Shown: positions 1 through 64,000, counted from the first letter of the stretch. The stretch is 64,000 nt of DNA from Natrinema sp. HArc-T2 (GCF_041821085.1 NZ_JBGUAZ010000002.1:1-64000), one strand, 5' to 3'. A program made the numbers and translations. Notes: a model not told the origin generated them from the sequence alone.

Positions 1-119
1 ATCCATAGGGTAGTTTGGCCACGTGTTACTGAGCTATCTGCTACGAGTACAAACTCGTGCAACTAGCATGGCTAAATCGGACTCCAATAGCAATGACCTC
101 CGGCAGGATCAACCGGAAT
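1..119 (-). rRNA. 16S ribosomal RNA, 5' end (partial, runs off the window)
   Basis: Read on the minus strand from 119, the sequence begins ATTCCGGTTGATCCTGCCGG, the canonical start of archaeal 16S rRNA, and continues through the conserved AGCAGATAGCTCAGTAACACGTGG-type 5' domain (split here: AGATAGCTCAG, then AACACGTGG). Only the first ~119 nt are inside the window; the rest of the rRNA operon lies to the left. The mature 5' end is placed at 119 by similarity to known haloarchaeal 16S ends, so it may be off by a base or two. Confidence 0.97.
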
Positions 120-300
120 GAAATGCTCTTCCCCAGCGAAACTGGGGGAGTTGGCGGTGAATGTAAATACACTCACACATTTGGGTCCACACGTTCGGTG
201 ACCGCTGATCGAATAACCGATCGGGCGTCACCGAACTACCAAGGCTAACATCAGATCCCATCTGTACGGCGGACCGCAGGGGTAGGATCCTCATTTCCTT
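120..300 (-). other. 16S rRNA leader with hairpins
   Basis: This is the transcribed spacer before 16S on the minus strand. Two hairpins are visible. One pairs TTCGGTGA (194-201) with TCACCGAA (228-235), with an inner GATCG/CGATC stem (207-211/218-222). A second pairs CCCCAG (131-136) with CTGGGG (142-147) just before the 16S 5' end. In haloarchaea the 16S leader pairs with the 3' flank to form a bulge-helix-bulge processing stem; the partner sequence is outside the window, so that role is inference. Confidence 0.6.
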
Positions 301-317
301 CGGACGTATTTCTAGGT

Positions 318-345
318 CACCGGGGGTACATAACCCCTTCGGACC
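318..345 (-). promoter_or_regulatory. rRNA operon promoter, proximal
   Basis: On the minus strand the sequence reads TTCGGGTCCGAAGGGGTTAT then GTACCCC, matching the haloarchaeal rRNA promoter pattern TTCGAnnnn..TTATGTACCCC. The TATA-like TTATGTA lies at about 325-331, which would put the transcription start near 300. Confidence 0.75.
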
Positions 346-393
346 CGAACCGTCCGACCCGGCAGCGCGTGTCGTCCACGCCGCCTCTTACTT

Positions 394-438
394 CGTATAT
401 AATCACAATCGCCGATCACTACTTAAGGCCTACGAACC
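394..438 (-). promoter_or_regulatory. rRNA operon promoters, two distal candidates
   Basis: On the minus strand two further TATA-like boxes precede the proximal promoter: TTCGTAGGCCTTAAGTAG (about 420-437), which fits the TTCG..TTAAGTA form common at stable-RNA promoters, and ATTATATACG (about 394-403). Multiple tandem promoters are usual for haloarchaeal rRNA operons. Starts are predicted from spacing only. Confidence 0.5.
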
Positions 439-649
439 GAGACTTCAAAGAGAGGGAATAACATACACGAATAATGGATAGTATTCAATTCTGATTGACA
501 CCAATTCGATAATTTACCTGTTTGTATGGATATCGGTCGAAAGACCATCGCACCACCTGACGATCACTGTCTCCTATCGGTAGCCAAGGACAGAGACAAC
601 TCGAGACCACTACTAGTGACCCCGGTTTCGACTGATTCCGTCACGGAAC
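439..649. other. Intergenic region between rRNA promoters and pgi
   Basis: About 210 bases between divergent transcription units. It is more AT-rich than its surroundings up to about 530. No coding frame, tRNA or convincing hairpin is seen. Further upstream rRNA promoter copies may lie here but none matches the pattern clearly. Confidence 0.4.
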
Positions 650-660
650 GTCTTTATCGC
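650..660 (+). promoter_or_regulatory. pgi promoter TATA box
   Basis: TCTTTATCGC lies 24-30 bases before the pgi ATG at 681, the distance expected for a leaderless haloarchaeal transcript. Confidence 0.6.
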
Positions 661-680
661 AGGCGCGCGCGTGCTGAGAT

Positions 681-1976
681 ATGAACGTCGATATTGGGAA
701 CGCACTTGCAACAGTCGCATCACCGGGTGTCTCGAGAGCATCGCTTGAGCGACTAGACACGCAAGTCGCGACCGCCCACGAGCGAATCGAACGGGGAATG
801 GAAAATCGAGAACACGGCTACGAGGCGCTGAATCTCCCCCAGGAAACCGATCCCGACGAAATTCGAGCGGCGGTCGAGCCGATCGCAGACGCCGAGGTCC
901 TGTTCACGGTTGGCATCGGCGGGAGTTCGCTCGGGGCAGCGACGATCACGAACGCACTCGAGTCGGACACCGAGACCGTCTTCCTGGACAACGTCGACCC
1001 CGAGTGGATCACGAGCCACCTCGAGCGCGTGTCCCTCGAGAACGCGGCGATCAACGTGGTCTCGCGCTCGGGGACGACAGCGGAGACGCTTGCGAATTTC
1101 CTGGTCGTGCGCGAGGCCTTCGAGTCGGCAGGTGTCGACTGGACTGAACGGACGATCGTCACGACCGGCGAGGCCGGCCCGCTTCATGACCTCGCGAATC
1201 GCCACGACCTGCCGTCACTGAAAGTCCCAGATGGTGTGCCGGGTCGTTTCTCGGCGCTGTCAGCTGTCGGCATGGTCGCCGCGGCTGTCTGTGGCCACGA
1301 TCTCGAGGCGTTGCTCGAGGGTGCGGCTGCCGAGCACGAGACCCTCTCGGGATCGTTGTTCGAGTGCCCGGCCTACGCCTACGGCGCGACGGCGTACGCG
1401 TTGGACGAACGCGGCGCGGGCGTGAACGCGATGATGCCGTATGCGGAGTCCCTCGAGACCTCCGCCGAGTGGTTCGCCCAGCTGTGGGCCGAGAGCCTCG
1501 GCAAGGACGACCTCGGACAGACGCCGGTTCGAGCGCTGGGTGTCACCGATCAGCACTCACAGCTGCAACTGTATCGCGCGGGTCCGCGCGACAAACTCGT
1601 TACGTTCGTCACGACACAGGAAGGGACCGACCGACAGATCCCCGACACAGACGTCGCGGAGCTGTCGTATCTGGGTGATGCGACGCTTGGTGAACTGCTC
1701 GCAGCCGAGTTCGAAGCCACGGAAGCGAGTCTCGCAGCTGCTGGTCGGCCAAACGTCCGTATCGAACTCGAGCGTGTCGACGAGTACGAACTCGGTGGCC
1801 TACTGTACGGCATGGAAGCCGCCTGCGTGCTGGCAGGCGAGCTCTACGGCGTCAACACCTTCGAGCAGCCGGCCGTCGAGTGGGCCAAAAAGGCGACGCG
1901 TGGATTGCTCGGTGGTGGGGAGTTCGAAGAGGCCGAAGCGGTCGCCGACAAGACCGAATTACGAGTCGAACGATAA
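681..1976 (+). CDS. pgi: Glucose-6-phosphate isomerase
   Basis: Cytosolic enzyme interconverting glucose 6-phosphate and fructose 6-phosphate; in haloarchaea it works mainly towards gluconeogenesis. The 431-aa product has the two sugar-isomerase (SIS) domains of the Pgi family: phosphate-binding GIGGSSLG near residue 80 and SRSGTT near 130, followed by GKDDLGQTPV and DQHSQLQLY, which carry the conserved residues of the C-terminal half. Length is normal for the short archaeal/bacterial form. A TATA-like box 24-30 bases upstream supports the ATG at 681 and a leaderless mRNA. It is divergent from the rRNA operon. Confidence 0.95.
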   Translation: MNVDIGNALATVASPGVSRASLERLDTQVATAHERIERGMENREHGYEALNLPQETDPDEIRAAVEPIADAEVLFTVGIGGSSLGAATITNALESDTETVFLDNVDPEWITSHLERVSLENAAINVVSRSGTTAETLANFLVVREAFESAGVDWTERTIVTTGEAGPLHDLANRHDLPSLKVPDGVPGRFSALSAVGMVAAAVCGHDLEALLEGAAAEHETLSGSLFECPAYAYGATAYALDERGAGVNAMMPYAESLETSAEWFAQLWAESLGKDDLGQTPVRALGVTDQHSQLQLYRAGPRDKLVTFVTTQEGTDRQIPDTDVAELSYLGDATLGELLAAEFEATEASLAAAGRPNVRIELERVDEYELGGLLYGMEAACVLAGELYGVNTFEQPAVEWAKKATRGLLGGGEFEEAEAVADKTELRVER

Positions 1977-2049
1977 TCGAACGCGGTATGCACTCGCCGG
2001 TGTCGTCCGGTTGCGGTGAGCCTATGGGTCCTGGGACGAACAATGAGGT

Positions 2050-3183
2050 ATGACCGAAACCGCACGGGCCGACGACGCTGGCCCGGTCACCTCCGGCGTG
2101 GTTCCCGGCCTCGGGACCGCCCTCGCGGGAATTACGATGGTCGCCATGCTCGTTCCCGTTCGTCGCGGTGTCGACGATCCGATCGTTTGGGCTGGCGTCG
2201 CCTTCGCCGCCGCCGCCGTCTTCGCCTTTCTGATCCGTCGACACGGCGACATCGAGCGGACGATCGGTGGCTCGATCGCTGCCGTCTCGAGCATCGCTGT
2301 CGTCTTGCTTACCGGCTACGCCCTGAACCAAGGAACCATGGCTCCGGTATCCGTCCCGGCACTTTCGTCGTCGGTACCGATCGTCTTCGTCGCCTTCGTG
2401 ACCGCGGGATTGACTGCCAGCGTTGGTATCGCGGACTACCTCGGGATCAGCGCCGGTGGATTGAAACGACGGGCACAACAGGTGGTCGTGCTCACTGCCG
2501 TTGGCTTCGCCGGGCTCTTTGCGCCCTACCTGACGACGCCAGTGCTCGCGCTCCCGGTGTTACCGTTTCTCGACTCGTTTTCGGAGATCCAGCGGACCCT
2601 CGCCAATCAGGTTGTCGGCCAGGTCGGCATGGCGCTGGGGACGGTGCTCGTTGTCGGTGCCTTTCTCAAACTGACGGATCGTGACCTGTCGTTCATCGAT
2701 CTTCGGCGACCAACGCTGCGAGATCTCGCCTGGATCGTCGGCGGCATCGTCGTCCTCTTCGGGGTGCTCTATGCGATCTCGCTGTCCATGCAGGCAACCG
2801 GCGTCGAGAGTGCCGATCACGCGACGACCCAGAATGCCGAGAAAGCCCCAGAGATGCTGCTGGTATTGATCCCGCTTGCGATCCTGATAATCGGCCCGTT
2901 CGAGGAACTACTCTATCGGAACGTGATCCAGAAGGCACTGTACGAGACGTTCTCGCGAGCCGGTGCCGTCGTCGTCGCCAGCGTCATCTTCGCCGCCGTT
3001 CACGTGCTTGCATACAGTACTGCCGGACTGGGTGCGGTCATCGCCAGTCTCGGTACCATCTTTGGGCTCTCGATCGTGCTCGGCGTGATCTACGAGCGAA
3101 CGGATAACCTAGTGATGCCGGCGCTGGTCCACGGCATCTACAACGCAGTCGTCTTTACGAATCTCTACTTTCTGGTCGGTTGA
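2050..3183 (+). CDS. CPBP family intramembrane metalloprotease
   Basis: A 377-aa polytopic membrane protein with about eight hydrophobic segments. The C-terminal half carries the CPBP (Abi/CAAX-protease-like) motifs: GPFEELLYRNV near residue 284, with the paired glutamates and arginine, and a following AAVHVLAY segment with the conserved histidine, then LVHGIYN near the C-terminus. These residues form the membrane-embedded metal site in the family. Substrate is unknown; relatives process prenylated proteins or bacteriocins. It lies 74 bases after pgi on the same strand and may be co-transcribed. Confidence 0.85.
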   Translation: MTETARADDAGPVTSGVVPGLGTALAGITMVAMLVPVRRGVDDPIVWAGVAFAAAAVFAFLIRRHGDIERTIGGSIAAVSSIAVVLLTGYALNQGTMAPVSVPALSSSVPIVFVAFVTAGLTASVGIADYLGISAGGLKRRAQQVVVLTAVGFAGLFAPYLTTPVLALPVLPFLDSFSEIQRTLANQVVGQVGMALGTVLVVGAFLKLTDRDLSFIDLRRPTLRDLAWIVGGIVVLFGVLYAISLSMQATGVESADHATTQNAEKAPEMLLVLIPLAILIIGPFEELLYRNVIQKALYETFSRAGAVVVASVIFAAVHVLAYSTAGLGAVIASLGTIFGLSIVLGVIYERTDNLVMPALVHGIYNAVVFTNLYFLVG

Positions 3184-3204
3184 AGACGACCGACTCGAGG
3201 ACGC

Positions 3205-3663
3205 TTATGAGGGGTTCTTCCGGGCCAGTTCCGACCCGCAGATCGGACAGCGGTCTTTCTCTTCGTCGAACTCGCGGCCACAGCCCTGACACTGGAACGT
3301 CCAGTGGCGCTGTTCGTCGATTCCCTCGCGGGCGATGACTTCGACGTCGACGTTGAGTTTCTCCGCGACGTTTTGCATCGCGTAGTCGTCGGTCACGAGG
3401 ACGCCGTCGAGTTCGAAACTCGCCGCGATGAGCCGAACGTCGGTTTCGGAAAGGACGTCGAGATCACCGGACTCGCGGGCCGCACGCTGGACCTTCTCGG
3501 TGGTGTCGTCGTTCGGAATGTGGATGTGCATCCCGGAACCTTCCATCGCGTCGTAGCGATAGGCGCTCTCGTCTTTGAGTTCCTCGCGGACGAGCGGGAT
3601 GGTCGCAGTCTGTTCTGTCGTGTGGAAGTCGTGGATAAAAGCCGAGGAGTCGAGAACGTACAT
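3205..3663 (-). CDS. nob1: Ribosome maturation endonuclease Nob1 (PIN domain and zinc ribbon)
   Basis: Archaeal Nob1 cuts the 3' end of precursor 16S rRNA. The 152-aa protein starts with a PIN domain (MYVLDSSAFIHDF, acidic residues D5, with ETDVRLIA and VLVTDDYAMQN further on) and ends with a zinc ribbon whose two pairs are CQGC and CPIC at about residues 126-143. This PIN-ribbon order is the Nob1 architecture. The gene follows the PRC-barrel gene with four bases between them, an arrangement common in haloarchaea, and lies near the rRNA operon, which may be coincidence. Confidence 0.9.
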   Translation of the reverse strand: MYVLDSSAFIHDFHTTEQTATIPLVREELKDESAYRYDAMEGSGMHIHIPNDDTTEKVQRAARESGDLDVLSETDVRLIAASFELDGVLVTDDYAMQNVAEKLNVDVEVIAREGIDEQRHWTFQCQGCGREFDEEKDRCPICGSELARKNPS

Positions 3664-3667
3664 ACCG

Positions 3668-3913
3668 TTAGCGCTGGACGACGATGTAGTCTTTCACCGC
3701 TTGGACGCGGTTGACGGGAACGAGGAAGTGACCGGCGTCGTCGAGGTCGAAATCGACGGCGCGCCGAGAGATTTCCTCATCGGGCTCGATGACGAGATCG
3801 TGCAGTGTGCCTGATTTGAGATCCATCGTAATGTTGTAGAGCAGTCCGAGCTCGGTGCCGTCGGTACCCATGACGGACTTCCCCGAGAGGTTTTCAGCGA
3901 GTATATCGCTCAT
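3668..3913 (-). CDS. PRC-barrel domain protein
   Basis: An 81-aa single-domain PRC-barrel protein (residues 1-75: SVMGTDGTELGLLYNITMDL, then a conserved barrel with DLVIEPDE). PRC barrels occur in RimM and photosynthetic reaction centre H subunits and bind RNA-processing or membrane partners. Stand-alone archaeal copies are often next to nob1 as here, which suggests a link to ribosome assembly, but that is inference. It is the first gene of the two-gene minus-strand unit with nob1. Confidence 0.85.
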   Translation of the reverse strand: MSDILAENLSGKSVMGTDGTELGLLYNITMDLKSGTLHDLVIEPDEEISRRAVDFDLDDAGHFLVPVNRVQAVKDYIVVQR

Positions 3914-4107
3914 GCGTACCTGTACTTACTAATCGGTATTAAAACCACGGAGACGCCCCGAAACAGGTTATCTCACGACAGCGAGCCATCAGCCATCGAA
4001 CAGGCCGTGTGGCCGTCAGCGCCCCACTCGAGTGGCGATAGTTCGATACGACCGGCACCGGACAACTGCCCAGCAGCGGCGGCCACGACTGTCGGAACGG
4101 CGATGAC

Positions 4108-4146
4108 GATGGGTTTAACTACGGCGATACGGACGATTTAGGTAAG
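4108..4146 (+). promoter_or_regulatory. infB promoter region
   Basis: GGGTTTAACTAC (about 4110-4121) is a good TATA-like box; a second, GATTTAGGTAAG, lies at 4135-4146. The first would give a short leader before the ATG at 4167. The rest of the 3914-4107 gap shows no gene. Confidence 0.45.
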
Positions 4147-4166
4147 ACCTTCTCGGGTGGTTCATC

Positions 4167-5966
4167 ATGTCGGACACGGATACACGCGACCCCACATCCC
4201 TCAGAACGCCGATCGTCGCCGTCCTTGGACACGTCGATCACGGCAAGACCAGTCTCCTCGATAAGATCCGCGGCTCCGCGGTCATCGAGGGTGAAGCAGG
4301 CGCGATCACCCAGCATATCGGCGCGACTGCCGTCCCGCTGGATATCATTTCGACAATCGCGGGCGATCTCGTCGACCCGGACGATTTCGATCTCCCTGGC
4401 CTCCTCTTTATCGACACACCGGGTCACCATTCCTTTACCACGCTTCGCTCCCGCGGGGGCGCACTGGCCGACATCGCCATCCTCGTCGTCGACGTCAACG
4501 ACGGCTTCCAGCCCCAGACGCTCGAGGCCCTTGACATCCTCAAACGGTCCCAGACCCCCTTCATCGTCGCGGCGAACAAGATCGACACCGTCCCCGGCTG
4601 GAACGCCCACGAGGACGCGCCGATCAACGACACCTACGAGAGCCAGTCCGATCGTGTCCGCCAGCGACTCGACGAGAGCCTCTACGAGATCATCGGCAAC
4701 CTCTCGGACGAGGGCTTCTCTGCCGATCTGTACTGGCGGGTCCAGAACTTCCAGCGCAACGTCGGCGTCGTCCCCGTCTCGGCGATGACCGGCGAAGGGG
4801 TCCCCGACCTCCTGACCGTCATGATGGGACTCTCCCAGCGCTACATGAAAGAGGAGATGGAGATCGACGTCACCGGCCCCGGCGTCGGCACCGTCCTCGA
4901 GGTCAAAGAGGAGAAAGGCTTCGGAACGACCATCGACACGGTCCTCTATGACGGGACGATCCGAGCGGACGATCAGCTCGTCGTCGGTGGGATGAACGAA
5001 CCGATCGTTACCGACGTCCGCGCGTTGCTCCAGCCCCGGCCCCTTGCCGAGATCCGGACCGAGAGCCGCTTCGAGAAAGTCGACGAAGTCTCGGCCGCAT
5101 CCGGGATCAAGATCGCCGCGCCCGAGCTCGCGGACGCGATGGCCGGCGCGCCGGTTCGTGTCGTCCGTGACCGCGACATCGACGAAGTCATCGAGGAAGT
5201 ACAGGCCGAGCTCGCCGATATCGCAGTTGACACCGCCGAAGAAGGCGTCGTCGTCAAAGCCGACACGCTGGGCAGTCTCGAGGCGATGGCCGACGCCTTA
5301 GATGACGCGGAGGTGCCGATCGTCCGCGCGGAGGTCGGTGACGTCGCCCCACGAGACGTCTCGGTCGCCTCGACGGCCGAAGACGGCAAACAGAAGGCCA
5401 TTCTCGGGTTCAACGTCGACGTCCTCGACGACGCTGAGCAGCGCGCGGAGATCGAGGACGTGACGATCTTCACCGACGAAGTCATCTACCAGCTCATCGA
5501 GGAGTACGAGGAGTACGTCGAAGGGATCGAACAGGCTCAGCAGGACACCATCCTCGAGAACATCACACGCCCCTCTCGGTTCCGGATTCTGCTCGACCAT
5601 ACCTTCCGCCAGAACGACCCTGCGGTCGTCGGCGTCGAGGTCAATGCGGGGACGATCCAGAACAACGCGAACGTCGTCAAATTCGAGGGCAACGAACCCA
5701 ACCGCGTCGGCCAGGTCAAAGGGATTCAGGAACAGGGCGAGGACGTCGACGAGGCACGCGCGGGCAATCGCGTCTCGGTCGCCATCGACGGCCCGACCGT
5801 CGGCCGCCAGATCGAGGAGGGCGACGAACTCTGGATCGAGATTCCCGAGAAACACGCGAAGATCTTAGAACAGGAACTCGCAAGCGAAATCCCCGGCGAC
5901 GAACTCGAGGCGCTGAACATGTATCTCGACAAGCAGCGTAGCCGGGACCCCTTCTGGGGCAAGTAA
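4167..5966 (+). CDS. infB: Translation initiation factor aIF5B
   Basis: GTPase that joins ribosomal subunits and positions initiator tRNA. The 599-aa protein has the full G domain: G1 GHVDHGKTSLLD near residue 18, switch II DTPGHHSF, and G4 NKID, followed by beta-barrel domain II, domain III and the C-terminal domain IV (FRQNDPAVVGVEV, PNRVGQVKGI). Length and order match archaeal aIF5B. There is no intein and no N-terminal extension such as eukaryotic eIF5B has. The downstream AATTTTATT at about 5981-5989 is a possible T-rich terminator. Confidence 0.96.
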   Translation: MSDTDTRDPTSLRTPIVAVLGHVDHGKTSLLDKIRGSAVIEGEAGAITQHIGATAVPLDIISTIAGDLVDPDDFDLPGLLFIDTPGHHSFTTLRSRGGALADIAILVVDVNDGFQPQTLEALDILKRSQTPFIVAANKIDTVPGWNAHEDAPINDTYESQSDRVRQRLDESLYEIIGNLSDEGFSADLYWRVQNFQRNVGVVPVSAMTGEGVPDLLTVMMGLSQRYMKEEMEIDVTGPGVGTVLEVKEEKGFGTTIDTVLYDGTIRADDQLVVGGMNEPIVTDVRALLQPRPLAEIRTESRFEKVDEVSAASGIKIAAPELADAMAGAPVRVVRDRDIDEVIEEVQAELADIAVDTAEEGVVVKADTLGSLEAMADALDDAEVPIVRAEVGDVAPRDVSVASTAEDGKQKAILGFNVDVLDDAEQRAEIEDVTIFTDEVIYQLIEEYEEYVEGIEQAQQDTILENITRPSRFRILLDHTFRQNDPAVVGVEVNAGTIQNNANVVKFEGNEPNRVGQVKGIQEQGEDVDEARAGNRVSVAIDGPTVGRQIEEGDELWIEIPEKHAKILEQELASEIPGDELEALNMYLDKQRSRDPFWGK

Positions 5967-6122
5967 GGTCAAAACACTCTAATTTTATTCGGCAGTATAA
6001 TCAGCGTGTTTCATCCAGCAGGCATCCCTCTATCGATAATGCTCTGATTTTGCTCTATATATGTTTGAATTCACAATTGAATCTGCTTCTTTGTCATAGA
6101 ATCGAAGACTGATTGGTTGAAA
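5967..6122. other. AT-rich intergenic patch
   Basis: The base composition drops sharply after infB and stays AT-rich to about 6430, including the small gene at 6123. T-rich stretches such as AATTTTATT (5981-5989) could terminate infB. No other coding frame is convincing. Confidence 0.5.
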
Positions 6123-6377
6123 TCAACGATTACTCTGTATTCCATACAGATATGTAAGGAGAGACCCGAGAATGCCTGCACAAACTGCGAAACCCAAGAA
6201 CAAGGTATCTGTCCAAGAGCGCAAGAACGGGCTTGTGACGTTGTAGAGAGGATCGCCTCTCTCGATCGTGGAGGATTGAATCAGGGCATCCATACCCGCA
6301 TATCCAGCAAATATTATGACAGCAACAACTACAACCACGAGAATTGCTTCTGACAGACCATCACCACGACTGTCCAT
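6123..6377 (-). CDS. Small two-helix membrane protein, function unknown
   Basis: An 84-aa protein starting MDSRGDGLSEAILVVVVVAV, with hydrophobic helices at about residues 11-33 and 57-79 separated by a polar loop that contains an N-glycosylation sequon (NVT). I do not recognise the family. Codon use is AT-leaning (GTT, GTA, ATA), unlike neighbouring genes, and the gene sits in an AT-rich patch, both signs of possible acquisition. The hydrophobic pattern and preserved frame favour a real gene over chance. Confidence 0.55.
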   Translation of the reverse strand: MDSRGDGLSEAILVVVVVAVIIFAGYAGMDALIQSSTIERGDPLYNVTSPFLRSWTDTLFLGFAVCAGILGSLLTYLYGIQSNR

Positions 6378-6441
6378 GTCTTATTATAGAACATTCCATC
6401 AATGAATTACACGGGGTATCTGTTTCACGCTACGCTCAAAC

Positions 6442-6819
6442 TCAGTCATCCATCCGCTTGAGTCGAACCCGTGCCCCACTCACAACATCTGCAAGCAGTT
6501 CGGTCTCGGTGACGCGTGCGACGACGTTCACAGGCGAGGCAGCCCGTGGCTCGTCGTCCTCGCTGGCTGGCGTCGGCCCCCAGAACAGACACAGCACGTT
6601 CCCGGTCGGCCAGTAGGCGATTGCACCTTCGGGAACGACCGCGCGGGCGTTTTCTGCTGGCAAATCGATCGGCACGTCGAAATAGAGTTCGTCACCCCAG
6701 CGAGTCGCATCGCCCGCGACGGGAAGTGCGTCCGCGAGTGCAGCCTTCGTTTCGGGTGCGTCGTCGGTCCAGACGGCCTCGAGTTCGCGACCGCCGACGG
6801 TGACTCGGAGATCGGTCAT
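6442..6819 (-). CDS. Cyclophilin-like fold protein
   Basis: The 125-aa protein (MTDLRVTVGGRELEAVWTDD...) has the pattern of the cyclophilin-like DUF369 family: N-terminal strands, GDELYFDVPI, GAIAYWPTGNVLCLFWGPTP. Proteins of this family share the cyclophilin beta-barrel but usually not its proline isomerase residues, and their role is unknown. The frame is open upstream to 6867, but the ATG at 6819 gives the usual N-terminus. It is divergent from the gene at 6951. Confidence 0.75.
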   Translation of the reverse strand: MTDLRVTVGGRELEAVWTDDAPETKAALADALPVAGDATRWGDELYFDVPIDLPAENARAVVPEGAIAYWPTGNVLCLFWGPTPASEDDEPRAASPVNVVARVTETELLADVVSGARVRLKRMDD

Positions 6820-6950
6820 AGCGGCCCAACGAACGGGGTGTACTTCTACCCCATCTCTCGAGACCACCGTGTGCGGACGTATTCACCTCGAGTTCCCACC
6901 CGGCACCTGCCCCGAGAAGCGTTAACCGCGGGAGTCAGTCTAGTTCGGCT

Positions 6951-7301
6951 ATGCTCGCACAACTTCGTCAGTACAAACACGAGGAGGTGCAGTTCGACGA
7001 CAACCGGACGACCGGCGAGTCCCAGACCGAAGACACGGTCAACCCGAACGCGGAGGACTACTTCGGCGCGGAGATGGACGAGCTCGATGTCGAGACGTGG
7101 GACACGGTCGAGTACGAGGGCGATCCGATTCAGCGCCGCGCACTCACGATCGACGGCATCACCGCTGTCTCGGTCCCGGACGATTCGCTCGAGGAAGACG
7201 AGTCGGCCCTGCCCGGCCACACGATTCAGATTCGGACCGCGGGCGACATCGAGACGATTGCGAACGCCGAGATCGTCGAAGTTCAGGACGAGCAACCATA
7301 A
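6951..7301 (+). CDS. Conserved haloarchaeal protein upstream of pyrG
   Basis: A 116-aa acidic soluble protein (MLAQLRQYKHEEVQFDD...). It has no membrane segment and no motif I can name; the second half (TIDGITAVSVPDD, HTIQIRTAGDIE) looks like a small beta-domain. A TATA-like GTTAACCGC lies about 30 bases upstream at 6921-6929, supporting this start. pyrG follows after 165 bases with its own promoter, so co-transcription is uncertain. Confidence 0.7.
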   Translation: MLAQLRQYKHEEVQFDDNRTTGESQTEDTVNPNAEDYFGAEMDELDVETWDTVEYEGDPIQRRALTIDGITAVSVPDDSLEEDESALPGHTIQIRTAGDIETIANAEIVEVQDEQP

Positions 7302-7435
7302 GCAGCGACGCCCCGCGAAGACCCACGTGGCGCTAGCTGGCAGAAGTCGCCGTCGACTGCGAAGCGTGAGCCGTCGTGTGAGAACACCACTGGCGAGGGG
7401 TGATAACCTCTGTCGGTGGCGGTTCGCTCCCGAAA

Positions 7436-7448
7436 TCGTTTTCAAGCG
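7436..7448 (+). promoter_or_regulatory. pyrG promoter TATA box
   Basis: CGTTTTCAAGC is centred about 25 bases before the ATG at 7467. The spacing supports this ATG rather than the open frame starting at 7416. Confidence 0.5.
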
Positions 7449-7466
7449 GTCGCGCGGACACTCGGT

Positions 7467-9149
7467 ATGCCGACGGAATCGGACACTCATTATGACCCCT
7501 CACTGGGGAACAAGTTCATCTTCGTCACCGGCGGCGTCATGTCGGGACTCGGAAAGGGGATTACGGCTGCGAGCACCGGCCGACTCCTCAAAAACGCCGG
7601 GTTCGACGTCACCGCGGTGAAGATCGACCCGTACCTGAACGTCGACGCAGGAACGATGAATCCCTATCAGCACGGGGAAGTCTACGTCTTAGAGGACGGC
7701 GGCGAGGTCGACCTCGATCTGGGGAACTACGAACGGTTCCTCGACATCGACATGACCTCGGACCACAACATCACCACCGGGAAGACCTACCAGCACGTCA
7801 TCGAAAAAGAGCGTGCCGGCGACTATCTCGGGAAGACGGTCCAGATCATTCCCCACATCACCGACGACATCAAACGACGCATCCGCGAGGCCGCCGAAGG
7901 CACCGACGTCTGTATCATCGAAGTCGGTGGCACGGTCGGTGACATCGAGGGGATGCCCTACCTCGAGGCCCTGCGCCAGTTCGCCCACGAGGAACCCGAG
8001 GAGAACGTCCTCTTTACGCACGTCACGCTCGTCCCGTACTCGAAAAACGGCGAGCAAAAGACCAAGCCGACCCAGCACAGCGTCAAGGAGGTCCGCTCGA
8101 TCGGCCTCCAGCCCGACATCATCGTCGGGCGCTGTGAGGACCGACTCGACCCCGAGACCAAAGAGAAGATCGCCCTGTTCTGTGACATCCCGACCGAAGC
8201 GGTGTTCTCGAACCCCGACGTTGAGGACGTCTATCACGTCCCGCTGATGGTCGAGGAGGAAGGCTTGGATCAGTACGTCCTCGAGCACTTCGGACTCGCC
8301 GACGAGGCCCTGCCGGAAGGCGAGCGCGCAAACGGATGGCGTGAGATCGTCACGACCGAGAAAGACGAGGAGGTCGACATCGCGCTGGTCGGTAAGTACG
8401 ACTTAGAGGACGCGTACATGTCGATCCACGAGTCGCTCAAACACGCCGGCTTCGAACTCGGTGCCGACGTGAACGTCCACTGGGTATCGGCCGACGAGAT
8501 GGCCGACGGTCACGACGGGCAACTCGAGGATGTCGACGGCGTCATCGTCCCCGGCGGCTTCGGGATGCGTGGCTCCGAGGGCAAGATCGAAGCCGTTCGC
8601 TACGCCCGCGAGAACGACGTGCCGTTCCTGGGACTCTGTCTTGGCTTCCAGATGGCCGTCGTCGAGTACGCCCGCCACGTCCTGGGGCTCGAAGATGCCC
8701 ACTCGGCGGAGATGGTCGAAGACACCCCACATCCGGTCATCGACATCCTGCCCGAACAGTACGAAGTCGAAGATATGGGCGGTACAATGCGACTCGGCGA
8801 ACACACGACCGTGATCGAACCCCAGACGCTGGCCTACGACCTCTATGATGATACCTCCTGTACCGAGCGCCACCGCCACCGCTACGAGGTCAACCCCGAG
8901 TACTTCGACCAGTTCGAAGACGAACCGCTGACCTTCTCCGGCACTGCGGGCAATCGGATGGAGATCTTAGAACACGAGGACCACCCGTTCTTCCTCGGGA
9001 CGCAGTTCCACCCCGAATACACGTCCCGCCCCGGACAGCCGAGCCCGCCCTTTGTCGGACTGGTCGAGGCCGTCCTCGAGCAGTCCAGCGAGAGCGAGCC
9101 CGACGATGCAGACGCAGACACTGACACCGAAACCGAGGTAACCCACTGA
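7467..9149 (+). CDS. pyrG: CTP synthase
   Basis: Converts UTP to CTP with ATP and glutamine. The 560-aa protein has the N-terminal amidoligase domain ([20 protein letters not shown] near residue 15, [20 protein letters not shown]) and a C-terminal class I glutaminase ([11 protein letters not shown], nucleophile Cys in [11 protein letters not shown], catalytic HPEY near 510). A short acidic tail after residue 535 is typical of halophilic versions. The start is set at the internal ATG 7467, which matches the usual N-terminus and has a TATA box upstream. Its TGA overlaps the ATG of the next gene by one base. Confidence 0.96.
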
Positions 9150-10066
9150 TGGTAGACACTGAGACGTTCGTTCCGGACGCAGTTGCAGAGATCGAAGACG
9201 AAATCGGCGACGCACACGCGGTCATCGCCCTCTCGGGCGGTGTCGACTCCTCGGTCGCCGCCGCGCTGGCCTACGAGTCCATCGGCGACCAGCTCACCCC
9301 GGTCTACGTCGACACCGGCCTGATGCGGAAAGGCGAGACCGAGCAGATCCGCGAGACGTTCGATTACATGGAGTCGCTGCGGATCGTCGACGCCAAAGAC
9401 CGGTTCCTCGAGGCCCTCTCGGGAGTCACCGACCCCGAAGAGAAACGCGAGATCATCGGCGAGCAGTTCATCCGCGAGTTCGAGCGTGAAGCGAAAGACG
9501 CGGACGCCGACTATCTCGTCCAGGGAACGATCTACCCTGATCGAATCGAGAGCGAGGGCGGGATCAAGTCCCACCACAACGTCGGTGGCCTCCCCGAGGT
9601 CGTCGACTTCGACGGCATCGTCGAACCCGTCCGCGACCTCTACAAAGACGAGGTCCGCGAAGTCGCCCGCCACCTCGGACTCGACGAGATCGTCGCCGAG
9701 CGGATGCCGTTCCCCGGCCCCGGCCTCGCCGTGCGCGTCATTGGCGAAGTCACCGAGGAGAAACTCGAGGTCGCGCGCCACTCGTGTCACGTCGTCGAAG
9801 AGGAACTCGAGGAATACGAGCCGTGGCAAGCGCTCGCGGCCGTCATCGGCAAGGCGACGGGTGTCAAAGGCGACAACCGCGTCCACGGCTGGGTCGTCTC
9901 CGTGCGCTCGGTCGACTCCCGCGACGGGATGACCGCCCGCGCCCAGGAGATCGACTGGGACACGCTCCAGCGGATCCAGTCCCGGATCACCGGCCAGAAC
10001 GACAACGTCGCCCGCGTCGTCTACGACGTGACCCACAAACCGCCTGCGACCATCGAGTACGAATGA
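9149..10066 (+). CDS. guaAb: GMP synthase, ATP-pyrophosphatase subunit B
   Basis: Aminates XMP to GMP; archaea use a separate glutaminase subunit, which is not in this window. The 305-aa protein carries the PP-loop [10 protein letters not shown] near residue 29, then the synthetase core and the C-terminal dimerisation domain ([22 protein letters not shown]), the standard GuaA ending. Its ATG shares a base with the pyrG stop codon, so CTP and GMP synthesis are translationally coupled here. Its stop overlaps the next start as ATGA. Confidence 0.95.
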
Positions 10067-10389
10067 GCACGACTGCGATCGTCGCCGGCCCCGACGACGA
10101 CGAGATCGGCGCGGCACTCGAGGCCGACGGCGTCGACGTGACTCGCGTCGACGGCGTCATTACCCGCCCCCAACTCGAGGAAGCGGGCATCGTCGCGAGC
10201 GATCTGTACGTCCTGACCGATGTCGACCAGGCGACGACGATCCCCATCGTCTGCGATCTCAACGACGACCTTCGAACCGTCGTCTACGCTCGCGACACAG
10301 TTCCGGAGTTCGTCAAGGGACAGCTCGACCTCGCGATCGATCCGCAGCTGATGGACGCGAGCGTCGTCGCCGACGAACTGGTCGACTGA
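10063..10389 (+). CDS. Conserved haloarchaeal protein coupled to guaAb
   Basis: A 108-aa protein ([20 protein letters not shown]...) whose ATG overlaps the guaAb stop in ATGA at 10063-10066. The alternating pattern [36 protein letters not shown] looks like a small Rossmann-type alpha/beta domain, similar in layout to TrkA-N domains, but no nucleotide-binding motif is complete. The tight pyrG-guaAb-this order suggests a role in nucleotide metabolism or its control; this is inference. Its TGA is also the first three bases of a palindromic repeat. Confidence 0.8.
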
Positions 10390-10440
10390 GACGGCCTGCT
10401 GCACCGCCCGGCGCACCCCCAACTGCCGGGCGAACGTGTC
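10387..10440. repeat. Palindromic element family A, copy A1 (degenerate right arm)
   Basis: Begins TGAGACGGCCTGCTGCACCG, the TGA being the stop of the preceding gene. The inner hairpin GCCCGGC (406-412) pairs with GCCGGGC (425-431) of the 10,000s. The right arm is not recognisable, so the copy is decayed or partial. Confidence 0.6.
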
Positions 10441-10836
10441 GAGACACACGACGGTTGACATCATTCGCTATTTACCGCGTATGAACGTTCTCGAGAGCGA
10501 TATCGACAATATAAATCCGGTTTAAATCCGGCGGAACTCGGCGTAAGACCCGTATACCATCACCCCCGTTCAAGTGTGAGTCGCCGGTAGCCGTGTATGG
10601 AGGTCGACGGGCAGACCCCACCGATGGCACCCACCACCTGCTCCCGCGACTTCCAGCAACCCCACCACAGCACCCTTCCCCACCACTGCCAATCGATTCT
10701 TGGTGACGCGGGCCCACCCCACCGGCTCGCGTCACACCCTGCAGTTCTGTGAGTCGAACGCGAGGAGAGACGAGTCGATGCCGACATCCGTCCTGCTGAC
10801 CGACAGTGATACTGAGACGAGCGTACGAGGCGACAG
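10441..10836. other. Intergenic region with paired TATA-like boxes
   Basis: About 400 bases between the end of the guaAb unit and the end of a convergent gene. ATAAATCCGG and TTTAAATCCGG (10511-10531) form a near-palindrome and could be promoter boxes on either strand, but no gene follows. The part from 10610 to 10690 is C-rich on the plus strand. GGTGACGCG and CGCGTCACACC near 10701-10740 can pair. No convincing coding frame is seen. Confidence 0.4.
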
Positions 10837-11547
10837 TTATCGAGTGTCTTCCTCGAGTCGCCGTAGCACCGGAATCTCGTCGCGTCGGTCAGCATCGAGC
10901 AGGTCCCAGTCGAGACCAGTCGGCTGGTCGCTACCCTCGGGTCGCATCACCCGATCGGGCGTGACGATGAGATTCATCCCGACGTCGTGGGCTGCGAGCG
11001 TGACCGGTTCGTCGATCACCTGCCGCTCGTGGACCGTCGTCGCGACCGGTGTCTCCTCGCCGACCAGTCCCAGTTCCCGGAGGACGGCGTACTCGAGGTC
11101 ACTGTACCCCTCGCCCTTGCCGATACGACCGCCGTCTTCCGTGACCGCGACACTACCGGAGACGATCAGATCGACGCGATCGATCTCGTCCGGGCCGATC
11201 TGTTCGCCGTGTTCCGACGAGCCCGAGACTGTCGTCGCCGCGTCGTAGTCCTCGAGAACGTCGGGATCGAGTTTCAGGAAACACTCCTCGTCACGGAGCC
11301 GCGGCACTGCCATGTAGACCGTCTTTCCCTCGCGTAATGCGCGCCGTCGCACGGGCAACTGTGGCGCGTCGGGATTTGCCTTGATCGTCGTCGCTTCTTT
11401 CCACTCGGGTTGTTCGGCCAATTGGTCGGCGGCGTCGCTCGCGCCGGCGAAGTTCGGAATCCGGCCATGGGGCGGGAACGGAAACCGGGCGACGCCGCTG
11501 TCCTCAAGGTCGTCCCACACGCGTTCGCGAAGCGCCTGTTTTTCCAT
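10837..11547 (-). CDS. 5-formyltetrahydrofolate cyclo-ligase family protein
   Basis: A 236-aa protein of the 5-FTHF cyclo-ligase fold. The signature GKGEGYSDLEYAVL near residue 145 is the family's nucleotide-binding loop. The family makes 5,10-methenyl-THF from folinate using ATP; many archaeal members may act in folate or methanopterin-like salvage, so the exact substrate is uncertain. The N-terminal WDDLEDSGVARFPFPPHGRIPNF is typical of the haloarchaeal subgroup. A repeat end reading CTATAG lies 23-28 bases upstream and is the best TATA candidate. Confidence 0.8.
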   Translation of the reverse strand: MEKQALRERVWDDLEDSGVARFPFPPHGRIPNFAGASDAADQLAEQPEWKEATTIKANPDAPQLPVRRRALREGKTVYMAVPRLRDEECFLKLDPDVLEDYDAATTVSGSSEHGEQIGPDEIDRVDLIVSGSVAVTEDGGRIGKGEGYSDLEYAVLRELGLVGEETPVATTVHERQVIDEPVTLAAHDVGMNLIVTPDRVMRPEGSDQPTGLDWDLLDADRRDEIPVLRRLEEDTR

Positions 11548-11569
11548 GTTCTACCGTGGGGCGGCTACC

Positions 11570-11655
11570 CTATAGTGCCAACTGAAACGAGTGACACACT
11601 CCTCACACGGCCCTCGTGTGAGCAGGTATGCACCCACCATCAGTGGCTACAATAG
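11570..11655. repeat. Palindromic element family B, copy B1
   Basis: Left end CTATAGTGCCAACTG and right end CAGTGGCTACAATAG are imperfect inverted repeats; between them CTCACACG (11602-11609) pairs with CGTGTGAG (11614-11621). A second copy is at 32772-32854. The left end falls at the TATA position of the minus-strand gene starting at 11547. Confidence 0.65.
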
Positions 11656-11677
11656 TCTCTCCTGTCGTCCGCGACGG

Positions 11678-12193
11678 TCACTCCTCGTCGGAGTCTGTCC
11701 CGCTATTTGCAAGCGTTGCGAGTCGCTGTGCCTCGGGGACGATGATCGACTCGCAGGCGATCCGCACGGCCTCGCGGTCGTTGGGAAGACAGAAGATCGG
11801 GGTTCCATCAGCGATACCACTCAAGGCACGACTCGAGACGACGCCGGTCCCCAACTCGTCGTAGGAGATGGCGTGAAAGAGATCGAGAAACGCTGGGAGA
11901 TCCTTGTCTATCAGTGGGCGAACAGCCTCGAGAGTCGCATCTCGCGGTTCGACGCCCGTGCCGCCGACGGTGACGACGATATCCGCGTCGTCGCGGTCGA
12001 CGAGTCGCGACACGTTCGACTGGACGTTGTCGTAGTCTCGCTGGATCAGTTCCCGCGTCACGGTCTCGTGGCCCGCCGCCTCGAAGGCAGCCACGATCGC
12101 CTCGCCCACATCGTCCGCCTCGAGCGAGGAGTCCGAAGAGATCGTGACGACGGCTACGCCGACCACGTCGGATTCGTTCGTCGAGTCACTCAT
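11678..12193 (-). CDS. moaB: Molybdenum cofactor biosynthesis protein MoaB
   Basis: A 171-aa MogA/MoaB-like protein, which adenylylates molybdopterin before metal insertion. It has the family's DADIVVTVGGTGVEPRDATLEAV segment (key VGGTGVEPRD near residue 80), ELGTGVVSSRALSGI and the final IFCLPNDREAVR. Length is normal. No other moa/moe genes lie nearby. Confidence 0.88.
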   Translation of the reverse strand: MSDSTNESDVVGVAVVTISSDSSLEADDVGEAIVAAFEAAGHETVTRELIQRDYDNVQSNVSRLVDRDDADIVVTVGGTGVEPRDATLEAVRPLIDKDLPAFLDLFHAISYDELGTGVVSSRALSGIADGTPIFCLPNDREAVRIACESIIVPEAQRLATLANSGTDSDEE

Positions 12194-12335
12194 GGGGATG
12201 GGTTGGGACTCCGGCAGGAAAAACGGTCTCTAGTCGAGTACAGCTCTCGGACGGCGACCGGATCGATTCGACTGCGACTATCTGTTTTCGTCAATTGACG
12301 TACTCTGGTTCGACGCAATTGCCTCTTCCCCCACC

Positions 12336-12348
12336 ATTTTATATAGCC
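12336..12348 (+). promoter_or_regulatory. Promoter TATA box of quinone oxidoreductase gene
   Basis: ATTTTATATAG lies about 20-30 bases before the ATG at 12366, one of the clearest TATA boxes in the window. Confidence 0.7.
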
Positions 12349-12365
12349 TGTTCGTTGGGAGCACT

Positions 12366-13391
12366 ATGCAAGCAGTCAAGATCACGGAACACGGCGACAG
12401 AGATGTCATCGAGTACGGCGAGTATCCGGATCCCGAGATCGACCGGGACGAGGTACTGGTCGATATCAAGGCAGCCGCGCTCAACCACCTGGACATATGG
12501 ACCCGCCGCGGGATGCCGGGAATCGATCTCGAGATGCCCCACATTCCGGGCAGTGACGGGGCTGGCGTCGTCGAAGCGGTCGGCGAGGACGTCACCCGCT
12601 TCGAGGAAGGCGACCACGTGGCGGTTTCCGCCGGCGTCGGTGATCTGCGGATGGACGACCCGACGCTCGATCCGCGCTTCCACATCATCGGCGAGCACGT
12701 CACCGGCGTCCACTCCGAGTACGCCGCGGTCCCCGAGGACAACCTGATCCCCGTCCCCGAGCACGTCGACTGGGAGGTCGCTGGCTCGGCCTCGCTGGTC
12801 TTCCAGACCGCCTGGCGGATGCTCATCGAGCGTGCTGAGGTCAAAGCCGGCGAATCGGTACTCGTCCTCGGAGCCAGCGGCGGGGTCGGCCACGCCGCGC
12901 TCCAGATCGCCGACTACGCCGGTGCGGAAGTGTACGCGACCGGCAGCAGCGAGGAGAAACTCCAGTACGCCGAGGAACACGGCGCAGACCACGTCTGTAA
13001 CTACGAAGAGGAGAACTTCGCCGACTGGGTGCTCTCGGAGACCGACGGCCGCGGGGTCGACGTTGTCGTCGAACACGTCGGCGCACCTACCTGGCAGGAC
13101 TCGCTGAAGAGTCTGACCAAGGGCGGCCGACTCGTCACCTGTGGCGGGACTGGCGGCGGCAACCCCGAGACTGACATTCCGCGCATCTTCTGGAACCAAC
13201 TCGAGATCATCGGCTCGACGATGGCCACACCGGATCAGGTCGACGACGTGCTGGAACTCGTCTGGGATGGCACCTTCGAGCCGGCGATCCGCGAGGTGCT
13301 GCCGATGAGCGAGACTGCCCGCGCCCACGAGATCATCGAAAACCGGGAAGGGTTCGGGAAGGTCGTCGTCCGCCCGGACAGCGAACTGTAG
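12366..13391 (+). CDS. MDR-family NADPH:quinone oxidoreductase-like protein
   Basis: A 341-aa medium-chain dehydrogenase/reductase. The N-terminal GroES-like domain reads AALNHLDIWTRRG and PHIPGSDGAGVVEAVG, and the Rossmann domain has VLGASGGVGHAALQIA near residue 165. The positions that hold the catalytic zinc Cys and the GHE histidine in true alcohol dehydrogenases are Asn and Ser here, and the four-cysteine structural zinc site is absent, so it fits the zinc-free quinone oxidoreductase branch. Substrate is unknown. A strong TATA box supports the start. Confidence 0.82.
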   Translation: MQAVKITEHGDRDVIEYGEYPDPEIDRDEVLVDIKAAALNHLDIWTRRGMPGIDLEMPHIPGSDGAGVVEAVGEDVTRFEEGDHVAVSAGVGDLRMDDPTLDPRFHIIGEHVTGVHSEYAAVPEDNLIPVPEHVDWEVAGSASLVFQTAWRMLIERAEVKAGESVLVLGASGGVGHAALQIADYAGAEVYATGSSEEKLQYAEEHGADHVCNYEEENFADWVLSETDGRGVDVVVEHVGAPTWQDSLKSLTKGGRLVTCGGTGGGNPETDIPRIFWNQLEIIGSTMATPDQVDDVLELVWDGTFEPAIREVLPMSETARAHEIIENREGFGKVVVRPDSEL

Positions 13392-13462
13392 CCGATCACG
13401 TTCGGCCACGCCCGGGTACCGGAACCGTGAGGGCTTTCACGACGCGCTCGATACGTCAGGTC

Positions 13463-13777
13463 GTGAGCTCGAGCGACGACGGCGGCTACGTCCACGATCC
13501 AGCGGCGTTCGACGCGGACGGCAAAGAGGGGGGCGAGGAGCCAGCCAGCGGGGGCGGGAGTCTCGAGCCGACCCACCCCGATGCGGTCGACCGGGAGTTC
13601 GACTGGCGCGGTTGGCTCCTCGTCGGCGTCATCGTCTTTGCGTTCGTCATCGCGCCAGTCGCCATCTATCTGGTCCCGCCCGGTGGAGAAGGGTACCGGT
13701 TCGCGTTGCTGATTCTGCCGCTTGCACCAGCGATTCTACTCGCGATTACGGCGGTCTGGGCGACGACTCGGCCCTGA
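13463..13777 (+). CDS. Small membrane protein, conserved type
   Basis: About 104 aa if started at the GTG at 13463 (VSSSDDGGYVHDPAAFD...); the frame is open from an ATG at 13427. The N-terminal half is acidic and soluble, and two hydrophobic helices follow (about residues 48-70 and 78-100 of the longer form). The role is unknown. It follows the quinone oxidoreductase on the same strand. Its stop TGA is the edge of palindromic repeat A2. Confidence 0.65.
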   Translation: MSSSDDGGYVHDPAAFDADGKEGGEEPASGGGSLEPTHPDAVDREFDWRGWLLVGVIVFAFVIAPVAIYLVPPGGEGYRFALLILPLAPAILLAITAVWATTRP

Positions 13778-13860
13778 TACGGTCTGCTGTAACGATTTAC
13801 CGGTGCAACCGCAGTGCGGGTCGCGGTTGCACCGGAAATGACTGACAGTAGTCCGTATGA
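13775..13860. repeat. Palindromic element family A, copy A2
   Basis: The most regular copy. The inner 13-bp stem CCGGTGCAACCGC (13800-13812) pairs perfectly with GCGGTTGCACCGG (13823-13835). Outer arms TGATACGGTCTGCTGTAA and TGACTGACAGTAGTCCGTAT are imperfectly complementary. The first TGA is the stop of the preceding gene. TGAGACGG follows the right edge, like the start of another copy. Confidence 0.8.
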
Positions 13861-13927
13861 GACGGCGACAGCGGCGGCTCGCTGGCGCTGGAAGATCGAC
13901 TGGAAAAACTGACCTGTGACCGTCAGG

Positions 13928-14239
13928 TCAGGCGTTGCGAACGTCCTCGAGTCGACCGAGCACGGTCGTGGCGTTGCTGACGTCCCTCGCTGGCGTCTCC
14001 TCACGGTCGACGTACGTCGCCAGTGTCTCATAGAGCCGGTCGGTTTGCGAACGGGTGAGTCGCTCCGTGTCGCCGTCGGCTTCGATCATCTCGAGTACCT
14101 CGAGTGTCCATTCGGGCGGGGTCTCGTCGGCGTCGAGGGCTGCGTCGAGGCGGTTCGAGAGGGCGTAGTGGGTGACCCATTGCTCGGTTCTGGAGAGCGT
14201 GACTTCGTACGTCTCGGTTTCCGGTGGTGAGGAGCTCAT
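13928..14239 (-). CDS. Conserved haloarchaeal protein, helical
   Basis: A 103-aa acidic protein (MSSSPPETETYEVTLSRTEQ...) predicted to be mostly helical, with no membrane segment and no motif of known function. It resembles small haloarchaeal proteins with only a domain-of-unknown-function label. It stands alone between the A2 repeat and the NUDIX gene. Confidence 0.65.
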   Translation of the reverse strand: MSSSPPETETYEVTLSRTEQWVTHYALSNRLDAALDADETPPEWTLEVLEMIEADGDTERLTRSQTDRLYETLATYVDREETPARDVSNATTVLGRLEDVRNA

Positions 14240-14347
14240 TTCGTCACACGGACCTATTTCGTTGGTCCTCGGACAACGCTACGAACAGGAGTGTAATAAG
14301 CCTTGTTACCGCATGGCATAGTTGCGGTGTCCTCGCGGTGACACCGC

Positions 14348-14908
14348 CTACCGGATATCCCGACGCATTGCGATCTCGAACCACGGGCAGAGTCGCAGTT
14401 GTCTGTACCACTCCGGATGCGAGTGGAGTCGCTCGTAAGGAACCCACATCAGCCCGGCAACCTCTGCCTCGTCGGGGTCGAGGCTGCGATCGGTCAGTGT
14501 CAGCTGCAAGACGGCACAGACCTCGTGTTCGACGCCTTCGTTTTCGAAGTAGCGTTTGTACTCGAAGCGGTCGGTTAGGCGCAGATCATCGTACTGGTCG
14601 GGCGTGATTCCGAGTTCTTCCTCGAGTCGCTGTCGGGTCGCTTCCGTCTGGCTCTGGCCCTCGACAGGGTGGGAAGCGACGGTGCCGTCCCAGTAGGTCC
14701 CCCAGAGACGTTTCTCCGGTGCTCGCTGGGCGAGCAAGATGTTGCCCTCCCCGTCGAAGACCAGCGACGTGAACGCGCGATGGCGGATGCCATCGCCCGT
14801 ATGGGCGTCCAACCGGTTGACGAGCTCGAGTTCGGTGTCGTCAGCGTCGACGGCGATCACGTCTTGGCCGGCGTTTTCGTGGCTGAGGTCCTCCTGTGGC
14901 GTGCTCAT
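14348..14908 (-). CDS. idi: Type I isopentenyl-diphosphate isomerase-like NUDIX protein
   Basis: A 186-aa NUDIX protein of the type 1 IPP isomerase group, which interconverts IPP and DMAPP for isoprenoid lipids. It has HRAFTSLVFDGEGNILLAQR, WGTYWDGTVASHPVEGQ and RLEEELGI, and the later EHEVCAVLQL with the second conserved glutamate. In the E. coli enzyme the catalytic cysteine (Cys67) sits in SVCGHP; here the aligned residue is alanine in TVASHP, read as GCT. Either haloarchaeal members use another proton donor or the gene has another NUDIX function. Length is normal. Confidence 0.75.
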   Translation of the reverse strand: MSTPQEDLSHENAGQDVIAVDADDTELELVNRLDAHTGDGIRHRAFTSLVFDGEGNILLAQRAPEKRLWGTYWDGTVASHPVEGQSQTEATRQRLEEELGITPDQYDDLRLTDRFEYKRYFENEGVEHEVCAVLQLTLTDRSLDPDEAEVAGLMWVPYERLHSHPEWYRQLRLCPWFEIAMRRDIR

Positions 14909-15081
14909 GGCAGCATAATATCGACGACTCCTGAAACCAGTATCGGCTCATCAGGGTCGTTTCACATCGAGACGCTTCGCGTCTCGCGACTGTTCGAGGC
15001 CACACAGTCCGAGCGGCGCTTGAGGTCACATCGATCGCATGACGGTCGTGCGAGCGGGAATCCACTGCCGATCATCGCCCG

Positions 15082-16029
15082 TTAGAATATCCCACTATCC
15101 GGATCGGGTTGATAGTCCTCGCCGACGGCGATCTGGAGCGTCCGCGGGATCGTTTCGAGGCGCAGCGAGTGGGCCTCGAGCATCTCGCCGTCGAGGCTGT
15201 ACGTGATCGCATCTCGACTGCTCTCGATCACGAGCGACGGGGCGCGTCGGCGAACGACGTAGTTGCTATCGCGACCCAACAGCCGCTGGAGGGCCGCATC
15301 GCTGAGCAGGTTCATCGCCGCGGCGTCCTCGACGATCGTCACCTCGAGCAGGCCGTCCTCGACGTTGGCCTGTGCCGTTCGAGCGCCAGTGAACCGTCGA
15401 CAGTTTCCGATGAGGACGAACATGGCCCGACCGTTCCAGGCTTGTGTTCGTTTCCCGTTCGGTCCGGGAGCCGTCTCCACCCGAAGCGGAAGCGAGTCGA
15501 ACGACCCCATCGTCGCGAGCATACTTTTGACGTATGCGAGCACGCCCAGGTTCGCCTTGCTCTCTGGCTCCGTCTTGCTGCTTGCTTCGGCGGTAATGCC
15601 GCCGACACAGGAGTTGACAAAGATCTGGCCATTCGCAGTGCCGAGATCGATCCGTCGCCGTCGTCCCTCCTCGATCACCTGAAACGCGTGGTCGATCCCG
15701 TGGATTCCGATATTCGTTGCGAAGTTGTTGCCCGTTCCCGCAGGGATGATGGCGACCGTGGTCGTCTCGAGTTCGTTCGCGGCGGCGATCCCATTAACGA
15801 CTTTGTTCACCGTGCCGTCGCCGCCGCCTGCCGCGATCAGGTCGACATTGGGTGCAGCGTCGCGGGCGAGCCGTTTCGCGTCGCCGCGTTCCTCGGTTTT
15901 TCGAACGTCGAAGCCGTGTTCGGGACCCCGTTCGATCAGAGTGTCGACGTGGTCCTGACTGCCGCTGACGGGATTGAGGATGAGCACGCGGTCATCGACG
16001 CGACCGCTGGCTGTCCTCTCCGGAGACAT
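15082..16029 (-). CDS. Diacylglycerol kinase-family lipid kinase
   Basis: A 315-aa YegS/DgkB-type kinase. The N-terminal domain has VLILNPVSGSQDH, AAGGGDGTVNKVVNGI and PAGTGNNFA, the ATP-binding and catalytic loops of the family; the C-terminal beta domain ends with ITYSLDGEMLEAHSL. It probably phosphorylates a membrane lipid such as an archaeal diether glycerol. The frame is open upstream to 16125, but the ATG at 16029 (MSPERTASG) gives the normal length and avoids overlap with the divergent PHP gene at 16084. Confidence 0.85.
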   Translation of the reverse strand: MSPERTASGRVDDRVLILNPVSGSQDHVDTLIERGPEHGFDVRKTEERGDAKRLARDAAPNVDLIAAGGGDGTVNKVVNGIAAANELETTTVAIIPAGTGNNFATNIGIHGIDHAFQVIEEGRRRRIDLGTANGQIFVNSCVGGITAEASSKTEPESKANLGVLAYVKSMLATMGSFDSLPLRVETAPGPNGKRTQAWNGRAMFVLIGNCRRFTGARTAQANVEDGLLEVTIVEDAAAMNLLSDAALQRLLGRDSNYVVRRRAPSLVIESSRDAITYSLDGEMLEAHSLRLETIPRTLQIAVGEDYQPDPDSGIF

Positions 16030-16083
16030 GGAACGGAACACGCCAGCCGAGGGCAAAAGGACCTCGCCGGCGTATGCGTTCCC

Positions 16084-16791
16084 GTGTATACCGTTGATCT
16101 GCACGCACACACGCGGTTCTTTCATGGCTACCGCGAACTCGGCGATCGGTTCGATCCGTTTGGCGTCCGTTTACTCGCCGGAATGACCGGCTGGCGCGGC
16201 CTCGACGGGGTCGCGACGACGAATCACGACTACTACACACCATTTGCGCCGCCCACGTCCATCGAACTCATCCCGGGGATCGAAATCACGACCGACCGCG
16301 GTCACGTCCTCGTCGTCGGTCCCGACCCGCCCGCAGAGACGGAGCCAGGGGCGCTCTCTCCGGCGGATGCAGTCGAACTGGCACACGATCGCGACTGTGC
16401 AGCGATCGTCGCACACCCGTTTCGAAACAGTTCAGTCCGAGAACTCGAGGACATCTCCTTCGACGCGATCGAGGTCAACGGAAAACATCCCCGTTCGCGG
16501 CCACTGGTCGAACAGCTGGCAGACGATCGAAACCTGCCGCTGGTTGGCGGGAGCGACGCCCACTACCCATTCGAGGTGGGCCGGGCGTACACCGTGATCG
16601 AGGCCGATCAGCTCACGCCCGAGGCAGTCGTTGCTGCGATCCGTGACGGACGAGTCCATGCACGCGTTTGTCGGACGGGATTCGACCGGCTCCTCCGACG
16701 GGGATATCGGAAAATCCATCGCCGAAAAGAGGTGCTCGACACGCTTGAGGAGCCGACACCCGGCGTCGGGAGTCCACCGGATGAGAACTGA
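16084..16791 (+). CDS. PHP domain protein
   Basis: A 235-aa metal-dependent PHP-fold phosphoesterase-like protein. The start is taken as GTG at 16084 so the product begins (V)YTVDLHAHTRFFHG, with the first PHP motif at the very N-terminus as usual. Further metal motifs are TTNHDYYTP, IPGIEITTD, AIVAHPFRN and GGSDAHYPFEVGRAY. Related proteins include nucleases such as RNase AM. The gene is divergent from the lipid kinase with 54 bases between starts. Its TGA stop is the first bases of repeat A3. Confidence 0.82.
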   Translation: MYTVDLHAHTRFFHGYRELGDRFDPFGVRLLAGMTGWRGLDGVATTNHDYYTPFAPPTSIELIPGIEITTDRGHVLVVGPDPPAETEPGALSPADAVELAHDRDCAAIVAHPFRNSSVRELEDISFDAIEVNGKHPRSRPLVEQLADDRNLPLVGGSDAHYPFEVGRAYTVIEADQLTPEAVVAAIRDGRVHARVCRTGFDRLLRRGYRKIHRRKEVLDTLEEPTPGVGSPPDEN

Positions 16792-16864
16792 GACAGGCTG
16801 TTGTCACCGTATCCCGGCACACCCGTACCCGTTGTGCAGTGACGCCGGGGGACAGAACCGATCA
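16789..16864. repeat. Palindromic element family A, copy A3
   Basis: Starts TGAGACAGGCTGTTGTCACC, with the TGA being the PHP stop codon. CCCGGC (16813-16818) pairs with GCCGGGG near 16843, and GCACA can pair with TGTGC inside it. The right arm (GACAGAACCGATCA) is diverged. Confidence 0.6.
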
Positions 16865-16880
16865 CCAGTCGGGCCGGCGG

Positions 16881-17720
16881 CTACACCGCACGGATTCGGA
16901 TCGTGATCCCGTCCGGATCGCTGAGTTCGATTCCCTCGTCCCAGTCATCGACCGTGACAGCAGCATCTTCAAGTCGCCGCCGAACCGTCGCGAGCGTCTC
17001 GTCGTCCGAGACGACGACCTCGAACCACGCCAGTCCGCGCCCGCCTGCTGGCTGTGACCGGCCGTGCCACGTGTTCACGCCGAGATGGTGATGGTAGTCG
17101 CCGGCTGCCAGGAACAATGCCGACCGTGCCTCGGTCTGGATGGTCAGGCCCAGCGTCTCGACGTAGAACTCGCGTGCCGCCTCGAGCGATGTCGCTTCCA
17201 GATGGAGGTGTCCGACTGTCGTGTCTGGTGGTGCGTCAGCGCTGCCGTCTGACTGGGAAGCGACGTCATCGAGGTCGAGCGGGACGGTCCCAAGTTCGAT
17301 CATGCCGTCGGCTGTGCGTGGCCACTCCTCCCGTGGCCGATCCGTGTAGATTTCGACGCCATTACCCTCGGGATCGCTCAGATACAGCGCTTCGCTCACG
17401 TAGTGATCGGATGCGCCGTCGAGCTGCCAGTGCTCGCGAATCCGCTCGAGTGCAGCCCCCAACGCAGCGCGTGAGGGGACCTTGAACGCGGTGTGGAACA
17501 GTCCTACCTGCGCCCGTCCGCGAGGCGAGACGTCTTCGGCGCGGTTCAAAACGAGCAACGGTGTCTCATCGACACCGAGTGTCGCCGCCGTCGCACGTCG
17601 CGTCTGTACCGTGAGGCCGACGACGTCTCGATAGAAGTCGATCATCTCGTCGAGATCCGAAACGAGCAGTGCAGTACGACCGATGCGTGCGGTCTCTGGA
17701 ATGACCGGGGTGTCCGCCAT
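16881..17720 (-). CDS. VOC-family ring-cleavage dioxygenase / glyoxalase-like protein
   Basis: A 279-aa protein with two vicinal-oxygen-chelate modules (about residues 8-125 and 155-275), the layout of catechol-2,3-dioxygenase CatE-type proteins. Metal-ligand candidates are HTAFKVP, GNGVEIYTDRP in the first half and GHLHLEA and HHLGVNTWHG in the second. Substrate unknown. The ATG at 17720 (MADTPVIPETARIG) is preferred over the longer open frame. It lies in the same direction as the kinase gene upstream. Confidence 0.8.
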   Translation of the reverse strand: MADTPVIPETARIGRTALLVSDLDEMIDFYRDVVGLTVQTRRATAATLGVDETPLLVLNRAEDVSPRGRAQVGLFHTAFKVPSRAALGAALERIREHWQLDGASDHYVSEALYLSDPEGNGVEIYTDRPREEWPRTADGMIELGTVPLDLDDVASQSDGSADAPPDTTVGHLHLEATSLEAAREFYVETLGLTIQTEARSALFLAAGDYHHHLGVNTWHGRSQPAGGRGLAWFEVVVSDDETLATVRRRLEDAAVTVDDWDEGIELSDPDGITIRIRAV

Positions 17721-17794
17721 ACACGACGTTAGTGCGTTTGCTATGTGTGTCTTTGCGGACAGGCACTTCACTAGGTGACACCGAAGTTATCGGA

Positions 17795-19666
17795 TCACGT
17801 TGTGGCTGCCGGAACACGCAGCGTAACGACACTGCCCCGTGGCTCGTTGTCCGTGATCTTCATCTCGCCGCCGAAGCTCTTTGCCACCCAGTAGATATGC
17901 CAGAGCTCGAGGCCGGTCCCGTGGACGAGTTGCGTCTCGGGTTCGTGTTCGACCATCGGTCGTTCCTGTGGCGGGATTCCCGGCCCGTTGTCGGCGATAG
18001 TGACGTCGACCCAGTCGCCCGTGTCGGGTCCGTCGACCGGGGTCGCGTTGACGGTAATCTCGGGCACTGCGCGATCGGTATGGGTAACGGCGTTGGCGAC
18101 TGCCTTCCGAATCGCCGTCTCGAGTCGGTCGTCAGCCTGTGCCGCGATGGTCTCGGGTGCGGTCACGGTGATGTCGGCGTCGGGATACTGCTCGTCGAAG
18201 TCGGTCGTCAGCCGCGAGAGCATCGCACCGACATCACAGGTAGCGTCGGGATGGCGGTCACGCCGAAACAGGTCTCGCACTGCTGCGGCGTTGTCGCTGA
18301 TTTTGAGCAATTCGGCGGCCTGTTCTTCGATTGCGGTCAGGGCCTCGTCTCGCTCGTCGTCGTCGGAGGAAGTCCGGAGTCGCGTTGCGTTCCCCTTGAT
18401 CACGTTCATCCCGTTTCGGATGTTGTGTCGCAGGACCCGGTTGAGCACACTAAGCCGTTGTCCGCGTAGTCGCTGTTCGGTGATATCGGACTCGATCGCG
18501 ACGAAATGCGTGATTTCGTCGTTGTCAGTAATCGGTGCGATCGTCTGCTCGACGTGGTACAGTTCCCCTGATTTCCGCCGGTTGATGAGTTCGTGTTCCC
18601 AGACACCACCCGTGCAGATCGTCTCCCAGAGCCGCTCGTAGAACGCCTCGTCGTGTTTGCCCGATTTGACCAGCCGCGGGTTTCGCCCGACGGCCTCCGT
18701 ACGGGTGTACCCGCTGTCTCGTTCGTAGGCCGGATTGACGTACTCGATCGTTCCCTCGCGATCCGTGATCACGATCCCGTGGCCCGCCTGTTCGACCGCC
18801 TTCTGAAAGAGCTGCAGTTCCTGTTCGCGTTCCCGTCGTGCCGTCACGTCTCTGACCGCGCCGCGTAACGCGACGACCTCACCGCCGTCGACGACCGGCT
18901 CGCCGACGGTGTGGATCCATCGTTCGTTCCCCGCAGCGGTGGTGATTCGCAGGACCACGTCGTACGGCTCGCCGCCGTCCCGACACGTCTCGACGAACGA
19001 GCGGATCCGCTCCCGGTCGTCGGGATGATAGAACGCAACTGCCTCGGACAGCGTCGGCTCGTAGTCGGCACCGACCTCGAAGATCTCTCGCGTCCCGTCG
19101 GTCCACCGGAGGTCGTCCGACCGTAGATCGAGTTCCCACCCACCGACGGCGGCGAGTTGTTCCGCTTTCTCGAGGAGTGCCCGATTCCGCTCGAGGTCAC
19201 ACTCCTTTCGCTGTTGCTCGGTGACGTCACGAACGATTCCGACGAGCTGATCGACCGTCTCGTTCACGACTGTCGGCGTCAGTTTCGTCTCGAGCGTGCG
19301 TTCGCCAGCGGGAAGCGACAGCGTCGTTTCGTAGTCGATCGTCGCCGCCTGCTCGACGCACGCGTCGTATCGGTCGGTGATGGCAGCCGCCGTTTCCGCG
19401 TCGAACACCTCGGCCGGTGTCTGTCCGCTGAGCTCCGTGTCGGTCAGACCGGTAATCGTCTCGTATGCGGGATTGACACGCCGATACCGGTACGTGCGAC
19501 CGCCGACCGTTCGATCGACATCGAGGAGAAAAACGGCGTCCTCGACGGCGTTGAATATCGTTTCGTACTCTTCGAGCATCGTCGAGCAGCCATGCTCCGA
19601 TCGTGTCCGGCGATCAGCGGGCACTGTAGGCTCGGGTTGGTTGTCAGCCCTGTCCCCGGTGGTCAT
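17795..19666 (-). CDS. Multi-PAS sensor histidine kinase
   Basis: A 623-aa soluble sensor kinase without membrane segments. PAS domains lie at about residues 35-150 (ITGLTDTELSGQTPAEVF), 170-290 (with a PAC region around REREQELQLF) and 295-410 (ERDSGYTRTEAVGRNPRLVK, typical of light/redox PAS). The dimerisation helix RVLRHNIRNGMNVIKG carries the phospho-His, and the ATPase domain has NAVTHTD and DNGPGIPPQE. No receiver domain is adjacent, so the partner is unknown. The ATG at 19666 is chosen; an earlier in-frame start at 19714 is possible. Confidence 0.88.
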   Translation of the reverse strand: MTTGDRADNQPEPTVPADRRTRSEHGCSTMLEEYETIFNAVEDAVFLLDVDRTVGGRTYRYRRVNPAYETITGLTDTELSGQTPAEVFDAETAAAITDRYDACVEQAATIDYETTLSLPAGERTLETKLTPTVVNETVDQLVGIVRDVTEQQRKECDLERNRALLEKAEQLAAVGGWELDLRSDDLRWTDGTREIFEVGADYEPTLSEAVAFYHPDDRERIRSFVETCRDGGEPYDVVLRITTAAGNERWIHTVGEPVVDGGEVVALRGAVRDVTARREREQELQLFQKAVEQAGHGIVITDREGTIEYVNPAYERDSGYTRTEAVGRNPRLVKSGKHDEAFYERLWETICTGGVWEHELINRRKSGELYHVEQTIAPITDNDEITHFVAIESDITEQRLRGQRLSVLNRVLRHNIRNGMNVIKGNATRLRTSSDDDERDEALTAIEEQAAELLKISDNAAAVRDLFRRDRHPDATCDVGAMLSRLTTDFDEQYPDADITVTAPETIAAQADDRLETAIRKAVANAVTHTDRAVPEITVNATPVDGPDTGDWVDVTIADNGPGIPPQERPMVEHEPETQLVHGTGLELWHIYWVAKSFGGEMKITDNEPRGSVVTLRVPAATT

Positions 19667-19776
19667 TATCTGTGAATATAAATCCGACTCGAAAAAGGGA
19701 CCGATGTTTTCCAACTCACTGAGAATATCGGCGCAATCTGAATCTCAGGTCGCTTGAGACGACCACAGACCTCGGT

Positions 19777-20190
19777 TCAGCCGAGTTCTTCGTCCAGAAT
19801 GAGTCGTGTCTTCGTGCTGACAACCTCGTCCTGATCGCGGGCTTTCGTAATGAGGTCGTTGACCCCGCGTGTGTCCGCAGCGTCGACGACGAGGACGATG
19901 TCTTGCTCGCCCGAGACCATCCAGACGAAGTCGACTTCGTCCCACTCGGCCATCCGCTCGGAAACCCCCTTGGTGTCGACGTCGACCGCGACGCTGATCT
20001 CGAGCATCGCCTGGACGTTTCCCGTCCGCGTCGAGATGGTAAAACGCTCGATGACGTCGTCGTCCATCATTCGTTCGACACGGTTGCGCACGGTCCCCTC
20101 GCTCGTTTCGACCTCGTCAGCGATCTCCGTATACGGCGTTCGGGCGTCACGCCGGAGGATATCGAGGATCTGTCGGTCCAGCTCGTCCAT
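19777..20190 (-). CDS. Lrp/AsnC family transcriptional regulator
   Basis: A 137-aa feast/famine regulator: N-terminal winged helix (MDELDRQILDILRRDARTPY, TSEGTVRNRVERM) and C-terminal ligand-sensing RAM domain (ISVAVDVDTKG, VSGEQDIVLVVDAADTRGVN). It is divergent from carA. An inverted repeat TTACGA-AAA-TCGTAA sits 37 bases upstream of its start and in the carA promoter region, which suggests self-control and control of carbamoyl phosphate synthesis; both are inference. Confidence 0.9.
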   Translation of the reverse strand: MDELDRQILDILRRDARTPYTEIADEVETSEGTVRNRVERMMDDDVIERFTISTRTGNVQAMLEISVAVDVDTKGVSERMAEWDEVDFVWMVSGEQDIVLVVDAADTRGVNDLITKARDQDEVVSTKTRLILDEELG

Positions 20191-20226
20191 GAAGATGCGT
20201 ACCTACAGCCGACGCGCACTTACCGA

Positions 20227-20241
20227 TTACGAAAATCGTAA
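20227..20241. promoter_or_regulatory. Candidate Lrp-type operator
   Basis: A perfect inverted repeat TTACGA-AAA-TCGTAA in the 102-bp space between the divergent lrp and carA starts. Its 15-bp size and A-rich centre fit Lrp/AsnC sites. Confidence 0.55.
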
Positions 20242-20256
20242 CTGAGCTTCGAAGAC

Positions 20257-20267
20257 AACACTTATGA
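20257..20267 (+). promoter_or_regulatory. carA promoter TATA box
   Basis: ACACTTATGAA lies 26-36 bases before the carA ATG at 20293. Confidence 0.5.
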
Positions 20268-20292
20268 ACGTCCATCCGATACGTAGATCGTA

Positions 20293-21372
20293 ATGACGGA
20301 AGCCTACGTCGCACTGGAAGGCGGCCACGTACTCGAGGGACGTGGTCGCGCGTCAGGTACGGCTCGCGGTGAACTCGTTTTCACAACAGCATATACCGGT
20401 TACGAGGAGAGTCTGACTGATCCCTCCTACGAGGAACAGGTCCTGACCTTCTCGTACCCGCTGATCGGCAACTACGGCGTCCGCGAGGAACGCTTCGAGT
20501 CCGACCGCGTCCACCCACGTGCGGTGCTCGCGAAGGAACTCACCGAAGATGTCGCCGAGTGGCTCGAAAGCGAGGGCGTCCCGGCGGTCGACCACCTCGA
20601 CACGCGCGAGGTCGTCACCGACATCCGCGACGGCGGTGCGATGAAATGCGGCATCGCCGTCGGCGAAGACGTCACCGAGGAAGACGCACTGGCCGAACTC
20701 GAGGCCTGCAAGGCCATGAGCGACCACACCGACATCGGTGCACAGGTCAGCGTCGACGAGCCGGTCGTCCACGGCGACGACAACGACGGCCCCGACGTGG
20801 CACTGATCGACTGTGGCGCGAAAGGTTCGATCGTCGACTCGCTGCTCGAGCGCGACGCGACCGTCCACGTGTTCCCCTACAACGCGGCCACCGAGAACGT
20901 CGCGGTCGTCGAGCCAGACATCCTCTTTATCTCGAACGGTCCCGGCGACCCGGTCAACTTCGAGGGCGCGATCGAACTCGTCGAGGAATTCGTCGAGGAC
21001 ACACCCGTCGCCGGCATCTGTCTCGGCCAGCAGATCGTCGCCGAGGCACTCGGCGGCTCGACCGAGAAGATGGACTTCGGCCACCGCGGCGTCAACCAGC
21101 CGGTGCTCGATCTCGAATCCGGGCAGGTCGTCATGACTACCCAGAACCACGGCTACACGGTCGCCGAGCCGGGCGAGCACCTAGAGGTCACCCAGATCAA
21201 CGTCAACGACGACACGCCCGAGGGAATCGACGGCGTCGAGTACGACGTCATCACCCGTCAGTACCACCCCGAAGCGAACCCCGGCCCCGAAGACACCCTC
21301 GACTTCTTCGACGACGTGCTCGCCATGGCTTCCGGGCGAGCGGACTCGCGAGCGGTTCCCGCAGACGACTGA
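20293..21372 (+). CDS. carA: Carbamoyl-phosphate synthase small subunit
   Basis: Glutaminase subunit feeding ammonia to CarB for arginine and pyrimidine synthesis. The 359-aa protein has the CarA N-terminal domain (MTEAYVALEGGHVLEGRG) and a class I glutaminase with nucleophile Cys in AGICLGQQIVAEALGG near residue 238 and catalytic HPEANPGPEDT near 325. carB is not next to it in this window, unlike many bacterial operons; the following gene is on the other strand. Confidence 0.96.
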   Translation: MTEAYVALEGGHVLEGRGRASGTARGELVFTTAYTGYEESLTDPSYEEQVLTFSYPLIGNYGVREERFESDRVHPRAVLAKELTEDVAEWLESEGVPAVDHLDTREVVTDIRDGGAMKCGIAVGEDVTEEDALAELEACKAMSDHTDIGAQVSVDEPVVHGDDNDGPDVALIDCGAKGSIVDSLLERDATVHVFPYNAATENVAVVEPDILFISNGPGDPVNFEGAIELVEEFVEDTPVAGICLGQQIVAEALGGSTEKMDFGHRGVNQPVLDLESGQVVMTTQNHGYTVAEPGEHLEVTQINVNDDTPEGIDGVEYDVITRQYHPEANPGPEDTLDFFDDVLAMASGRADSRAVPADD

Positions 21373-21458
21373 TCCCGGTCGCTGCGTTTCGGTCCACCGA
21401 TTGTAACTGCTACCGGTCAGCAGCTGCCATCGTCCGTGGCCGGTCGGCTGTTTACGGC

Positions 21459-21537
21459 GACGGGCTGTGTCACGAGAGGTCGGTGTACCCACAGGACGGT
21501 CGCAGATCCGCCGGTAGCTACTGACAGGAGTCAGTCT
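21459..21537. repeat. Palindromic element family A, copy A4 (not at a stop codon)
   Basis: Left arm GACGGGCTGTGTCACGAG and right arm CTGACAGGAGTCAGTCT match the family A arms, but the inner stem is weak. It lies between the convergent carA and reductase genes, about 85 bases past the carA stop and 40 bases from the other stop. Confidence 0.5.
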
Positions 21538-21578
21538 AAAGCCAACCGGTCCGAACGAACGCTCGAGCGGGTTCGACG

Positions 21579-22505
21579 TCAGTCGTCGCCTGCTCCGCTC
21601 TCATCGAGTCGATTGGCGTACGCACGGATCGCGTCGTCGTCGATGGCCTCGAGCAGCGCGTCGTCGTCGAGCGCGGCTGCCAGCCGGCGGTGGCCGCGGT
21701 TGGCTCGCTTCGCTGCGGTTTCGGCCTCGATATAAGCCACCTCACGGTCTTCGGCAGCGGTTTCGGCGAGCCGACGGATCGTTTCGGGTGTGAGGTCGTT
21801 CGGCGCGCTCTGATCGAACAGGTCGATCCACCGCTCGGGATCGGTCCACTCTGCACGTCGGTTCACAGCCTCGCGCCGCCAGTCGTAGTACGGTGCGAAC
21901 CGCCCCCAGTAGCCGTCGGCTTCCCGCAACTCGCGAAGCAACGTGCGCGCAACCGTCGCGCCGTGGCCGGCAGCGATAATCACCTGATCGCCACAGCCAG
22001 CGAGCGGGCCGGCAACGTAGAGTCCGTCGACGGGCGTCCGCCCGTCACTATCGGGAATCGCGCTGTCGAATCGCTCGCCGTCCTCGCCGTCGTGGTCGTC
22101 GGTGACGAACATCGACCCGTCGTCCAGCCCGCGGAGATACGAGCCGTCGTACTTCGTCGCGGCGATTACGAACCGCGCCGTGACCGGGTCGCCGTCCTGT
22201 GGCTCGAGTCGAAAGCCACCGCCTCCACGAGCCGTCACCGAGTCGATCAGGTCGGCGACGACCCGACAGCCGGTCGTTTCGGCGTGATCGCGTGCCAGTT
22301 CGAGGAACGTCTCGGGTTCGAGTCCACAGGGGAAGCCGAGGTAGTTCTCAAGGGAAGCACAGCGTCGCAGCGAGGAGGGGCCGCGATCGAAGACGACCGT
22401 CTCGAGGCCCGCGCGGGCGGTGAAGACGCCAGCCGAACAGCCAGCAGGGCCGCCGCCGACGACGGCGACTGTGGTGTCGTAACTCGTCGCGTCGTCACTC
22501 TCCAT
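21579..22505 (-). CDS. FAD-dependent oxidoreductase (thioredoxin-reductase fold, no CxxC)
   Basis: A 308-aa flavoprotein. It opens with the FAD-binding VAVVGGGPAGCSAGVFTAR and ends with the second FAD motif GLYVAGPLAGCGDQVIIAAG. The CxxC redox pair of thioredoxin reductases is missing, so it is more like a ferredoxin/flavin or ferric reductase of that fold. After about residue 215 it has an extra C-terminal helical part. Its ATG at 22505 overlaps the end of the binding-lipoprotein gene, so the two form an operon and it may reduce imported metal chelates (inference). Confidence 0.75.
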   Translation of the reverse strand: MESDDATSYDTTVAVVGGGPAGCSAGVFTARAGLETVVFDRGPSSLRRCASLENYLGFPCGLEPETFLELARDHAETTGCRVVADLIDSVTARGGGGFRLEPQDGDPVTARFVIAATKYDGSYLRGLDDGSMFVTDDHDGEDGERFDSAIPDSDGRTPVDGLYVAGPLAGCGDQVIIAAGHGATVARTLLRELREADGYWGRFAPYYDWRREAVNRRAEWTDPERWIDLFDQSAPNDLTPETIRRLAETAAEDREVAYIEAETAAKRANRGHRRLAAALDDDALLEAIDDDAIRAYANRLDESGAGDD

Positions 22506-23688
22506 CGCCACCCGCCCCAGTGACGATGCTCGCAACCCGATCGCGGTCGAACAGTTGCTCTGAGGCCGGAATCTCCGGATAGGGCTGGCCCGCCTCGTAT
22601 CCCGGCCACGCGCCGAACTGCTCGGGATAGAGCTGTTTGGCGGTCATCTCGAGCTGGAACAGGTTCATGATCGGCCCCTGGTAGCGCATTCCGCTGGCGA
22701 CGACGCGGTCGTGTTGTACCGCCGTGAGTTCGCTGCCGGCAGCGTGTGACTCGAGACGCTGGCGGATATCCGCGATGGCGTAACTCGAGGTGATCCCCCA
22801 GAGGTGGAGGATGACGTCCGGATCGGCCTCGAGCATCGTCTCGTAGTCGACGGTGCCCCAGTCGCCCGACCATTCCACGTCGGCGAGCGCGTCGTGTGCG
22901 CCCAGTGGTCGCGTCTCTGCCTGCCAGAAGCCAGGCGTGTTGAGGTGATAAGTGTAAAACACGCCGTCGCCCAGCGTGACTCTGGCGACCGTCGGTCGGT
23001 CGTCTTCGGGCGGCAGGTTCGACTCGATTCGGGCAAGCGTGTCCTCGTAGACGCCTTTGAGCGCCTCGTAGCGTTGGCGCTCGCGGAAGACGGCTGCGAC
23101 CGTCTCGAAGAGTTCCCAGAGCGTGTAGTACTCGTAGCTGTCAGCGTACGCTGCCGCGGGTTCGCTGTGGACGCCGCTGTGGTAGCTGCCGACCCACGGA
23201 GCCACCGTATTGGTGATCTCCTCGATATCGGACGCGTCCCAGTCGTCCTGGGTCGTTAGCACGTACGACGGGTCGAGGAAGTGGACGTCGCTTTCTGCAC
23301 TGTAGAGTTGTTCTTTGGTCACGCCGTTCTGGAGCGGATTCGTCAGGCCCTCCCAGTCGAAGGAAACGCCCGGAAGCCGCTCGTAGAACTTGTTCATCGT
23401 CGTCCCCGACATCTCGGGAGCAAAGAGCGTGCTCACCGCGTCGCCGTGGCCGAGTGCGACCGCCATGTCCGCGTACTGTGTGAACGTGACGAAGGCGTTC
23501 TCGGGGACGGCGTCGAACTCTAGCTTTCCCATGGGAGCCATCGTCACCGTGTACGACCCGCTTTCGTCTCCGTTCTCCGGGTCAACACCGGTTCCACCGA
23601 TACAGCCGGCCAGTGCCGTCGTTCCAGCCGCAATCCCCGCCGTCATAACGTCCCGTCGGCTCGAGCCGAACTGCCGTTCCGTGTGCAT
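22495..23688 (-). CDS. ABC-transporter substrate-binding lipoprotein, iron-chelate type
   Basis: A 397-aa secreted protein. The N-terminus has a twin-arginine motif (SSRRDVMTAG) and a lipobox LAGC at about residue 28, so it is probably exported folded and lipid-anchored. The mature part is a class III periplasmic-binding protein with the long central helix (FEGAV-type region around AAVFRERQRYEALKG) seen in siderophore/cobalamin binders. No permease or ATPase genes are adjacent. A DtxR-like operator overlaps its promoter, and a flavin reductase gene overlaps its stop codon; together they point to iron uptake. Confidence 0.82.
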   Translation of the reverse strand: MHTERQFGSSRRDVMTAGIAAGTTALAGCIGGTGVDPENGDESGSYTVTMAPMGKLEFDAVPENAFVTFTQYADMAVALGHGDAVSTLFAPEMSGTTMNKFYERLPGVSFDWEGLTNPLQNGVTKEQLYSAESDVHFLDPSYVLTTQDDWDASDIEEITNTVAPWVGSYHSGVHSEPAAAYADSYEYYTLWELFETVAAVFRERQRYEALKGVYEDTLARIESNLPPEDDRPTVARVTLGDGVFYTYHLNTPGFWQAETRPLGAHDALADVEWSGDWGTVDYETMLEADPDVILHLWGITSSYAIADIRQRLESHAAGSELTAVQHDRVVASGMRYQGPIMNLFQLEMTAKQLYPEQFGAWPGYEAGQPYPEIPASEQLFDRDRVASIVTGAGGDGE

Positions 23689-23691
23689 AGG

Positions 23692-23740
23692 ATTTAGGTC
23701 CGCCTAATATTTCAAAAGCCGTTCGATTTAGGCTGGCCAA
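23692..23740 (-). promoter_or_regulatory. DtxR-like metal operator and promoter of the binding-lipoprotein gene
   Basis: TTAGG-TCCG-CCTAA at 23694-23707 is a perfect inverted repeat matching the core of DtxR/IdeR boxes (TTAGG..CCTAA). A second, imperfect site TTAGG-CTGG-CCAAA starts at 23728. On the minus strand GAAATATTAGG just upstream of the ATG (23688) can serve as TATA box, so a repressor bound here would block transcription. Confidence 0.7.
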
Positions 23741-23831
23741 AAAGTGCGAACTCGTTCGATATCACGCGCTACCGGGCGAAACGATTACTCAGTGAACGTG
23801 TGCGTGAGTACCGCGCCAGTGCCGACACTGC

Positions 23832-24779
23832 TCACCGCCAGTCGTAGACCTGCACTGCGCGATCGTGTCGCTGTGAGAGCCCGTTGGGGTTACGACGAGG
23901 CGAGCGATCACTGAACCGAGCACGAACGCCATCCCACAGGCCGTGTGTGACGTTCGTGACAACGTCGGTGCCGTCGGCGAACCAGCCTGTCGGCGTCGCC
24001 TCACCGGCTGCCAGCCGGGAGACGCCAGCAGCCCCTTCCCGCAGTGCGCTGCCTGCAGTTCGAGCGAAGACACTCGGTCGCAGTCCGTAGTTTTTCGCCA
24101 GCCGGTACGACAGCGACCGATAGGCCGCACCCCAATCATGGTCGGCACGGCCACCGTCAGGACGGAGTTCCGGCGAGGATCGCCTCGAGTCGATCGACGC
24201 ACCGCCAGCGGTTTCGATCTCACAGCGAACAGCCATCGCCGCGTTCCACGACACCTCGAAGTCGAGACTCGCAGCCCGATGTGCACAATCGCGCTCACCA
24301 GCCTGTGTGAGATACTCGTCGAACCCGTCCATCGCATCGAGGACGGCTCGGTCGAATGCGACGTTATCTCCGTGGAAGTGAGTGATAGTCTGGCCAGCGA
24401 CGGAATCGGACGACTGACTGGCGTGGATCGGACGACCGGTCACGGGGCCGGTGACGACGTCGGTCCCCTCGGCCATCGACTCGTCGATAGCTGAATACCA
24501 GCTGTGATCGATCGCGTACTCGCCGTCGAGAAACGCGACGACCTCGCCCGTTGCGAGCTCGAGGCCGGCGTTGCGGGAAACGTTTGGATTGCGCTCGGAG
24601 ATTTCGACGAGCACGTCGATGTCATCGCGGTCACGGACCACGCCAGTCGTTCCGTCCGATGAGGGCCCGTTGACGACGATGTGCTCGGTCTCGGTCGGTG
24701 TTCGCTCGACGAGCGCGTCGAGACACGACACCAGTCGCTCTCGGTCGTTGAGCGTCGAGACGACCACCGAGAGCTTCAT
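23832..24779 (-). CDS. Family 2 glycosyltransferase
   Basis: A 315-aa GT-A fold enzyme: MKLSVVVSTLNDRERLVSCL at the N-terminus, then VNGPSSDGTTG, NPNVSRNAGLELATGEVVAFLDGEYAI with the metal-binding acidic motif at DGEY (a variant of DxD), and an acceptor region EYLTQAGERDCAHRA. The C-terminal third lacks clear membrane helices. It probably transfers a sugar to a surface glycan or dolichol-linked carrier. It stands alone in orientation with the following methyltransferase. Confidence 0.83.
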   Translation of the reverse strand: MKLSVVVSTLNDRERLVSCLDALVERTPTETEHIVVNGPSSDGTTGVVRDRDDIDVLVEISERNPNVSRNAGLELATGEVVAFLDGEYAIDHSWYSAIDESMAEGTDVVTGPVTGRPIHASQSSDSVAGQTITHFHGDNVAFDRAVLDAMDGFDEYLTQAGERDCAHRAASLDFEVSWNAAMAVRCEIETAGGASIDSRRSSPELRPDGGRADHDWGAAYRSLSYRLAKNYGLRPSVFARTAGSALREGAAGVSRLAAGEATPTGWFADGTDVVTNVTHGLWDGVRARFSDRSPRRNPNGLSQRHDRAVQVYDWR

Positions 24780-24828
24780 ACCCTACAATAGGAGACCCTC
24801 GTAGTAAATAGGTTGGATTTCAATCGGG

Positions 24829-25536
24829 TCAGCGAACACGTGCGTTCCAGTAGGACACCGACGCGACGTGGTCGGTGACTGGCAACGTCCCGACCGCCTT
24901 ATCGAGCGTCCGGAGCGGCGACGCGAGCGCGTTGGGGATCGATCGATACAGCCCGTAGGGCAGAAGGAAATCGTCTTCCACGTCGACGAGCGTCAGGTCC
25001 GTCTTCGCGAGCAGGACCGCGATCTCGCTTTTCGAGTAGAGACGTGACCCCATCGGCAGCGCCCAGTTGTAGATGCTACGGGTCGAAAAGCGGTTGAACG
25101 TGTCGAAGACGATCTGATCACGGGAGACGCGACGCATCTCCGCTAAGAACGCCTGCGGATCGTCCGCGAGATGGAAAAACCGCATCGCGATGACGGTATC
25201 GAAGTGATCGTCCGGGAACGGCAGTCGACCCGCATCACCCCGGAGGAACTCGAGCGTCCCCGCGAGCTCGGTGTCCTGTGCTTTTCGTCGTCCCTGCTGT
25301 AACATCGCTGCCGAGATGTCCAGTCCTATGACATCGGCTCCCTGGTGGGCGAGCATGACGGTAAACCGCCCGGTACCACAGGCGATTTCGAGGACCTTCC
25401 GATCCTCGACGGGCATGATCGCCTCGAGGACGGCTTCTTTCTCCCGACGGTCGATCAGCTGGCCGCCCCGGGAGAAGCGCTTGTCGTCGTATTCCTCGGC
25501 GACGTCGTCGGCCTGGTACCACTCCTGTCCTTTCAC
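24829..25536 (-). CDS. SAM-dependent methyltransferase (UbiE type)
   Basis: A 235-aa class I methyltransferase. Motif I is VLEIACGTGRFTVMLA near residue 48, followed by VIGLDISAAMLQQGR and LPFPDDHFDTVIAMRFFHL. Downstream residues DQIVFDTFNRFSTRSIYN suggest a lipid, quinone or sugar substrate, not decided by sequence. It is upstream of the glycosyltransferase on the same strand (49 bases apart), so surface-glycan modification is possible. Confidence 0.82.
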   Translation of the reverse strand: MKGQEWYQADDVAEEYDDKRFSRGGQLIDRREKEAVLEAIMPVEDRKVLEIACGTGRFTVMLAHQGADVIGLDISAAMLQQGRRKAQDTELAGTLEFLRGDAGRLPFPDDHFDTVIAMRFFHLADDPQAFLAEMRRVSRDQIVFDTFNRFSTRSIYNWALPMGSRLYSKSEIAVLLAKTDLTLVDVEDDFLLPYGLYRSIPNALASPLRTLDKAVGTLPVTDHVASVSYWNARVR

Positions 25537-25746
25537 ACTGGGCGAATCTACTGTCGTGCTGGGATAAAACGATACTGGAGTCCCGCCGACGAACCCGGCT
25601 CTGTACTGCTATCTTGCGTGACCATCGTTGCCGAAACCCGAACTATATGGCTGTGTTAATACCTCATTCATATGCCTTATACAAACTTCAGTATCCGTAT
25701 CCACATATAGGGAAGCTTTACCACCGACGACGCCGCTGGCTCGAGT
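25537..25746. other. Divergent intergenic region
   Basis: AT-richer 210-base space between divergent genes. Several TATA-like sequences occur (AACTATATGG near 25642, CTTATACAAA near 25676, GCTTTACC at about 25713-25720, the last 27-34 bases before the ATG at 25747). No coding frame. Confidence 0.4.
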
Positions 25747-26028
25747 ATGAGCATGAGTACAGCCGAAGACCGTGCCACCGCTGCCGAGGAACTCCTCTCC
25801 GAGGAGGAATACCGCGACCGACTCCGTGAGCTACCGCCGAGCGCGAAACTCGTTGCGAAAGTGTTAGAGACCGACTCGCCGCTCTCGCAGGGACAACTCG
25901 CCGAAGAATCGCTGCTTCCCGACCGCACCGTTCGCTACGCGCTCAACCGACTCGAGGACGTCGGCCTCATCGGCTCGCGGTACAGCTTCCGCGATGCACG
26001 CAAGCAGGTGTACTACCTCAATCACTGA
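25747..26028 (+). CDS. Winged-helix DNA-binding protein (MarR-like)
   Basis: A 93-aa single-domain regulator. The helix-turn-helix reads PLSQGQLAEESLLPDRTVRYALNRLEDVGLIG in pieces (QLAEESLLPDRTVRYALNRL at its core), followed by a short wing ending RKQVYYLNH. No ligand domain is present. The first Met could also be the one two codons later. Its TGA forms the left edge of repeat A5. Targets are not evident. Confidence 0.8.
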   Translation: MSMSTAEDRATAAEELLSEEEYRDRLRELPPSAKLVAKVLETDSPLSQGQLAEESLLPDRTVRYALNRLEDVGLIGSRYSFRDARKQVYYLNH

Positions 26029-26109
26029 GACGGGCTGCTGTCACGAGTGACCGGTGGGTCCAAGGGCGGTCGCGGTCCCACCGGCACTGGCTGACAGGCG
26101 TCCGTCTGA
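26026..26109. repeat. Palindromic element family A, copy A5
   Basis: Left arm TGAGACGGGCTGCTGTCACG starts with the stop codon of the winged-helix gene; right arm is CTGACAGGCGTCCGTCTGA. The inner stem CCGGTGGGTCC (26051-26061) pairs with GGTCCCACCGG. This stem differs in sequence from copy A2 yet remains paired. Confidence 0.75.
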
Positions 26110-26203
26110 CTGGCTCGCGCACACTCGACGGTCACGGACGGTTCTGTGCGAGAAAGCAACCGGCGTCGATAGATCCTTTTTCGCCCGAACACACTGTCGA
26201 GAT

Positions 26204-27025
26204 ATGCACGTCACGCGGTGTCCGATCCCGGTCGCGACGCGCGCACCGGGTGGGGAGACCAACGCCTACCTCGTTAGCGCAACCGAGACGCGACACGACG
26301 GGGCCGGCGACAAGCCGGCAATACTCGTCGATCCGGCAGGGAAAACGGATGCGCTCGACCGACTGCTCGAGGCCCACACCATCGACCACATCCTCGTCAC
26401 CCATACCCATCCCGATCACGTCAGTGCCGTCGAAGCATACGCAACCGCCACCGACGCAACGCTCTGGGCTCGCTACGGTCGCGTCGATCGATTCCGTGAC
26501 GCGGCTGGCTGTGATCCTGACCGCACGTTTACGCCCGGCACGACCATTCCGCTCGGCGACGAACGCGTCCAGGTCCTCGACGCACCGGGACACGCCCCCG
26601 ACCACGTCGCGCTCGAGGCCGGTCGCGGCGGACCGATTCTCTGTGGCGACTGTGCCGTCCGCGAGGGCAGCGTCGTCGTCGGCGCGCCGGAGGGGGATAT
26701 GCGGGCGTACATCTCGACGCTCCGCCGGCTCTGGGCGATCGACCCGCCGGCACTGTATCCCGGACACGGTCCCGAAATCGAGACCCCTCGCACGACCCTC
26801 GAGCGCCTGCTCACCCACCGGGCCGAACGCGAACAGCGGATCCGGGAGGCAGCCGCGATGGGTGCCGACACTGTCTCGGAGTTCCTCGAGAGGGCGTACG
26901 ACAAGGATCTCTCGGGTGTGCGCGATCTCGCGCGGGCGACGGTCGCCGCCCACCTCGAGAAACTCGCCGTCGAGGGTCGCGTCGCGTGGGACAACCCGCC
27001 GGCGTCGCCGCTCGCGGACGACTGA
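26204..27025 (+). CDS. Metallo-beta-lactamase fold hydrolase with C-terminal winged helix
   Basis: A 273-aa protein with the MBL metal motif THTHPDHVSAVEAY near residue 66, then GHAPDHVAL, LCGDCAV and LYPGHGPEI, giving a full binuclear metal site. After about residue 215 there is a winged-helix-like segment (RDLARATVAAHLEKLAVEGRV), the layout of LACTB2-like nucleases/hydrolases. The start is set at ATG 26204; the open frame extends further upstream through repeat A5 and is not used. The next gene starts 29 bases on. Confidence 0.83.
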   Translation: MHVTRCPIPVATRAPGGETNAYLVSATETRHDGAGDKPAILVDPAGKTDALDRLLEAHTIDHILVTHTHPDHVSAVEAYATATDATLWARYGRVDRFRDAAGCDPDRTFTPGTTIPLGDERVQVLDAPGHAPDHVALEAGRGGPILCGDCAVREGSVVVGAPEGDMRAYISTLRRLWAIDPPALYPGHGPEIETPRTTLERLLTHRAEREQRIREAAAMGADTVSEFLERAYDKDLSGVRDLARATVAAHLEKLAVEGRVAWDNPPASPLADD

Positions 27026-27054
27026 CTTTTCCCTGTCGACACCGACCATCAGGT

Positions 27055-27732
27055 GTGCAATCGCTCGAGGCCGAACTCGACACCGCTCGCCAGCTTGCAG
27101 TCGCCGATCTCGCGGACGCGATCGAGTCGATCGGCTTCGAGTGTACCCGCTGTGGCGCCTGCTGTACGACCGATGGCGGGGACGACCACACCGCAACGGT
27201 GTTTCCTGACGAAGTGCGCGACCTCCAGCAGGCGACCGCGACTGGCGACGAAGACCGCGACTGGCGCGACGTCGCCCGCCCAATGCCCTACGGCCTCTCC
27301 GAAAGCGATGACGGCGGCCTCGAGGGCGAGACCTTCGAGTGGGCGCTTCAGACCGACGGCTGTGGCGACTGCGTCTTCTACGAGGAAGCCGACGACGGGA
27401 CGGGTGCCTGTGTCGCCCACGACGACCGCCCGCTTATCTGCCGGACGTATCCATTCAGCGTCGCGCTCGCGGGCACCAGCCAGCCAATGGGCGAAGCCGT
27501 CGATGAGGAGGGGATCGTCCGCGCCCACGAGTGCGAAGGCCTCGGTCGCGACATCTCCCGCGAGGACGCCGAGGAGTTGGCACAGGCGCTGAAGGAACGC
27601 GCGGTCCGGGAACTCGAGGAAGCAATCGCCGTCCGAGATAACTACCGGCCCGCCGATCCTGACCTCGGCGAGGTCGTCGTCCACGATTCGGAAGGCACGA
27701 AACGAATGGATGGGACGTCGCTCGAGGACTGA
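27055..27732 (+). CDS. YkgJ-family cysteine cluster (Fe-S or zinc) protein
   Basis: A 225-aa protein with the YkgJ cysteine pattern: CTRCGACCTT near residue 25, CGDCVFY in the middle and CRTYPF later, plus another Cys in HECEGLG. These coordinate a metal or Fe-S cluster in the family; function is unknown. Start is taken at GTG 27055 (VQSLEAELDTARQ), as the earlier frame overlaps the upstream gene. The TGA is the left edge of repeat A6. Confidence 0.78.
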   Translation: MQSLEAELDTARQLAVADLADAIESIGFECTRCGACCTTDGGDDHTATVFPDEVRDLQQATATGDEDRDWRDVARPMPYGLSESDDGGLEGETFEWALQTDGCGDCVFYEEADDGTGACVAHDDRPLICRTYPFSVALAGTSQPMGEAVDEEGIVRAHECEGLGRDISREDAEELAQALKERAVRELEEAIAVRDNYRPADPDLGEVVVHDSEGTKRMDGTSLED

Positions 27733-27814
27733 GACGGTCTACTGTCAGTCATTGCCGGTGCACCCGCGATCACCCTGCGGTTGCACCGGTACATCGGTAC
27801 AGCAAACCGTATGA
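27730..27814. repeat. Palindromic element family A, copy A6
   Basis: Left arm TGAGACGGTCTACTGTCAG begins with the stop codon of the YkgJ gene; right arm is ACAGCAAACCGTATGA. The inner stem CCGGTGCACCCGC pairs with GCGGTTGCACCGG with one mismatch. It shares its last TGA with copy A7. Confidence 0.75.
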
Positions 27815-27897
27815 GACGGACTCCTGTCAGCGGGTTCCAGTGAGACCACAATCGTTCTGCAAGGCCATCGGAAACTCATGACGGCAAACCGTATTCA
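27812..27897. repeat. Palindromic element family A, copy A7 (tandem with A6)
   Basis: Left arm TGAGACGGACTCCTGTCAG and right arm GACGGCAAACCGTATTCA match family arms. The interior is less symmetric than in the other copies. Confidence 0.5.
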
Positions 27898-27911
27898 GTA
27901 GTGGCCATCGT

Positions 27912-27970
27912 ACGGCGCGCTTCGCGCGCCGTTTCCCCGAGCGCGCCGGCGGCGCGCTCGGCTCTTTTTT
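27912..27970 (+). terminator. Double GC-rich hairpin followed by T6
   Basis: ACGGCGCGC-TTC-GCGCGCCGT (27912-27932) is followed by CGAGCGCGCC-GGC-GGCGCGCTCG (27938-27960) and then TTTTTT at 27965-27970. This has the form of an intrinsic terminator for plus-strand transcripts; archaeal termination relies mainly on the T run, so the hairpins may act at RNA level. Confidence 0.6.
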
Positions 27971-27978
27971 GGTCGAGA

Positions 27979-28037
27979 TTTTTTGACGGGGATTGAGGCC
28001 GGCGTCGAAGACGCTGGCCGATGTCCCCGTGAAAAAA
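27979..28037 (-). other. Long hairpin bounded by T6 and A6 in the 3' flank of the TRAM gene
   Basis: TTTTTT (27979-27984) and AAAAAA (28032-28037) enclose a stem. ACGGGGA (27986-27992) pairs with TCCCCGT (28024-28030), then a 3x3 internal loop holding tandem G.A pairs, then GGCCGGCGTC (27997-28006) with GACGCTGGCC (28010-28019) and a GAA loop. It may be the 3' end or terminator of the minus-strand TRAM mRNA, or a small stable RNA. Confidence 0.55.
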
Positions 28038-28045
28038 GGTCGTTG

Positions 28046-28489
28046 TTAGAACGTGTCTTCGATTATCTCGCCGACGGCGAAGTTCGATTTGACCTCGGTG
28101 ACCTCGATTTTGACGCGTTCGCCGACATCTGCACCGGGCACGATGATGACGTAGCCGCGTTCGACGCGGGCGATGCCGTCGCCCTGTTTGCCGATGTCTT
28201 CGATCTCGACGTAGCGCGTTTCGCCGACGTCGACCGGTGGCTGTGGCTCGGATGGCGCGCTCTGGGGCGTCGTGGTCGTCGTCCCCTCGTCGCCGCTGGC
28301 GTCGTCCTCACGCGAAATGAGCGCGACGCGATAGACCTCGCCGGGATCGATGTCGCCAGTCTCGACTTCCTGCCGCGGTACCTCGATAACGTAGCGATCC
28401 TCCTCTTCCGAAACGTCCGTACTGAACAGACACAACAGTTTTTCAGATATCTCCACAGGTAGACCCTCTATTTCACCTCTGATTCCCAT
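28046..28489 (-). CDS. TRAM domain protein
   Basis: A 147-aa protein with an N-terminal unknown part (MGIRGEIEGLPVEISEKLLC), an acidic Thr/Pro/Gln linker, and a C-terminal TRAM domain (VEIEDIGKQGDGIARVERGYVIIVPGADVGERVKIEV in two parts: IEDIGKQGDGIARVERGYVI and VGERVKIEVTEV). TRAM domains bind RNA, and short archaeal TRAM proteins can act as RNA chaperones. The ATG at 28489 gives the conserved beginning; an earlier start is possible. A long hairpin follows its stop. Confidence 0.82.
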   Translation of the reverse strand: MGIRGEIEGLPVEISEKLLCLFSTDVSEEEDRYVIEVPRQEVETGDIDPGEVYRVALISREDDASGDEGTTTTTPQSAPSEPQPPVDVGETRYVEIEDIGKQGDGIARVERGYVIIVPGADVGERVKIEVTEVKSNFAVGEIIEDTF

Positions 28490-28558
28490 CCATAATAGAA
28501 CTACCGACACAGAACTGCCGATTGACGGAAAAAGCGCCCGTTCGTGGAGCGATCGGGG

Positions 28559-30286
28559 TCAGTTCACGCGCTCGAGCGGTCGCGTCGTGACGAACTGGGA
28601 GAGATCGACCGTCGTGTCGAGCCCGGCGTCGGCGACCGACTCGTAGGGGCGATCGACGACAATGTCGCCGGCGGTGCTGGACCCGATACCAGGGATGGCG
28701 GTGAGTTCGTCCATCGACGCCGCGTTGAGGTCGAGCGGATACGGGACGCCAGTCACCGATCGATAGCCGTGATCGACGACCGCGACGTCGATCGTCTGGC
28801 CGAGGTCACGCTCGCCCGGTATCCCGACGAGCAACGGATAGGTGCCGAGTTGGCGGCCAAAGGTCGTCCCATCTTGGTGGTACTCGAGGTGGACGTTCGG
28901 CAGGACGGTGCCGGGGGGAGCGACACGCTCGAGCATCGGATTGTCGATCTCCTCGCGAACCTGCTTCTTGTAGCGTTTGAACAGCTTCTTGTGCTCGTTG
29001 GCGATCTCGGCCCCGGTGTCGGACATGTCGGTGCCGTCGAAGGCCATCACCTGTCGGATGTTGATCCGCCGGAGCATGTAGCCCTCGTTGTAGACCCGCT
29101 GGAGGAACTCGAGATTACGTTCGTAGGTCTCCTCGCGTTCGCCTTTGAGGCCGTGCAAGAGGTTGATCCCGGGCAGCAGTTTGGGCAGTCGCCGCGGCGC
29201 CTCGTCGCCGAACGTCGGCGCATCGCCGGGATCTTCGCCGGGTCGCCAGCCGGCTTCCTCGTTGACGATCCGAACTGCCTCGAAACACTCCTCGGCTGAG
29301 ACGTTCAGGTTGTTCTCCTCCTGAACCACCGGATCGGCAGACTCGAGGCCGAACGCTGCCGTGTCGCCGGGTGTGTTGTGCTCGGCGATGATCCGGATCC
29401 CCTCGCGGCTCTTCTCGGGCCACTCGACGATCGTGATGGGGTTCATGTTGTCCAGATGCAGCGTCTCGAGGTCGGGTGCGACCTCGTGGATTCCGCCATA
29501 GAGCTGCCGGAGGGCGTCGGGGTTGGGCGCTTCGCCGTCGCCGCCGTAGGCGAGGATGTCGGCCTGGCGACCGATCCGGAAGTGTTTCACGCCGTAATCG
29601 GAGAGGGCGTCGACCTCGCCGACGACCGTCGGCGGCGGCCGAAACGTGGGATTGCCATACAGCGGCTCCGTACAGAACGAACAGCGGTAGGCACAGCCAC
29701 GGGAAGTCTCGAGTTCGGCGATGAGGTGATCGGGATGATTCGGGTGTTGGTCGACGACGAACGCACCCTCCCGGGCCCACCGCGAGACCTCGTCGACGTC
29801 GCGCATGCGGTTGTTAAACCCCTCGAGGCCGCTTTCAACGAGGTCGAAGACGGCGGCCTCGACGTCGCCTTTGGCGACGAAATCGAAGTCCAGGTCCTGG
29901 CGTTCGGTCTCGGTCGCGCCGGCGTTTTCGTCGCCGACGCCGAACTTGACGGGACCGCCCATCAGGCTCGTGCCGCTCGCGGTCCAGGCGAGTTTGCGGA
30001 CCTCGTCGGGCTCGGCCGGTGTGCCGCCGACGTACTTCCCAGGGACGGTCATGCCCCCCAGATAGATCATGAGATCGGCCTCGTCGACGTCCCGCCAGCG
30101 GTCGGGGTCGTCGCGAAGCCCGTCGATCGTGTGGTACGTAATCCGCTCGCGGGGAACCCCCGCGTCGACGAGCGCCCCCGCGGCATAGCGAGGATACGTC
30201 GAGATGTACGGCGGCACCCCGAAGTGGGCGGGCTCGTCGACGTAGCCGTCGACGATCGTCACCGACAGTGTCTCGGGGTCAGTCAT
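28559..30286 (-). CDS. Radical SAM protein with C-terminal helix-hairpin-helix
   Basis: A 575-aa radical SAM enzyme. The cluster motif is CAYRCSFC near residue 198, in the usual radical SAM form Cx3Cx2C. The N-terminal part (VTIVDGYVDEPAHFG, LMIYLGGMTVPGK) resembles the cobalamin-binding-like region of YgiQ-type proteins. The C-terminus DLNAASMDELTAIPGIGSST is a helix-hairpin-helix of the ComEA sort, which suggests nucleic acid contact. Substrate is unknown. Start chosen at ATG 30286; the open frame runs further up through the divergent gene region. Confidence 0.82.
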   Translation of the reverse strand: MTDPETLSVTIVDGYVDEPAHFGVPPYISTYPRYAAGALVDAGVPRERITYHTIDGLRDDPDRWRDVDEADLMIYLGGMTVPGKYVGGTPAEPDEVRKLAWTASGTSLMGGPVKFGVGDENAGATETERQDLDFDFVAKGDVEAAVFDLVESGLEGFNNRMRDVDEVSRWAREGAFVVDQHPNHPDHLIAELETSRGCAYRCSFCTEPLYGNPTFRPPPTVVGEVDALSDYGVKHFRIGRQADILAYGGDGEAPNPDALRQLYGGIHEVAPDLETLHLDNMNPITIVEWPEKSREGIRIIAEHNTPGDTAAFGLESADPVVQEENNLNVSAEECFEAVRIVNEEAGWRPGEDPGDAPTFGDEAPRRLPKLLPGINLLHGLKGEREETYERNLEFLQRVYNEGYMLRRINIRQVMAFDGTDMSDTGAEIANEHKKLFKRYKKQVREEIDNPMLERVAPPGTVLPNVHLEYHQDGTTFGRQLGTYPLLVGIPGERDLGQTIDVAVVDHGYRSVTGVPYPLDLNAASMDELTAIPGIGSSTAGDIVVDRPYESVADAGLDTTVDLSQFVTTRPLERVN

Positions 30287-30398
30287 GGCTCCCGATAGCG
30301 CCTCGAGTGGTAAAACGGTGACTACACGCGCGAGCGTAATCATCGCCGGTTTTCCGCCAACCACGGTGTTGATAGGCGTCGTGGCGCTAGGTCCTGCT

Positions 30399-30557
30399 AT
30401 GCCAGCGACAGAAGAGATCGTTTGTACCAACGAGGACTGTTTTCTCGATCTGTTCGAGAATCACTACACCTACGACGTGCCCGACGACTTCGAGCTCTCG
30501 GCGCTGTCGTGTCCGGTCTGTGGTGGCACTGACTGCCTCAAGCCGGTCGAACTCTAG
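30399..30557 (+). CDS. Small zinc-ribbon protein
   Basis: A 52-aa protein (MPATEEIVCTNEDCFLDLFE...) with two Cx2-4C knuckles, CTNEDC and CPVCGGTDC, which should bind one zinc. Such small haloarchaeal zinc-finger proteins are conserved but of unknown role; some affect biofilm and swarming. The ATG at 30399 is preferred over the longer frame from 30285. Confidence 0.75.
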   Translation: MPATEEIVCTNEDCFLDLFENHYTYDVPDDFELSALSCPVCGGTDCLKPVEL

Positions 30558-30790
30558 TAGTGTTTGGACGCCCCCACACGACAGCTCGTGGTTGTGCCAC
30601 CATCGCTGCCACCCGGCGAGACGCGGTAACTGCCAGATTCGTCAGACGTTTCTTTTGTCCGGAGCAAAAGGGATATCTACGGGGCGATCGTAACCGTTCA
30701 CACGGTCATGTCTGCCATGTACTGTCAGGCCCTTCTCTCGGTCTCCGTGACCGCCGCCCGCGTCGCATGCACCGCCCGAGGTGACGTCCT
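30558..30790. other. Intergenic region before the Hsp20 gene
   Basis: About 230 bases with no convincing gene. A 28-codon frame at 30708-30794 overlaps the Hsp20 start but shows no clear protein character. Confidence 0.35.
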
Positions 30791-31261
30791 GTGAGATTGA
30801 ACGCTCTCGGGAAATCGCTCGGCAACGCACTCTACCGGCAGGTCGGTCGTGCGAGCGGTCGCGTGCAGAACCATCGATCGCTTCCCGTCGATATTCTCGA
30901 GAACGACACCGCCTATCGCGTCGTCTTCGATGCGCCCGGTGCCGAATCGGACGACGTACAGGTCCGCTATCTCGACGGAACCGTCAGGATCCAGATCGAC
31001 CGGTTCCGGCAGTTTCACGAGGGCTACGACATGCAGTTTCCCGGTCGGGGGATGTCACTGTCCGGCGACGCTGAGTTACCAGCTGACGCGGTCGTCGATC
31101 CGGACGCCGGAACGGCGCGGCTTTCAGAAACAGGGACGTTAAGCGTCGAAATTCCGAAGGCGTCGGCGATCGAGGACACGTCCGAATCAGCGTCGGGACT
31201 CGACATACCCAGCGACGAAGTGGATCGCGACACGGAACCAGTTACCGTCGACAACGAGTGA
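30791..31261 (+). CDS. Hsp20/alpha-crystallin family protein
   Basis: A 156-aa small heat-shock-type protein. The central domain reads LPVDILENDTAYRVVFDAPG, DVQVRYLDGTVRIQIDRFR, ending GTLSVEIPKA, the alpha-crystallin beta-sandwich; an acidic tail follows. It probably holds unfolding proteins. The start is GTG at 30791, not strongly supported by an upstream signal. The TGA stop is the left edge of repeat A8, whose right edge is the stop of the opposing gene. Confidence 0.8.
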   Translation: MRLNALGKSLGNALYRQVGRASGRVQNHRSLPVDILENDTAYRVVFDAPGAESDDVQVRYLDGTVRIQIDRFRQFHEGYDMQFPGRGMSLSGDAELPADAVVDPDAGTARLSETGTLSVEIPKASAIEDTSESASGLDIPSDEVDRDTEPVTVDNE

Positions 31262-31343
31262 GACGAACTCCTGTCAGTGGGTGTCGGTGGGACCGCGGCC
31301 ATCCTGCGGGTGCACCGGGACGCAGTGACAGCAGCCCGTCTCA
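31259..31343. repeat. Palindromic element family A, copy A8, spanning two convergent stop codons
   Basis: Starts TGAGACGAACTCCTGTCAG and ends TGACAGCAGCCCGTCTCA. The first TGA (31259-31261) is the stop of the Hsp20 gene on the plus strand; the last TCA (31341-31343) is the TGA stop of the oxidoreductase on the minus strand. The inner CGGTGGGACCGC and TGCGGGTGCACCG pair imperfectly. Confidence 0.8.
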
Positions 31344-32525
31344 GTTCGGCTCAGGCGACATCCCGTCGACGATATCGAACGCCTCGTCGCCGTCGAACCG
31401 CGTCGGATCGAAGGCGTCGATCCCCGAGCTACCACAGATTTCTGCTGCGAGTCGCTGTCCGATCGACGGTGCACGCATGAAGCCGTGTCCCTGGAAGCCG
31501 GTCGCGACGTACAGCCCATCGCGGACTGCGCCGACGAGTGGATCGCGGTCCGGCGTCGCCGTACAGAGGCCGGCCCACGCTCGCTCTGTGTCGCCATCCG
31601 CAAGCCCCGGAACGCGGTGGGCAACCCGTTCTCGGAGGTCGGCAGCGAAGTCCGGATCGGCGTCGCGGTCGTAGCCGCCGGGGTCGGCCTCTCGATTCTC
31701 GGTGCCGTCGCCGACGAGAACGCCGTTCTGGTGGGGTCGCAGGTAGAATTCACCCGTCGCGTCGTAACACATCGGTTCCGGGAGGTCACCGTCCATGACC
31801 AGCGCCTGCACCCGGTAGGGTTTGACGGCGAGCGGAACGCCCGCATCCGCGAGCAACGCCTTCGTGCGTGCGCCAGCCGCGACGAGCACCGTATCGACCT
31901 CGTGGATCGAGCCGTCCGGACGGATTACTCGCGCTGGATCGGTGCGAACGCCGACTGGCGTGTCAGTCTCGAGGGTCGCCCCGGCACCGGTAGCCGCAGC
32001 CGCGAGACAGGCGGTGTACGCAGCCGGATCGGCATATCCAGCCGCGCCGGCGATTCCAGCGACGGCAACATCGTCCGTCTGCAGGGCGGGGAATCGCTCC
32101 CCGAGCGCGTCGGCGTCCATCTCGAGGGCGACGATGCCGTTGTCCTGCATGCGCTGGACCTGGTCGCGGATCGCGTCGGTCCGGGTTGCATCGCCCTCAC
32201 GGGCGAGCCAGACGTACGGACACTCGACGAACGGGAAGGTGTCGTCGCCCGAGAGCGTGCGAAACCGTTCGATCGCCTCGCCCGCGAGTTCGGCATCGAG
32301 CCCGTCCGCGAAGACGTCGTAGCAGATCCCTGCTGCTCGGCCAGTCGCACCGCTCGCGACGCCACCGCGGTCGTACAGCGTCACGTCCACACCGTCGCGT
32401 GCGAGGTCGTAGGCCGCGGTCGCACCGATGGCACCCGCGCCGACGACCGCCACCTCGAGTCCCGAGCCCTGCTCGGTAAACGCATCGGCACCGACGGCCA
32501 GTTCGGGATCATCGGCGCCGTTCAT
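31341..32525 (-). CDS. FAD-dependent amino-acid oxidase/dehydrogenase (DAO family)
   Basis: A 394-aa flavoprotein of the D-amino acid oxidase/glycine oxidase group. The dinucleotide motif VAVVGAGAIGATAAYDLARD is near residue 26, then GRAAGICYDVFADGLD, and the C-terminal GLYVATGFQGHGFMRAPSIG, which closes the FAD site. Likely an amine or imino/D-amino acid oxidant; substrate not decided. Its TGA lies inside the right arm of A8. Confidence 0.85.
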   Translation of the reverse strand: MNGADDPELAVGADAFTEQGSGLEVAVVGAGAIGATAAYDLARDGVDVTLYDRGGVASGATGRAAGICYDVFADGLDAELAGEAIERFRTLSGDDTFPFVECPYVWLAREGDATRTDAIRDQVQRMQDNGIVALEMDADALGERFPALQTDDVAVAGIAGAAGYADPAAYTACLAAAATGAGATLETDTPVGVRTDPARVIRPDGSIHEVDTVLVAAGARTKALLADAGVPLAVKPYRVQALVMDGDLPEPMCYDATGEFYLRPHQNGVLVGDGTENREADPGGYDRDADPDFAADLRERVAHRVPGLADGDTERAWAGLCTATPDRDPLVGAVRDGLYVATGFQGHGFMRAPSIGQRLAAEICGSSGIDAFDPTRFDGDEAFDIVDGMSPEPN

Positions 32526-32771
32526 GGACGATCACTCGCCGAGACGTGTCGATACGGACGACTCGAAACGGGGCTCCAGATCGGGCACACACGGATAGAA
32601 TCGCCGCTCATACCCAGCACTCGTGGTGCAGTCTACTTACCTCTGGGTGGTTGCGTCGCGGATTCGCAATCGGACAACGCACGGTGTGTGCGGTCGTGCC
32701 AGCCACGTCGAGAGAGGGAAAGGAAGGGTGAGGGGGTACGACGGCAGGGCGGAGCGCCATGGTTCAGTGCC
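32526..32771. other. Intergenic region upstream of the DAO-family gene
   Basis: Together with the B2 repeat and flank it makes a 477-base gap up to 33002 with one tiny possible ORF. This part shows no coding frame or clear structure. Confidence 0.35.
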
Positions 32772-32854
32772 CGATAGTGCCACCTGCACTGAATCACGCC
32801 GATCGGCACAGCGTTCGTGCGATCAGGTGAAGTGACGGTCAGTGGCTACTATAG
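32772..32854. repeat. Palindromic element family B, copy B2
   Basis: Left end CGATAGTGCCACCTGCACTG and right end CAGTGGCTACTATAG correspond to those of B1. Inside, GATCGGCAC pairs with GTGCGATC (one bulge) around the loop AGCGTTC. The right end supplies the stop codon of a possible 28-aa ORF on the minus strand. Confidence 0.6.
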
Positions 32855-32925
32855 ATCTCCCTGCCTACAGCGATGTAGTATCCGATCACAGAAACGAGTG
32901 TTCCCCAAATAGTTTGGTATCTCAT
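32839..32925 (-). CDS. Possible 28-aa membrane peptide
   Basis: ATG at 32925 opens a frame MRYQTIWGTLVSVIGYYIAV ending ..REIYSSH and TGA at 32839. The peptide would be one membrane helix. The last five codons lie in the right end of repeat B2. There is no clear promoter. It could be chance; the helix-like composition is the only support. Confidence 0.25.
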   Translation of the reverse strand: MRYQTIWGTLVSVIGYYIAVGREIYSSH

Positions 32926-33002
32926 ACTGCCAGACAACAATCCGTGAGGGCTCGAACGTGTCTCGCGTTCGATCGATGCGTGAACCGTGGTGTCAACCAG
33001 TA

Positions 33003-33296
33003 TCAGGTGACGTACAGCGAATGCGCGATCACGAGGAAGCCGGCCAACACGAGCAGGCTCTCGAAGAGGATGCCCGTCATCAACGGGACGGCGAGTAGTT
33101 CATACAGCATGCCGGCGAGGACGAACCCGAGCGTGACGAGTCCGAATCCGAGCGCGAGATAGCCGAGCGCCGGCTGTCGAGTTCGCCGGTAGGCCTTGTA
33201 GGCGAAGAACGTTATCACGCCGCCGACGATGAGGACGAGCGTTTTGACGATCGCGAGTGCGACCGCAGTCGGCAGTGTCACGGCATGGAACGACAT
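33003..33296 (-). CDS. Small membrane protein, three helices
   Basis: A 97-aa hydrophobic protein (MSFHAVTLPTAVALAIVKTL...) with helices at about 5-28, 40-62 and 68-92. Similar short haloarchaeal membrane proteins are often partners of regulatory wHTH genes, but none is next to it here. The internal ATG at 33296 is taken as start because the upstream extension is arginine-rich and non-hydrophobic, as expected of out-of-gene sequence. Confidence 0.7.
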   Translation of the reverse strand: MSFHAVTLPTAVALAIVKTLVLIVGGVITFFAYKAYRRTRQPALGYLALGFGLVTLGFVLAGMLYELLAVPLMTGILFESLLVLAGFLVIAHSLYVT

Positions 33297-33448
33297 TGCT
33301 GTGCGTACCCGACATTCGAGAGCCCTACCAAGAACTTTGTCGTTCCCGGAGCGAGATATGTGTGACAACCACGTACGAGTCTCGGACAGGGACACCGCAC
33401 TCACGGCTCGAGCGAAGCGTTTTGTCGCCGGCGGTCCGAAACGATGGC

Positions 33449-33688
33449 ATGACACGACTTGTCGAACTCGAGGCGACGGGCCCACGCAAACTCGACCCGT
33501 CCGATATCGACGACGAGAAAGGCGATATCGCGGTCTGTCAGTGTGGCCTCTCGGAGTCATTTCCCTTCTGTGATGGGAGCCACCGACGGACGCGCGACGA
33601 AGACGACGAGACGACCTACGTCTACGAAAATGGCGAGCGCCGGGAACTCAAGCGGGTCGTCACAATTGACGAGGATACAGAAGTGTAA
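33449..33688 (+). CDS. CDGSH iron-sulfur domain protein
   Basis: A 79-aa mitoNEET-type protein. The 2Fe-2S motif CQCGLSESFPFCDGSH (residues 30-45) has the three Cys and one His ligands. Single-domain CDGSH proteins act in iron, redox or electron transfer chemistry. Start at ATG 33449; the longer frame upstream is not supported. Confidence 0.85.
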   Translation: MTRLVELEATGPRKLDPSDIDDEKGDIAVCQCGLSESFPFCDGSHRRTRDEDDETTYVYENGERRELKRVVTIDEDTEV

Positions 33689-33718
33689 CCGACAGTCAAA
33701 CGGCGTCGGCTCACGTCG

Positions 33719-36145
33719 CTACATCGACCGCGAGGAGTTGAGGACGACCAGCGCGCTACTGGCAGCCATCGCGACGGCAGCGAACAGCGGGTTCAGCAGG
33801 CCAAGCACTGCCAGCGGGATCGCGACCGCGTTGTAAGCAAAGGCCCAGCCGAGGTTCTGTCGGATTCGCCGATGGGTGCTCGTCGCGATATCGAACGTCT
33901 CAGAGACGGCATCGAGATCGTCACCGACTATCACCGCGTCGGCCGCGTCGGTCGCGAGTTTCGTCCCGCTACCCATCGCGATCCCGACGTCCGCAGTCGC
34001 CAGCGCGGGCGCGTCATTGCTCCCGTCGCCGACCATCGCGACCGTCCCCCGGCTCCGCAGCCGGTCGACGGTTTCGGCTTTCGCCTCCGGCGGGACGCCG
34101 GCGAAGACCTCGTCGACGCCCTCGAGTGCGCGGAACCGATCGGCTGCCGCTCCTTCGTCACCCGTCAGAACGACGACTTCGCGACCAGCCGAGAGCGTCT
34201 CGAGCGTCTCTCCGAGCGCCTCTCGAGGGGAGTCACCGACGACGATGATGCCGCGAGCGTGGCTGTCCCAGCCGACGACGACGGGTACGTCGCCTGCGTC
34301 GCGGGTCTCGTCGATTCGAGACTCGAGGGAATCGGGAACGGCGAGCCCGTGCTCGCGGAGGAAGTCGGGGTGGCCAACGACGACGCGATCGTCGTCGACG
34401 CGACCGCTGACGCCGCGGTCGGCTCGTTCGAACTCGTCGACGGCGGTCGTTGCGTCCTCGGTGGCTGCGTCAGGGGCGGCGTCCGCGATGGCAGCCGCGA
34501 TCGGATGCTCGGAGAGCGCTTCGACGGTGCCGGCTCGCCGGAGCAGTTCGTCGGCATCGACCCCATCGACAGCGTGAACGTCTTCGACAGCCATCGTCCC
34601 AGTCGTGAGCGTCCCCGTCTTGTCGAGGACGACGACGTCGACGTCTCTAGCGTCTTCGAAGATCGTCTCCGCGGCAACGACGATACCCCGCTCGGCGGCG
34701 GACTGAATCCCTGCGGCGATCGCAAGCGGCGTCGCGAGCCCGAGCGCACACGGACAGGAGACGATCACGACTGTCAGCCCGATCAACAGCGCCGTCGAGA
34801 CGCTCGAGCCGGTCGCGAGCAAGACCGCGGTCGTCCCGACGGCGAGAGTGACGACCAGCGGGACGAACACCGTCGCGAGTTTGTCCGCGAGTCGCTGGAC
34901 GCCCGGGCGGGCGCTCTGGATCGACCAGAGCAGCGAGACGAGCCGGTCGAGTGTGCTTTCTGCCTCATCGCCGACCGTGATGACCAGCGGCGCGTCGGTG
35001 ACGACGGTCCCGCCTCGAACCGGATCGCCCGACTCCTTGCTGACGGGCAGCGACTCGCCAGTGACGAGCGACTCGTCGACGGCAGCCGACCCCTCCGCGA
35101 CAGTGCCGTCGAGGGGAATCCGCTCGCCGGGACGAACCAGCAGACGGTCGCCGGGATCGATCTCCTCGAGCGGAACCGTCTCGCCGTTCTCGAGGCGGGC
35201 CTCGTCGACCTGCTGTTCGGTCAGTTCGGAGAGCAAGCCGGTCGCACGGCGTTTGACCGCCTGCTCGTAGTGGGTCCCCGCGGTGACGACGAGGATGATC
35301 GCGACGGTCACGTCGAAGTAGACGTGGGTCTGTCCCAGAACGGTCGCGATCGCGCTGAAGCTATACGAGCCGAGTGCGGCCAGCGCAACGAGCAGATCCA
35401 TGTTCGGTCGGCCCGCCCGAAGGCTGACGTACGCCCCGCGGAGGGTCGGATAGCCGGTATAAAAGAGGACGAACGACGTAAAGACCCAGATGTTCGCCGT
35501 CAGGAACGTGCCGTCGTAGCCGCCGAAGTCGGCAATCGGCTCGAGGCCGAAGTAGGTCGGGTACAGAAACAGGATGTACCACGTCATAACCATCATGCCG
35601 AAAAAGGCTCCGAACAAGAGCGCACCGAGCCGATCGTCGGCGTCAGTGTCGTCGGCGCTCGAGCGGTCCGAGGCGGTGTAGCCGTAGCCGGAGACGATAT
35701 CAGGGAGTTCGTCGGCGGCGAGCTCGTCGGGATCGTAGACGATCCGGATGGTATCCGTCGCGTAACTGGCCGTCACGCCACGGACGCCTGATTCGCGTTC
35801 AGCCGTCGTCTCGAGGAACGCTTCACACGTCGAACAGTGCATCCCATCGACGGCGAGGAAGGCGTCCTCGCCGTCGAGGTCGTCGAGGTCGGGGCCGTCA
35901 TCGTCCATTCGGGACTGCAGCTCCGCCTCATCGGGGCCGTCGTCAGTGCGCTCGAGCGTCCGGGCGACCTCGAGACAGCCTTGACAGCAAAACGCGCCGT
36001 CCACGTCGGGTTCGGTGATCGGCGTCGGTGGGGTCGGCAGGTCACAGAGGTCGCAGGTTTCGGTGTCGGTCTGACTGGCGGATCCAGCGTCGACTGGGGC
36101 TGTCGCCGCGGGCGACTGCGCAGACCGCCGTGGATTCTCATCCAT
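33719..36145 (-). CDS. Copper-type P1B ATPase (CcoI/CopA-like)
   Basis: An 808-aa heavy-metal pump. The N-terminus has a cysteine-rich zinc-finger-like part (CDLCDLP and FCCQGC) as in CcoI/FixI, then an HMA domain with GMHCSTC near residue 105. The membrane core has the metal site SCPCALGLATPLA, phosphorylation site DKTGT, nucleotide HP motif EALSEHPIA and hinge GDGSNDAPALATADVG. CcoI-like pumps deliver copper to heme-copper oxidases; the ba3 oxidase operon a kilobase away fits. It starts two bases after the stop of the SafE-like gene. Confidence 0.9.
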   Translation of the reverse strand: MDENPRRSAQSPAATAPVDAGSASQTDTETCDLCDLPTPPTPITEPDVDGAFCCQGCLEVARTLERTDDGPDEAELQSRMDDDGPDLDDLDGEDAFLAVDGMHCSTCEAFLETTAERESGVRGVTASYATDTIRIVYDPDELAADELPDIVSGYGYTASDRSSADDTDADDRLGALLFGAFFGMMVMTWYILFLYPTYFGLEPIADFGGYDGTFLTANIWVFTSFVLFYTGYPTLRGAYVSLRAGRPNMDLLVALAALGSYSFSAIATVLGQTHVYFDVTVAIILVVTAGTHYEQAVKRRATGLLSELTEQQVDEARLENGETVPLEEIDPGDRLLVRPGERIPLDGTVAEGSAAVDESLVTGESLPVSKESGDPVRGGTVVTDAPLVITVGDEAESTLDRLVSLLWSIQSARPGVQRLADKLATVFVPLVVTLAVGTTAVLLATGSSVSTALLIGLTVVIVSCPCALGLATPLAIAAGIQSAAERGIVVAAETIFEDARDVDVVVLDKTGTLTTGTMAVEDVHAVDGVDADELLRRAGTVEALSEHPIAAAIADAAPDAATEDATTAVDEFERADRGVSGRVDDDRVVVGHPDFLREHGLAVPDSLESRIDETRDAGDVPVVVGWDSHARGIIVVGDSPREALGETLETLSAGREVVVLTGDEGAAADRFRALEGVDEVFAGVPPEAKAETVDRLRSRGTVAMVGDGSNDAPALATADVGIAMGSGTKLATDAADAVIVGDDLDAVSETFDIATSTHRRIRQNLGWAFAYNAVAIPLAVLGLLNPLFAAVAMAASSALVVLNSSRSM

Positions 36146-36147
36146 CG

Positions 36148-37026
36148 TTAGAACAGGTTGATGTACGGGAGCGGGACGTGTGGCAGATGGATGCCGTACA
36201 GCATCAGCCCGTGTGAGAGGGGAATGTAGCCGAGCACGACGAACGCAGCCCCCAGTCCACGGTGGAGTCGTACGCGCGTGTCGGGTCCGATCGTGTTCAG
36301 AACGGTCCCGTAGGCAAACAGCGTCGGAATCGTCCCCAACCCAAGAGCGGCGAGCGAGAGCGCCCCGCGCGTCGGTGAGCCGAGCGCGAACGCATAGAGG
36401 TATGCCGGATAAATGATCGGACACGGCATGAGACCGTGGACTGCGCCGAGTGCGACGATCCCCGGCGACGTCGCGTAACGGTCGATCCGACTCGAGAGGA
36501 GGTCGGAGAGTCGCCGGAAGACCGTCCCAATGATCGGCAGCCCGTGGCCGGGGACGGCAGTTTGTCCCCGGAGATAGTACAGGCCGCTCGTGACGATCGC
36601 GATTCCGACGAGGATCCCCGTCGCGCCTCTGACGCTGTCGCCGATCGCGGCGACGGCCTCGCTCGAGGCGATCGTAATCGCCCCGAGCAGGCCGAACAAC
36701 CCGCCGACTGCGGCGTAGCTGACAGTCCGACCGAGGTTGAACAGCGCGTGCTGGCGCACCTCGTAGCCAGTAAGCGTATCGTCACGGCGCTTGCCGCTTG
36801 CCGCACCGATCCGGTCGGCGTAGGCCGTCACGAGTGGCCCACACATGCCCAGACAGTGTGCGCCGGCCAGTAAGCCGACAATAAAGAGGACGAGCAGGTT
36901 GACACGCTCGAGACCGGGGCCCGACGGCACCGACGCGCCCATCAGCGGCACGACCAGCGAGTGGACGCCGGACTCGAGAGGCAAAGCAGTCGGAAGCGGG
37001 CTCGATGCGGATGAAACGAGCGTCAT
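36148..37026 (-). CDS. SafE/UreH-like transmembrane protein
   Basis: A 292-aa membrane protein with about six helices. LVLFIVGLLAGAHCLGMCGP near residue 44, with the His and Cys in a GxHCxGMCGP motif, and LGAVHGLMPCPIIYPAYLYA in the second half are typical of the SafE/cytochrome-biogenesis-like family (UreH_2). Such proteins often occur beside CcoI copper ATPases and are linked to metal trafficking for oxidases. The stop codon sits two bases before the ATPase start, so they form one unit. Confidence 0.83.
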   Translation of the reverse strand: MTLVSSASSPLPTALPLESGVHSLVVPLMGASVPSGPGLERVNLLVLFIVGLLAGAHCLGMCGPLVTAYADRIGAASGKRRDDTLTGYEVRQHALFNLGRTVSYAAVGGLFGLLGAITIASSEAVAAIGDSVRGATGILVGIAIVTSGLYYLRGQTAVPGHGLPIIGTVFRRLSDLLSSRIDRYATSPGIVALGAVHGLMPCPIIYPAYLYAFALGSPTRGALSLAALGLGTIPTLFAYGTVLNTIGPDTRVRLHRGLGAAFVVLGYIPLSHGLMLYGIHLPHVPLPYINLF

Positions 37027-37040
37027 CTGAACGGGTGGAG

Positions 37041-37265
37041 TTAGCCGAGAGTGCCGCTGCCGTCACCGTGGTGGCCGTGGGACGTCTCGACCGGCGACAT
37101 AGCAAGGTACAGCGCGCCGTAGATGAGGCACGTGTTGAGCGCGCTGACGCCACCGGCAAGTGCCGAATGCGTCACATGTGCCATGATACCATAGACGATC
37201 AGCGGGATTAACGCAAGCAACCCGACAGCTGCTGCGTGCCGGGGTTGGAGTGTCTCGAGGCTCAT
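37041..37265 (-). CDS. Small membrane protein of the oxidase/copper cluster
   Basis: A 74-aa protein (MSLETLQPRHAAAVGLLALI...) with two membrane helices (about 11-30 and 36-58) and a His-rich tail (SHGHHGDGSG) that might bind metal. An AAAGGAG sequence lies just before the ATG at 37265, an unusual Shine-Dalgarno in a mostly leaderless genome, and GAATTAAGC about 27 bases upstream can be the TATA box. It heads the SafE-ATPase unit. Confidence 0.7.
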   Translation of the reverse strand: MSLETLQPRHAAAVGLLALIPLIVYGIMAHVTHSALAGGVSALNTCLIYGALYLAMSPVETSHGHHGDGSGTLG

Positions 37266-37365
37266 ACACACTCCTTTGACGGTCGGTAGCTTAATTCCCT
37301 AACCCGTTCCCAGTGGCCGGGAATGATGGCTGGCAGTAAGTCATCCCCTTTCCCAACCACTTCGT

Positions 37366-37593
37366 ATGAGTTCGGCTATCGAAAAAGGGGTGGATGGGAA
37401 GCATCCCACTGATGAGACCGAGCAGATTCGTGAGCTCGGTCACGACGAGTACGACCCGATCGGAACAGCGATCCTGGTCGGGATCTACTTTCTCATACTG
37501 GTGGCATTGTGGATATTCATGTACTTCGTTGAGTTCCTGGGTAACGGGCCGACCGTCACTGGGGTACTGTTGACGGTGGTGGGGCTCGCATGA
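37366..37593 (+). CDS. ba3-type oxidase small subunit (CbaD/E-like)
   Basis: A 75-aa protein with an acidic N-terminus (DETEQIRELGHDEYDPIGTA) and two hydrophobic helices (residues 32-54 and 57-75). It precedes subunit II with a four-base overlap (ATGA), as the small helical subunit does in the cba operon of haloarchaea. It probably packs against subunits I and II. Confidence 0.75.
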   Translation: MSSAIEKGVDGKHPTDETEQIRELGHDEYDPIGTAILVGIYFLILVALWIFMYFVEFLGNGPTVTGVLLTVVGLA

Positions 37594-38381
37594 ACATACA
37601 CACCTACGAAAAGGCCTGGCTGGCCATCGCGATGGTGTTAATCGTCGGTTTCATCGCGACGATCACGTACGGGGCAGTCGGCCCCGGTATCGCGATGATC
37701 GACGACGATGGGGGCACCATCGACCCGGATACGATCAACGACGACGAGCGATTCAGTGACCCTGGCGTCACACACGTCAGTGGCAACGAGTACAACGTCA
37801 GCGTTGTCGCTCAGGCATGGTCGTACACACCAGGTGAGATTACGGTGCCAGCAAACAGCACCGTGAATTTCCACGTGACGAGTCGAGACGTGACACACAG
37901 CTTCACCGTCGTCGGGACCAACGTGAACACGATGGTCGTCCCCGGACAGGTCTCACAGATGACCGTCGAGTTCGACGAACCCGGCGAGTACGGCATTCTC
38001 TGTAACGAGTACTGCGGCGAGTATCACCACACGATGGAAGGTAAACTGAACGTCGTTCCCGAAGACGAGTTCGATCTGACCGAGGTCGATACCGAGGCCC
38101 CCGACGAGGCCCAGCTCGGCAACGAGACGACGATCAACGCGACCGTGAGCAACGGCATGAACTACGACCTCGAGACGACCGCCACTCTCGAGATCGGCGA
38201 TCAGACGGTCGAACAAGACGTTACTGTGCCCGGCCACGGCAGTGAAGCCGTCGCGTTCGAGGTCGACACCGCCGACCTCGGCACGGGCGACCACGATTGG
38301 ACGGTGACCGTCGACGGCTACGAGGACGGCGACACGCTCACCGTTACCAGCGCAACCGAAGGGGGTGATGGCGATGCGTAA
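37590..38381 (+). CDS. cbaB: Cytochrome ba3-type oxidase subunit II (CuA)
   Basis: A 263-aa subunit with one N-terminal membrane anchor (residues 8-30) and an external cupredoxin domain. The CuA site is complete: HSFTVVG for the first His and ILCNEYCGEYHHTM for Cys-x3-Cys-x3-His-x2-Met (with the Glu between). After residue about 175 there is an extra beta-rich domain (NATVSNGMNYDLETTATLEI) resembling a CARDB-type fold, longer than thermophilic homologues. It overlaps subunit I by 17 bases. Confidence 0.92.
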   Translation: MNIHTYEKAWLAIAMVLIVGFIATITYGAVGPGIAMIDDDGGTIDPDTINDDERFSDPGVTHVSGNEYNVSVVAQAWSYTPGEITVPANSTVNFHVTSRDVTHSFTVVGTNVNTMVVPGQVSQMTVEFDEPGEYGILCNEYCGEYHHTMEGKLNVVPEDEFDLTEVDTEAPDEAQLGNETTINATVSNGMNYDLETTATLEIGDQTVEQDVTVPGHGSEAVAFEVDTADLGTGDHDWTVTVDGYEDGDTLTVTSATEGGDGDA

Positions 38382-40110
38382 CGCCTACGTTGACCAGTTC
38401 CCCGACGAAGCACGCGTCATCAGATCCATCCTCTGGAGTTCCTTCCTCGCGCTGACGATCGGCGGGACGCTTGGGCTCATTCAGGGGCTGCACCGAACGA
38501 ACGTCTTGCGGTTTATCAACCCGCCGGACTACTACACCGTCCTGACGGCCCACGGCGTCTTGCTGGTGCTTACGTTCACGATTTTCTTCCTCGTGGGCAT
38601 CTTCACCTGGGCAGTAACGACCAGCCTCGATCGCGGTGTCGAAGACATCCGCTTTACCTGGGGCTGGTACGCCATGATGATGCTTGGAACACTACTGGTC
38701 GGCATCTCGATCCTCGGCGGCGTCGTCGAGCAGATCCCGATGAACGCCGACGTCCTCTACACGTTCTATTCGCCGTTCCAAGCCCATCCGGCGTTTTACG
38801 TGGGCTTAGTCCTGTTCGTCGTCGGCTCCTGGCTCGCCGGCCTCGATTGGTTCCGAACGTGGTGGGCATGGAAGAAAGAGAATCCCGACGAACGGATCCC
38901 GCTGCCGACGTTCATGGCGTTGACGACGATGCTGTTCTGGTATCTCAGCTCGATCGGTGTCGCCATCTCGATCCTCGCGTTCCTGCTCCCGTGGTCGCTT
39001 GGGATCATCGACTCCGTGAACCCGCTACTCACTCGGACGCTGTTCTGGTTCTTCGGCCACCCCGTCGTGTACTTCTGGCTGATGCCGGCGTACATGCTGT
39101 GGTACGTCATGCTGCCGAAGCTCGCCGGTGGGAAGCTGTTCAGTGACCCGCTCGCACGCGTCGTCTTCGTGCTGTTCCTGATCCTGTCGACGCCGGTCGG
39201 GATCCACCACCAGTATCTGGACCCCGGCATCGCGGAAGGATTCAAGTTCATTGCGATGACGAACACGATGTTCCTCCTGCTGCCGAGCCTGCTGACGGCG
39301 TTCACCGTCGTCGCCAGCATGGAACACGGTGCACGCCAGCGTGGCGGTGACGGCTATCTCAGCTGGCTCAAGGCGCTTCCATGGCGCGACCCGGCGTTTA
39401 CCGGGATGGCGCTTGCAGGACTGATGTTCGCCGCGGGTGGCTTCTCCGGCATGATCAACGCTGGCCTGAACATCAACTACCTCGTCCACAACTCCTGGTG
39501 GGTCGTCGGGCACTTCCACCTCACCGTCGGCACCGCCGTCGCGCTGACCTTCATGGCAGCGTCCTACTGGTTCATGCCGCAGCTGACCGGTAAGGAGATC
39601 TGGAACCGCTCGCTCGGGCTGGTCCAGGTCGTGCTGTGGTTCATCGGCATGACCTTCATGTCGAACGCCATGCACCGCGCCGGACTGTTCGGGATGCCCC
39701 GCCGGACCGCCGAGCCGCAGTATCAGGGCTTCAACTTCGAGCCCGCCGTCGGGACCGTCGCTGAGATCGACGCACAGGTCGCTCTGGGCGCGGCGTTGCT
39801 GACCCTCTCGGTGTACCTGTTCATCACGAACATGGTCCTGACCACCATCGGTGGTTCCACCAGCGATGCAATCCCGGACAACACCTACGCCGGCACGCTC
39901 TCGGGGCCCGAGGACTCGCCGGCTATCATCGATAACCTCAAGCTCTGGACCTCGATCGCCGTCGTCCTCGTGATCATCGCGTACTCGCTCCCGCTTGCGA
40001 GCATCATCGACGCCGGCGGCCTGTTCGGTCCCGGCATCGACCCCTGGAAGCCCGGCGTCGTGGCCGACCCGAGCCTCGTCCTCGAGTCCGTCCGTGGGGT
40101 GATGCCCTAA
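38365..40110 (+). CDS. cbaA: Cytochrome ba3-type terminal oxidase subunit I
   Basis: A 581-aa, 12-13 helix heme-copper oxidase subunit of the B (ba3) type. Visible ligands are the low-spin heme His in LTAHGVLLVLTF, the CuB His and cross-linked Tyr in FFGHPVVYFWLMPAYM, the pair IHHQYLDPG, and the heme His residues in NSWWVVGHFHLTVG. It reduces oxygen at the membrane and pumps protons. The start may be at the third Met (MRNAYVDQF). It is followed one base later by a small membrane gene. Confidence 0.95.
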   Translation: MMAMRNAYVDQFPDEARVIRSILWSSFLALTIGGTLGLIQGLHRTNVLRFINPPDYYTVLTAHGVLLVLTFTIFFLVGIFTWAVTTSLDRGVEDIRFTWGWYAMMMLGTLLVGISILGGVVEQIPMNADVLYTFYSPFQAHPAFYVGLVLFVVGSWLAGLDWFRTWWAWKKENPDERIPLPTFMALTTMLFWYLSSIGVAISILAFLLPWSLGIIDSVNPLLTRTLFWFFGHPVVYFWLMPAYMLWYVMLPKLAGGKLFSDPLARVVFVLFLILSTPVGIHHQYLDPGIAEGFKFIAMTNTMFLLLPSLLTAFTVVASMEHGARQRGGDGYLSWLKALPWRDPAFTGMALAGLMFAAGGFSGMINAGLNINYLVHNSWWVVGHFHLTVGTAVALTFMAASYWFMPQLTGKEIWNRSLGLVQVVLWFIGMTFMSNAMHRAGLFGMPRRTAEPQYQGFNFEPAVGTVAEIDAQVALGAALLTLSVYLFITNMVLTTIGGSTSDAIPDNTYAGTLSGPEDSPAIIDNLKLWTSIAVVLVIIAYSLPLASIIDAGGLFGPGIDPWKPGVVADPSLVLESVRGVMP

Positions 40111-40111
40111 T

Positions 40112-40315
40112 ATGCGGATCTCGAAGGGGGGACTTCTCGTCATCATGGCGTTCCTGACGCCACTGATCGTCGAGTTGCGAACGGTGCTCTCGTGGTTCGG
40201 CATCAAGCTGTCCGTCGGGGGAACGGTTGCACTCAGCGGTGCACTCGTCCTCGCAGTCCTCGTCTGGGCGCTGTGGCCGCCAAACGGTGACACCGAAGTA
40301 GAACCAGCCGGCTAG
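40112..40315 (+). CDS. Small membrane protein of the ba3 oxidase operon
   Basis: A 67-aa protein with two helices (about 8-24 and 35-56), starting one base after the subunit I stop. Such a gene ends the cba operon in other haloarchaea and is likely a structural or assembly subunit. Confidence 0.72.
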   Translation: MRISKGGLLVIMAFLTPLIVELRTVLSWFGIKLSVGGTVALSGALVLAVLVWALWPPNGDTEVEPAG

Positions 40316-40418
40316 ACAGGCACTCGTTTTCTGTCGCTTTCGTCACATTCGCGCCCGCAGCGTCGCTTGACTGCGCTGCAAACTCGCTGAGACACGTCCT
40401 GCGGGACGACCCGACAGG

Positions 40419-40730
40419 TTACCAGGTCTCGATCCGACCGTTGCGGACATCCTCTGCACACCCCTCGCAGTCGGGATGGCCCGCCTCGTAACAGGCCGGT
40501 CGGTACTCGTCGTCGAGCTTCGCCGCTCGCTGTTCGGCGTAGCGCCGACAGACGATCTTCGCCCGTCCAGCCTCATCAGTCGGCAACTGACGGACGTTTT
40601 TCGCCATCTCGTAGGCCTCGCGGGCCTCCTCGAGTTGTTCGTCGGTCGATCTGCGAAGCTCCTCGAACTGCTCACCTGCACCCTGCAGCGTCGAGCGAAC
40701 GAGTCGCTCGAGCCGACGCCGATCCGCCAT
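40419..40730 (-). CDS. Conserved haloarchaeal protein with C-terminal cysteines
   Basis: A 103-aa helical protein (MADRRRLERLVRSTLQGAGE...). A heptad-rich helix covers residues 5-60, then CRRYAEQRAAKLDDEYRPACY and HPDCEGCAEDV give four cysteines and a histidine that may bind zinc. It resembles a small haloarchaeal DUF family (DUF7091-like). Start set at ATG 40730, three residues before the conserved helix. Confidence 0.65.
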   Translation of the reverse strand: MADRRRLERLVRSTLQGAGEQFEELRRSTDEQLEEAREAYEMAKNVRQLPTDEAGRAKIVCRRYAEQRAAKLDDEYRPACYEAGHPDCEGCAEDVRNGRIETW

Positions 40731-40844
40731 ATGCGTCCGTTCGACTGCCGGACACATATACTGTCGGACGGCTCAACGCAGCGGGCCTCGACCGTGGGCT
40801 GCCGATAACAACGGTTTTGGCGTGGTCTAACATCGCACACAGAC

Positions 40845-41756
40845 ATGGCACTCCACAACGCACTTCGGGGTATTACCTGTCCGATGGTGACGCCGTTCGA
40901 CGACGGATCGATCGACGACGCGGCACTCATCGATGTGCTCGAACACCTACAGGACGGCGGTATCGACGCCGTCTTCCCCTGTGGGACGACCGGTGAGTAC
41001 CCGAGCCTGACAGCCGACGAGCACCGCCGCGTCGTCGAAACGACCGTCGACCACGCCGCGGTGCCGGTCATCGTCGGAGCCGGCGCGACGAGCGTCGGCG
41101 AGACGGTCACGGCGATCGACCGCGCTGCCGACGCGGGGGCCGACGCCGCCGCGATCGTCGCACCGTATTTCACGACAGCGAACGCCCCCGAGGGCAACCA
41201 GCGGTTCTTCGAGGCCGTCATCGACGAGGCGTCGCTTCCCGTACTCCTGTACAACATTCCGCAGTGTACGGGCCAGCGCATCGAACCCGAGACCGTCGCC
41301 ACCGTCGCAGAACGCGATGGAGTCGTCGGCATCAAAGACTCGAGCGGCGACCTCGAATACTTCCTCTCGGTGCTCGAGGGGACGCCCGACGACTTTCTGT
41401 GTCTGCAGGGGTACGACGCATTGCTGGTGCCCGCGCTACGAATGGGTGCCGACGGCGGGATCAACGCGCTGTCGAACGTCGTTCCCGAGGTCCTGCGTGA
41501 GGCGTTCGAGCGGGCCGAGGACGACCGAGGCCGACAGCTCCAGTGCGACGCGATCGCGCCGCTGTTCGACGCGTGTACGACTCACGATTTCGCCCCGGCG
41601 ACGAAGACGGCACTGGCCGAACGCGACGTTATCCCATCCGACGAGGTCCGCCCGCCGCTGGTCGTCGTCAATGATGACGGTAGGGAGACGATCGGCGACG
41701 CGCTCGAGGCCGCACTCGCAGTCGCCGAGCGGTATCGGTCTGACGGGCACCAGTGA
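40845..41756 (+). CDS. DHDPS/NAL-family class I aldolase
   Basis: A 303-aa TIM-barrel aldolase or lyase. FPCGTTGEYPSL near residue 43, LLYNIPQCTG near 135 with the tyrosine, and Schiff-base lysine in VGIKDSSGDL near 162. True DapA has an arginine in the YN(V/I)PxRTG loop (Arg138 in E. coli) that binds the substrate carboxylate; here the residue is Cys. So a 2-keto-3-deoxy-gluconate or phosphogluconate aldolase, or another pyruvate-dependent lyase, is more likely than diaminopimelate synthesis. It stands alone. Confidence 0.75.
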   Translation: MALHNALRGITCPMVTPFDDGSIDDAALIDVLEHLQDGGIDAVFPCGTTGEYPSLTADEHRRVVETTVDHAAVPVIVGAGATSVGETVTAIDRAADAGADAAAIVAPYFTTANAPEGNQRFFEAVIDEASLPVLLYNIPQCTGQRIEPETVATVAERDGVVGIKDSSGDLEYFLSVLEGTPDDFLCLQGYDALLVPALRMGADGGINALSNVVPEVLREAFERAEDDRGRQLQCDAIAPLFDACTTHDFAPATKTALAERDVIPSDEVRPPLVVVNDDGRETIGDALEAALAVAERYRSDGHQ

Positions 41757-41829
41757 GCGGGAGGCCGAACCCATCCCTCGACGCCTGCTAGCGGTTTCTT
41801 TCGCTACGGATCACTTTCAGTCCGCTCCC

Positions 41830-41843
41830 CTCACTTTAAATAC
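41830..41843 (+). promoter_or_regulatory. rpa3 promoter TATA box
   Basis: CACTTTAAATACT predicts a transcription start near 41862, leaving a leader of about 38 nt before the rpa3 ATG. That leader contains GAGGAGGCGA at 41885-41894, a good Shine-Dalgarno sequence. Confidence 0.6.
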
Positions 41844-41900
41844 TATGGGGCGCGAACAGCGGTATGCCTCCCAGTGAAACCAAAGAGGAGGCGAGACACT

Positions 41901-42830
41901 ATGAGCGACGTACGACAGCACGCGGACGACATACATGCGCAGTTTTCGGACCACATAGACGTCGACATCGAGGACGTCGAGGAACGCCTGACGACGCTCG
42001 TCGACGAGTACAAAGTCCCGATCGACGAGGCACGCCGGAGCGTGACGAATCACTACCTCGAGGAAGCCGGCTTGGAGCGCGAGGACATCTCTGGCGGCGA
42101 CAGCGAGGCGGCGAACATCGAGGACGTCGACGAACCCGAGGAGTGGATCGATCTCACCGCGAAGGTTATCGAACTCTGGGACCCGCGCAGTGACTCGGTC
42201 GCACAGGTCGGACTGCTGGGCGATCCGACGGGGACGATCAAGTTCACCAAGTGGGCGAAATCGGAGCTCCCGGCGCTCGAGGAAGGCGGCGTCTACGAAC
42301 TTCGCAACGTCGTCACCGACGAGTACCAGGGCCGGTACTCGGTCAAACTCAACTCGACGACGGTGATCGAGGAACTCGACGAGGACCTCGAAGTCGGCAA
42401 CGACACCAGCGAGATCGAAGGCGCACTGGTCGACATGCAACGCGGCAGCGGTCTCATCAAGCGCTGCCCGGAAGAGGACTGTACCCGCGTCCTCCAGAAC
42501 GGTCGCTGTAACGAACACGGAGAGGTCGAAGGCGAGTTCGACCTCCGGATCAAGGCCGTCGTCGACGACGGCATCGACGCCCACGAGGTCATCTTCGACA
42601 AGGACGCTACCGAGGAGCTGACCGGGCTGAGCTTAGAAGAGGCGAAAGAGATGGCGATGGACGCCCTCGATACGACCATCGTCGCCGACGAGATCCGCGA
42701 GGACATCGTCGGCATCTACTACCGCATCGAGGGGCCGACGTTCGGTCGGTACGTCCTGGCCGACGATGTCGAGGAACTCGGCGGGCCAGCGGATCCCGAG
42801 GAACTGCTGATCAAAGCGAGGTCGATGTAA
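41901..42830 (+). CDS. rpa3: Single-stranded DNA-binding protein RPA3
   Basis: A 309-aa replication protein A. The N-terminal helical domain (MSDVRQHADDIHAQFSDHID...), one central OB fold (WIDLTAKVIELWDPRSDS, VGLLGDPTGTIKFTKW), and a zinc finger CPEEDCTRVLQNGRCNEHG match the Haloferax RPA3 layout rather than the longer three-OB RPA1. ATG 41901 is preferred because a Shine-Dalgarno sequence (GGAGG) lies about ten bases before it. Its partner gene rpap3 follows at once. Confidence 0.88.
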   Translation: MSDVRQHADDIHAQFSDHIDVDIEDVEERLTTLVDEYKVPIDEARRSVTNHYLEEAGLEREDISGGDSEAANIEDVDEPEEWIDLTAKVIELWDPRSDSVAQVGLLGDPTGTIKFTKWAKSELPALEEGGVYELRNVVTDEYQGRYSVKLNSTTVIEELDEDLEVGNDTSEIEGALVDMQRGSGLIKRCPEEDCTRVLQNGRCNEHGEVEGEFDLRIKAVVDDGIDAHEVIFDKDATEELTGLSLEEAKEMAMDALDTTIVADEIREDIVGIYYRIEGPTFGRYVLADDVEELGGPADPEELLIKARSM

Positions 42831-42831
42831 T

Positions 42832-43473
42832 ATGAGCCAATCTGAACTCACCCGCGAAGTCGCCCGCCGCGTCTTCGCCTCGGAATTCAACGATTCGACG
42901 TACGCCTTCAAAGAGAGCGACGACGAGCGCGCGCCCAACTACGCGTTGCTCCCGACGGGCGACCGCGCCAACCGCGTGTTCGTCGCCGGGACCCTGACCG
43001 AGACCGAAGACGTCGGCGACGAAAGCGAGTACTGGCGGGGTCGGGTCGTCGACCCGACCGGGACGTTCTTCGTCTACGCCGGGCAGTACCAGCCCGAGGC
43101 CGCCTCGGTCCTGCGGGAGACGGAACCGCCGGCCTACGTCTCCATCGTCGGCAAACCCCGGACCTACGAGACCGACGACGGCACCATCAACGTCTCCCTG
43201 CGGCCCGAATCGATCGCTGTTGTGGATGACGAGACACGCGACCGCTGGGTCGTCGAAACGGCCGAGCGCACGCTCGATCGCATCGAAGCCTTCGAGGAGT
43301 GGGAAAGCGAACAGGAGGCACCCGAAAGTGCCTCCACCGCACCAACCAACGAGTACGCCCAGATGGCCCACGAGCAGTACGACTCGCCCGTCGTCAACTA
43401 CCGCAACGACGTGATCCAGGCACTCGAGAGCTTAGAGACCGTCGAAAACGACGACGCAGAAGCGACGATCTGA
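42832..43473 (+). CDS. rpap3: RPA-associated protein RPAP3
   Basis: A 213-aa protein of the COG3390 type that partners RPA in haloarchaea. It has an OB-fold-like domain (RVFVAGTLTETEDVG, YWRGRVVDPTGTFFVYAGQYQ, YVSIVGKP) and a helical C-terminal part. In Haloferax the RPA and RPAP proteins interact and their genes are cotranscribed; here only one base separates the genes. Confidence 0.88.
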   Translation: MSQSELTREVARRVFASEFNDSTYAFKESDDERAPNYALLPTGDRANRVFVAGTLTETEDVGDESEYWRGRVVDPTGTFFVYAGQYQPEAASVLRETEPPAYVSIVGKPRTYETDDGTINVSLRPESIAVVDDETRDRWVVETAERTLDRIEAFEEWESEQEAPESASTAPTNEYAQMAHEQYDSPVVNYRNDVIQALESLETVENDDAEATI

Positions 43474-43520
43474 CACGGCCACCAGCGGACTCGAGTCGCC
43501 CTGTTTTCCGCCGTCTGACA

Positions 43521-43545
43521 AATGGTTAAGTGTCGTGAACGACGA
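43521..43545 (+). promoter_or_regulatory. Promoter and inverted repeat before the RHH gene
   Basis: ATGGTTAAGTG (43522-43532) is a TATA-like box about 27 bases before the ATG at 43558. It is followed by GTCGT-GA-ACGAC (43532-43543), a perfect inverted repeat suited to a dimeric RHH protein. Confidence 0.5.
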
Positions 43546-43557
43546 CTAGGGACATCG

Positions 43558-43962
43558 ATGGGGAACAAGAACAAGACCATCTCGTTTCGGGTCAACGAGG
43601 ACGCGTTCGAGGCGCTGCAGGAAATCGCCGCCGAACGCGACATCTCGTTATCTGCGGTCTTTCGGGACTACGTCGACCAGCTCGTCGAACACGACGGCCA
43701 GGTCGAAGTCGTCCCCGAAGCCGACCTCGAGAACTGCGCGAGCGAGGACGACGTCTCGTTCCCGCCGACCGTCGAAGTGCCAAAGCGATTCATCCGCGAA
43801 CACGAGCGGCTGGAACTCGAGGCCGAGCACCTCCGAGAACAACTCGACGAGTACAAAGGCTACGTCAACGAGCTACAGGACCGACTCGAGGACGAGGACG
43901 ACGACGAGGAGATCCTCCTCGACGAGTTAGACGACGAGAACGACACGTATCAGCTTCGGTAA
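43558..43962 (+). CDS. Ribbon-helix-helix regulator with coiled-coil tail
   Basis: A 134-aa protein. MGNKNKTISFRVNEDAFEAL and EIAAERDISLSAVFRDYVDQ form an N-terminal CopG-like ribbon-helix-helix. After residue 75 there is a charged helix (ERLELEAEHLREQLDEYKGY) likely to be coiled coil, and an acidic C-terminus. The start at 43558 has a TATA box at the right distance, and an inverted repeat between TATA box and start suggests auto-repression. Confidence 0.75.
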   Translation: MGNKNKTISFRVNEDAFEALQEIAAERDISLSAVFRDYVDQLVEHDGQVEVVPEADLENCASEDDVSFPPTVEVPKRFIREHERLELEAEHLREQLDEYKGYVNELQDRLEDEDDDEEILLDELDDENDTYQLR

Positions 43963-43974
43963 CCGCACCGCGCC

Positions 43975-44011
43975 AGAGACGGTCCTTTGCTACTGACAGC
44001 AGCGTCGACTC
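43975..44011. repeat. Possible remnant of palindromic family A
   Basis: GAGACGGTCCTTTGCTACTGACAGCAGCGTC contains a left-arm-like GAGACGGTC and a right-arm-like ACTGACAGCAG but no middle section. It may be a deleted copy. Confidence 0.3.
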
Positions 44012-44118
44012 GAAAGCGGTCTTTGCGTTGATTTCGATGGTCTCGTTCGGTCGCTCAGATCACTTTGTAGACTGTCAGCTATCGCTCGGGAAGACCGAAT
44101 CGCGTCACGATGGCGCAA

Positions 44119-44152
44119 GTCTTATGTACATATGAGTACGTCGATGTACAAT
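44119..44152 (+). promoter_or_regulatory. trp operon promoter with two TGTACA boxes
   Basis: CTTATGTACA contains the TATA-like TTATGTA (44122-44128), about 26-32 bases before the trpC ATG. TGTACA occurs at 44125-44130 and again at 44145-44150, two helical turns apart, with a related GAGTAC between. TGTACA is the consensus of the TRP box bound by the TrpY repressor of Methanothermobacter (established knowledge). Confidence 0.6.
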
Positions 44153-44153
44153 A

Positions 44154-44969
44154 ATGAACTCCGATACGGAACTCGCTCCCGCGGTGCAGTCGATTCTCGA
44201 GGCGGCTCGGGAGCGGTCGGGTGGTAAGGGCGTCGATGTCGACGCACGCTCGTTTCCCGACGCGCTGGCCGACGCCGAGGCCGCGGGGCGAGTCCCAGTG
44301 ATCGCGGAGGTAAAACCGACGAGTCCGACAGCCGATGGGACGCGAGACGACGATCCAGTCGAACTGGCCCAGTCGATGGTCGACGGCGGCGCGACGGCGC
44401 TCTCGGTGCTGACGGAGCCGACTCACTTCGGCGGCTCGCCCGAAGCACTGGCACAGATTCGGGAGGCAGTCGACGTCCCCGTCTTGCGCAAGGATTTCGT
44501 CCTCGACGAAGCCGGGATGGACGTCGTCGAGGCTGACCTCCTGCTTTTGATCGCGCGGTTCGTCGACGATCTCGAGGGACTCATTGTCGCCGCCCGCGAG
44601 CGCGGCTTTCAGCCGCTGGTCGAAGTGCACGACCGCGACGAACTCGAGACCGCGCTTGAAGCGGGGGCCGAAATCATCGGCGTGAACAACCGCGATCTTG
44701 GGCGACTCGAGGTCGACCTCGAAACCTTCGAGTCCGTCGCGCCCGAGGTACCGGCTGACGTGACACTGATCGCCGAGAGCGGGATTTCGTCGCCGGCAGA
44801 CGTCCGACGGATGCGCGAGGCGGGCGCCGACGCGTTGCTCGTCGGCAGCGCCATCATGGACCACGGCGCGGGCGACAGCGACGTGACCGAAAACACGCGG
44901 CGACTGGTAGAAGTGGAATCAAGCAATCGAGACGGAGACGACATGAGCGATCACGACGGAGACTGTTAG
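44154..44969 (+). CDS. trpC: Indole-3-glycerol-phosphate synthase
   Basis: A 271-aa TIM-barrel enzyme closing the indole ring in tryptophan synthesis. Motifs include [13 protein letters not shown] near residue 50 with the catalytic Lys, [13 protein letters not shown], and [19 protein letters not shown], then [14 protein letters not shown]. It starts the trpCBA operon; trpB begins two bases after its stop. The upstream TGTACA boxes suggest tryptophan control. Confidence 0.95.
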
Positions 44970-44971
44970 AT

Positions 44972-46230
<1,259 letters not shown>

Positions 46231-46234
<4 letters not shown>

Positions 46235-47097
46235 GCAACGATCGACAGTACGACAGCGACATCGAGGCTGCCATCCGCGAAAACCACCCCGCCCTGATCA
46301 CCTACATTACCGCGGGTGATCCATCGCTTGCGGCCACCAAGGAGTACGTCGAAGCGCTCGATCGTGGCGGAGCGGATCTGATCGAACTCGGCCTGCCGTT
46401 TTCGGAGCCGATCGCCGAGGGGCCGACGATCCAGGCTGCGATCAACCGCGCGCTCGAGGCCGGGACGACCCCGCAGGCCTTTTTCGAGCTAGTCGACGAT
46501 ATAGAGACCGAGGCCCCGCTGCTGGTGATGACCTACTACAACATGATCCTCCAGTACGGCTCGGAACCCGACGTTCGACCCTTTGTCGAACGCGCCGCCG
46601 AGGCCGGCCTCTCGGGGATCATCGTTCCCGACCTGCCCGCCGAGGAGTCAGAGCCGCTCCGTGCGGCCTGTGACGACAACGGGCTCGATCTCGTCTTCAT
46701 CGTCGCGCCGACGACCGAAGGCGAGCGCCTCGAGACGATCATGTCCCAGGTCTCGGGCTTTGCCTACGTGCAGGCACGGCTCGGGACGACTGGTGCGCGC
46801 GCGAACGTCTCGGGGGCGACCCACGACAGCCTCGCGCGGCTCTCGGAGTACGACGTGCCCAAGGCGGTCGGCTTCGGCGTCAGCGAGGGTGACCACGCCG
46901 CCGAGATCATCGAGGCCGGCGCTGACGGCGTCATCGTCGGCAGCGCACTCATCGATCTGATCGCCTCGAGCGACGAGCCAGACGCGGCAGTCGACGCGCT
47001 CGAGGCCAAGGCCCGCGAACTCAAGCGGGGTGCCCGCCGTGGCGCGGACGACGCCACGGTCGATCACGAAGACGCACCAGAACCAGAACAGCCATAA
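46231..47097 (+). CDS. trpA: Tryptophan synthase alpha chain
   Basis: A 288-aa TIM-barrel subunit that cleaves indole-glycerol phosphate. The catalytic Glu (Glu49 in Salmonella) is in [11 protein letters not shown]. The usual Asp60 (in PLADGP) is Glu here (PIAEGP), a conservative change that I believe is usual in haloarchaea. Start is GTG at 46231, overlapping the trpB stop. An acidic tail follows residue 265. Confidence 0.95.
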
Positions 47098-47121
47098 CTG
47101 CAAGCTTGCTACACTCCCGCA

Positions 47122-47916
47122 ATGACCACAGGAATTGACGCACGACTCGAACGGATCGGGACAGACGGATCGTACGTAATCATCCCAATGGACCACGGCA
47201 TCACGATGGGTGCCGTCCAGGGGCTGAAAGACATCGAGGCGACCATCGACGGTGTCACCAGCGGCGGCGCGGACGCAGTCCTCACCCAGAAAGGGATCGC
47301 ACCGCGCGTCCACGACAACAAAAACGGCCAGGGCTACATCGTCCACCTCAACGGCTCGACGACGATCGGCCCCGACGAGCAGGACAAGCGGATGACCGGG
47401 ACCGTAGAGGAGGCCGTCCGGGTCGGTGCCGACGCCGTTTCCTTCCACATCAACGTCGGTTCGGACCACGAACCCGACCAAATCAGCCAGCTCTCGGAGG
47501 TCACCGAGCAGGCCCAGCGGTTCGGGATGCCAGTGCTTGCGATGGCCTACGCCCGCGGCCCGGGCGTCGACTCCGAGGACCCCGAAGCGCTCGGCCACGC
47601 GGTCCGACTCGCCGAAGAACTCGGCGCTGATATCGTCAAAACGGGCTACAGCGGCGACGCCGACAGCTTCCAGCACGTCGTCGAGTCGACCCGGCTCCCG
47701 GTCGTCATCGCCGGCGGCTCGAAAGGAACCGACCGCGAGACCATCGAAATGGTCCGCGGCGTGATGGACGCCGGCGGTGCCGGTGTCTCGATGGGCCGGT
47801 CGATCTTCCAGCACGACGACCCCGAAGCGATCGCCCGCGCGGTCGCCGGCGTCGTCCACGACGATCTCTCGACTGAGGATGCACTGGCCGAAGCAGGACT
47901 CACGCTCGAGGCCTGA
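47122..47916 (+). CDS. 2-amino-3,7-dideoxy-D-threo-hept-6-ulosonate synthase (ADH synthase)
   Basis: A 264-aa class I (DeoC/FBA-like) aldolase, first step of the archaeal shikimate route in species without DAHP synthase. IIPMDHGITMGAVQGLKD near residue 20 and the Schiff-base lysine region IVKTGYSGDADSF mark the family, which also has class I fructose-bisphosphate aldolases. Placement 24 bases after trpA and the presence of its partner DHQ synthase II at 53005 favour ADH synthase. Its TGA is the left edge of repeat A9. Confidence 0.85.
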   Translation: MTTGIDARLERIGTDGSYVIIPMDHGITMGAVQGLKDIEATIDGVTSGGADAVLTQKGIAPRVHDNKNGQGYIVHLNGSTTIGPDEQDKRMTGTVEEAVRVGADAVSFHINVGSDHEPDQISQLSEVTEQAQRFGMPVLAMAYARGPGVDSEDPEALGHAVRLAEELGADIVKTGYSGDADSFQHVVESTRLPVVIAGGSKGTDRETIEMVRGVMDAGGAGVSMGRSIFQHDDPEAIARAVAGVVHDDLSTEDALAEAGLTLEA

Positions 47917-47999
47917 TACGGTCTGCTGTCACTGGTTACCGGCGTATCCGCATGACGAGTTGCAGATGCGCCAGAAATGACTGACAGAATACCGTATGA
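47914..47999. repeat. Palindromic element family A, copy A9
   Basis: Left arm TGATACGGTCTGCTGTCACT begins with the ADH synthase stop codon; right arm is ATGACTGACAGAATACCGTATGA. The inner GGCGTATCCGC and GCAGATGCGCC pair with two mismatches. Confidence 0.75.
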
Positions 48000-48035
48000 A
48001 CGACCCGTTCTCCGCTTGATTTCTCAGATCAGTTT

Positions 48036-49478
48036 TCAGCTATCCGGATAGTGGCCGGTCCATGGCCGGACCCGCTCGAGAGCCCCAGCAACCGCGAGCA
48101 CGTCCGCTTCCGCGTACCGTCGACCGACGATCTGCAGGCCGACCGGCAGCCCGTCGTCGGTGAGCCCCGCGGGAACCGACGCGACCGGATGACCGGTCAG
48201 ATTGAACACCCAAGTGAGCATCGCATCGGTCGGGATGCCGTCGACTGCCTGTCCGTCGATCGTCGTCGGATACCGATCGGCTAGCCGTTTGCCGTACGGC
48301 GGCACCGTCAGCGTCGGCGTCACGAGCGCGTCGTGGCCGGCCAGCGCCTCTTCGATCGCGTCGTAGGCCTGCGCCCGGGGGCCGTTCGCGAGCCGTTCCT
48401 CCACCGCACTCGTGTCGTCGGCCAGCGCGACCGTCGACAGAAGGGTTTCTTCGACATCGGCGGTCTCGAGGTCGATCCCGAACCGTTTTTCGATCCGGGC
48501 CGCAAGCGCGGCGAAGTAGCCGCCGACCTGCGTGTAGTACGCCGATCGCAGGGGTTCGTAGTCCGGCAGCGAAACGCCGACGTGGTCGACAGTCGTTCCC
48601 GCAGCCGCGAGGTCGTCGACGGCATCGCCGACGATCGCACGGACGGTCGGATCGACGGGCTGTAAGTCCAGATGTGGGCTATAGCCGACGGAGAGATCGT
48701 CCGCCGGTCGACCCGTCGCCGGGAGCACGTCGTCGCCGTCGGGCACGCTGAGCGGATCGCGGTCGTCCTGTCCCGAGAGGATATCGAACGCGAGCGCGAT
48801 GTCCTCGGTCGAGCGGGCGATCGGGCCACCGACCATGAACGGTGTATGCGTCCCGAAAGCATCGAGCCGCGAATCGGTCGGCACGCGTCCAAAGGTGGGT
48901 TTGAGGCCAACGACGTTACAGCACGAAGCCGGCACTCGAAGAGAGCCGCCGATGTCCGAGCCGGTGGCGAACGTCGCGAGACCCGCCGCGACCGCCGCCG
49001 CGGAGCCACCGGAGGAGCCGCCGGCGGATCGTTCGAGATCGAACGGCGTCGCCGTCGGTCCGACGAGGCGGTTGTCGGTCTTGATCGTGTGGGCGAGCGC
49101 CGGCGTGTTGGTGGTGCCGACGATCACCGCGCCGGCTGCCTCGAGTCGCTCGACGGTGATCGAGTCAGTGCTGGCGACGTGGTCCGACAACGGCGCCAGC
49201 CCCATCGTGTTCCGGACGCCTGCCTTCCGATCCCGGAGATCCTTGATCGCGATCGGGACCCCATGCAGTGGGCCGAGATCCTCACCAGTTGCCGCTGCAC
49301 GGTCGGCCTCGCGGGCACGTTCTCGGGCTGCGTCCGCGATGACCGTCACGTAAGCGTTCAACGCGTCGGTCGCCTCGATCCGCTCGAGGAGGGTCTCGAC
49401 GACTGCCAGCGAGGACCGCTCGCCGCGTCGGATCGCATCCGCGAGGTTCCGTGCGGACGAGGTGGTGTCAGTGTTCAT
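48036..49478 (-). CDS. Amidase signature family hydrolase
   Basis: A 480-aa amidase related to GatA. The Ser-Ser-Lys triad is visible: Lys in VPIAIKDLRD near residue 75, first Ser in the GGSSGGSAAAVAAG signature and nucleophile Ser in GSDIGGSLRVPASC. A gatB-like gene is absent, so it is more likely a stand-alone amide hydrolase than the tRNA amidotransferase subunit. The gene separates the ADH synthase from the DHQ synthase gene. Confidence 0.87.
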   Translation of the reverse strand: MNTDTTSSARNLADAIRRGERSSLAVVETLLERIEATDALNAYVTVIADAARERAREADRAAATGEDLGPLHGVPIAIKDLRDRKAGVRNTMGLAPLSDHVASTDSITVERLEAAGAVIVGTTNTPALAHTIKTDNRLVGPTATPFDLERSAGGSSGGSAAAVAAGLATFATGSDIGGSLRVPASCCNVVGLKPTFGRVPTDSRLDAFGTHTPFMVGGPIARSTEDIALAFDILSGQDDRDPLSVPDGDDVLPATGRPADDLSVGYSPHLDLQPVDPTVRAIVGDAVDDLAAAGTTVDHVGVSLPDYEPLRSAYYTQVGGYFAALAARIEKRFGIDLETADVEETLLSTVALADDTSAVEERLANGPRAQAYDAIEEALAGHDALVTPTLTVPPYGKRLADRYPTTIDGQAVDGIPTDAMLTWVFNLTGHPVASVPAGLTDDGLPVGLQIVGRRYAEADVLAVAGALERVRPWTGHYPDS

Positions 49479-49561
49479 GAACTATCGACCCGGTTCGAGA
49501 TAATAAAGGCCCGGGTGGCTGCTCGCCCGAAACGCGCTATCGGCTCGAACCACCGGACCGC

Positions 49562-50524
49562 TTAGTGACAGTGCGTATCCAGATGTACGTCGCGATCGTC
49601 GTAGCGCGGCGAGAGTTCGACAGTAGCGTGGTCGACGCCATAGCCGGCGAGTTCGTCGTGGACCCGGCGTGTGACCGACTCGGCGTCGATCATCGTCTCG
49701 ACGTCCGTTTCGACGTGAACCGTCGCGACCGTGATCTGGCTGCAGATCTGCCAAGCGTGGAAGTCGTCGACCGCGGTGACGCCCTCGAGATCGCGGATAT
49801 GCGACCGGATTTCGTCGCTCTCGAGTGGCATCTTGAGGAAGAAGATTTCCCCGCTGCCGCGCAACACGGTGGCTGCCGACCAGGCCACGACGACGGCGAT
49901 CAGCGCTGCCGTGATCGGATCGATGATGCGGATCCCGGTCAGCTCGATCGCCAGCACGGAGACGATGACGGCGACCGAACCGCCGGCGTCGCCTAGCAGA
50001 TGATAGAACGCGCCCCTCTCGTTGAGGCTCATCGCGTCGCCGTGGAGGACGTAGACGGAGCCGACGTTGACCAGCAATCCGCCAACAGCGATGGCGATCG
50101 TCGGCCCGGTCCCGATCGCGATCGGCTCGAGGAATCGCTGATAGGACTCCCAGAGGATGAACGCGATCATCGGCAGGAGGAGGAGGCCATTCAGAAAGGC
50201 GGCGAACGGCTCGAGGCGGTGGAGGCCGTACGACCAGCGATCACCGTTGCCGTAGCCTTCGGCGACGTAGGCGGCGGCGAAGGCCATCACGTATGCGAGC
50301 GCGTCGAACAGCATGTGGACGGCGTCGCTGATGAGTGCGACCGATCCGAACGCCAGCCCGCCGGTGAGTTCGACGAAAAAGCCGACGACGTTGATCAGTG
50401 AGACGGCGGCGAGTTTGCGGCTACTCGTCGACTCGTCACCGTGACCGTGTCCATGCCCGCTGTGGCCGTGCTCGTGGCCGTCGTGTGAGTCGTCGTGGGC
50501 GTGCGCCGACTCGTTGGGGCTCAT
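49562..50524 (-). CDS. Cation diffusion facilitator (zinc/metal efflux)
   Basis: A 320-aa CDF transporter with six membrane helices after a His-rich N-terminus (HGHSGHGHGHGDE). Metal sites are SDAVHMLFDAL in helix II and HLLGDAGGS in helix V. The C-terminal cytoplasmic domain (EVTAVDDFHAWQI) ends with HLDTHCH. It probably exports Zn or related metals in exchange for protons. TATTAATTC 27-36 bases upstream of the ATG is the TATA region and is overlapped by a TTAAT-n9-ATTAA inverted repeat. Confidence 0.9.
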   Translation of the reverse strand: MSPNESAHAHDDSHDGHEHGHSGHGHGHGDESTSSRKLAAVSLINVVGFFVELTGGLAFGSVALISDAVHMLFDALAYVMAFAAAYVAEGYGNGDRWSYGLHRLEPFAAFLNGLLLLPMIAFILWESYQRFLEPIAIGTGPTIAIAVGGLLVNVGSVYVLHGDAMSLNERGAFYHLLGDAGGSVAVIVSVLAIELTGIRIIDPITAALIAVVVAWSAATVLRGSGEIFFLKMPLESDEIRSHIRDLEGVTAVDDFHAWQICSQITVATVHVETDVETMIDAESVTRRVHDELAGYGVDHATVELSPRYDDRDVHLDTHCH

Positions 50525-50550
50525 TGTGAGTCGAACTCGGTGCGTCCATC

Positions 50551-50573
50551 TTATTAATTCAACTGCTATTAAA
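50551..50573 (-). promoter_or_regulatory. CDF promoter and candidate operator
   Basis: TTAAT (50554-50558) and ATTAA (50568-50572) form an inverted repeat with a nine-base spacer over the TATA position of the minus-strand gene starting at 50524. It may bind a metal-sensing repressor. The region to 50640 is AT-rich. Confidence 0.4.
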
Positions 50574-50704
50574 TGCCGTATAGGCTAGCAACCTTAACAA
50601 AATTATGTAACTATATTACTAATACTTCGGCGGCTGGGTCATCGACCGTCCGCGGTGGTCGACCCACCGGAAGAATTTCGGAACCAGTCACCCTTCTCGA
50701 GTTC

Positions 50705-51277
50705 GTGACAGACGGGGAGACTAACACGCTCGACGATGAGATCATCGCCCGCGCGCGGATTCACGCCCGCGAGGTACGCGACGAACACGAACTCGCGGTC
50801 GACCTGTCGGCCCTCGAGTGGACCGTCTCGGCGCGAGCGCGCCGCCGGGCCGGGGCATGTCGGTGGCAGCCGGATCGGGAGGTGGCGACGATCGTCCTCG
50901 CTCGGCGGGCCTACGAGCGGTATGACTGGCCCACGTTCGCGGCCGTCGTCCGCCACGAACTCGTTCATGCGTGGGAGTTCCAGCAGTTCGGCGACTCCGG
51001 TCACAGCGACCGGTTTCGCGAACGAGCGGCGACGCTCGAGGCACCGCGTTACTGCGCTGCGTTCGCGGAGCCACGATACATGCTCCGCTGTCTCGCGGGT
51101 AGCTGTGACTGGCGCGCAAAGCGCTATCGGGCATCGAAGCCAGTGAAATTACCCGACCAGTACCGCTGTGGGGCCTGCGGCGGGACCTACGAGGTCGAAC
51201 ACACCGAAAGCGGTCGGACGTGGACGACCGCGAGCGGCTACGGCGGCGCGAAAGCGGCGCTCGGCGACGACTGGTAG
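50705..51277 (+). CDS. SprT-like zinc metalloprotease domain protein
   Basis: About 190 aa from a GTG at 50705 (VTDGETNTLDDE...); the frame is open from 50573. It has the zinc protease motif VRHELVHAWEFQQFG with HExxH, a further H at GHSDRFRERA, and a zinc ribbon (CLAGSCDW, CGACGGTYEV). This is the SprT/Spartan-type layout; Spartan cuts DNA-protein crosslinks. The start is uncertain. Confidence 0.8.
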   Translation: MTDGETNTLDDEIIARARIHAREVRDEHELAVDLSALEWTVSARARRRAGACRWQPDREVATIVLARRAYERYDWPTFAAVVRHELVHAWEFQQFGDSGHSDRFRERAATLEAPRYCAAFAEPRYMLRCLAGSCDWRAKRYRASKPVKLPDQYRCGACGGTYEVEHTESGRTWTTASGYGGAKAALGDDW

Positions 51278-51427
51278 CACGACGGCGCAAGTCAGCCCGC
51301 TTCGATCCTCGACAGCGACAGCGTCTCGACAGCCCATCCGCTGGGTGGGGGAGCAGATGGCTTTCACCGTCCGATCACAGTGTCTCGCCGAAGAACGACC
51401 GTCTTCGAAGACGTATCGAGTTGACCG

Positions 51428-51442
51428 CGGAACACTTATTCG
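51428..51442 (+). promoter_or_regulatory. Promoter TATA box for the gene at 51465
   Basis: GAACACTTATTCG lies about 25-35 bases before the ATG at 51465 and supports that start over the longer frame. Confidence 0.5.
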
Positions 51443-51464
51443 CCTCACGACACCTGTTTCTGGT

Positions 51465-51998
51465 ATGGGAATACTCGAGCAGATGCTGGGGAAGACACGC
51501 CCCGGGGAACAGGGCATCGAAGGGCAATCGTACACGCTTCCGAAGGAGACACACGACTTCGTCTATCCCGTCGCGATCCGGCGCGACGAACTCGAGGCGT
51601 TCGCCGAACTGGTCGCAGCTGAAGCGGACGCGCCGCCGCTTGCGGACACCAGCGACGACCTCCAGTCAGTCTTCGACGGAATGATCGGCGAGGGAGAGGT
51701 CAACGCCGAGGAGTTGGCCGAGCAGTTGTCCAGCCCCCGGCAGGCAGTCGAACCCATACTCGCCACCTGGCAGGACGCAGTCGACCAGGACATCGGCGTC
51801 GTCTACGCCCGCGTGGGTGCCTACGAGAACCTGCTGGCGTTCGTCAAGTTCTGCAAGCAACGTGACGAGGACGGCGAGGATCCGTTCGAACTCCCCGAAA
51901 CCTTCTCCGAGGCGGCGGCGCTGCTCAAACGGCTCGAGGCGGGAACCGATACCCAGTACCGTGCGCTGGTCCACACTGATCTCTTGCCCGACGAATAA
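51465..51998 (+). CDS. Conserved haloarchaeal protein, helical
   Basis: A 177-aa acidic protein (MGILEQMLGKTRPGEQG...) predicted to be mostly alpha-helical without membrane segments. I do not recognise the family. VYARVGAYENLLAFVKFCKQ near residue 110 is the most hydrophobic part. It is followed by a convergent HAD gene 33 bases on. Confidence 0.65.
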   Translation: MGILEQMLGKTRPGEQGIEGQSYTLPKETHDFVYPVAIRRDELEAFAELVAAEADAPPLADTSDDLQSVFDGMIGEGEVNAEELAEQLSSPRQAVEPILATWQDAVDQDIGVVYARVGAYENLLAFVKFCKQRDEDGEDPFELPETFSEAAALLKRLEAGTDTQYRALVHTDLLPDE

Positions 51999-52031
51999 CG
52001 GAACCCCGAAAACGGCTCTGTCTCCGGTGGC

Positions 52032-52703
52032 TTAGACGATCGTCTCGAGTGTCTCGAGCGACGCGAGTTCGTAGGTCGGCACGTGCTCGCTGGGTTCGTC
52101 GCGACCGAGGTCGAGCCAGGCCGAGTCGAGTCCCATCGCGTTCGCGCCCGCGATGTCGGCATGGAGCGAGTCGCCGACGTGAATCGCCGCGTCCGGCGTG
52201 ACCGCGAGTTCGGTCAGTGCGCGTTCGAACGGTGCCGCGCTCGGTTTGGGAGCGATGCCCGCGCTCGGTTCGGTAAACACCCGCACGTCGAAGGCGTCCT
52301 CGATACCCAGCGTCCGGAGCTTCTGGGTCTGTGTCGGTCGACCGCCGTTCGTGATCAGTCCGACGTGGGCCCGGTCACGGGCGTACTCGAGGGCGGTTCG
52401 TGCGCCGGGACGGAACTCGACAGCGGTTGGATCCCGAACCTCGAGATACTCAGAGGCGAGTGTCGGCGCGATCTCCGTTTCGACGCCGGATCGGTCTGCG
52501 ACTTCCGCGAAGAGGTGTTCGTAGAACTCGCGGTCCGTCTCGGCGGTCGGCAGGTCCGGAACCGCCGCTCGCAGCTCTGCTGGCGTACAGAACTGCTCGT
52601 GGCCGGCCCGGTCGAACGTCGCCTCGAGCAACTCCGTGGCGTCCTGCGTCGGCTCACAAAGCGTGCTGTCGAGGTCGAAATAGACCGCGTCGTAGGCTGC
52701 CAT
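52032..52703 (-). CDS. HAD-superfamily hydrolase
   Basis: A 223-aa haloacid dehalogenase-type phosphatase. The nucleophile motif is VYFDLDSTLC near residue 7, the Ser/Thr motif LITNGG, the Lys region PKPSAAPF, and the acidic pair AIHVGDSLHADIAGA. A helical cap lies between residues 17 and 95. Substrate unknown; small phosphates such as phosphoglycolate are common. Confidence 0.85.
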   Translation of the reverse strand: MAAYDAVYFDLDSTLCEPTQDATELLEATFDRAGHEQFCTPAELRAAVPDLPTAETDREFYEHLFAEVADRSGVETEIAPTLASEYLEVRDPTAVEFRPGARTALEYARDRAHVGLITNGGRPTQTQKLRTLGIEDAFDVRVFTEPSAGIAPKPSAAPFERALTELAVTPDAAIHVGDSLHADIAGANAMGLDSAWLDLGRDEPSEHVPTYELASLETLETIV

Positions 52704-53004
52704 CTATGCTACTGTATGAGCGCGGACGTTCTCAACGTTTCGCCGACGAACTGGACTAGCTGTCGTTGGAATCACTAGCTAGACACCCTCGAAAGTCCAA
52801 CCCGACGGTAGTTTGCCTGGGTGGCTGAAACGCGCCGATTGGTCGGATGGGGTTCGACTCGAGTCCACACAGCACTCCCACGAGCAGCGTTCGTGGGGTC
52901 GGCTGTGACAGGGTGGCTGCCTGTGGCGCTCGGATAGATCCTGCGGCCTCGTCATCGCTGCCCGATTCGCCACGTTCAAGCCGGTTCCCTTCGAGGGTCG
53001 ATTT
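52704..53004. other. Intergenic region before aroB with a hairpin
   Basis: About 300 bases. A hairpin is formed by CCCACGA (52877-52883) with TCGTGGG (52891-52897), extended by ACAGC (52869-52873) with GCTGT (52902-52906). CACGTTCAAG at 52971-52980, 25-34 bases before the ATG at 53005, is the likely TATA region. No gene is visible. Confidence 0.45.
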
Positions 53005-54195
53005 ATGACGCGAACTGTCTGGGTAAAAGCCGACGACGCCGTCGGTGACTGGGACGACCGCCGAGCGCGAATCACCGCCGCGCTCGAGGCGGGTGCAGAC
53101 TGGGTACTGGTCGACGAGGACGACGTCGAGCGTGTCCGCGAACTCGGCGACATCAACGTCGCAGCGTTCCGGACCGACGGCGACGTGACGCTGGTCGACG
53201 ACATCGACGACGCCGAGAGCGACGACGAGCCGCCCACACAGGCCGACGCCATCATCGTCGGGAAAGAGGGCGAAGGCGACGCGACGATCGACCTGCCGGA
53301 GGACTTCTCCGGTTCGGCGGACCTCTCGACGCTGCGCCGCGACGGCGACTTCGAGCGAGGCGCGTACGTCCGTATCCTCAGCAAGGAGTACGAACACTTC
53401 GCCGAGACCGCCGCCGAGGAAGCCGACCACACGATCGTCGTCGGCGAGGACTGGACGATCATTCCCCTCGAGAACCTGATCGCCCGTATCGGCGAGGAGA
53501 CAGACCTCGTCGCGGGCGTCACCAGCGCCGAGGAAGCCAAAACGGCCTTCGAGACCCTCGAGATCGGCTCCGACGCCGTCTTGCTCGACTCGGACGATCC
53601 CGACGAGATCCGCAAGACCGTCGAGGTCCGCGACGAGGCCGCCCGCGAGAGTCTCGATCTGGAGTACGCCGAAGTGCTCGACGTCGAACGGGCCGGCAGC
53701 GCCGACCGGGTCTGTGTCGATACCGGAAACCTGCTCGAGCACGACGAGGGGATGCTCGTCGGCTCGATGAGTCGCGGGCTGGTGTTCGTCCACGCCGAAA
53801 CGGCCGAATCGCCGTACGTCGCCTCACGTCCCTTCCGAGTCAACGCAGGTGCGGTTCACGCCTACATCCGCACACCCGACGGCGGGACCAAATACCTCGC
53901 AGGACTGCAAAGCGGCGACGAGGTACAGGTCGTCGACACTGACGGCAACACCCGCGAGGCCATCGTCGGTCGCGTCAAGATCGAACAGCGACCGATGTTC
54001 CGGGTCGCTCTCGAGACCGAAAGCGGCGACCGGGTGGAAACGCTGCTCCAGAACGCCGAGACGATCAAAGTCGCCGCCAAAGAGGGGCGCAAAGCCGTGA
54101 CTGATCTCGAAGCCGGTGACGAGATCATGCTGTACTACGAGGACACGGCCCGCCACTTCGGCGAGGCCGTCGACGAGAGTATTATCGAGAAGTAA
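53005..54195 (+). CDS. aroB: 3-dehydroquinate synthase II
   Basis: A 396-aa archaeal DHQ synthase, which turns the ADH synthase product into 3-dehydroquinate. It begins MTRTVWVKADDAVGDWDDRR; conserved parts include VRILSKEYEHFAE, GEDWTIIPLENLIARI, MLVGSMSRGLVFVHAE, and SRPFRVNAGAVHAYI. An acidic linker near residues 70-80 is a halophilic addition. It is separated from the ADH synthase gene by about 5 kb of unrelated genes. Confidence 0.93.
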   Translation: MTRTVWVKADDAVGDWDDRRARITAALEAGADWVLVDEDDVERVRELGDINVAAFRTDGDVTLVDDIDDAESDDEPPTQADAIIVGKEGEGDATIDLPEDFSGSADLSTLRRDGDFERGAYVRILSKEYEHFAETAAEEADHTIVVGEDWTIIPLENLIARIGEETDLVAGVTSAEEAKTAFETLEIGSDAVLLDSDDPDEIRKTVEVRDEAARESLDLEYAEVLDVERAGSADRVCVDTGNLLEHDEGMLVGSMSRGLVFVHAETAESPYVASRPFRVNAGAVHAYIRTPDGGTKYLAGLQSGDEVQVVDTDGNTREAIVGRVKIEQRPMFRVALETESGDRVETLLQNAETIKVAAKEGRKAVTDLEAGDEIMLYYEDTARHFGEAVDESIIEK

Positions 54196-54222
54196 CGGTT
54201 CGGCCCGTCGGGGCCGTTCGCC

Positions 54223-54654
54223 TCAACTGTCTTTCTCCGGGTCAGGGGCGTCGGGCTCGAGTCGCGTCGTACACCAGTGACAGAACTCGAGGTCCGGATC
54301 GACGTCTTTCCCACAGTGGGGACAGGTCGTCCCGTCCGCGTTCTCGTCGCCGCCGGACGGATAGCCGAGTGCCCGAAAGGTCGCGTCGATCGCGGCAAAC
54401 AGGGCAATAAACGAGAGGGAAAACTGTGCCATCGGATCGGTGTCCTCGGCCATGGCGGTCGCCTGTGCGATGGCTTCGTCGTAACTCGCCGGTTGGGCGG
54501 CTGCGAGTTGCTCGATCGGGAGCAAGAAGGCACTCGCAGCGAGGAACAGACCAGCAAAAACGGCAGCGCGAAGCCAGTCACGAGCGAGGACGTGACCCGC
54601 ACCGGGCAAGATCACCGAGAGACCGGCAGCGAGGATCGCGCGGAGCCATGTCAT
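54223..54654 (-). CDS. Membrane protein with C-terminal zinc ribbon
   Basis: A 143-aa protein with two or three hydrophobic helices (about 5-20, 28-50 and 78-98) and a C-terminal ribbon CPHCGKDVDPDLEFCHWC with two CxxC pairs. It resembles a haloarchaeal DUF family of zinc-ribbon membrane proteins (DUF7575-like). The role is unknown. Confidence 0.7.
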   Translation of the reverse strand: MTWLRAILAAGLSVILPGAGHVLARDWLRAAVFAGLFLAASAFLLPIEQLAAAQPASYDEAIAQATAMAEDTDPMAQFSLSFIALFAAIDATFRALGYPSGGDENADGTTCPHCGKDVDPDLEFCHWCTTRLEPDAPDPEKDS

Positions 54655-54759
54655 TGTCGGCTAGTGGGAGACCGCTGCCCTTAACATTCCGATTTCGGTT
54701 ATTCTCGAGCGACAGACTGATCAGGCGCTACAAACGGGTGTGAACCACTCGGTGAATAG

Positions 54760-55179
54760 CTATGACTCGTTGCACGCGTTGACGGTCGTTTCGATCGTCG
54801 TCGATCCCGTCGTGGCCCTGATTTCGATCGGCACGGAAGCCGTAGCGTTACACGATGCACCACTCACATCGATCGAGCCGGTCTCGTCAGCTCCGACAGC
54901 GTCGTCGGGCGGGTCAACCGTCACGTTCGATGCCTGGTCGTTGGCTCCTGAGTCGGCAACGGTTGCCGCCTCGACCGAGAGTGGTTCCGGAAGACGGTTC
55001 GTCACCGTCACGACCGACCCGTTCTGCGTGCTGTTGAACGCCACCGACTGCTCCGACTCGTCGTCGGCGATCGCCACCTCGACCGGTCGTTCGACCGCAA
55101 CCGAACTCACGCCGCCGCTCGAGACGAGAAGCGAGACGAGCGCGAGGCCGACCATCGCGAGCCCGAGTCGCGACGTCAT
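54760..55179 (-). CDS. Secreted or membrane-anchored small protein, paired with DUF7344 gene
   Basis: A 139-aa protein with an N-terminal signal segment (LGLAMVGLALVSLLVSSGGV) and a beta-rich acidic external domain rich in Thr, Val and Asn-x-Thr sequons (possible N-glycosylation). Two cysteines (SCNATAS and VNACNES) may pair. Its ATG overlaps the stop of the upstream DUF7344 gene (ATGA), so the two are coupled. Confidence 0.7.
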   Translation of the reverse strand: MTSRLGLAMVGLALVSLLVSSGGVSSVAVERPVEVAIADDESEQSVAFNSTQNGSVVTVTNRLPEPLSVEAATVADSGANDQASNVTVDPPDDAVGADETGSIDVSGASCNATASVPIEIRATTGSTTIETTVNACNES

Positions 55180-55754
55180 CGCGGCGGGTCACCCCGTCCG
55201 ATCCGATTGCGATGCGCGTAGCTCGTGTGCACGACCGCGGTAACGCCGAACATCGCAACGAAGATCGCCGCGAGTGCCGTGCCGCCGAGGTTGACGAACG
55301 GGAAGATCGCATACCGGGCGAGCACAGTCAGTGCCAGCCCGACGACGGTCAGCCCGAGGTAGACGTGGCTCCACGGGATGTCCTGTGCGGGGACGTACTC
55401 GAGGTACATCTGGAGTGCCGCCGCCTCGTCGGTCAGTTCGACGACGCCGCGGGACTGGTCGTACTCGATCGCGCCGGCCTCGTCGAGTTTCGGCAGGTGC
55501 GACTGCCGGAGCGCAGTGTAGACGCGCTTTCGCTTCTTCCAGGGCAGCTCGTCGGCTGGGATATCGTACTCCCAGGCTGAAATCGAGTCAACGAGCGACC
55601 GCAGGTCGACGCGTTGTTCCTCGGTCTGCTTGAGATAGTGGAGCACCCACCGCCGTCGACGGTTGCTCAGCATCGTGAATATCTCGTCACGTGTCAGTTC
55701 GTCCGTCCGCGATTCGTCTCGTTTCGAAAGCGTCGTCACCCCATCATCCCCCAC
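55176..55754 (-). CDS. DUF7344-type winged-helix membrane regulator
   Basis: A 192-aa protein. The N-terminal part reads LTRDEIFTMLSNRRRRWVLH and KRKRVYTALRQSHLPKLDEA, the haloarchaeal DUF7344 winged helix. Two membrane helices follow (about residues 128-146 and 150-172). Membrane-bound one-component regulators of this kind often sit beside the secreted proteins they may control, as here. Confidence 0.8.
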   Translation of the reverse strand: MGDDGVTTLSKRDESRTDELTRDEIFTMLSNRRRRWVLHYLKQTEEQRVDLRSLVDSISAWEYDIPADELPWKKRKRVYTALRQSHLPKLDEAGAIEYDQSRGVVELTDEAAALQMYLEYVPAQDIPWSHVYLGLTVVGLALTVLARYAIFPFVNLGGTALAAIFVAMFGVTAVVHTSYAHRNRIGRGDPPR

Positions 55755-56078
55755 CGACCCTGTTACCGGTTAGTCTGTTAATTAATTGGAAGCTATAGAT
55801 CTCGACACCGACAACGACCTCGAGGACCGTTGCTCTGGTTCCGGCACGACCATCCCTGAACCGATTCAAACTGATATAACTGAAATGAACTGTCATTCGA
55901 GACAGATATGGGCTCGACGACGGTAGATAGAGGCGTTCTAATCCGACGTTTTTCGCTGACAAACGGTGGCTGCAGTGGTGGAAACCAGCCCATAGCAAAA
56001 CCGGACACTCATGTCCGGTGAAACGACGTGCACCGTATCTCGTCGATACGTCGTCGCGTCAGCGAGGGCTAGAAGACG
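55755..56078. other. Divergent intergenic region with leader hairpin
   Basis: About 320 bases between divergent genes, AT-rich near 55785-55900. TTAATTAATTGG near 55778 may serve the minus-strand gene; GATATAACTG near 55873 may serve either strand. ACCGGACA-CTCA-TGTCCGGT (56000-56019) is a perfect 8-bp hairpin about 60 bases before the signal peptidase start. Confidence 0.45.
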
Positions 56079-57242
56079 ATGTCAGAAACGGGAGCAGGCG
56101 ATGGGACAGTGCTTCGACGAGTGGCAACGATCGGTGTCGTCGTCCTCGTCGGTCTGTTGGTGTTCGGACACGTCCTCGGTGTGCCACTCGGGCTCGGCTA
56201 CGTCGAAACCGGTAGCATGGAGCCGACGATCGACGCCGGCGACGGCTTCGTCGCCGTTCCGACCGCCGTCGCCGGTCCCGTCGAAGAAGGGGACGTCGTC
56301 GTCTACGATGCACAGGAGATCGAGGGCGGCGGGCTGACGACCCATCGAGTCGTCGAGAAAACCGATCACGGCTACGTGACGCGGGGGGATGCGAATCCGT
56401 TCACCGATCAAGACGGCGGCGAACCCCACGTCACCGACGGGCAGATCGTCGCGAAAGCCTGGCAGATACACGGCGAGGTCGTGACGATTCCCCACCTCGG
56501 GACAGCCGCGATGGCCATCCAGGGCGGACTCGAGTCGGCCCAGTGGTGGCTCGCGTCGACGCTCGGCGTCCGAGCGCTGGCCGGCAGTCAGGGACTCTCG
56601 TATCTCCTGCTCGGGTTCGGGCTGGTCGTCATCGTCCTATCGGCTGTGTTCGATGGGCGTGGAACGCCCGACCGCGAGCGCGCTCGAGCACGCACGCGTA
56701 GAGACGCGTTCGATGCTCGGCGACTCGTCGTCGGGATGGGGGCACTCGTCTTCGTGGTCGCGCTGGCGACGATGGTCGCGATGTCGGGCTCGGTCGAGAT
56801 CGGCCTCGTGAGCGCCGAGTTCGACTCCGAGCGGCCCGACGTCGTCCCCGCAGGCGACACGAAGACACACACGACCGAACTGCGAAACGGCGGCGTGTTG
56901 CCGGTCGTGAGCATCACGGAACCGGCTAGCGACGGCATCGAGATCGACGACGACCCGCGGGTGCTCACCCACGGCGAGCGCGTCAACGCGACCGTCGCGC
57001 TGACCGCACCGCCGGAGACGGGCTACTACCTGCGCTCGTACACCGAACGCCGGTACTTCGCGGTGCTGCCGCCGCCAGTAATCGCTCGATTGCACGCGAT
57101 CCATCCATGGGTGGCGATGACCAGCGTGGCGACCGTCGTCACCGGGCTGTTCGTCCTGCCGGTCGCGCTCCTCGCGGGCACCGGCACGATCAGAACCCGG
57201 TCGCGGCGGCGATCGGATTCGACTGACGGATTCTTGAAGTGA
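56079..57242 (+). CDS. Signal peptidase I, archaeal/ER type, with C-terminal membrane domain
   Basis: A 387-aa S26 peptidase. After an N-terminal membrane helix (about 14-35) the catalytic Ser is in YVETGSMEPTIDAGDG, and the catalytic His in LTTHRVVEK replaces the bacterial Lys, as in Sec11. GYVTRGDANPFTDQ holds the conserved Asp. Beyond residue 150 it has extra helices (about 168-188, 215-235) and a beta domain, much longer than a housekeeping enzyme. With DUF5305 and TasA-like genes after it, it looks like a dedicated SipW-type peptidase. Confidence 0.87.
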   Translation: MSETGAGDGTVLRRVATIGVVVLVGLLVFGHVLGVPLGLGYVETGSMEPTIDAGDGFVAVPTAVAGPVEEGDVVVYDAQEIEGGGLTTHRVVEKTDHGYVTRGDANPFTDQDGGEPHVTDGQIVAKAWQIHGEVVTIPHLGTAAMAIQGGLESAQWWLASTLGVRALAGSQGLSYLLLGFGLVVIVLSAVFDGRGTPDRERARARTRRDAFDARRLVVGMGALVFVVALATMVAMSGSVEIGLVSAEFDSERPDVVPAGDTKTHTTELRNGGVLPVVSITEPASDGIEIDDDPRVLTHGERVNATVALTAPPETGYYLRSYTERRYFAVLPPPVIARLHAIHPWVAMTSVATVVTGLFVLPVALLAGTGTIRTRSRRRSDSTDGFLK

Positions 57243-57267
57243 TAGCTATGCACAGGAGACGTTCGAC

Positions 57268-57285
57268 TCTGGGGAGGTATCGACA
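57268..57285 (+). promoter_or_regulatory. Shine-Dalgarno before the DUF5305 gene
   Basis: GGGGAGGTATCGACA ends at the GTG start at 57286. GGAGGT is a full match to the anti-Shine-Dalgarno and fixes this start. Confidence 0.65.
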
Positions 57286-58440
57286 GTGAACAGCGATCGG
57301 TTACTCGTCCGGGCGCGAGCCGCGCTCGCCGAGTGGTACACCCTCGTCGTCGTGGTGTTGCTCGCGGTGGCGCTGGTCGGCGGCTGGGGGGCGTACACGT
57401 CGCTTGCCGGCCCCGCTGAGGAGATGAATCGAGACACGACCGAGTCGTGGTCGACGACCGGCAGCTTCGACCACAGTGCGGAAGTCACGTCGGAGAACGA
57501 GGTGTATCCCGTCGGCACGGAACTCTCCGATCGGTCGGTCTACTTCACCGACGTGACGCCCGAACTCGAGGGGACGTTCACCTACCGGTACGACGCCGAC
57601 GCCGGCGACGTGACCGCCAACGTCGAACTCGAGCGGGTGATCCGCTCTGCCGACGACGAACAGGAGTACTGGGTGGTCAACGAGACGATCGCGGAGACGT
57701 CAGCCGAGGGCCTCGCACCCGGCGAGGAGGTGACGACCGACTTTGCGGTCGACGTTCCCGCGACGGTCAACGAGAGCGAACGCATCGAGGAGAGCCTCGG
57801 CGGCTCGCCGGGCTCGATCGAAACGGTCGTCGTCGCGACCGTGGCGCTGCAGGGGACGGTCGACGGCGAGTCCGTCGAGCGAACCGAGCAGTACGAGTTG
57901 GCGCTCGAGCCCGACGGCTCGACCTACACTGTCAGCGCCACTGAGAGCGACCGAGACGGGGGTCAGCAGACCGAGACCGGCAGCGAGGTCACGACTGCCT
58001 CCGCCGGCGGCCTCGGGCTGATTCTCCCGCTGGTGGTACTCCTGGGATCACTGGGCGGACTCGGTGCGATCGTCGCGGCGAGACACAGCGAGCGGCTCGC
58101 GCCCTCCGAGGTCGAACTCGAGCGCCTTCGAAGCGAGTACGAGCGCAAGGAATTCGACGAGTGGATCTCTCGCGGCTCGCTGCCCGACGAGGTTCGGGAT
58201 CGGCCGCGGATCGAGGTGTCGACGCTCGAGGACCTGGTGGACGTGGCGATCGATTGTGATCGGCGCGTGCTCGAGGACGAATCGGCTGGTGAGTACTACG
58301 TGGTTGATGGAGAATCGCTGTACGCATACGAATCGGAGGAACTCGAGAACAGCGATCTCCAAGGTGAGACGCCTTCTGACGGGGAAGCGTTCACCGTCGA
58401 ACCCGTGACTGATGGCAGCGAGATCGAGGACGAGGAGTGA
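57286..58440 (+). CDS. DUF5305 family membrane protein
   Basis: A 384-aa protein starting at GTG 57286 with a strong Shine-Dalgarno. It has an N-terminal helix (residues 17-40), a large external beta-rich domain (about 45-225), a second helix (about 243-265), and a cytoplasmic tail with acidic repeats. This is the DUF5305 pattern, found next to signal peptidase genes in haloarchaea. It may hold or assemble the secreted subunits. Function is not established. Confidence 0.78.
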   Translation: MNSDRLLVRARAALAEWYTLVVVVLLAVALVGGWGAYTSLAGPAEEMNRDTTESWSTTGSFDHSAEVTSENEVYPVGTELSDRSVYFTDVTPELEGTFTYRYDADAGDVTANVELERVIRSADDEQEYWVVNETIAETSAEGLAPGEEVTTDFAVDVPATVNESERIEESLGGSPGSIETVVVATVALQGTVDGESVERTEQYELALEPDGSTYTVSATESDRDGGQQTETGSEVTTASAGGLGLILPLVVLLGSLGGLGAIVAARHSERLAPSEVELERLRSEYERKEFDEWISRGSLPDEVRDRPRIEVSTLEDLVDVAIDCDRRVLEDESAGEYYVVDGESLYAYESEELENSDLQGETPSDGEAFTVEPVTDGSEIEDEE

Positions 58441-59082
58441 CCCCTCGATCGGCTGTGAAAGCCGGTCGCTTCGGTGGCTAGCTTTCCGCGTCACCTCGAA
58501 TGCGGTTCGTCATTGCGAAGCGTTCACGGGGTCGTGGCTCGCCGTTCTTTGGCACGTTCGTACCCCCGTTTCCAGCCTTCCGTTGGTGTTGAGCATGTTG
58601 GGCAGCAGTGCACGCATGGTCGGGGTACGGTCAGGTGAGGATAGCGCCTCGAAAGAGAGCAGACAGAACGTCGCCTCGAGTTTGTCACCCATCTGTGGGC
58701 GAGTGTGCGAAGGGTGCGCCCAGAACGGACTCGAACAGTTATTCCACCACAGACAAAGTCGGTGATTCATGCCTTGAAACGGGTCGTCGATGAGGCCAGT
58801 TCACAGCGTGCCGGTCTCGCTATCGAAAACGTCACGAGTTGATTATGATCCTGCTACCGTCGGTTAGACGGTCCCCAACATCTCTCGCTTCGAGTAAACA
58901 ATTGTTTTCCCATCTCTGCAGACGGCCCGTGTCGAGACGACTGGCGATGGCTGCGGTCACCGCTGGCGGTGTATACAAAACAGGGAGTCTCCCATCACCC
59001 TGAATCGACGCGTCGAACTCGAGGTGGTCGACGATCGGTTGGTTGACGCGAGCTCGAGAGAGACGCGACAGGTGACAGAACT
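58441..59082. other. 640-base gap inside the signal peptidase/TasA-like locus
   Basis: No intact gene. At 58762-58842 a plus-strand frame reads VIHALKRVVDEASSQRAGLA then IENVTS and stop, with a weak likeness to the C-terminal part of IS1341-type TnpB proteins (confidence low). GTATACAAAA at 58971-58980 is a TATA-like box that would leave a leader of about 80 nt before the TasA-like gene, and CAGGTGAC shortly before the ATG may be its Shine-Dalgarno. Confidence 0.45.
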
Positions 59083-59694
59083 ATGGAACGACGTAAATTC
59101 CTGATCGGAGCAGGGAGTACAGCTATCGGTGCAAGCGCGCTCGTCGGTTCAGGCGCATTCACGAGTGTAAGTGCGAATCGAAAGCTAGTGGTTGAGACTG
59201 CTGACGATGCTGACGCGTTGTTAGCGCTTGAGGCAGAAGGTACGCCGAACGCTAACGAGTATGTCGATGAGACCGGTAACGCAATATCAATCGATATCTC
59301 GACCGCAGCTGGCGACGGCGTCAATGACGACGCGAAAACCATCGTCCGGAATCTCTTCCAAGCGAGTAACGAGGGTTCACAGGCAGTGTACGTGTGGGCA
59401 GAAGGACTCCCGACTGGAGTCTCCATGTTCCATGACGACGACGGTGGAACGAACTACAAAATGACAGGTACCGGTAATAACCAGGGTGCATTCTCAGACA
59501 CAAGCAATCTTGATCCCAGTGACCCAGCCGACGTAAACGACCCAAAGAACCCAGCAGGATACGAAGCTGCACCCAAGCTTACGGTCGGAGAGACCCTACA
59601 CAACATTGGCCTCTCAGTCGATACTACAAATGGAGAGGTCAACTTCGACGATGACATCGTGATCAAAGCTGTCGCCGCGGCCGAGGTCGAGTAA
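59083..59694 (+). CDS. TasA/DUF1102-like secreted protein 1
   Basis: A 203-aa secreted protein. MERRKFLIGAGSTAIGASAL then GSGAFTSVSANRKL is a SipW-cognate type signal peptide, with GSGAF before a cleavage site. The mature domain (LVVETADDADALLALE, GSQAVYVWAEGLP, PAGYEAAPKLTVGETLHNIG) is a beta-sandwich of the TasA/camelysin or DUF1102 kind. Codon use is more AT-rich than the neighbours. It resembles the next gene product, so the two are paralogues. It may form a fibre or surface layer component. Confidence 0.75.
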   Translation: MERRKFLIGAGSTAIGASALVGSGAFTSVSANRKLVVETADDADALLALEAEGTPNANEYVDETGNAISIDISTAAGDGVNDDAKTIVRNLFQASNEGSQAVYVWAEGLPTGVSMFHDDDGGTNYKMTGTGNNQGAFSDTSNLDPSDPADVNDPKNPAGYEAAPKLTVGETLHNIGLSVDTTNGEVNFDDDIVIKAVAAAEVE

Positions 59695-59705
59695 CTGGAT
59701 TTAGC

Positions 59706-59740
59706 TGACGGGCGTAAACGTCGCGCCCGTTTGTTATAAT
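59706..59740 (+). other. Hairpin between the two TasA-like genes
   Basis: ACGGGCG (59708-59714) pairs with CGCCCGT (59724-59730), followed by TTTGTTATAA. It can act as a partial terminator or an mRNA stabiliser that sets different levels for the two products. Confidence 0.4.
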
Positions 59741-59741
59741 C

Positions 59742-60308
59742 ATGAAAAGACGACAGTTCATCGTCGGTCTAGGCGGGCTCGCGGCCAGTTCCAGTCTCGT
59801 GCTGGGATCCGATGCCTTCACGAGCGTCGGCGCCGAGCGTCGTTTAGACGTCCAGACCGTGGATGACAACGATGCGTTGTTGATACTCCAACAGCTCGGC
59901 GACGGTAAACGAAGTGTCGAGGACGATACACCCGAGAAAGTGGAGTTCAGCTTCCCCGGTCTGGAGGAACGATTAGATGACCCCCGTCTCGGACTCGGCG
60001 TCGACTCTGTGTACGAGTTTGACCGAGACGCTAACGAGTCAGGGGATCAAAATTCCACCGAAGGCCTGCTCCGCATCGAGAATCGGGGGACACAGACCGT
60101 CACGGTCTACTCCAAACACGAGACCAACTCCGAACTCGAGATCGAACTGTATGACGTGGCGGACGACGATGAAACGTCGCTCCGAGACGACCCTGCCGAA
60201 CTCGGTGTCGGTGAACACGTCGACGTCGGATTCCGAATCCGGACGTTCGGGGCCGACGCTGGTACCTTCGACGAAACGCTCACGATCATCGCAGAAAAGA
60301 CGGAGTAG
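59742..60308 (+). CDS. TasA/DUF1102-like secreted protein 2
   Basis: A 188-aa paralogue of the previous product. The signal peptide is MKRRQFIVGLGGLAASSSLV then GSDAFTSVGAERRL, and the mature part (LDVQTVDDNDALLILQQLG, GLLRIENRGTQTVTVYS, GEHVDVGFRIRTFGADAGTF) keeps the beta-domain layout. Both genes share the AFTSVxAxR boundary, which suggests the same peptidase acts on both. Role in a surface fibre is inference. Confidence 0.75.
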   Translation: MKRRQFIVGLGGLAASSSLVLGSDAFTSVGAERRLDVQTVDDNDALLILQQLGDGKRSVEDDTPEKVEFSFPGLEERLDDPRLGLGVDSVYEFDRDANESGDQNSTEGLLRIENRGTQTVTVYSKHETNSELEIELYDVADDDETSLRDDPAELGVGEHVDVGFRIRTFGADAGTFDETLTIIAEKTE

Positions 60309-60339
60309 GAACGGTGGGCCCGGTGCCGTTACGGCCGCG

Positions 60340-60356
60340 GGAAGATTTTCTTTTCT
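60340..60356 (+). terminator. T-rich terminator after the TasA-like genes
   Basis: GATTTTCTTTTCTCC lies about 40 bases after the stop at 60308. T-runs of this kind terminate archaeal transcription. Confidence 0.4.
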
Positions 60357-60407
60357 CCTTCGCGAACCAGTACACCGTTCTTCTCGGTTGAGATTACTGA
60401 GCAGTAA

Positions 60408-61082
60408 TTAGGCGAGATCAGAAACGAGCCGTGACAGTGTCTCGAGGTCGTACTGTCCCGGCGCAGTCGCCTCCGCAGGATCGACAGGCGCATACCCAAT
60501 TTTCGACCCGTACACCGGAGCCACCGCACGTGTGTGACTCCCGACCTCGCCCATCGCCATCGTGGCAACAGTGTCCCCGTGCGAGGTCAGCTGCTCGGTC
60601 GCCGACAGCAACGCGAGCGTATCGGCCTTCGATTCGGCTGTCACCGCCAGCTTCGCCACGTCGGCGTACTTGCCCGCCTCGGTTAGCGTCCGCACTAGTT
60701 CTTTCCGTGGCGGTGTCCCTTCGAAGTCGTGGGCCGACGCGACGATCGACACGTCGCGCTCGCGAGCCGTCTCGAGCACCCCCTCGGCTTCCCCATCCAA
60801 AATCGACTCGAGTTCGACGTCAATCGCCTCGACGGCCTCGAACGCGGTTGCCTCGGCCAGTGCCTCGAGTCGTCCTTCATCGTTAGCCTCACCACCCTCC
60901 CATTCGGCCCGGTTCGTCGCGAGGATCGGCAACTCGCCGTCGTAGGCCTCGAGCGCAGCCAGCGGCTCGTCGGCTAAGTCCATTCGAAATTCGATCGCAT
61001 CGGCGTGCTCGCGGGCCGCAGGTTCGTCCGAGAGGTCGGCTGTCGACGCTGCGAGCACGAAGGAATCGAAGGTCAGTCCCAT
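60408..61082 (-). CDS. aroD: Type I 3-dehydroquinate dehydratase
   Basis: A 224-aa class I DHQ dehydratase, third step of the shikimate route. EFRMDLADEPLAAL with the conserved Glu, VSIVASAHDFEGTPP with the catalytic His, ADVAKLAVTAESKAD with the Schiff-base Lys, and GEVGSHTRAVAP and KIGYAPVDPAEATAPGQ near the end show the family. Length is normal. It sits alone beside TFB, some 6 kb from the DHQ synthase gene. Confidence 0.93.
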   Translation of the reverse strand: MGLTFDSFVLAASTADLSDEPAAREHADAIEFRMDLADEPLAALEAYDGELPILATNRAEWEGGEANDEGRLEALAEATAFEAVEAIDVELESILDGEAEGVLETARERDVSIVASAHDFEGTPPRKELVRTLTEAGKYADVAKLAVTAESKADTLALLSATEQLTSHGDTVATMAMGEVGSHTRAVAPVYGSKIGYAPVDPAEATAPGQYDLETLSRLVSDLA

Positions 61083-61139
61083 TGCTACGGAGTGCGGTCC
61101 AGCGCGACAAAAACGGTATCGTTCCGGCGAGTGCCGCGA

Positions 61140-62120
61140 TTATGCCATTCCGATGGTCTCCTCGGCCTCGAGGAGCTCGTGGTACCGGTTGCGGATGGTG
61201 ACTTCGGAGATGTCGGCAACGTCGGAGACGGCAGCCTGCGTGGTCTTCTCGTTGGTCAGCAGTGCGGCGGCGTAGACCGCGGCGGCCGCAAGGCCGACCG
61301 GCGACTTGCCGCTGTGGACGCCCTTCTCCTTGGCGTTCTGGAGCAGCGAGCGCGCGCGGTGTTCGGCCTCGTCCGAGAGTTCGAGCCCCGAGGCAAAGCG
61401 GGGGACGTAGCTCTCGGGGTCGGCGGGCTGGACCTCGAGGCCGAGCTCGCGGACCACGTAGCGGTAGGTGCGCGCGATTTCGTTTTTCTCGACACGGGAG
61501 ACGTCGGCGATCTCGTCGAGGCTCCGGGGGACGCCGGCCTGGCGGGCGGCAGCGTAGACACAGGCCGTGGAGACGCCCTCGATGGAGCGCCCAGGAAGAA
61601 GGTCCTCGTCGAGCGCGCGCCGGTAGATGACGCTGGCCGTCTCGCGGACGTTCGTGGGGAGGCCGAGCGCGGAGGCCATCCGGTCGATCTCGCCGAGTGC
61701 CTGTTTCAGGTTGCGCTCCTTGGAGTCGCGCGTGCGGAAGCGCTCGTTCCACTTGCGCAGGCGCTGCATCTTCTCGCGCTGGCGCGAGCCAAGCGAGTTG
61801 CCGTAGGCGTCTTTGTTACGCCAGTCGATGTTCGTCGAGAGCCCCTTGTCGTGCATCGTGTTGGTCGTGGGCGCGCCCACGCGGGACTTCTCGTTTTTCT
61901 CGGCGGCGTCGAACGCACGCCATTCGGGACCGCGGTCGACCGAGTCTTCCTCGACGACCAGTCCACAGTCCTCACAGACCGTCTCGCCGTGTTCGTCGTC
62001 AACGACGAGCTGGCCGGCACATTCGGGACAGACCAGGTCTTCGTCCTCGGTTTCGGTCTCCTGTTCGTTCGTTTGGGGTTCGCTACGTCGTACTCTCGTG
62101 TTCGATGGTGCGTTAGTCAT
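61140..62120 (-). CDS. tfb: Transcription initiation factor TFB
   Basis: A 326-aa archaeal TFIIB. The zinc ribbon is VCPECAGQL...CEDCGLV near residues 30-50, the B-finger region follows (RAFDAAEKNEKSRVGAPT), and two cyclin repeats cover residues 120-315 (ASVIYRRALDEDLLPGRSIE and GLAAAAVYAAALLTNEKTT). It bridges TBP, BRE and RNA polymerase. Haloarchaea have several TFBs that steer different promoters; which one this is cannot be told here. ATG at 62120 chosen over the longer frame. Confidence 0.95.
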   Translation of the reverse strand: MTNAPSNTRVRRSEPQTNEQETETEDEDLVCPECAGQLVVDDEHGETVCEDCGLVVEEDSVDRGPEWRAFDAAEKNEKSRVGAPTTNTMHDKGLSTNIDWRNKDAYGNSLGSRQREKMQRLRKWNERFRTRDSKERNLKQALGEIDRMASALGLPTNVRETASVIYRRALDEDLLPGRSIEGVSTACVYAAARQAGVPRSLDEIADVSRVEKNEIARTYRYVVRELGLEVQPADPESYVPRFASGLELSDEAEHRARSLLQNAKEKGVHSGKSPVGLAAAAVYAAALLTNEKTTQAAVSDVADISEVTIRNRYHELLEAEETIGMA

Positions 62121-62337
62121 ACGGTGGCGAGTGCTGCCCGGCCGAACCGATCGCAAAAGCCCGGACGGATCCGTTACCTCCCACGTTCAGACACTCGAAG
62201 GATAAGGGTTTCGAAATCTCAGCCAGATAAGCCTCGAAAACGGGTAATTCGGGCAAAAGAGTATGATAGATAGAAACATTAAAGCACAGTATCAGCCGAA
62301 CCGGAGCCACCAACTGTCCGCCGTTCGAACGGTCGCT

Positions 62338-62862
62338 ATGAAGCTTGCAGTCGGCAGTACAAACCCTGTCAAGGTCGACGCAGTCGAGCGAACGCTCGAG
62401 CCATACGAACCGACCGTCGTCGCCGTTGACGTCGACTCCGGGGTGGGCGAACAGCCGTGGTCGATCGAGGAAACCGTCGCCGGCGCCGAGAACCGCGCCC
62501 GGCGAGCGCTTGCGGCGACCGATGCCGACTATGGCGTCGGGCTCGAGGGAGGGGTGGCGCGACTCGAGGGCGTGCCGGGACTCTCGTTGATCATGTGGGG
62601 AGCCGTGACCGACGGCGATCGACTGGAGCGTGGCAGTGGCCCGGCACTGCGGCTTCCCGACAGCGTCGCCGAGCGGGTTGACGCCGGTGCGGAGTTGGGG
62701 CCGGTGATGGACGACCTGCTCGGAACTGACGGCCTCGCCGAATCCGAGGGTGCTGCAGGCGCGCTGACGGCTGGGCTGACCGATCGAACACGGGCACTCG
62801 GTGAAGCGGTCGCGTGTTCGATCGGCCCGTTTCTCACGGCGTATTACGGCGGCGACGATTGA
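62338..62862 (+). CDS. Inosine/xanthosine triphosphatase (YjjX/DUF84)
   Basis: A 174-aa house-cleaning phosphatase that clears ITP and XTP. The N-terminal MKLAVGSTNPVKVDAVERTL and GAENRARRAL, then GVGLEGGVARLEG, are the family motifs. The start at 62338 is the ATG that opens the conserved MKLAVGSTNP; the frame runs further up without support. Divergent from tfb. Confidence 0.88.
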   Translation: MKLAVGSTNPVKVDAVERTLEPYEPTVVAVDVDSGVGEQPWSIEETVAGAENRARRALAATDADYGVGLEGGVARLEGVPGLSLIMWGAVTDGDRLERGSGPALRLPDSVAERVDAGAELGPVMDDLLGTDGLAESEGAAGALTAGLTDRTRALGEAVACSIGPFLTAYYGGDD

Positions 62863-63093
62863 CGCCCGTCGAACGGCTGGCGCGCTTGACGGTCGATCCA
62901 CTGATCTGATCACATCGACCAGTAATCATCACGATCAGCTGAGTGTCAGAACCACGAATGGTTTAACCGGCTGTACCAACGGACCCTTTCCGACCGATTA
63001 TTCATCTCTTACTCGCGGGTAAAACCGCATGACTGGAGCCAGTTAACCGTGCGTACCAAACCCCCTAAGGTCGATCCTGTCATCCACAGATGT

Positions 63094-63327
63094 ATGAGCA
63101 CTGCAATGGCCCCCGACCTCACGAGCAAACAACAGCGGATTCTGGAGTACCTTCGGAACAACGCGGCGACGAAGACGTACTTCAAATCCCGCCTCATCGG
63201 CAAGGAACTCGGGATGACGGCGAAAGAGGTCGGGTCGAACATCACCGCCCTGCAGGAAGGCAACTACGACGTCGAAATCGAGAAATGGGGGTACTCCTCC
63301 AGTACCACCTGGAAAGTCGACGTTTAA
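63094..63327 (+). CDS. Small wHTH-like protein
   Basis: A 77-aa protein (MSTAMAPDLTSKQQRILEYL...) with a predicted helix-turn-helix (RLIGKELGMTAKEVGSNITA) and short wing (SSSTTWKVDV). It looks like a small winged-helix domain conserved in haloarchaea (DUF7123-like) of unknown target. Start at ATG 63094. Confidence 0.75.
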   Translation: MSTAMAPDLTSKQQRILEYLRNNAATKTYFKSRLIGKELGMTAKEVGSNITALQEGNYDVEIEKWGYSSSTTWKVDV

Positions 63328-63444
63328 CGCCATCTCGGCATCCGGTGCCATTTCAGCTCGTTTTTACCGATCGTTTCGACCGTCGCCACCCAGCGACCAG
63401 CGACGCCGAACTCTCTTTTCGCTGCACGCCCTCCATCCGGATAG

Positions 63445-64000
63445 ATGACGACGGTACTGTTCGACATGGACGGGGTCCTCCTCGAGGAGCCACGCACGGA
63501 CCCGCAGGTATACGCCGACGCAGCGGACGCGGCCCTCGCCGAACTGGGAGCCGAACCGACGCCGGCCCAGCGTCGCGACTTTAGAACCCACGAGTACGAA
63601 CGGATTCGGACACACTGCGAGGAGCTCGGAATCGATCCGGCACGGTTCTGGACACTGAAGGAGACACACGCCTCGAGTGGCACGCACGACCGCCTTCGGT
63701 CGGGTGAGCGCGGCATCTACGAAGACGTTGCGGCGATCCGCGAACTGACCGATCGAACTACGACCGGTCTGGTCACCAACAATCGCCAGGAAACAGCCGA
63801 GTTCGTCACGGAATTCGTGGGAATCGATTTCGACGTCGTTCGCGGGCGCGATCCGACACTCGAGGGCTACGAACGCCGCAAGCCAGATCCGTACTACCTC
63901 GAGGAGGCACTCGCCGAGCTTGACGTCTCCGACGGGCTCTACGTCGGCGACTCCCCGAAAGATGTCGTCGCCGGACAGGCGGCTGGCCTCGAGACCGCGT
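63445..64000 (+). CDS. HAD-superfamily hydrolase (3' end outside the window)
   Basis: About 185 codons are present. MTTVLFDMDGVLLEEP is the nucleophile motif, GLVTNNRQ the second motif, RRKPDPYYLEEAL carries the Lys, and YVGDSPKDVVAGQAAG the acidic motif, so the core is nearly complete. It resembles phosphoglycolate phosphatase-type proteins; the substrate is unknown. It is a different subgroup from the HAD gene at 52032. Confidence 0.85.
   Translation, partial: MTTVLFDMDGVLLEEPRTDPQVYADAADAALAELGAEPTPAQRRDFRTHEYERIRTHCEELGIDPARFWTLKETHASSGTHDRLRSGERGIYEDVAAIRELTDRTTTGLVTNNRQETAEFVTEFVGIDFDVVRGRDPTLEGYERRKPDPYYLEEALAELDVSDGLYVGDSPKDVVAGQAAGLETA

Follow-up and report, generated by a model that had tools for sequence, protein, structure and literature searches.

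Haloarchaea are known to form Tat-exported filaments termed tafi, with TafA as their core component (Galeva et al. 2025, iScience 28:111793, as cited in PMC12687288), and donor-strand assembly has been described for the Sulfolobus thread and for bundling pili (PMC9715654). Here we analyze a gene cluster within a 64,000-nucleotide stretch of DNA from Natrinema sp. HArc-T2, the whole of which we call the window. This locus very probably makes a Tat-fimbria, that is, a tafi-type donor-strand pilus, of which the mature pilin appears to behave as an exchangeable cassette.

Gene content and conserved neighborhood

The features of the locus are as follows.

54760 to 55179, minus strand: small secreted protein (139 aa) with weak similarity to TafC and a signal peptide that lacks twin arginine (RR) (NF052521, 5.5e-4, below cut-off)
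55176 to 55754, minus strand: divergent DUF7344 winged-helix protein with a membrane tail, a probable regulator (PF24035, 1.6e-29)
56079 to 57242, plus strand: ER-type (Ser/His) S26 signal peptidase, 387 aa (TIGR02228, 5.5e-15, above cut-off)
57286 to 58440, plus strand: DUF5305 membrane protein, candidate assembly platform (PF17231, 6.4e-58)
59083 to 59694, plus strand: TafA/TafE-like protein of 203 aa with an RR signal peptide, putatively the major pilin (NF052522, 8.1e-19)
59083 to 59160, plus strand: signal-peptide coding stretch of the resident lineage, its right edge the inferred recombination joint (DNA identity comparison)
59742 to 60308, plus strand: TafE-like protein of 188 aa with an RR signal peptide, either a second pilin or an adapter (NF052522, 9.9e-13)

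Rechecking the open reading frames confirmed the positions and common direction that a preliminary description had assigned to the peptidase, the DUF5305 gene and the two genes for secreted proteins, and its naming of an ER-type signal peptidase and a DUF5305 membrane protein was right on the model scores given above. The two secreted proteins are indeed related (BLASTP 1e-15), the signal peptide being the strongest part of the match. The unit also reaches left to 54760 on the other strand, taking in the divergent DUF7344 gene and the small secreted protein, which holds the same position in relatives of the same genus. As this protein lacks RR and adjoins RR-type pilins, the products of a single locus may include substrates of both Sec and Tat. 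A gap of 642 bases lies between DUF5305 and the pilins; it bears on co-transcription and counts against our best explanation. Two genes that flank the fibre locus, at 53005-54195 (plus strand) and 60408-61082 (minus strand), resemble, on inspection, those for a 3-dehydroquinate dehydratase of type II or its neighbor in the pathway, namely a type II 3-dehydroquinate synthase in the first case and a 3-dehydroquinate dehydratase in the second. Four relatives share the right flank, which indicates that the chromosomal site is fixed; from 60436 onwards the flank is 88% identical in the same-genus loci L128 and L129.

Ser46, His89 and Asp104 of the peptidase are invariant in an alignment of 40 relatives, in which no Lys is invariant, and the enzyme is best classed as an ER-type S26 peptidase with a predicted Ser/His catalytic pair and without a catalytic Lys. 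Hydropathy analysis gives four hydrophobic segments (9-42, 167-195, 211-245 and 344-371), which frame a C-terminal outside domain of about 100 residues. A separate, housekeeping-like S26 peptidase on contig C3 scores higher, and the enzyme encoded at 56079 is probably a dedicated pre-pilin peptidase. The same genome holds two more S26-like genes about 900 bases apart (G000:C2:429163-430227; L139 and L140), both weak to TIGR02228.

Scanning 84,980 genomes with the peptidase returned 71 loci, the first 67 of which were used for neighborhood counts. All 67 have DUF5305 no more than 6 kb from the peptidase, 63 have DUF7344 no more than 8 kb away, and 59 encode an RR-type pilin in the locus. The window's own genome has only two DUF5305 copies, each beside such a peptidase and both in fibre loci. 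An AlphaFold2 model of DUF5305 (pLDDT 84.9) has two transmembrane helices, an Ig-like outside sandwich (about 56-216, 160 residues) and a small cytosolic domain. A fold search with this model gave generic Ig-like or arrestin-like sandwiches only (Z up to 8.8) and no useful match, and we found no mention of DUF5305 in the literature searched. The constancy of its neighborhood, together with this topology, suggests that DUF5305 acts as the assembly platform.

The second fibre locus of this genome, on contig C4 (L008, 4474-10586), encodes DUF7344, a TafE-like pilin, CARDB and a longer TafC-like protein. Its pilin begins MNRKK and its TafC-like protein MKVIKN, both without RR, and the adjoining peptidase is 48% identical; the substrates of this paralogous system are possibly exported by Sec rather than by Tat, judging by these N-termini.

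Pilin signals, predicted fold and the choice of system

The pilins begin MERRKFL (59083) and MKRRQFI (59742), twin-arginine starts typical of a Tat signal, and of 128 related pilins, 124 carry RR. TIGR04088, the SipW-cognate signal, matched neither pilin at E values up to 1. The TafE model scores 68 bits for the first pilin and 48 for the second, against a cut-off of 155; the TafA model detects them at 4.9e-8 and 7.8e-7 respectively, with 33 bits against a cut-off of 190. The TafC model gives the 54760 protein 19 bits against a cut-off of 410. The first pilin is nonetheless similar to the sequence of the tafi pilin in structure 9p0a (1.6e-8), as is the second when searched as a 28-member profile (6.6e-33), and the orthologue of the second also adjoins that of the first in Halorussus (L018). 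The DUF1102-like mature domains that had been proposed were not borne out, as the second pilin falls below the cut-off (E 0.071) and the first gives no match. The proposed TasA likeness likewise failed at the sequence level: the first pilin does not match TasA even with a 60-member profile, no TasA entry appeared in the profile search of PDB sequences, and no window protein matches a TasA model. Similarity to AbpA or the Saci_0406 thread was likewise undetectable in the profile search.

The resolved chain of 9p0a runs from residue 28 to 215, and the sequence alignment identifies residue 28 as the Phe in GTGAF. By homology to this chain start, cleavage of the window pilins is predicted after residue 25 (A25|F26).

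A model of the 59083 protein, the one pilin covered by our fold comparison, was built from an alignment of 60 relatives and has a mean pLDDT of 74.8, with a beta-sandwich core mostly above 84. Its top match is 9p0a, "Structure of Natrinema sp. J7-2 Tafi pilus" (Foldseek E 4.8e-4), with which VIA-align superposes 140 residues at 2.8 A (Z 10.1). Next in VIA-align come the Pyrobaculum bundling pilus AbpA (7ueg) at Z 8.1 and the Sulfolobus thread (7pnb) at Z 7.5, while the remaining sandwiches score Z 6.6 and below, so that all of the top three in the Foldseek and VIA-align comparisons are filaments. The resemblance to AbpA that the preliminary description had anticipated is therefore present, but the best match is tafi; TasA chains do not occur among the matches listed by either program, an absence with which a TasA fold would still be compatible. 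Global TM-scores are modest (0.49 for 9p0a), which is a point against our best explanation. Residues 1-41 of the monomer model have no strand partner, as would be the case for a donor segment.

These results bear on whether the proteins polymerize at all. They might be secreted or membrane-associated DUF1102-type proteins, such as soluble adhesins or envelope proteins, that have a dedicated peptidase and stay unpolymerized, as the presence of only one pilin in some same-genus loci would allow. Since three polymerizing subunits head the fold ranking and a close relative in gene set forms a solved pilus, we consider this very unlikely. The earlier suggestion of a plausible donor-strand fibre in a haloarchaeon is instead well supported, both by the fold and by the genes shared with loci proven to make fibres, although the kind of fibre is already published as tafi, with a solved Natrinema structure. 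An anonymous gene cluster thereby becomes a testable fibre locus.

At L035 (Natrinema altunense), the pilin shares about 91% identity with that of 9p0a and is followed by CARDB, S26 and DUF5305. In L092, TafA, TafC and TafE all exceed their NCBIfam cut-offs, and L092-L094, in which TafA is above cut-off, carry the same S26, DUF5305 and DUF7344 families as the window, plus CARDB. The L035 pilin scores only 77 bits with TafE, also under the 155-bit cut-off, which implies that the TafA and TafE equivalog cut-offs delimit a subgroup narrower than the structural class; the window pilins are therefore not excluded from that class by their scores. They are not strict Taf equivalogs, but their sequences and the predicted fold of the first point to a tafi-type assignment.

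The analysis also took in the surroundings of DUF5305 in four genomes that belong to the same phylum but not to the haloarchaea. At L145, L147 and L148, DUF5305 directly follows an S26 peptidase, and neighboring secreted proteins match TIGR04088 and PF12389 (camelysin), with weak TasA matches. No partner accompanies the haloarchaeal peptidase more constantly than DUF5305, which elsewhere in the phylum occurs with SipW-cognate proteins. This suggests that, outside the haloarchaea, DUF5305 and its peptidase serve TasA-like substrates of the Sec pathway, and that the pair was kept when haloarchaea moved their substrates to Tat.

Could the locus nevertheless be a true SipW/TasA matrix-fibre system, with Sec-exported TasA orthologues, a SipW orthologue and a TapA-like accessory protein? 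The peptidase has a weak match to the SipW model (2.5e-7, far below the model's own cut-off), the signal peptide ends in a TasA-like GSGAF pattern, which we take to resemble the end of the Bacillus TasA signal peptide, the pair accompanies camelysin-like proteins in the three loci just described, and the predicted fold is near AbpA. Against this stand the RR signals of the pilins, the failure of the window proteins to match either TIGR04088 or TasA, and the closest structure being tafi, and we regard such a system as very unlikely. The label "SipW/TasA-like" in the preliminary description is accordingly replaced: the nearest kind is tafi, the signals are of the Tat type rather than the SipW-cognate Sec type, and sequence similarity to TasA is undetectable.

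Discordant histories of pilin and machinery

The window and three loci of the same genus at the one chromosomal site (L127, L128 and L129) have machinery that is 69-97% identical and mature first pilins that are 30-36% identical. L128 and L129, sister strains differing in little else at the fibre site, are the clearest pair, with DUF7344 at 97%, S26 at 97%, DUF5305 at 91% and the signal peptide at 100% identity, against 32% for the mature pilin. The reverse holds between the window and Halorussus salinisoli (L018), a member of another family, whose mature pilins are 72% and 77% identical to those of the window while the machinery reaches 41, 51 and 40%; DNA identity is 70.6% over 1252 bases. 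More widely, the best pilins fall short of 40% identity in many pairs whose S26 proteins share 80-97%, and only three pairs, those among the window, L018 and L132, have S26 below 60% with pilins above 60%. DUF5305 and DUF7344 are 76-97% identical in near pairs, and the CARDB and TafC-like genes are mostly intermediate.

Phylogenetic trees agree with these comparisons. The pilin tree joins the window, L018 and L132 (98/98) and rejects the grouping of the machinery (AU p 1.06e-7), long branches occurring in it, and the peptidase tree rejects the grouping of the window, L018 and L132 (AU p 1.76e-35). A second incongruent case is the L128 pilin, which groups with that of Halomarina L013 (99/97) at 59% mature identity and 49% S26 identity. 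These data suggest that distant species have exchanged the fibre subunit, the adjoining export genes staying in place.

The position of the joint emerges from DNA identity along the 59083 gene. Over bases 1-39 and 40-78, the window is 95 and 74% identical to L127, 90 and 79% to L131, 87 and 85% to L010, and 72 and 49% to L018; over bases 79-105 its identity to L018 is 78%, against 41-63% for L127, L131 and L010. Identity reverses at codon 26, the predicted cleavage site, although the stretches are short and place the joint to roughly ten codons.

Rapid evolution of mature pilins in place, without any exchange of cassettes, would be a rival to this reading, as secreted proteins do evolve fast, the TafC-like and CARDB genes diverge somewhat too, and low GC3 is general among related pilins, so that composition gives no argument for transfer. 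It cannot, however, yield 72-77% pilin identity to Halorussus at 40-51% machinery identity, congruence is rejected by the AU tests, and identity reverses at base 78 of the 59083 gene; we therefore judge it unlikely.

Low GC content was considered as a sign of recent pilin transfer and rejected, as 116 related pilins generally have a lower GC3 than the peptidase (median difference -0.145). The median GC3 is 0.64 in these 116 pilin genes and 0.81 in the adjacent peptidase gene. Searches of the rest of the genome for silent pilin cassettes with TafE, TafA and TafC found only the C4 fibre locus. Separately, L130 (three pilins) and L134 (two pilins), of the same genus and with peptidases 97% identical, differ in pilin number and order, which suggests gain or loss within arrays.

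Taken as a tafi-type pilus with an exchangeable subunit, the locus might operate as follows. Both pilins would leave the cytoplasm by the Tat pathway, and the Ser/His peptidase would cut after GSGA or GSDA, so that the mature chain starts at Phe26. The N-terminal segment released in this way, approximately residues 26-44, would then complete the beta-sandwich of the next subunit, with the 59742 protein as a second subunit or adapter. DUF5305, through its two-helix anchor and Ig-like outside domain, may hold or chaperone subunits at the membrane together with the outside domain of the peptidase, and DUF7344 would regulate. Recombination near the cleavage codon would replace mature pilins, with the resident signal peptide and machinery staying.

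Going further, we lean slightly towards the view that tafi loci in general are a pilin-exchange system, in which the platform of peptidase and DUF5305 is fixed, its place on the chromosome does not change, and recombination at the cleavage codon brings in foreign mature pilins. Each strain would so present a different fibre surface, while export and processing would still fit the signal peptide already there; viruses or partner cells perhaps supply the selective pressure. If families exchange the part of a non-type-IV archaeal pilus that is displayed, with its machinery inherited, archaeal surface variation becomes testable. Compared with the tafi literature as cited in PMC12687288, the exchange of mature pilins behind a resident signal peptide and machinery is the new part.

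Comparison with known systems

The locus shares with the SipW/TasA/TapA system of Bacillus a Ser/His peptidase adjoining its secreted substrates and the donor-strand principle (PMC9674648), but differs in its Tat-type signals, its lack of a TasA match and its additional DUF5305 and DUF7344. AbpA of Pyrobaculum and the thread Saci_0406 are closer in predicted fold, and a signal-peptidase-I-type maturation is common to them (for the thread, PMC9715654); export of the thread subunit is ascribed to Sec (PMC9715654), in contrast to the Tat-type pilins of the window.

The greatest likeness is to tafi, as seen in 9p0a and the TafA loci, with which the window has in common the predicted fold, the RR signals, the Phe chain start and, from the accessory set, S26, DUF5305 and DUF7344 beside the pilins. 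It is unlike them in lacking CARDB, in its short TafC-like protein, in having the pilins downstream of DUF5305 and in pilins that score below the TafA and TafE cut-offs. On its genes and predicted fold, we read the locus as a probable tafi-type system, a reduced form of a known kind, without a CARDB gene and with a short TafC-like protein.
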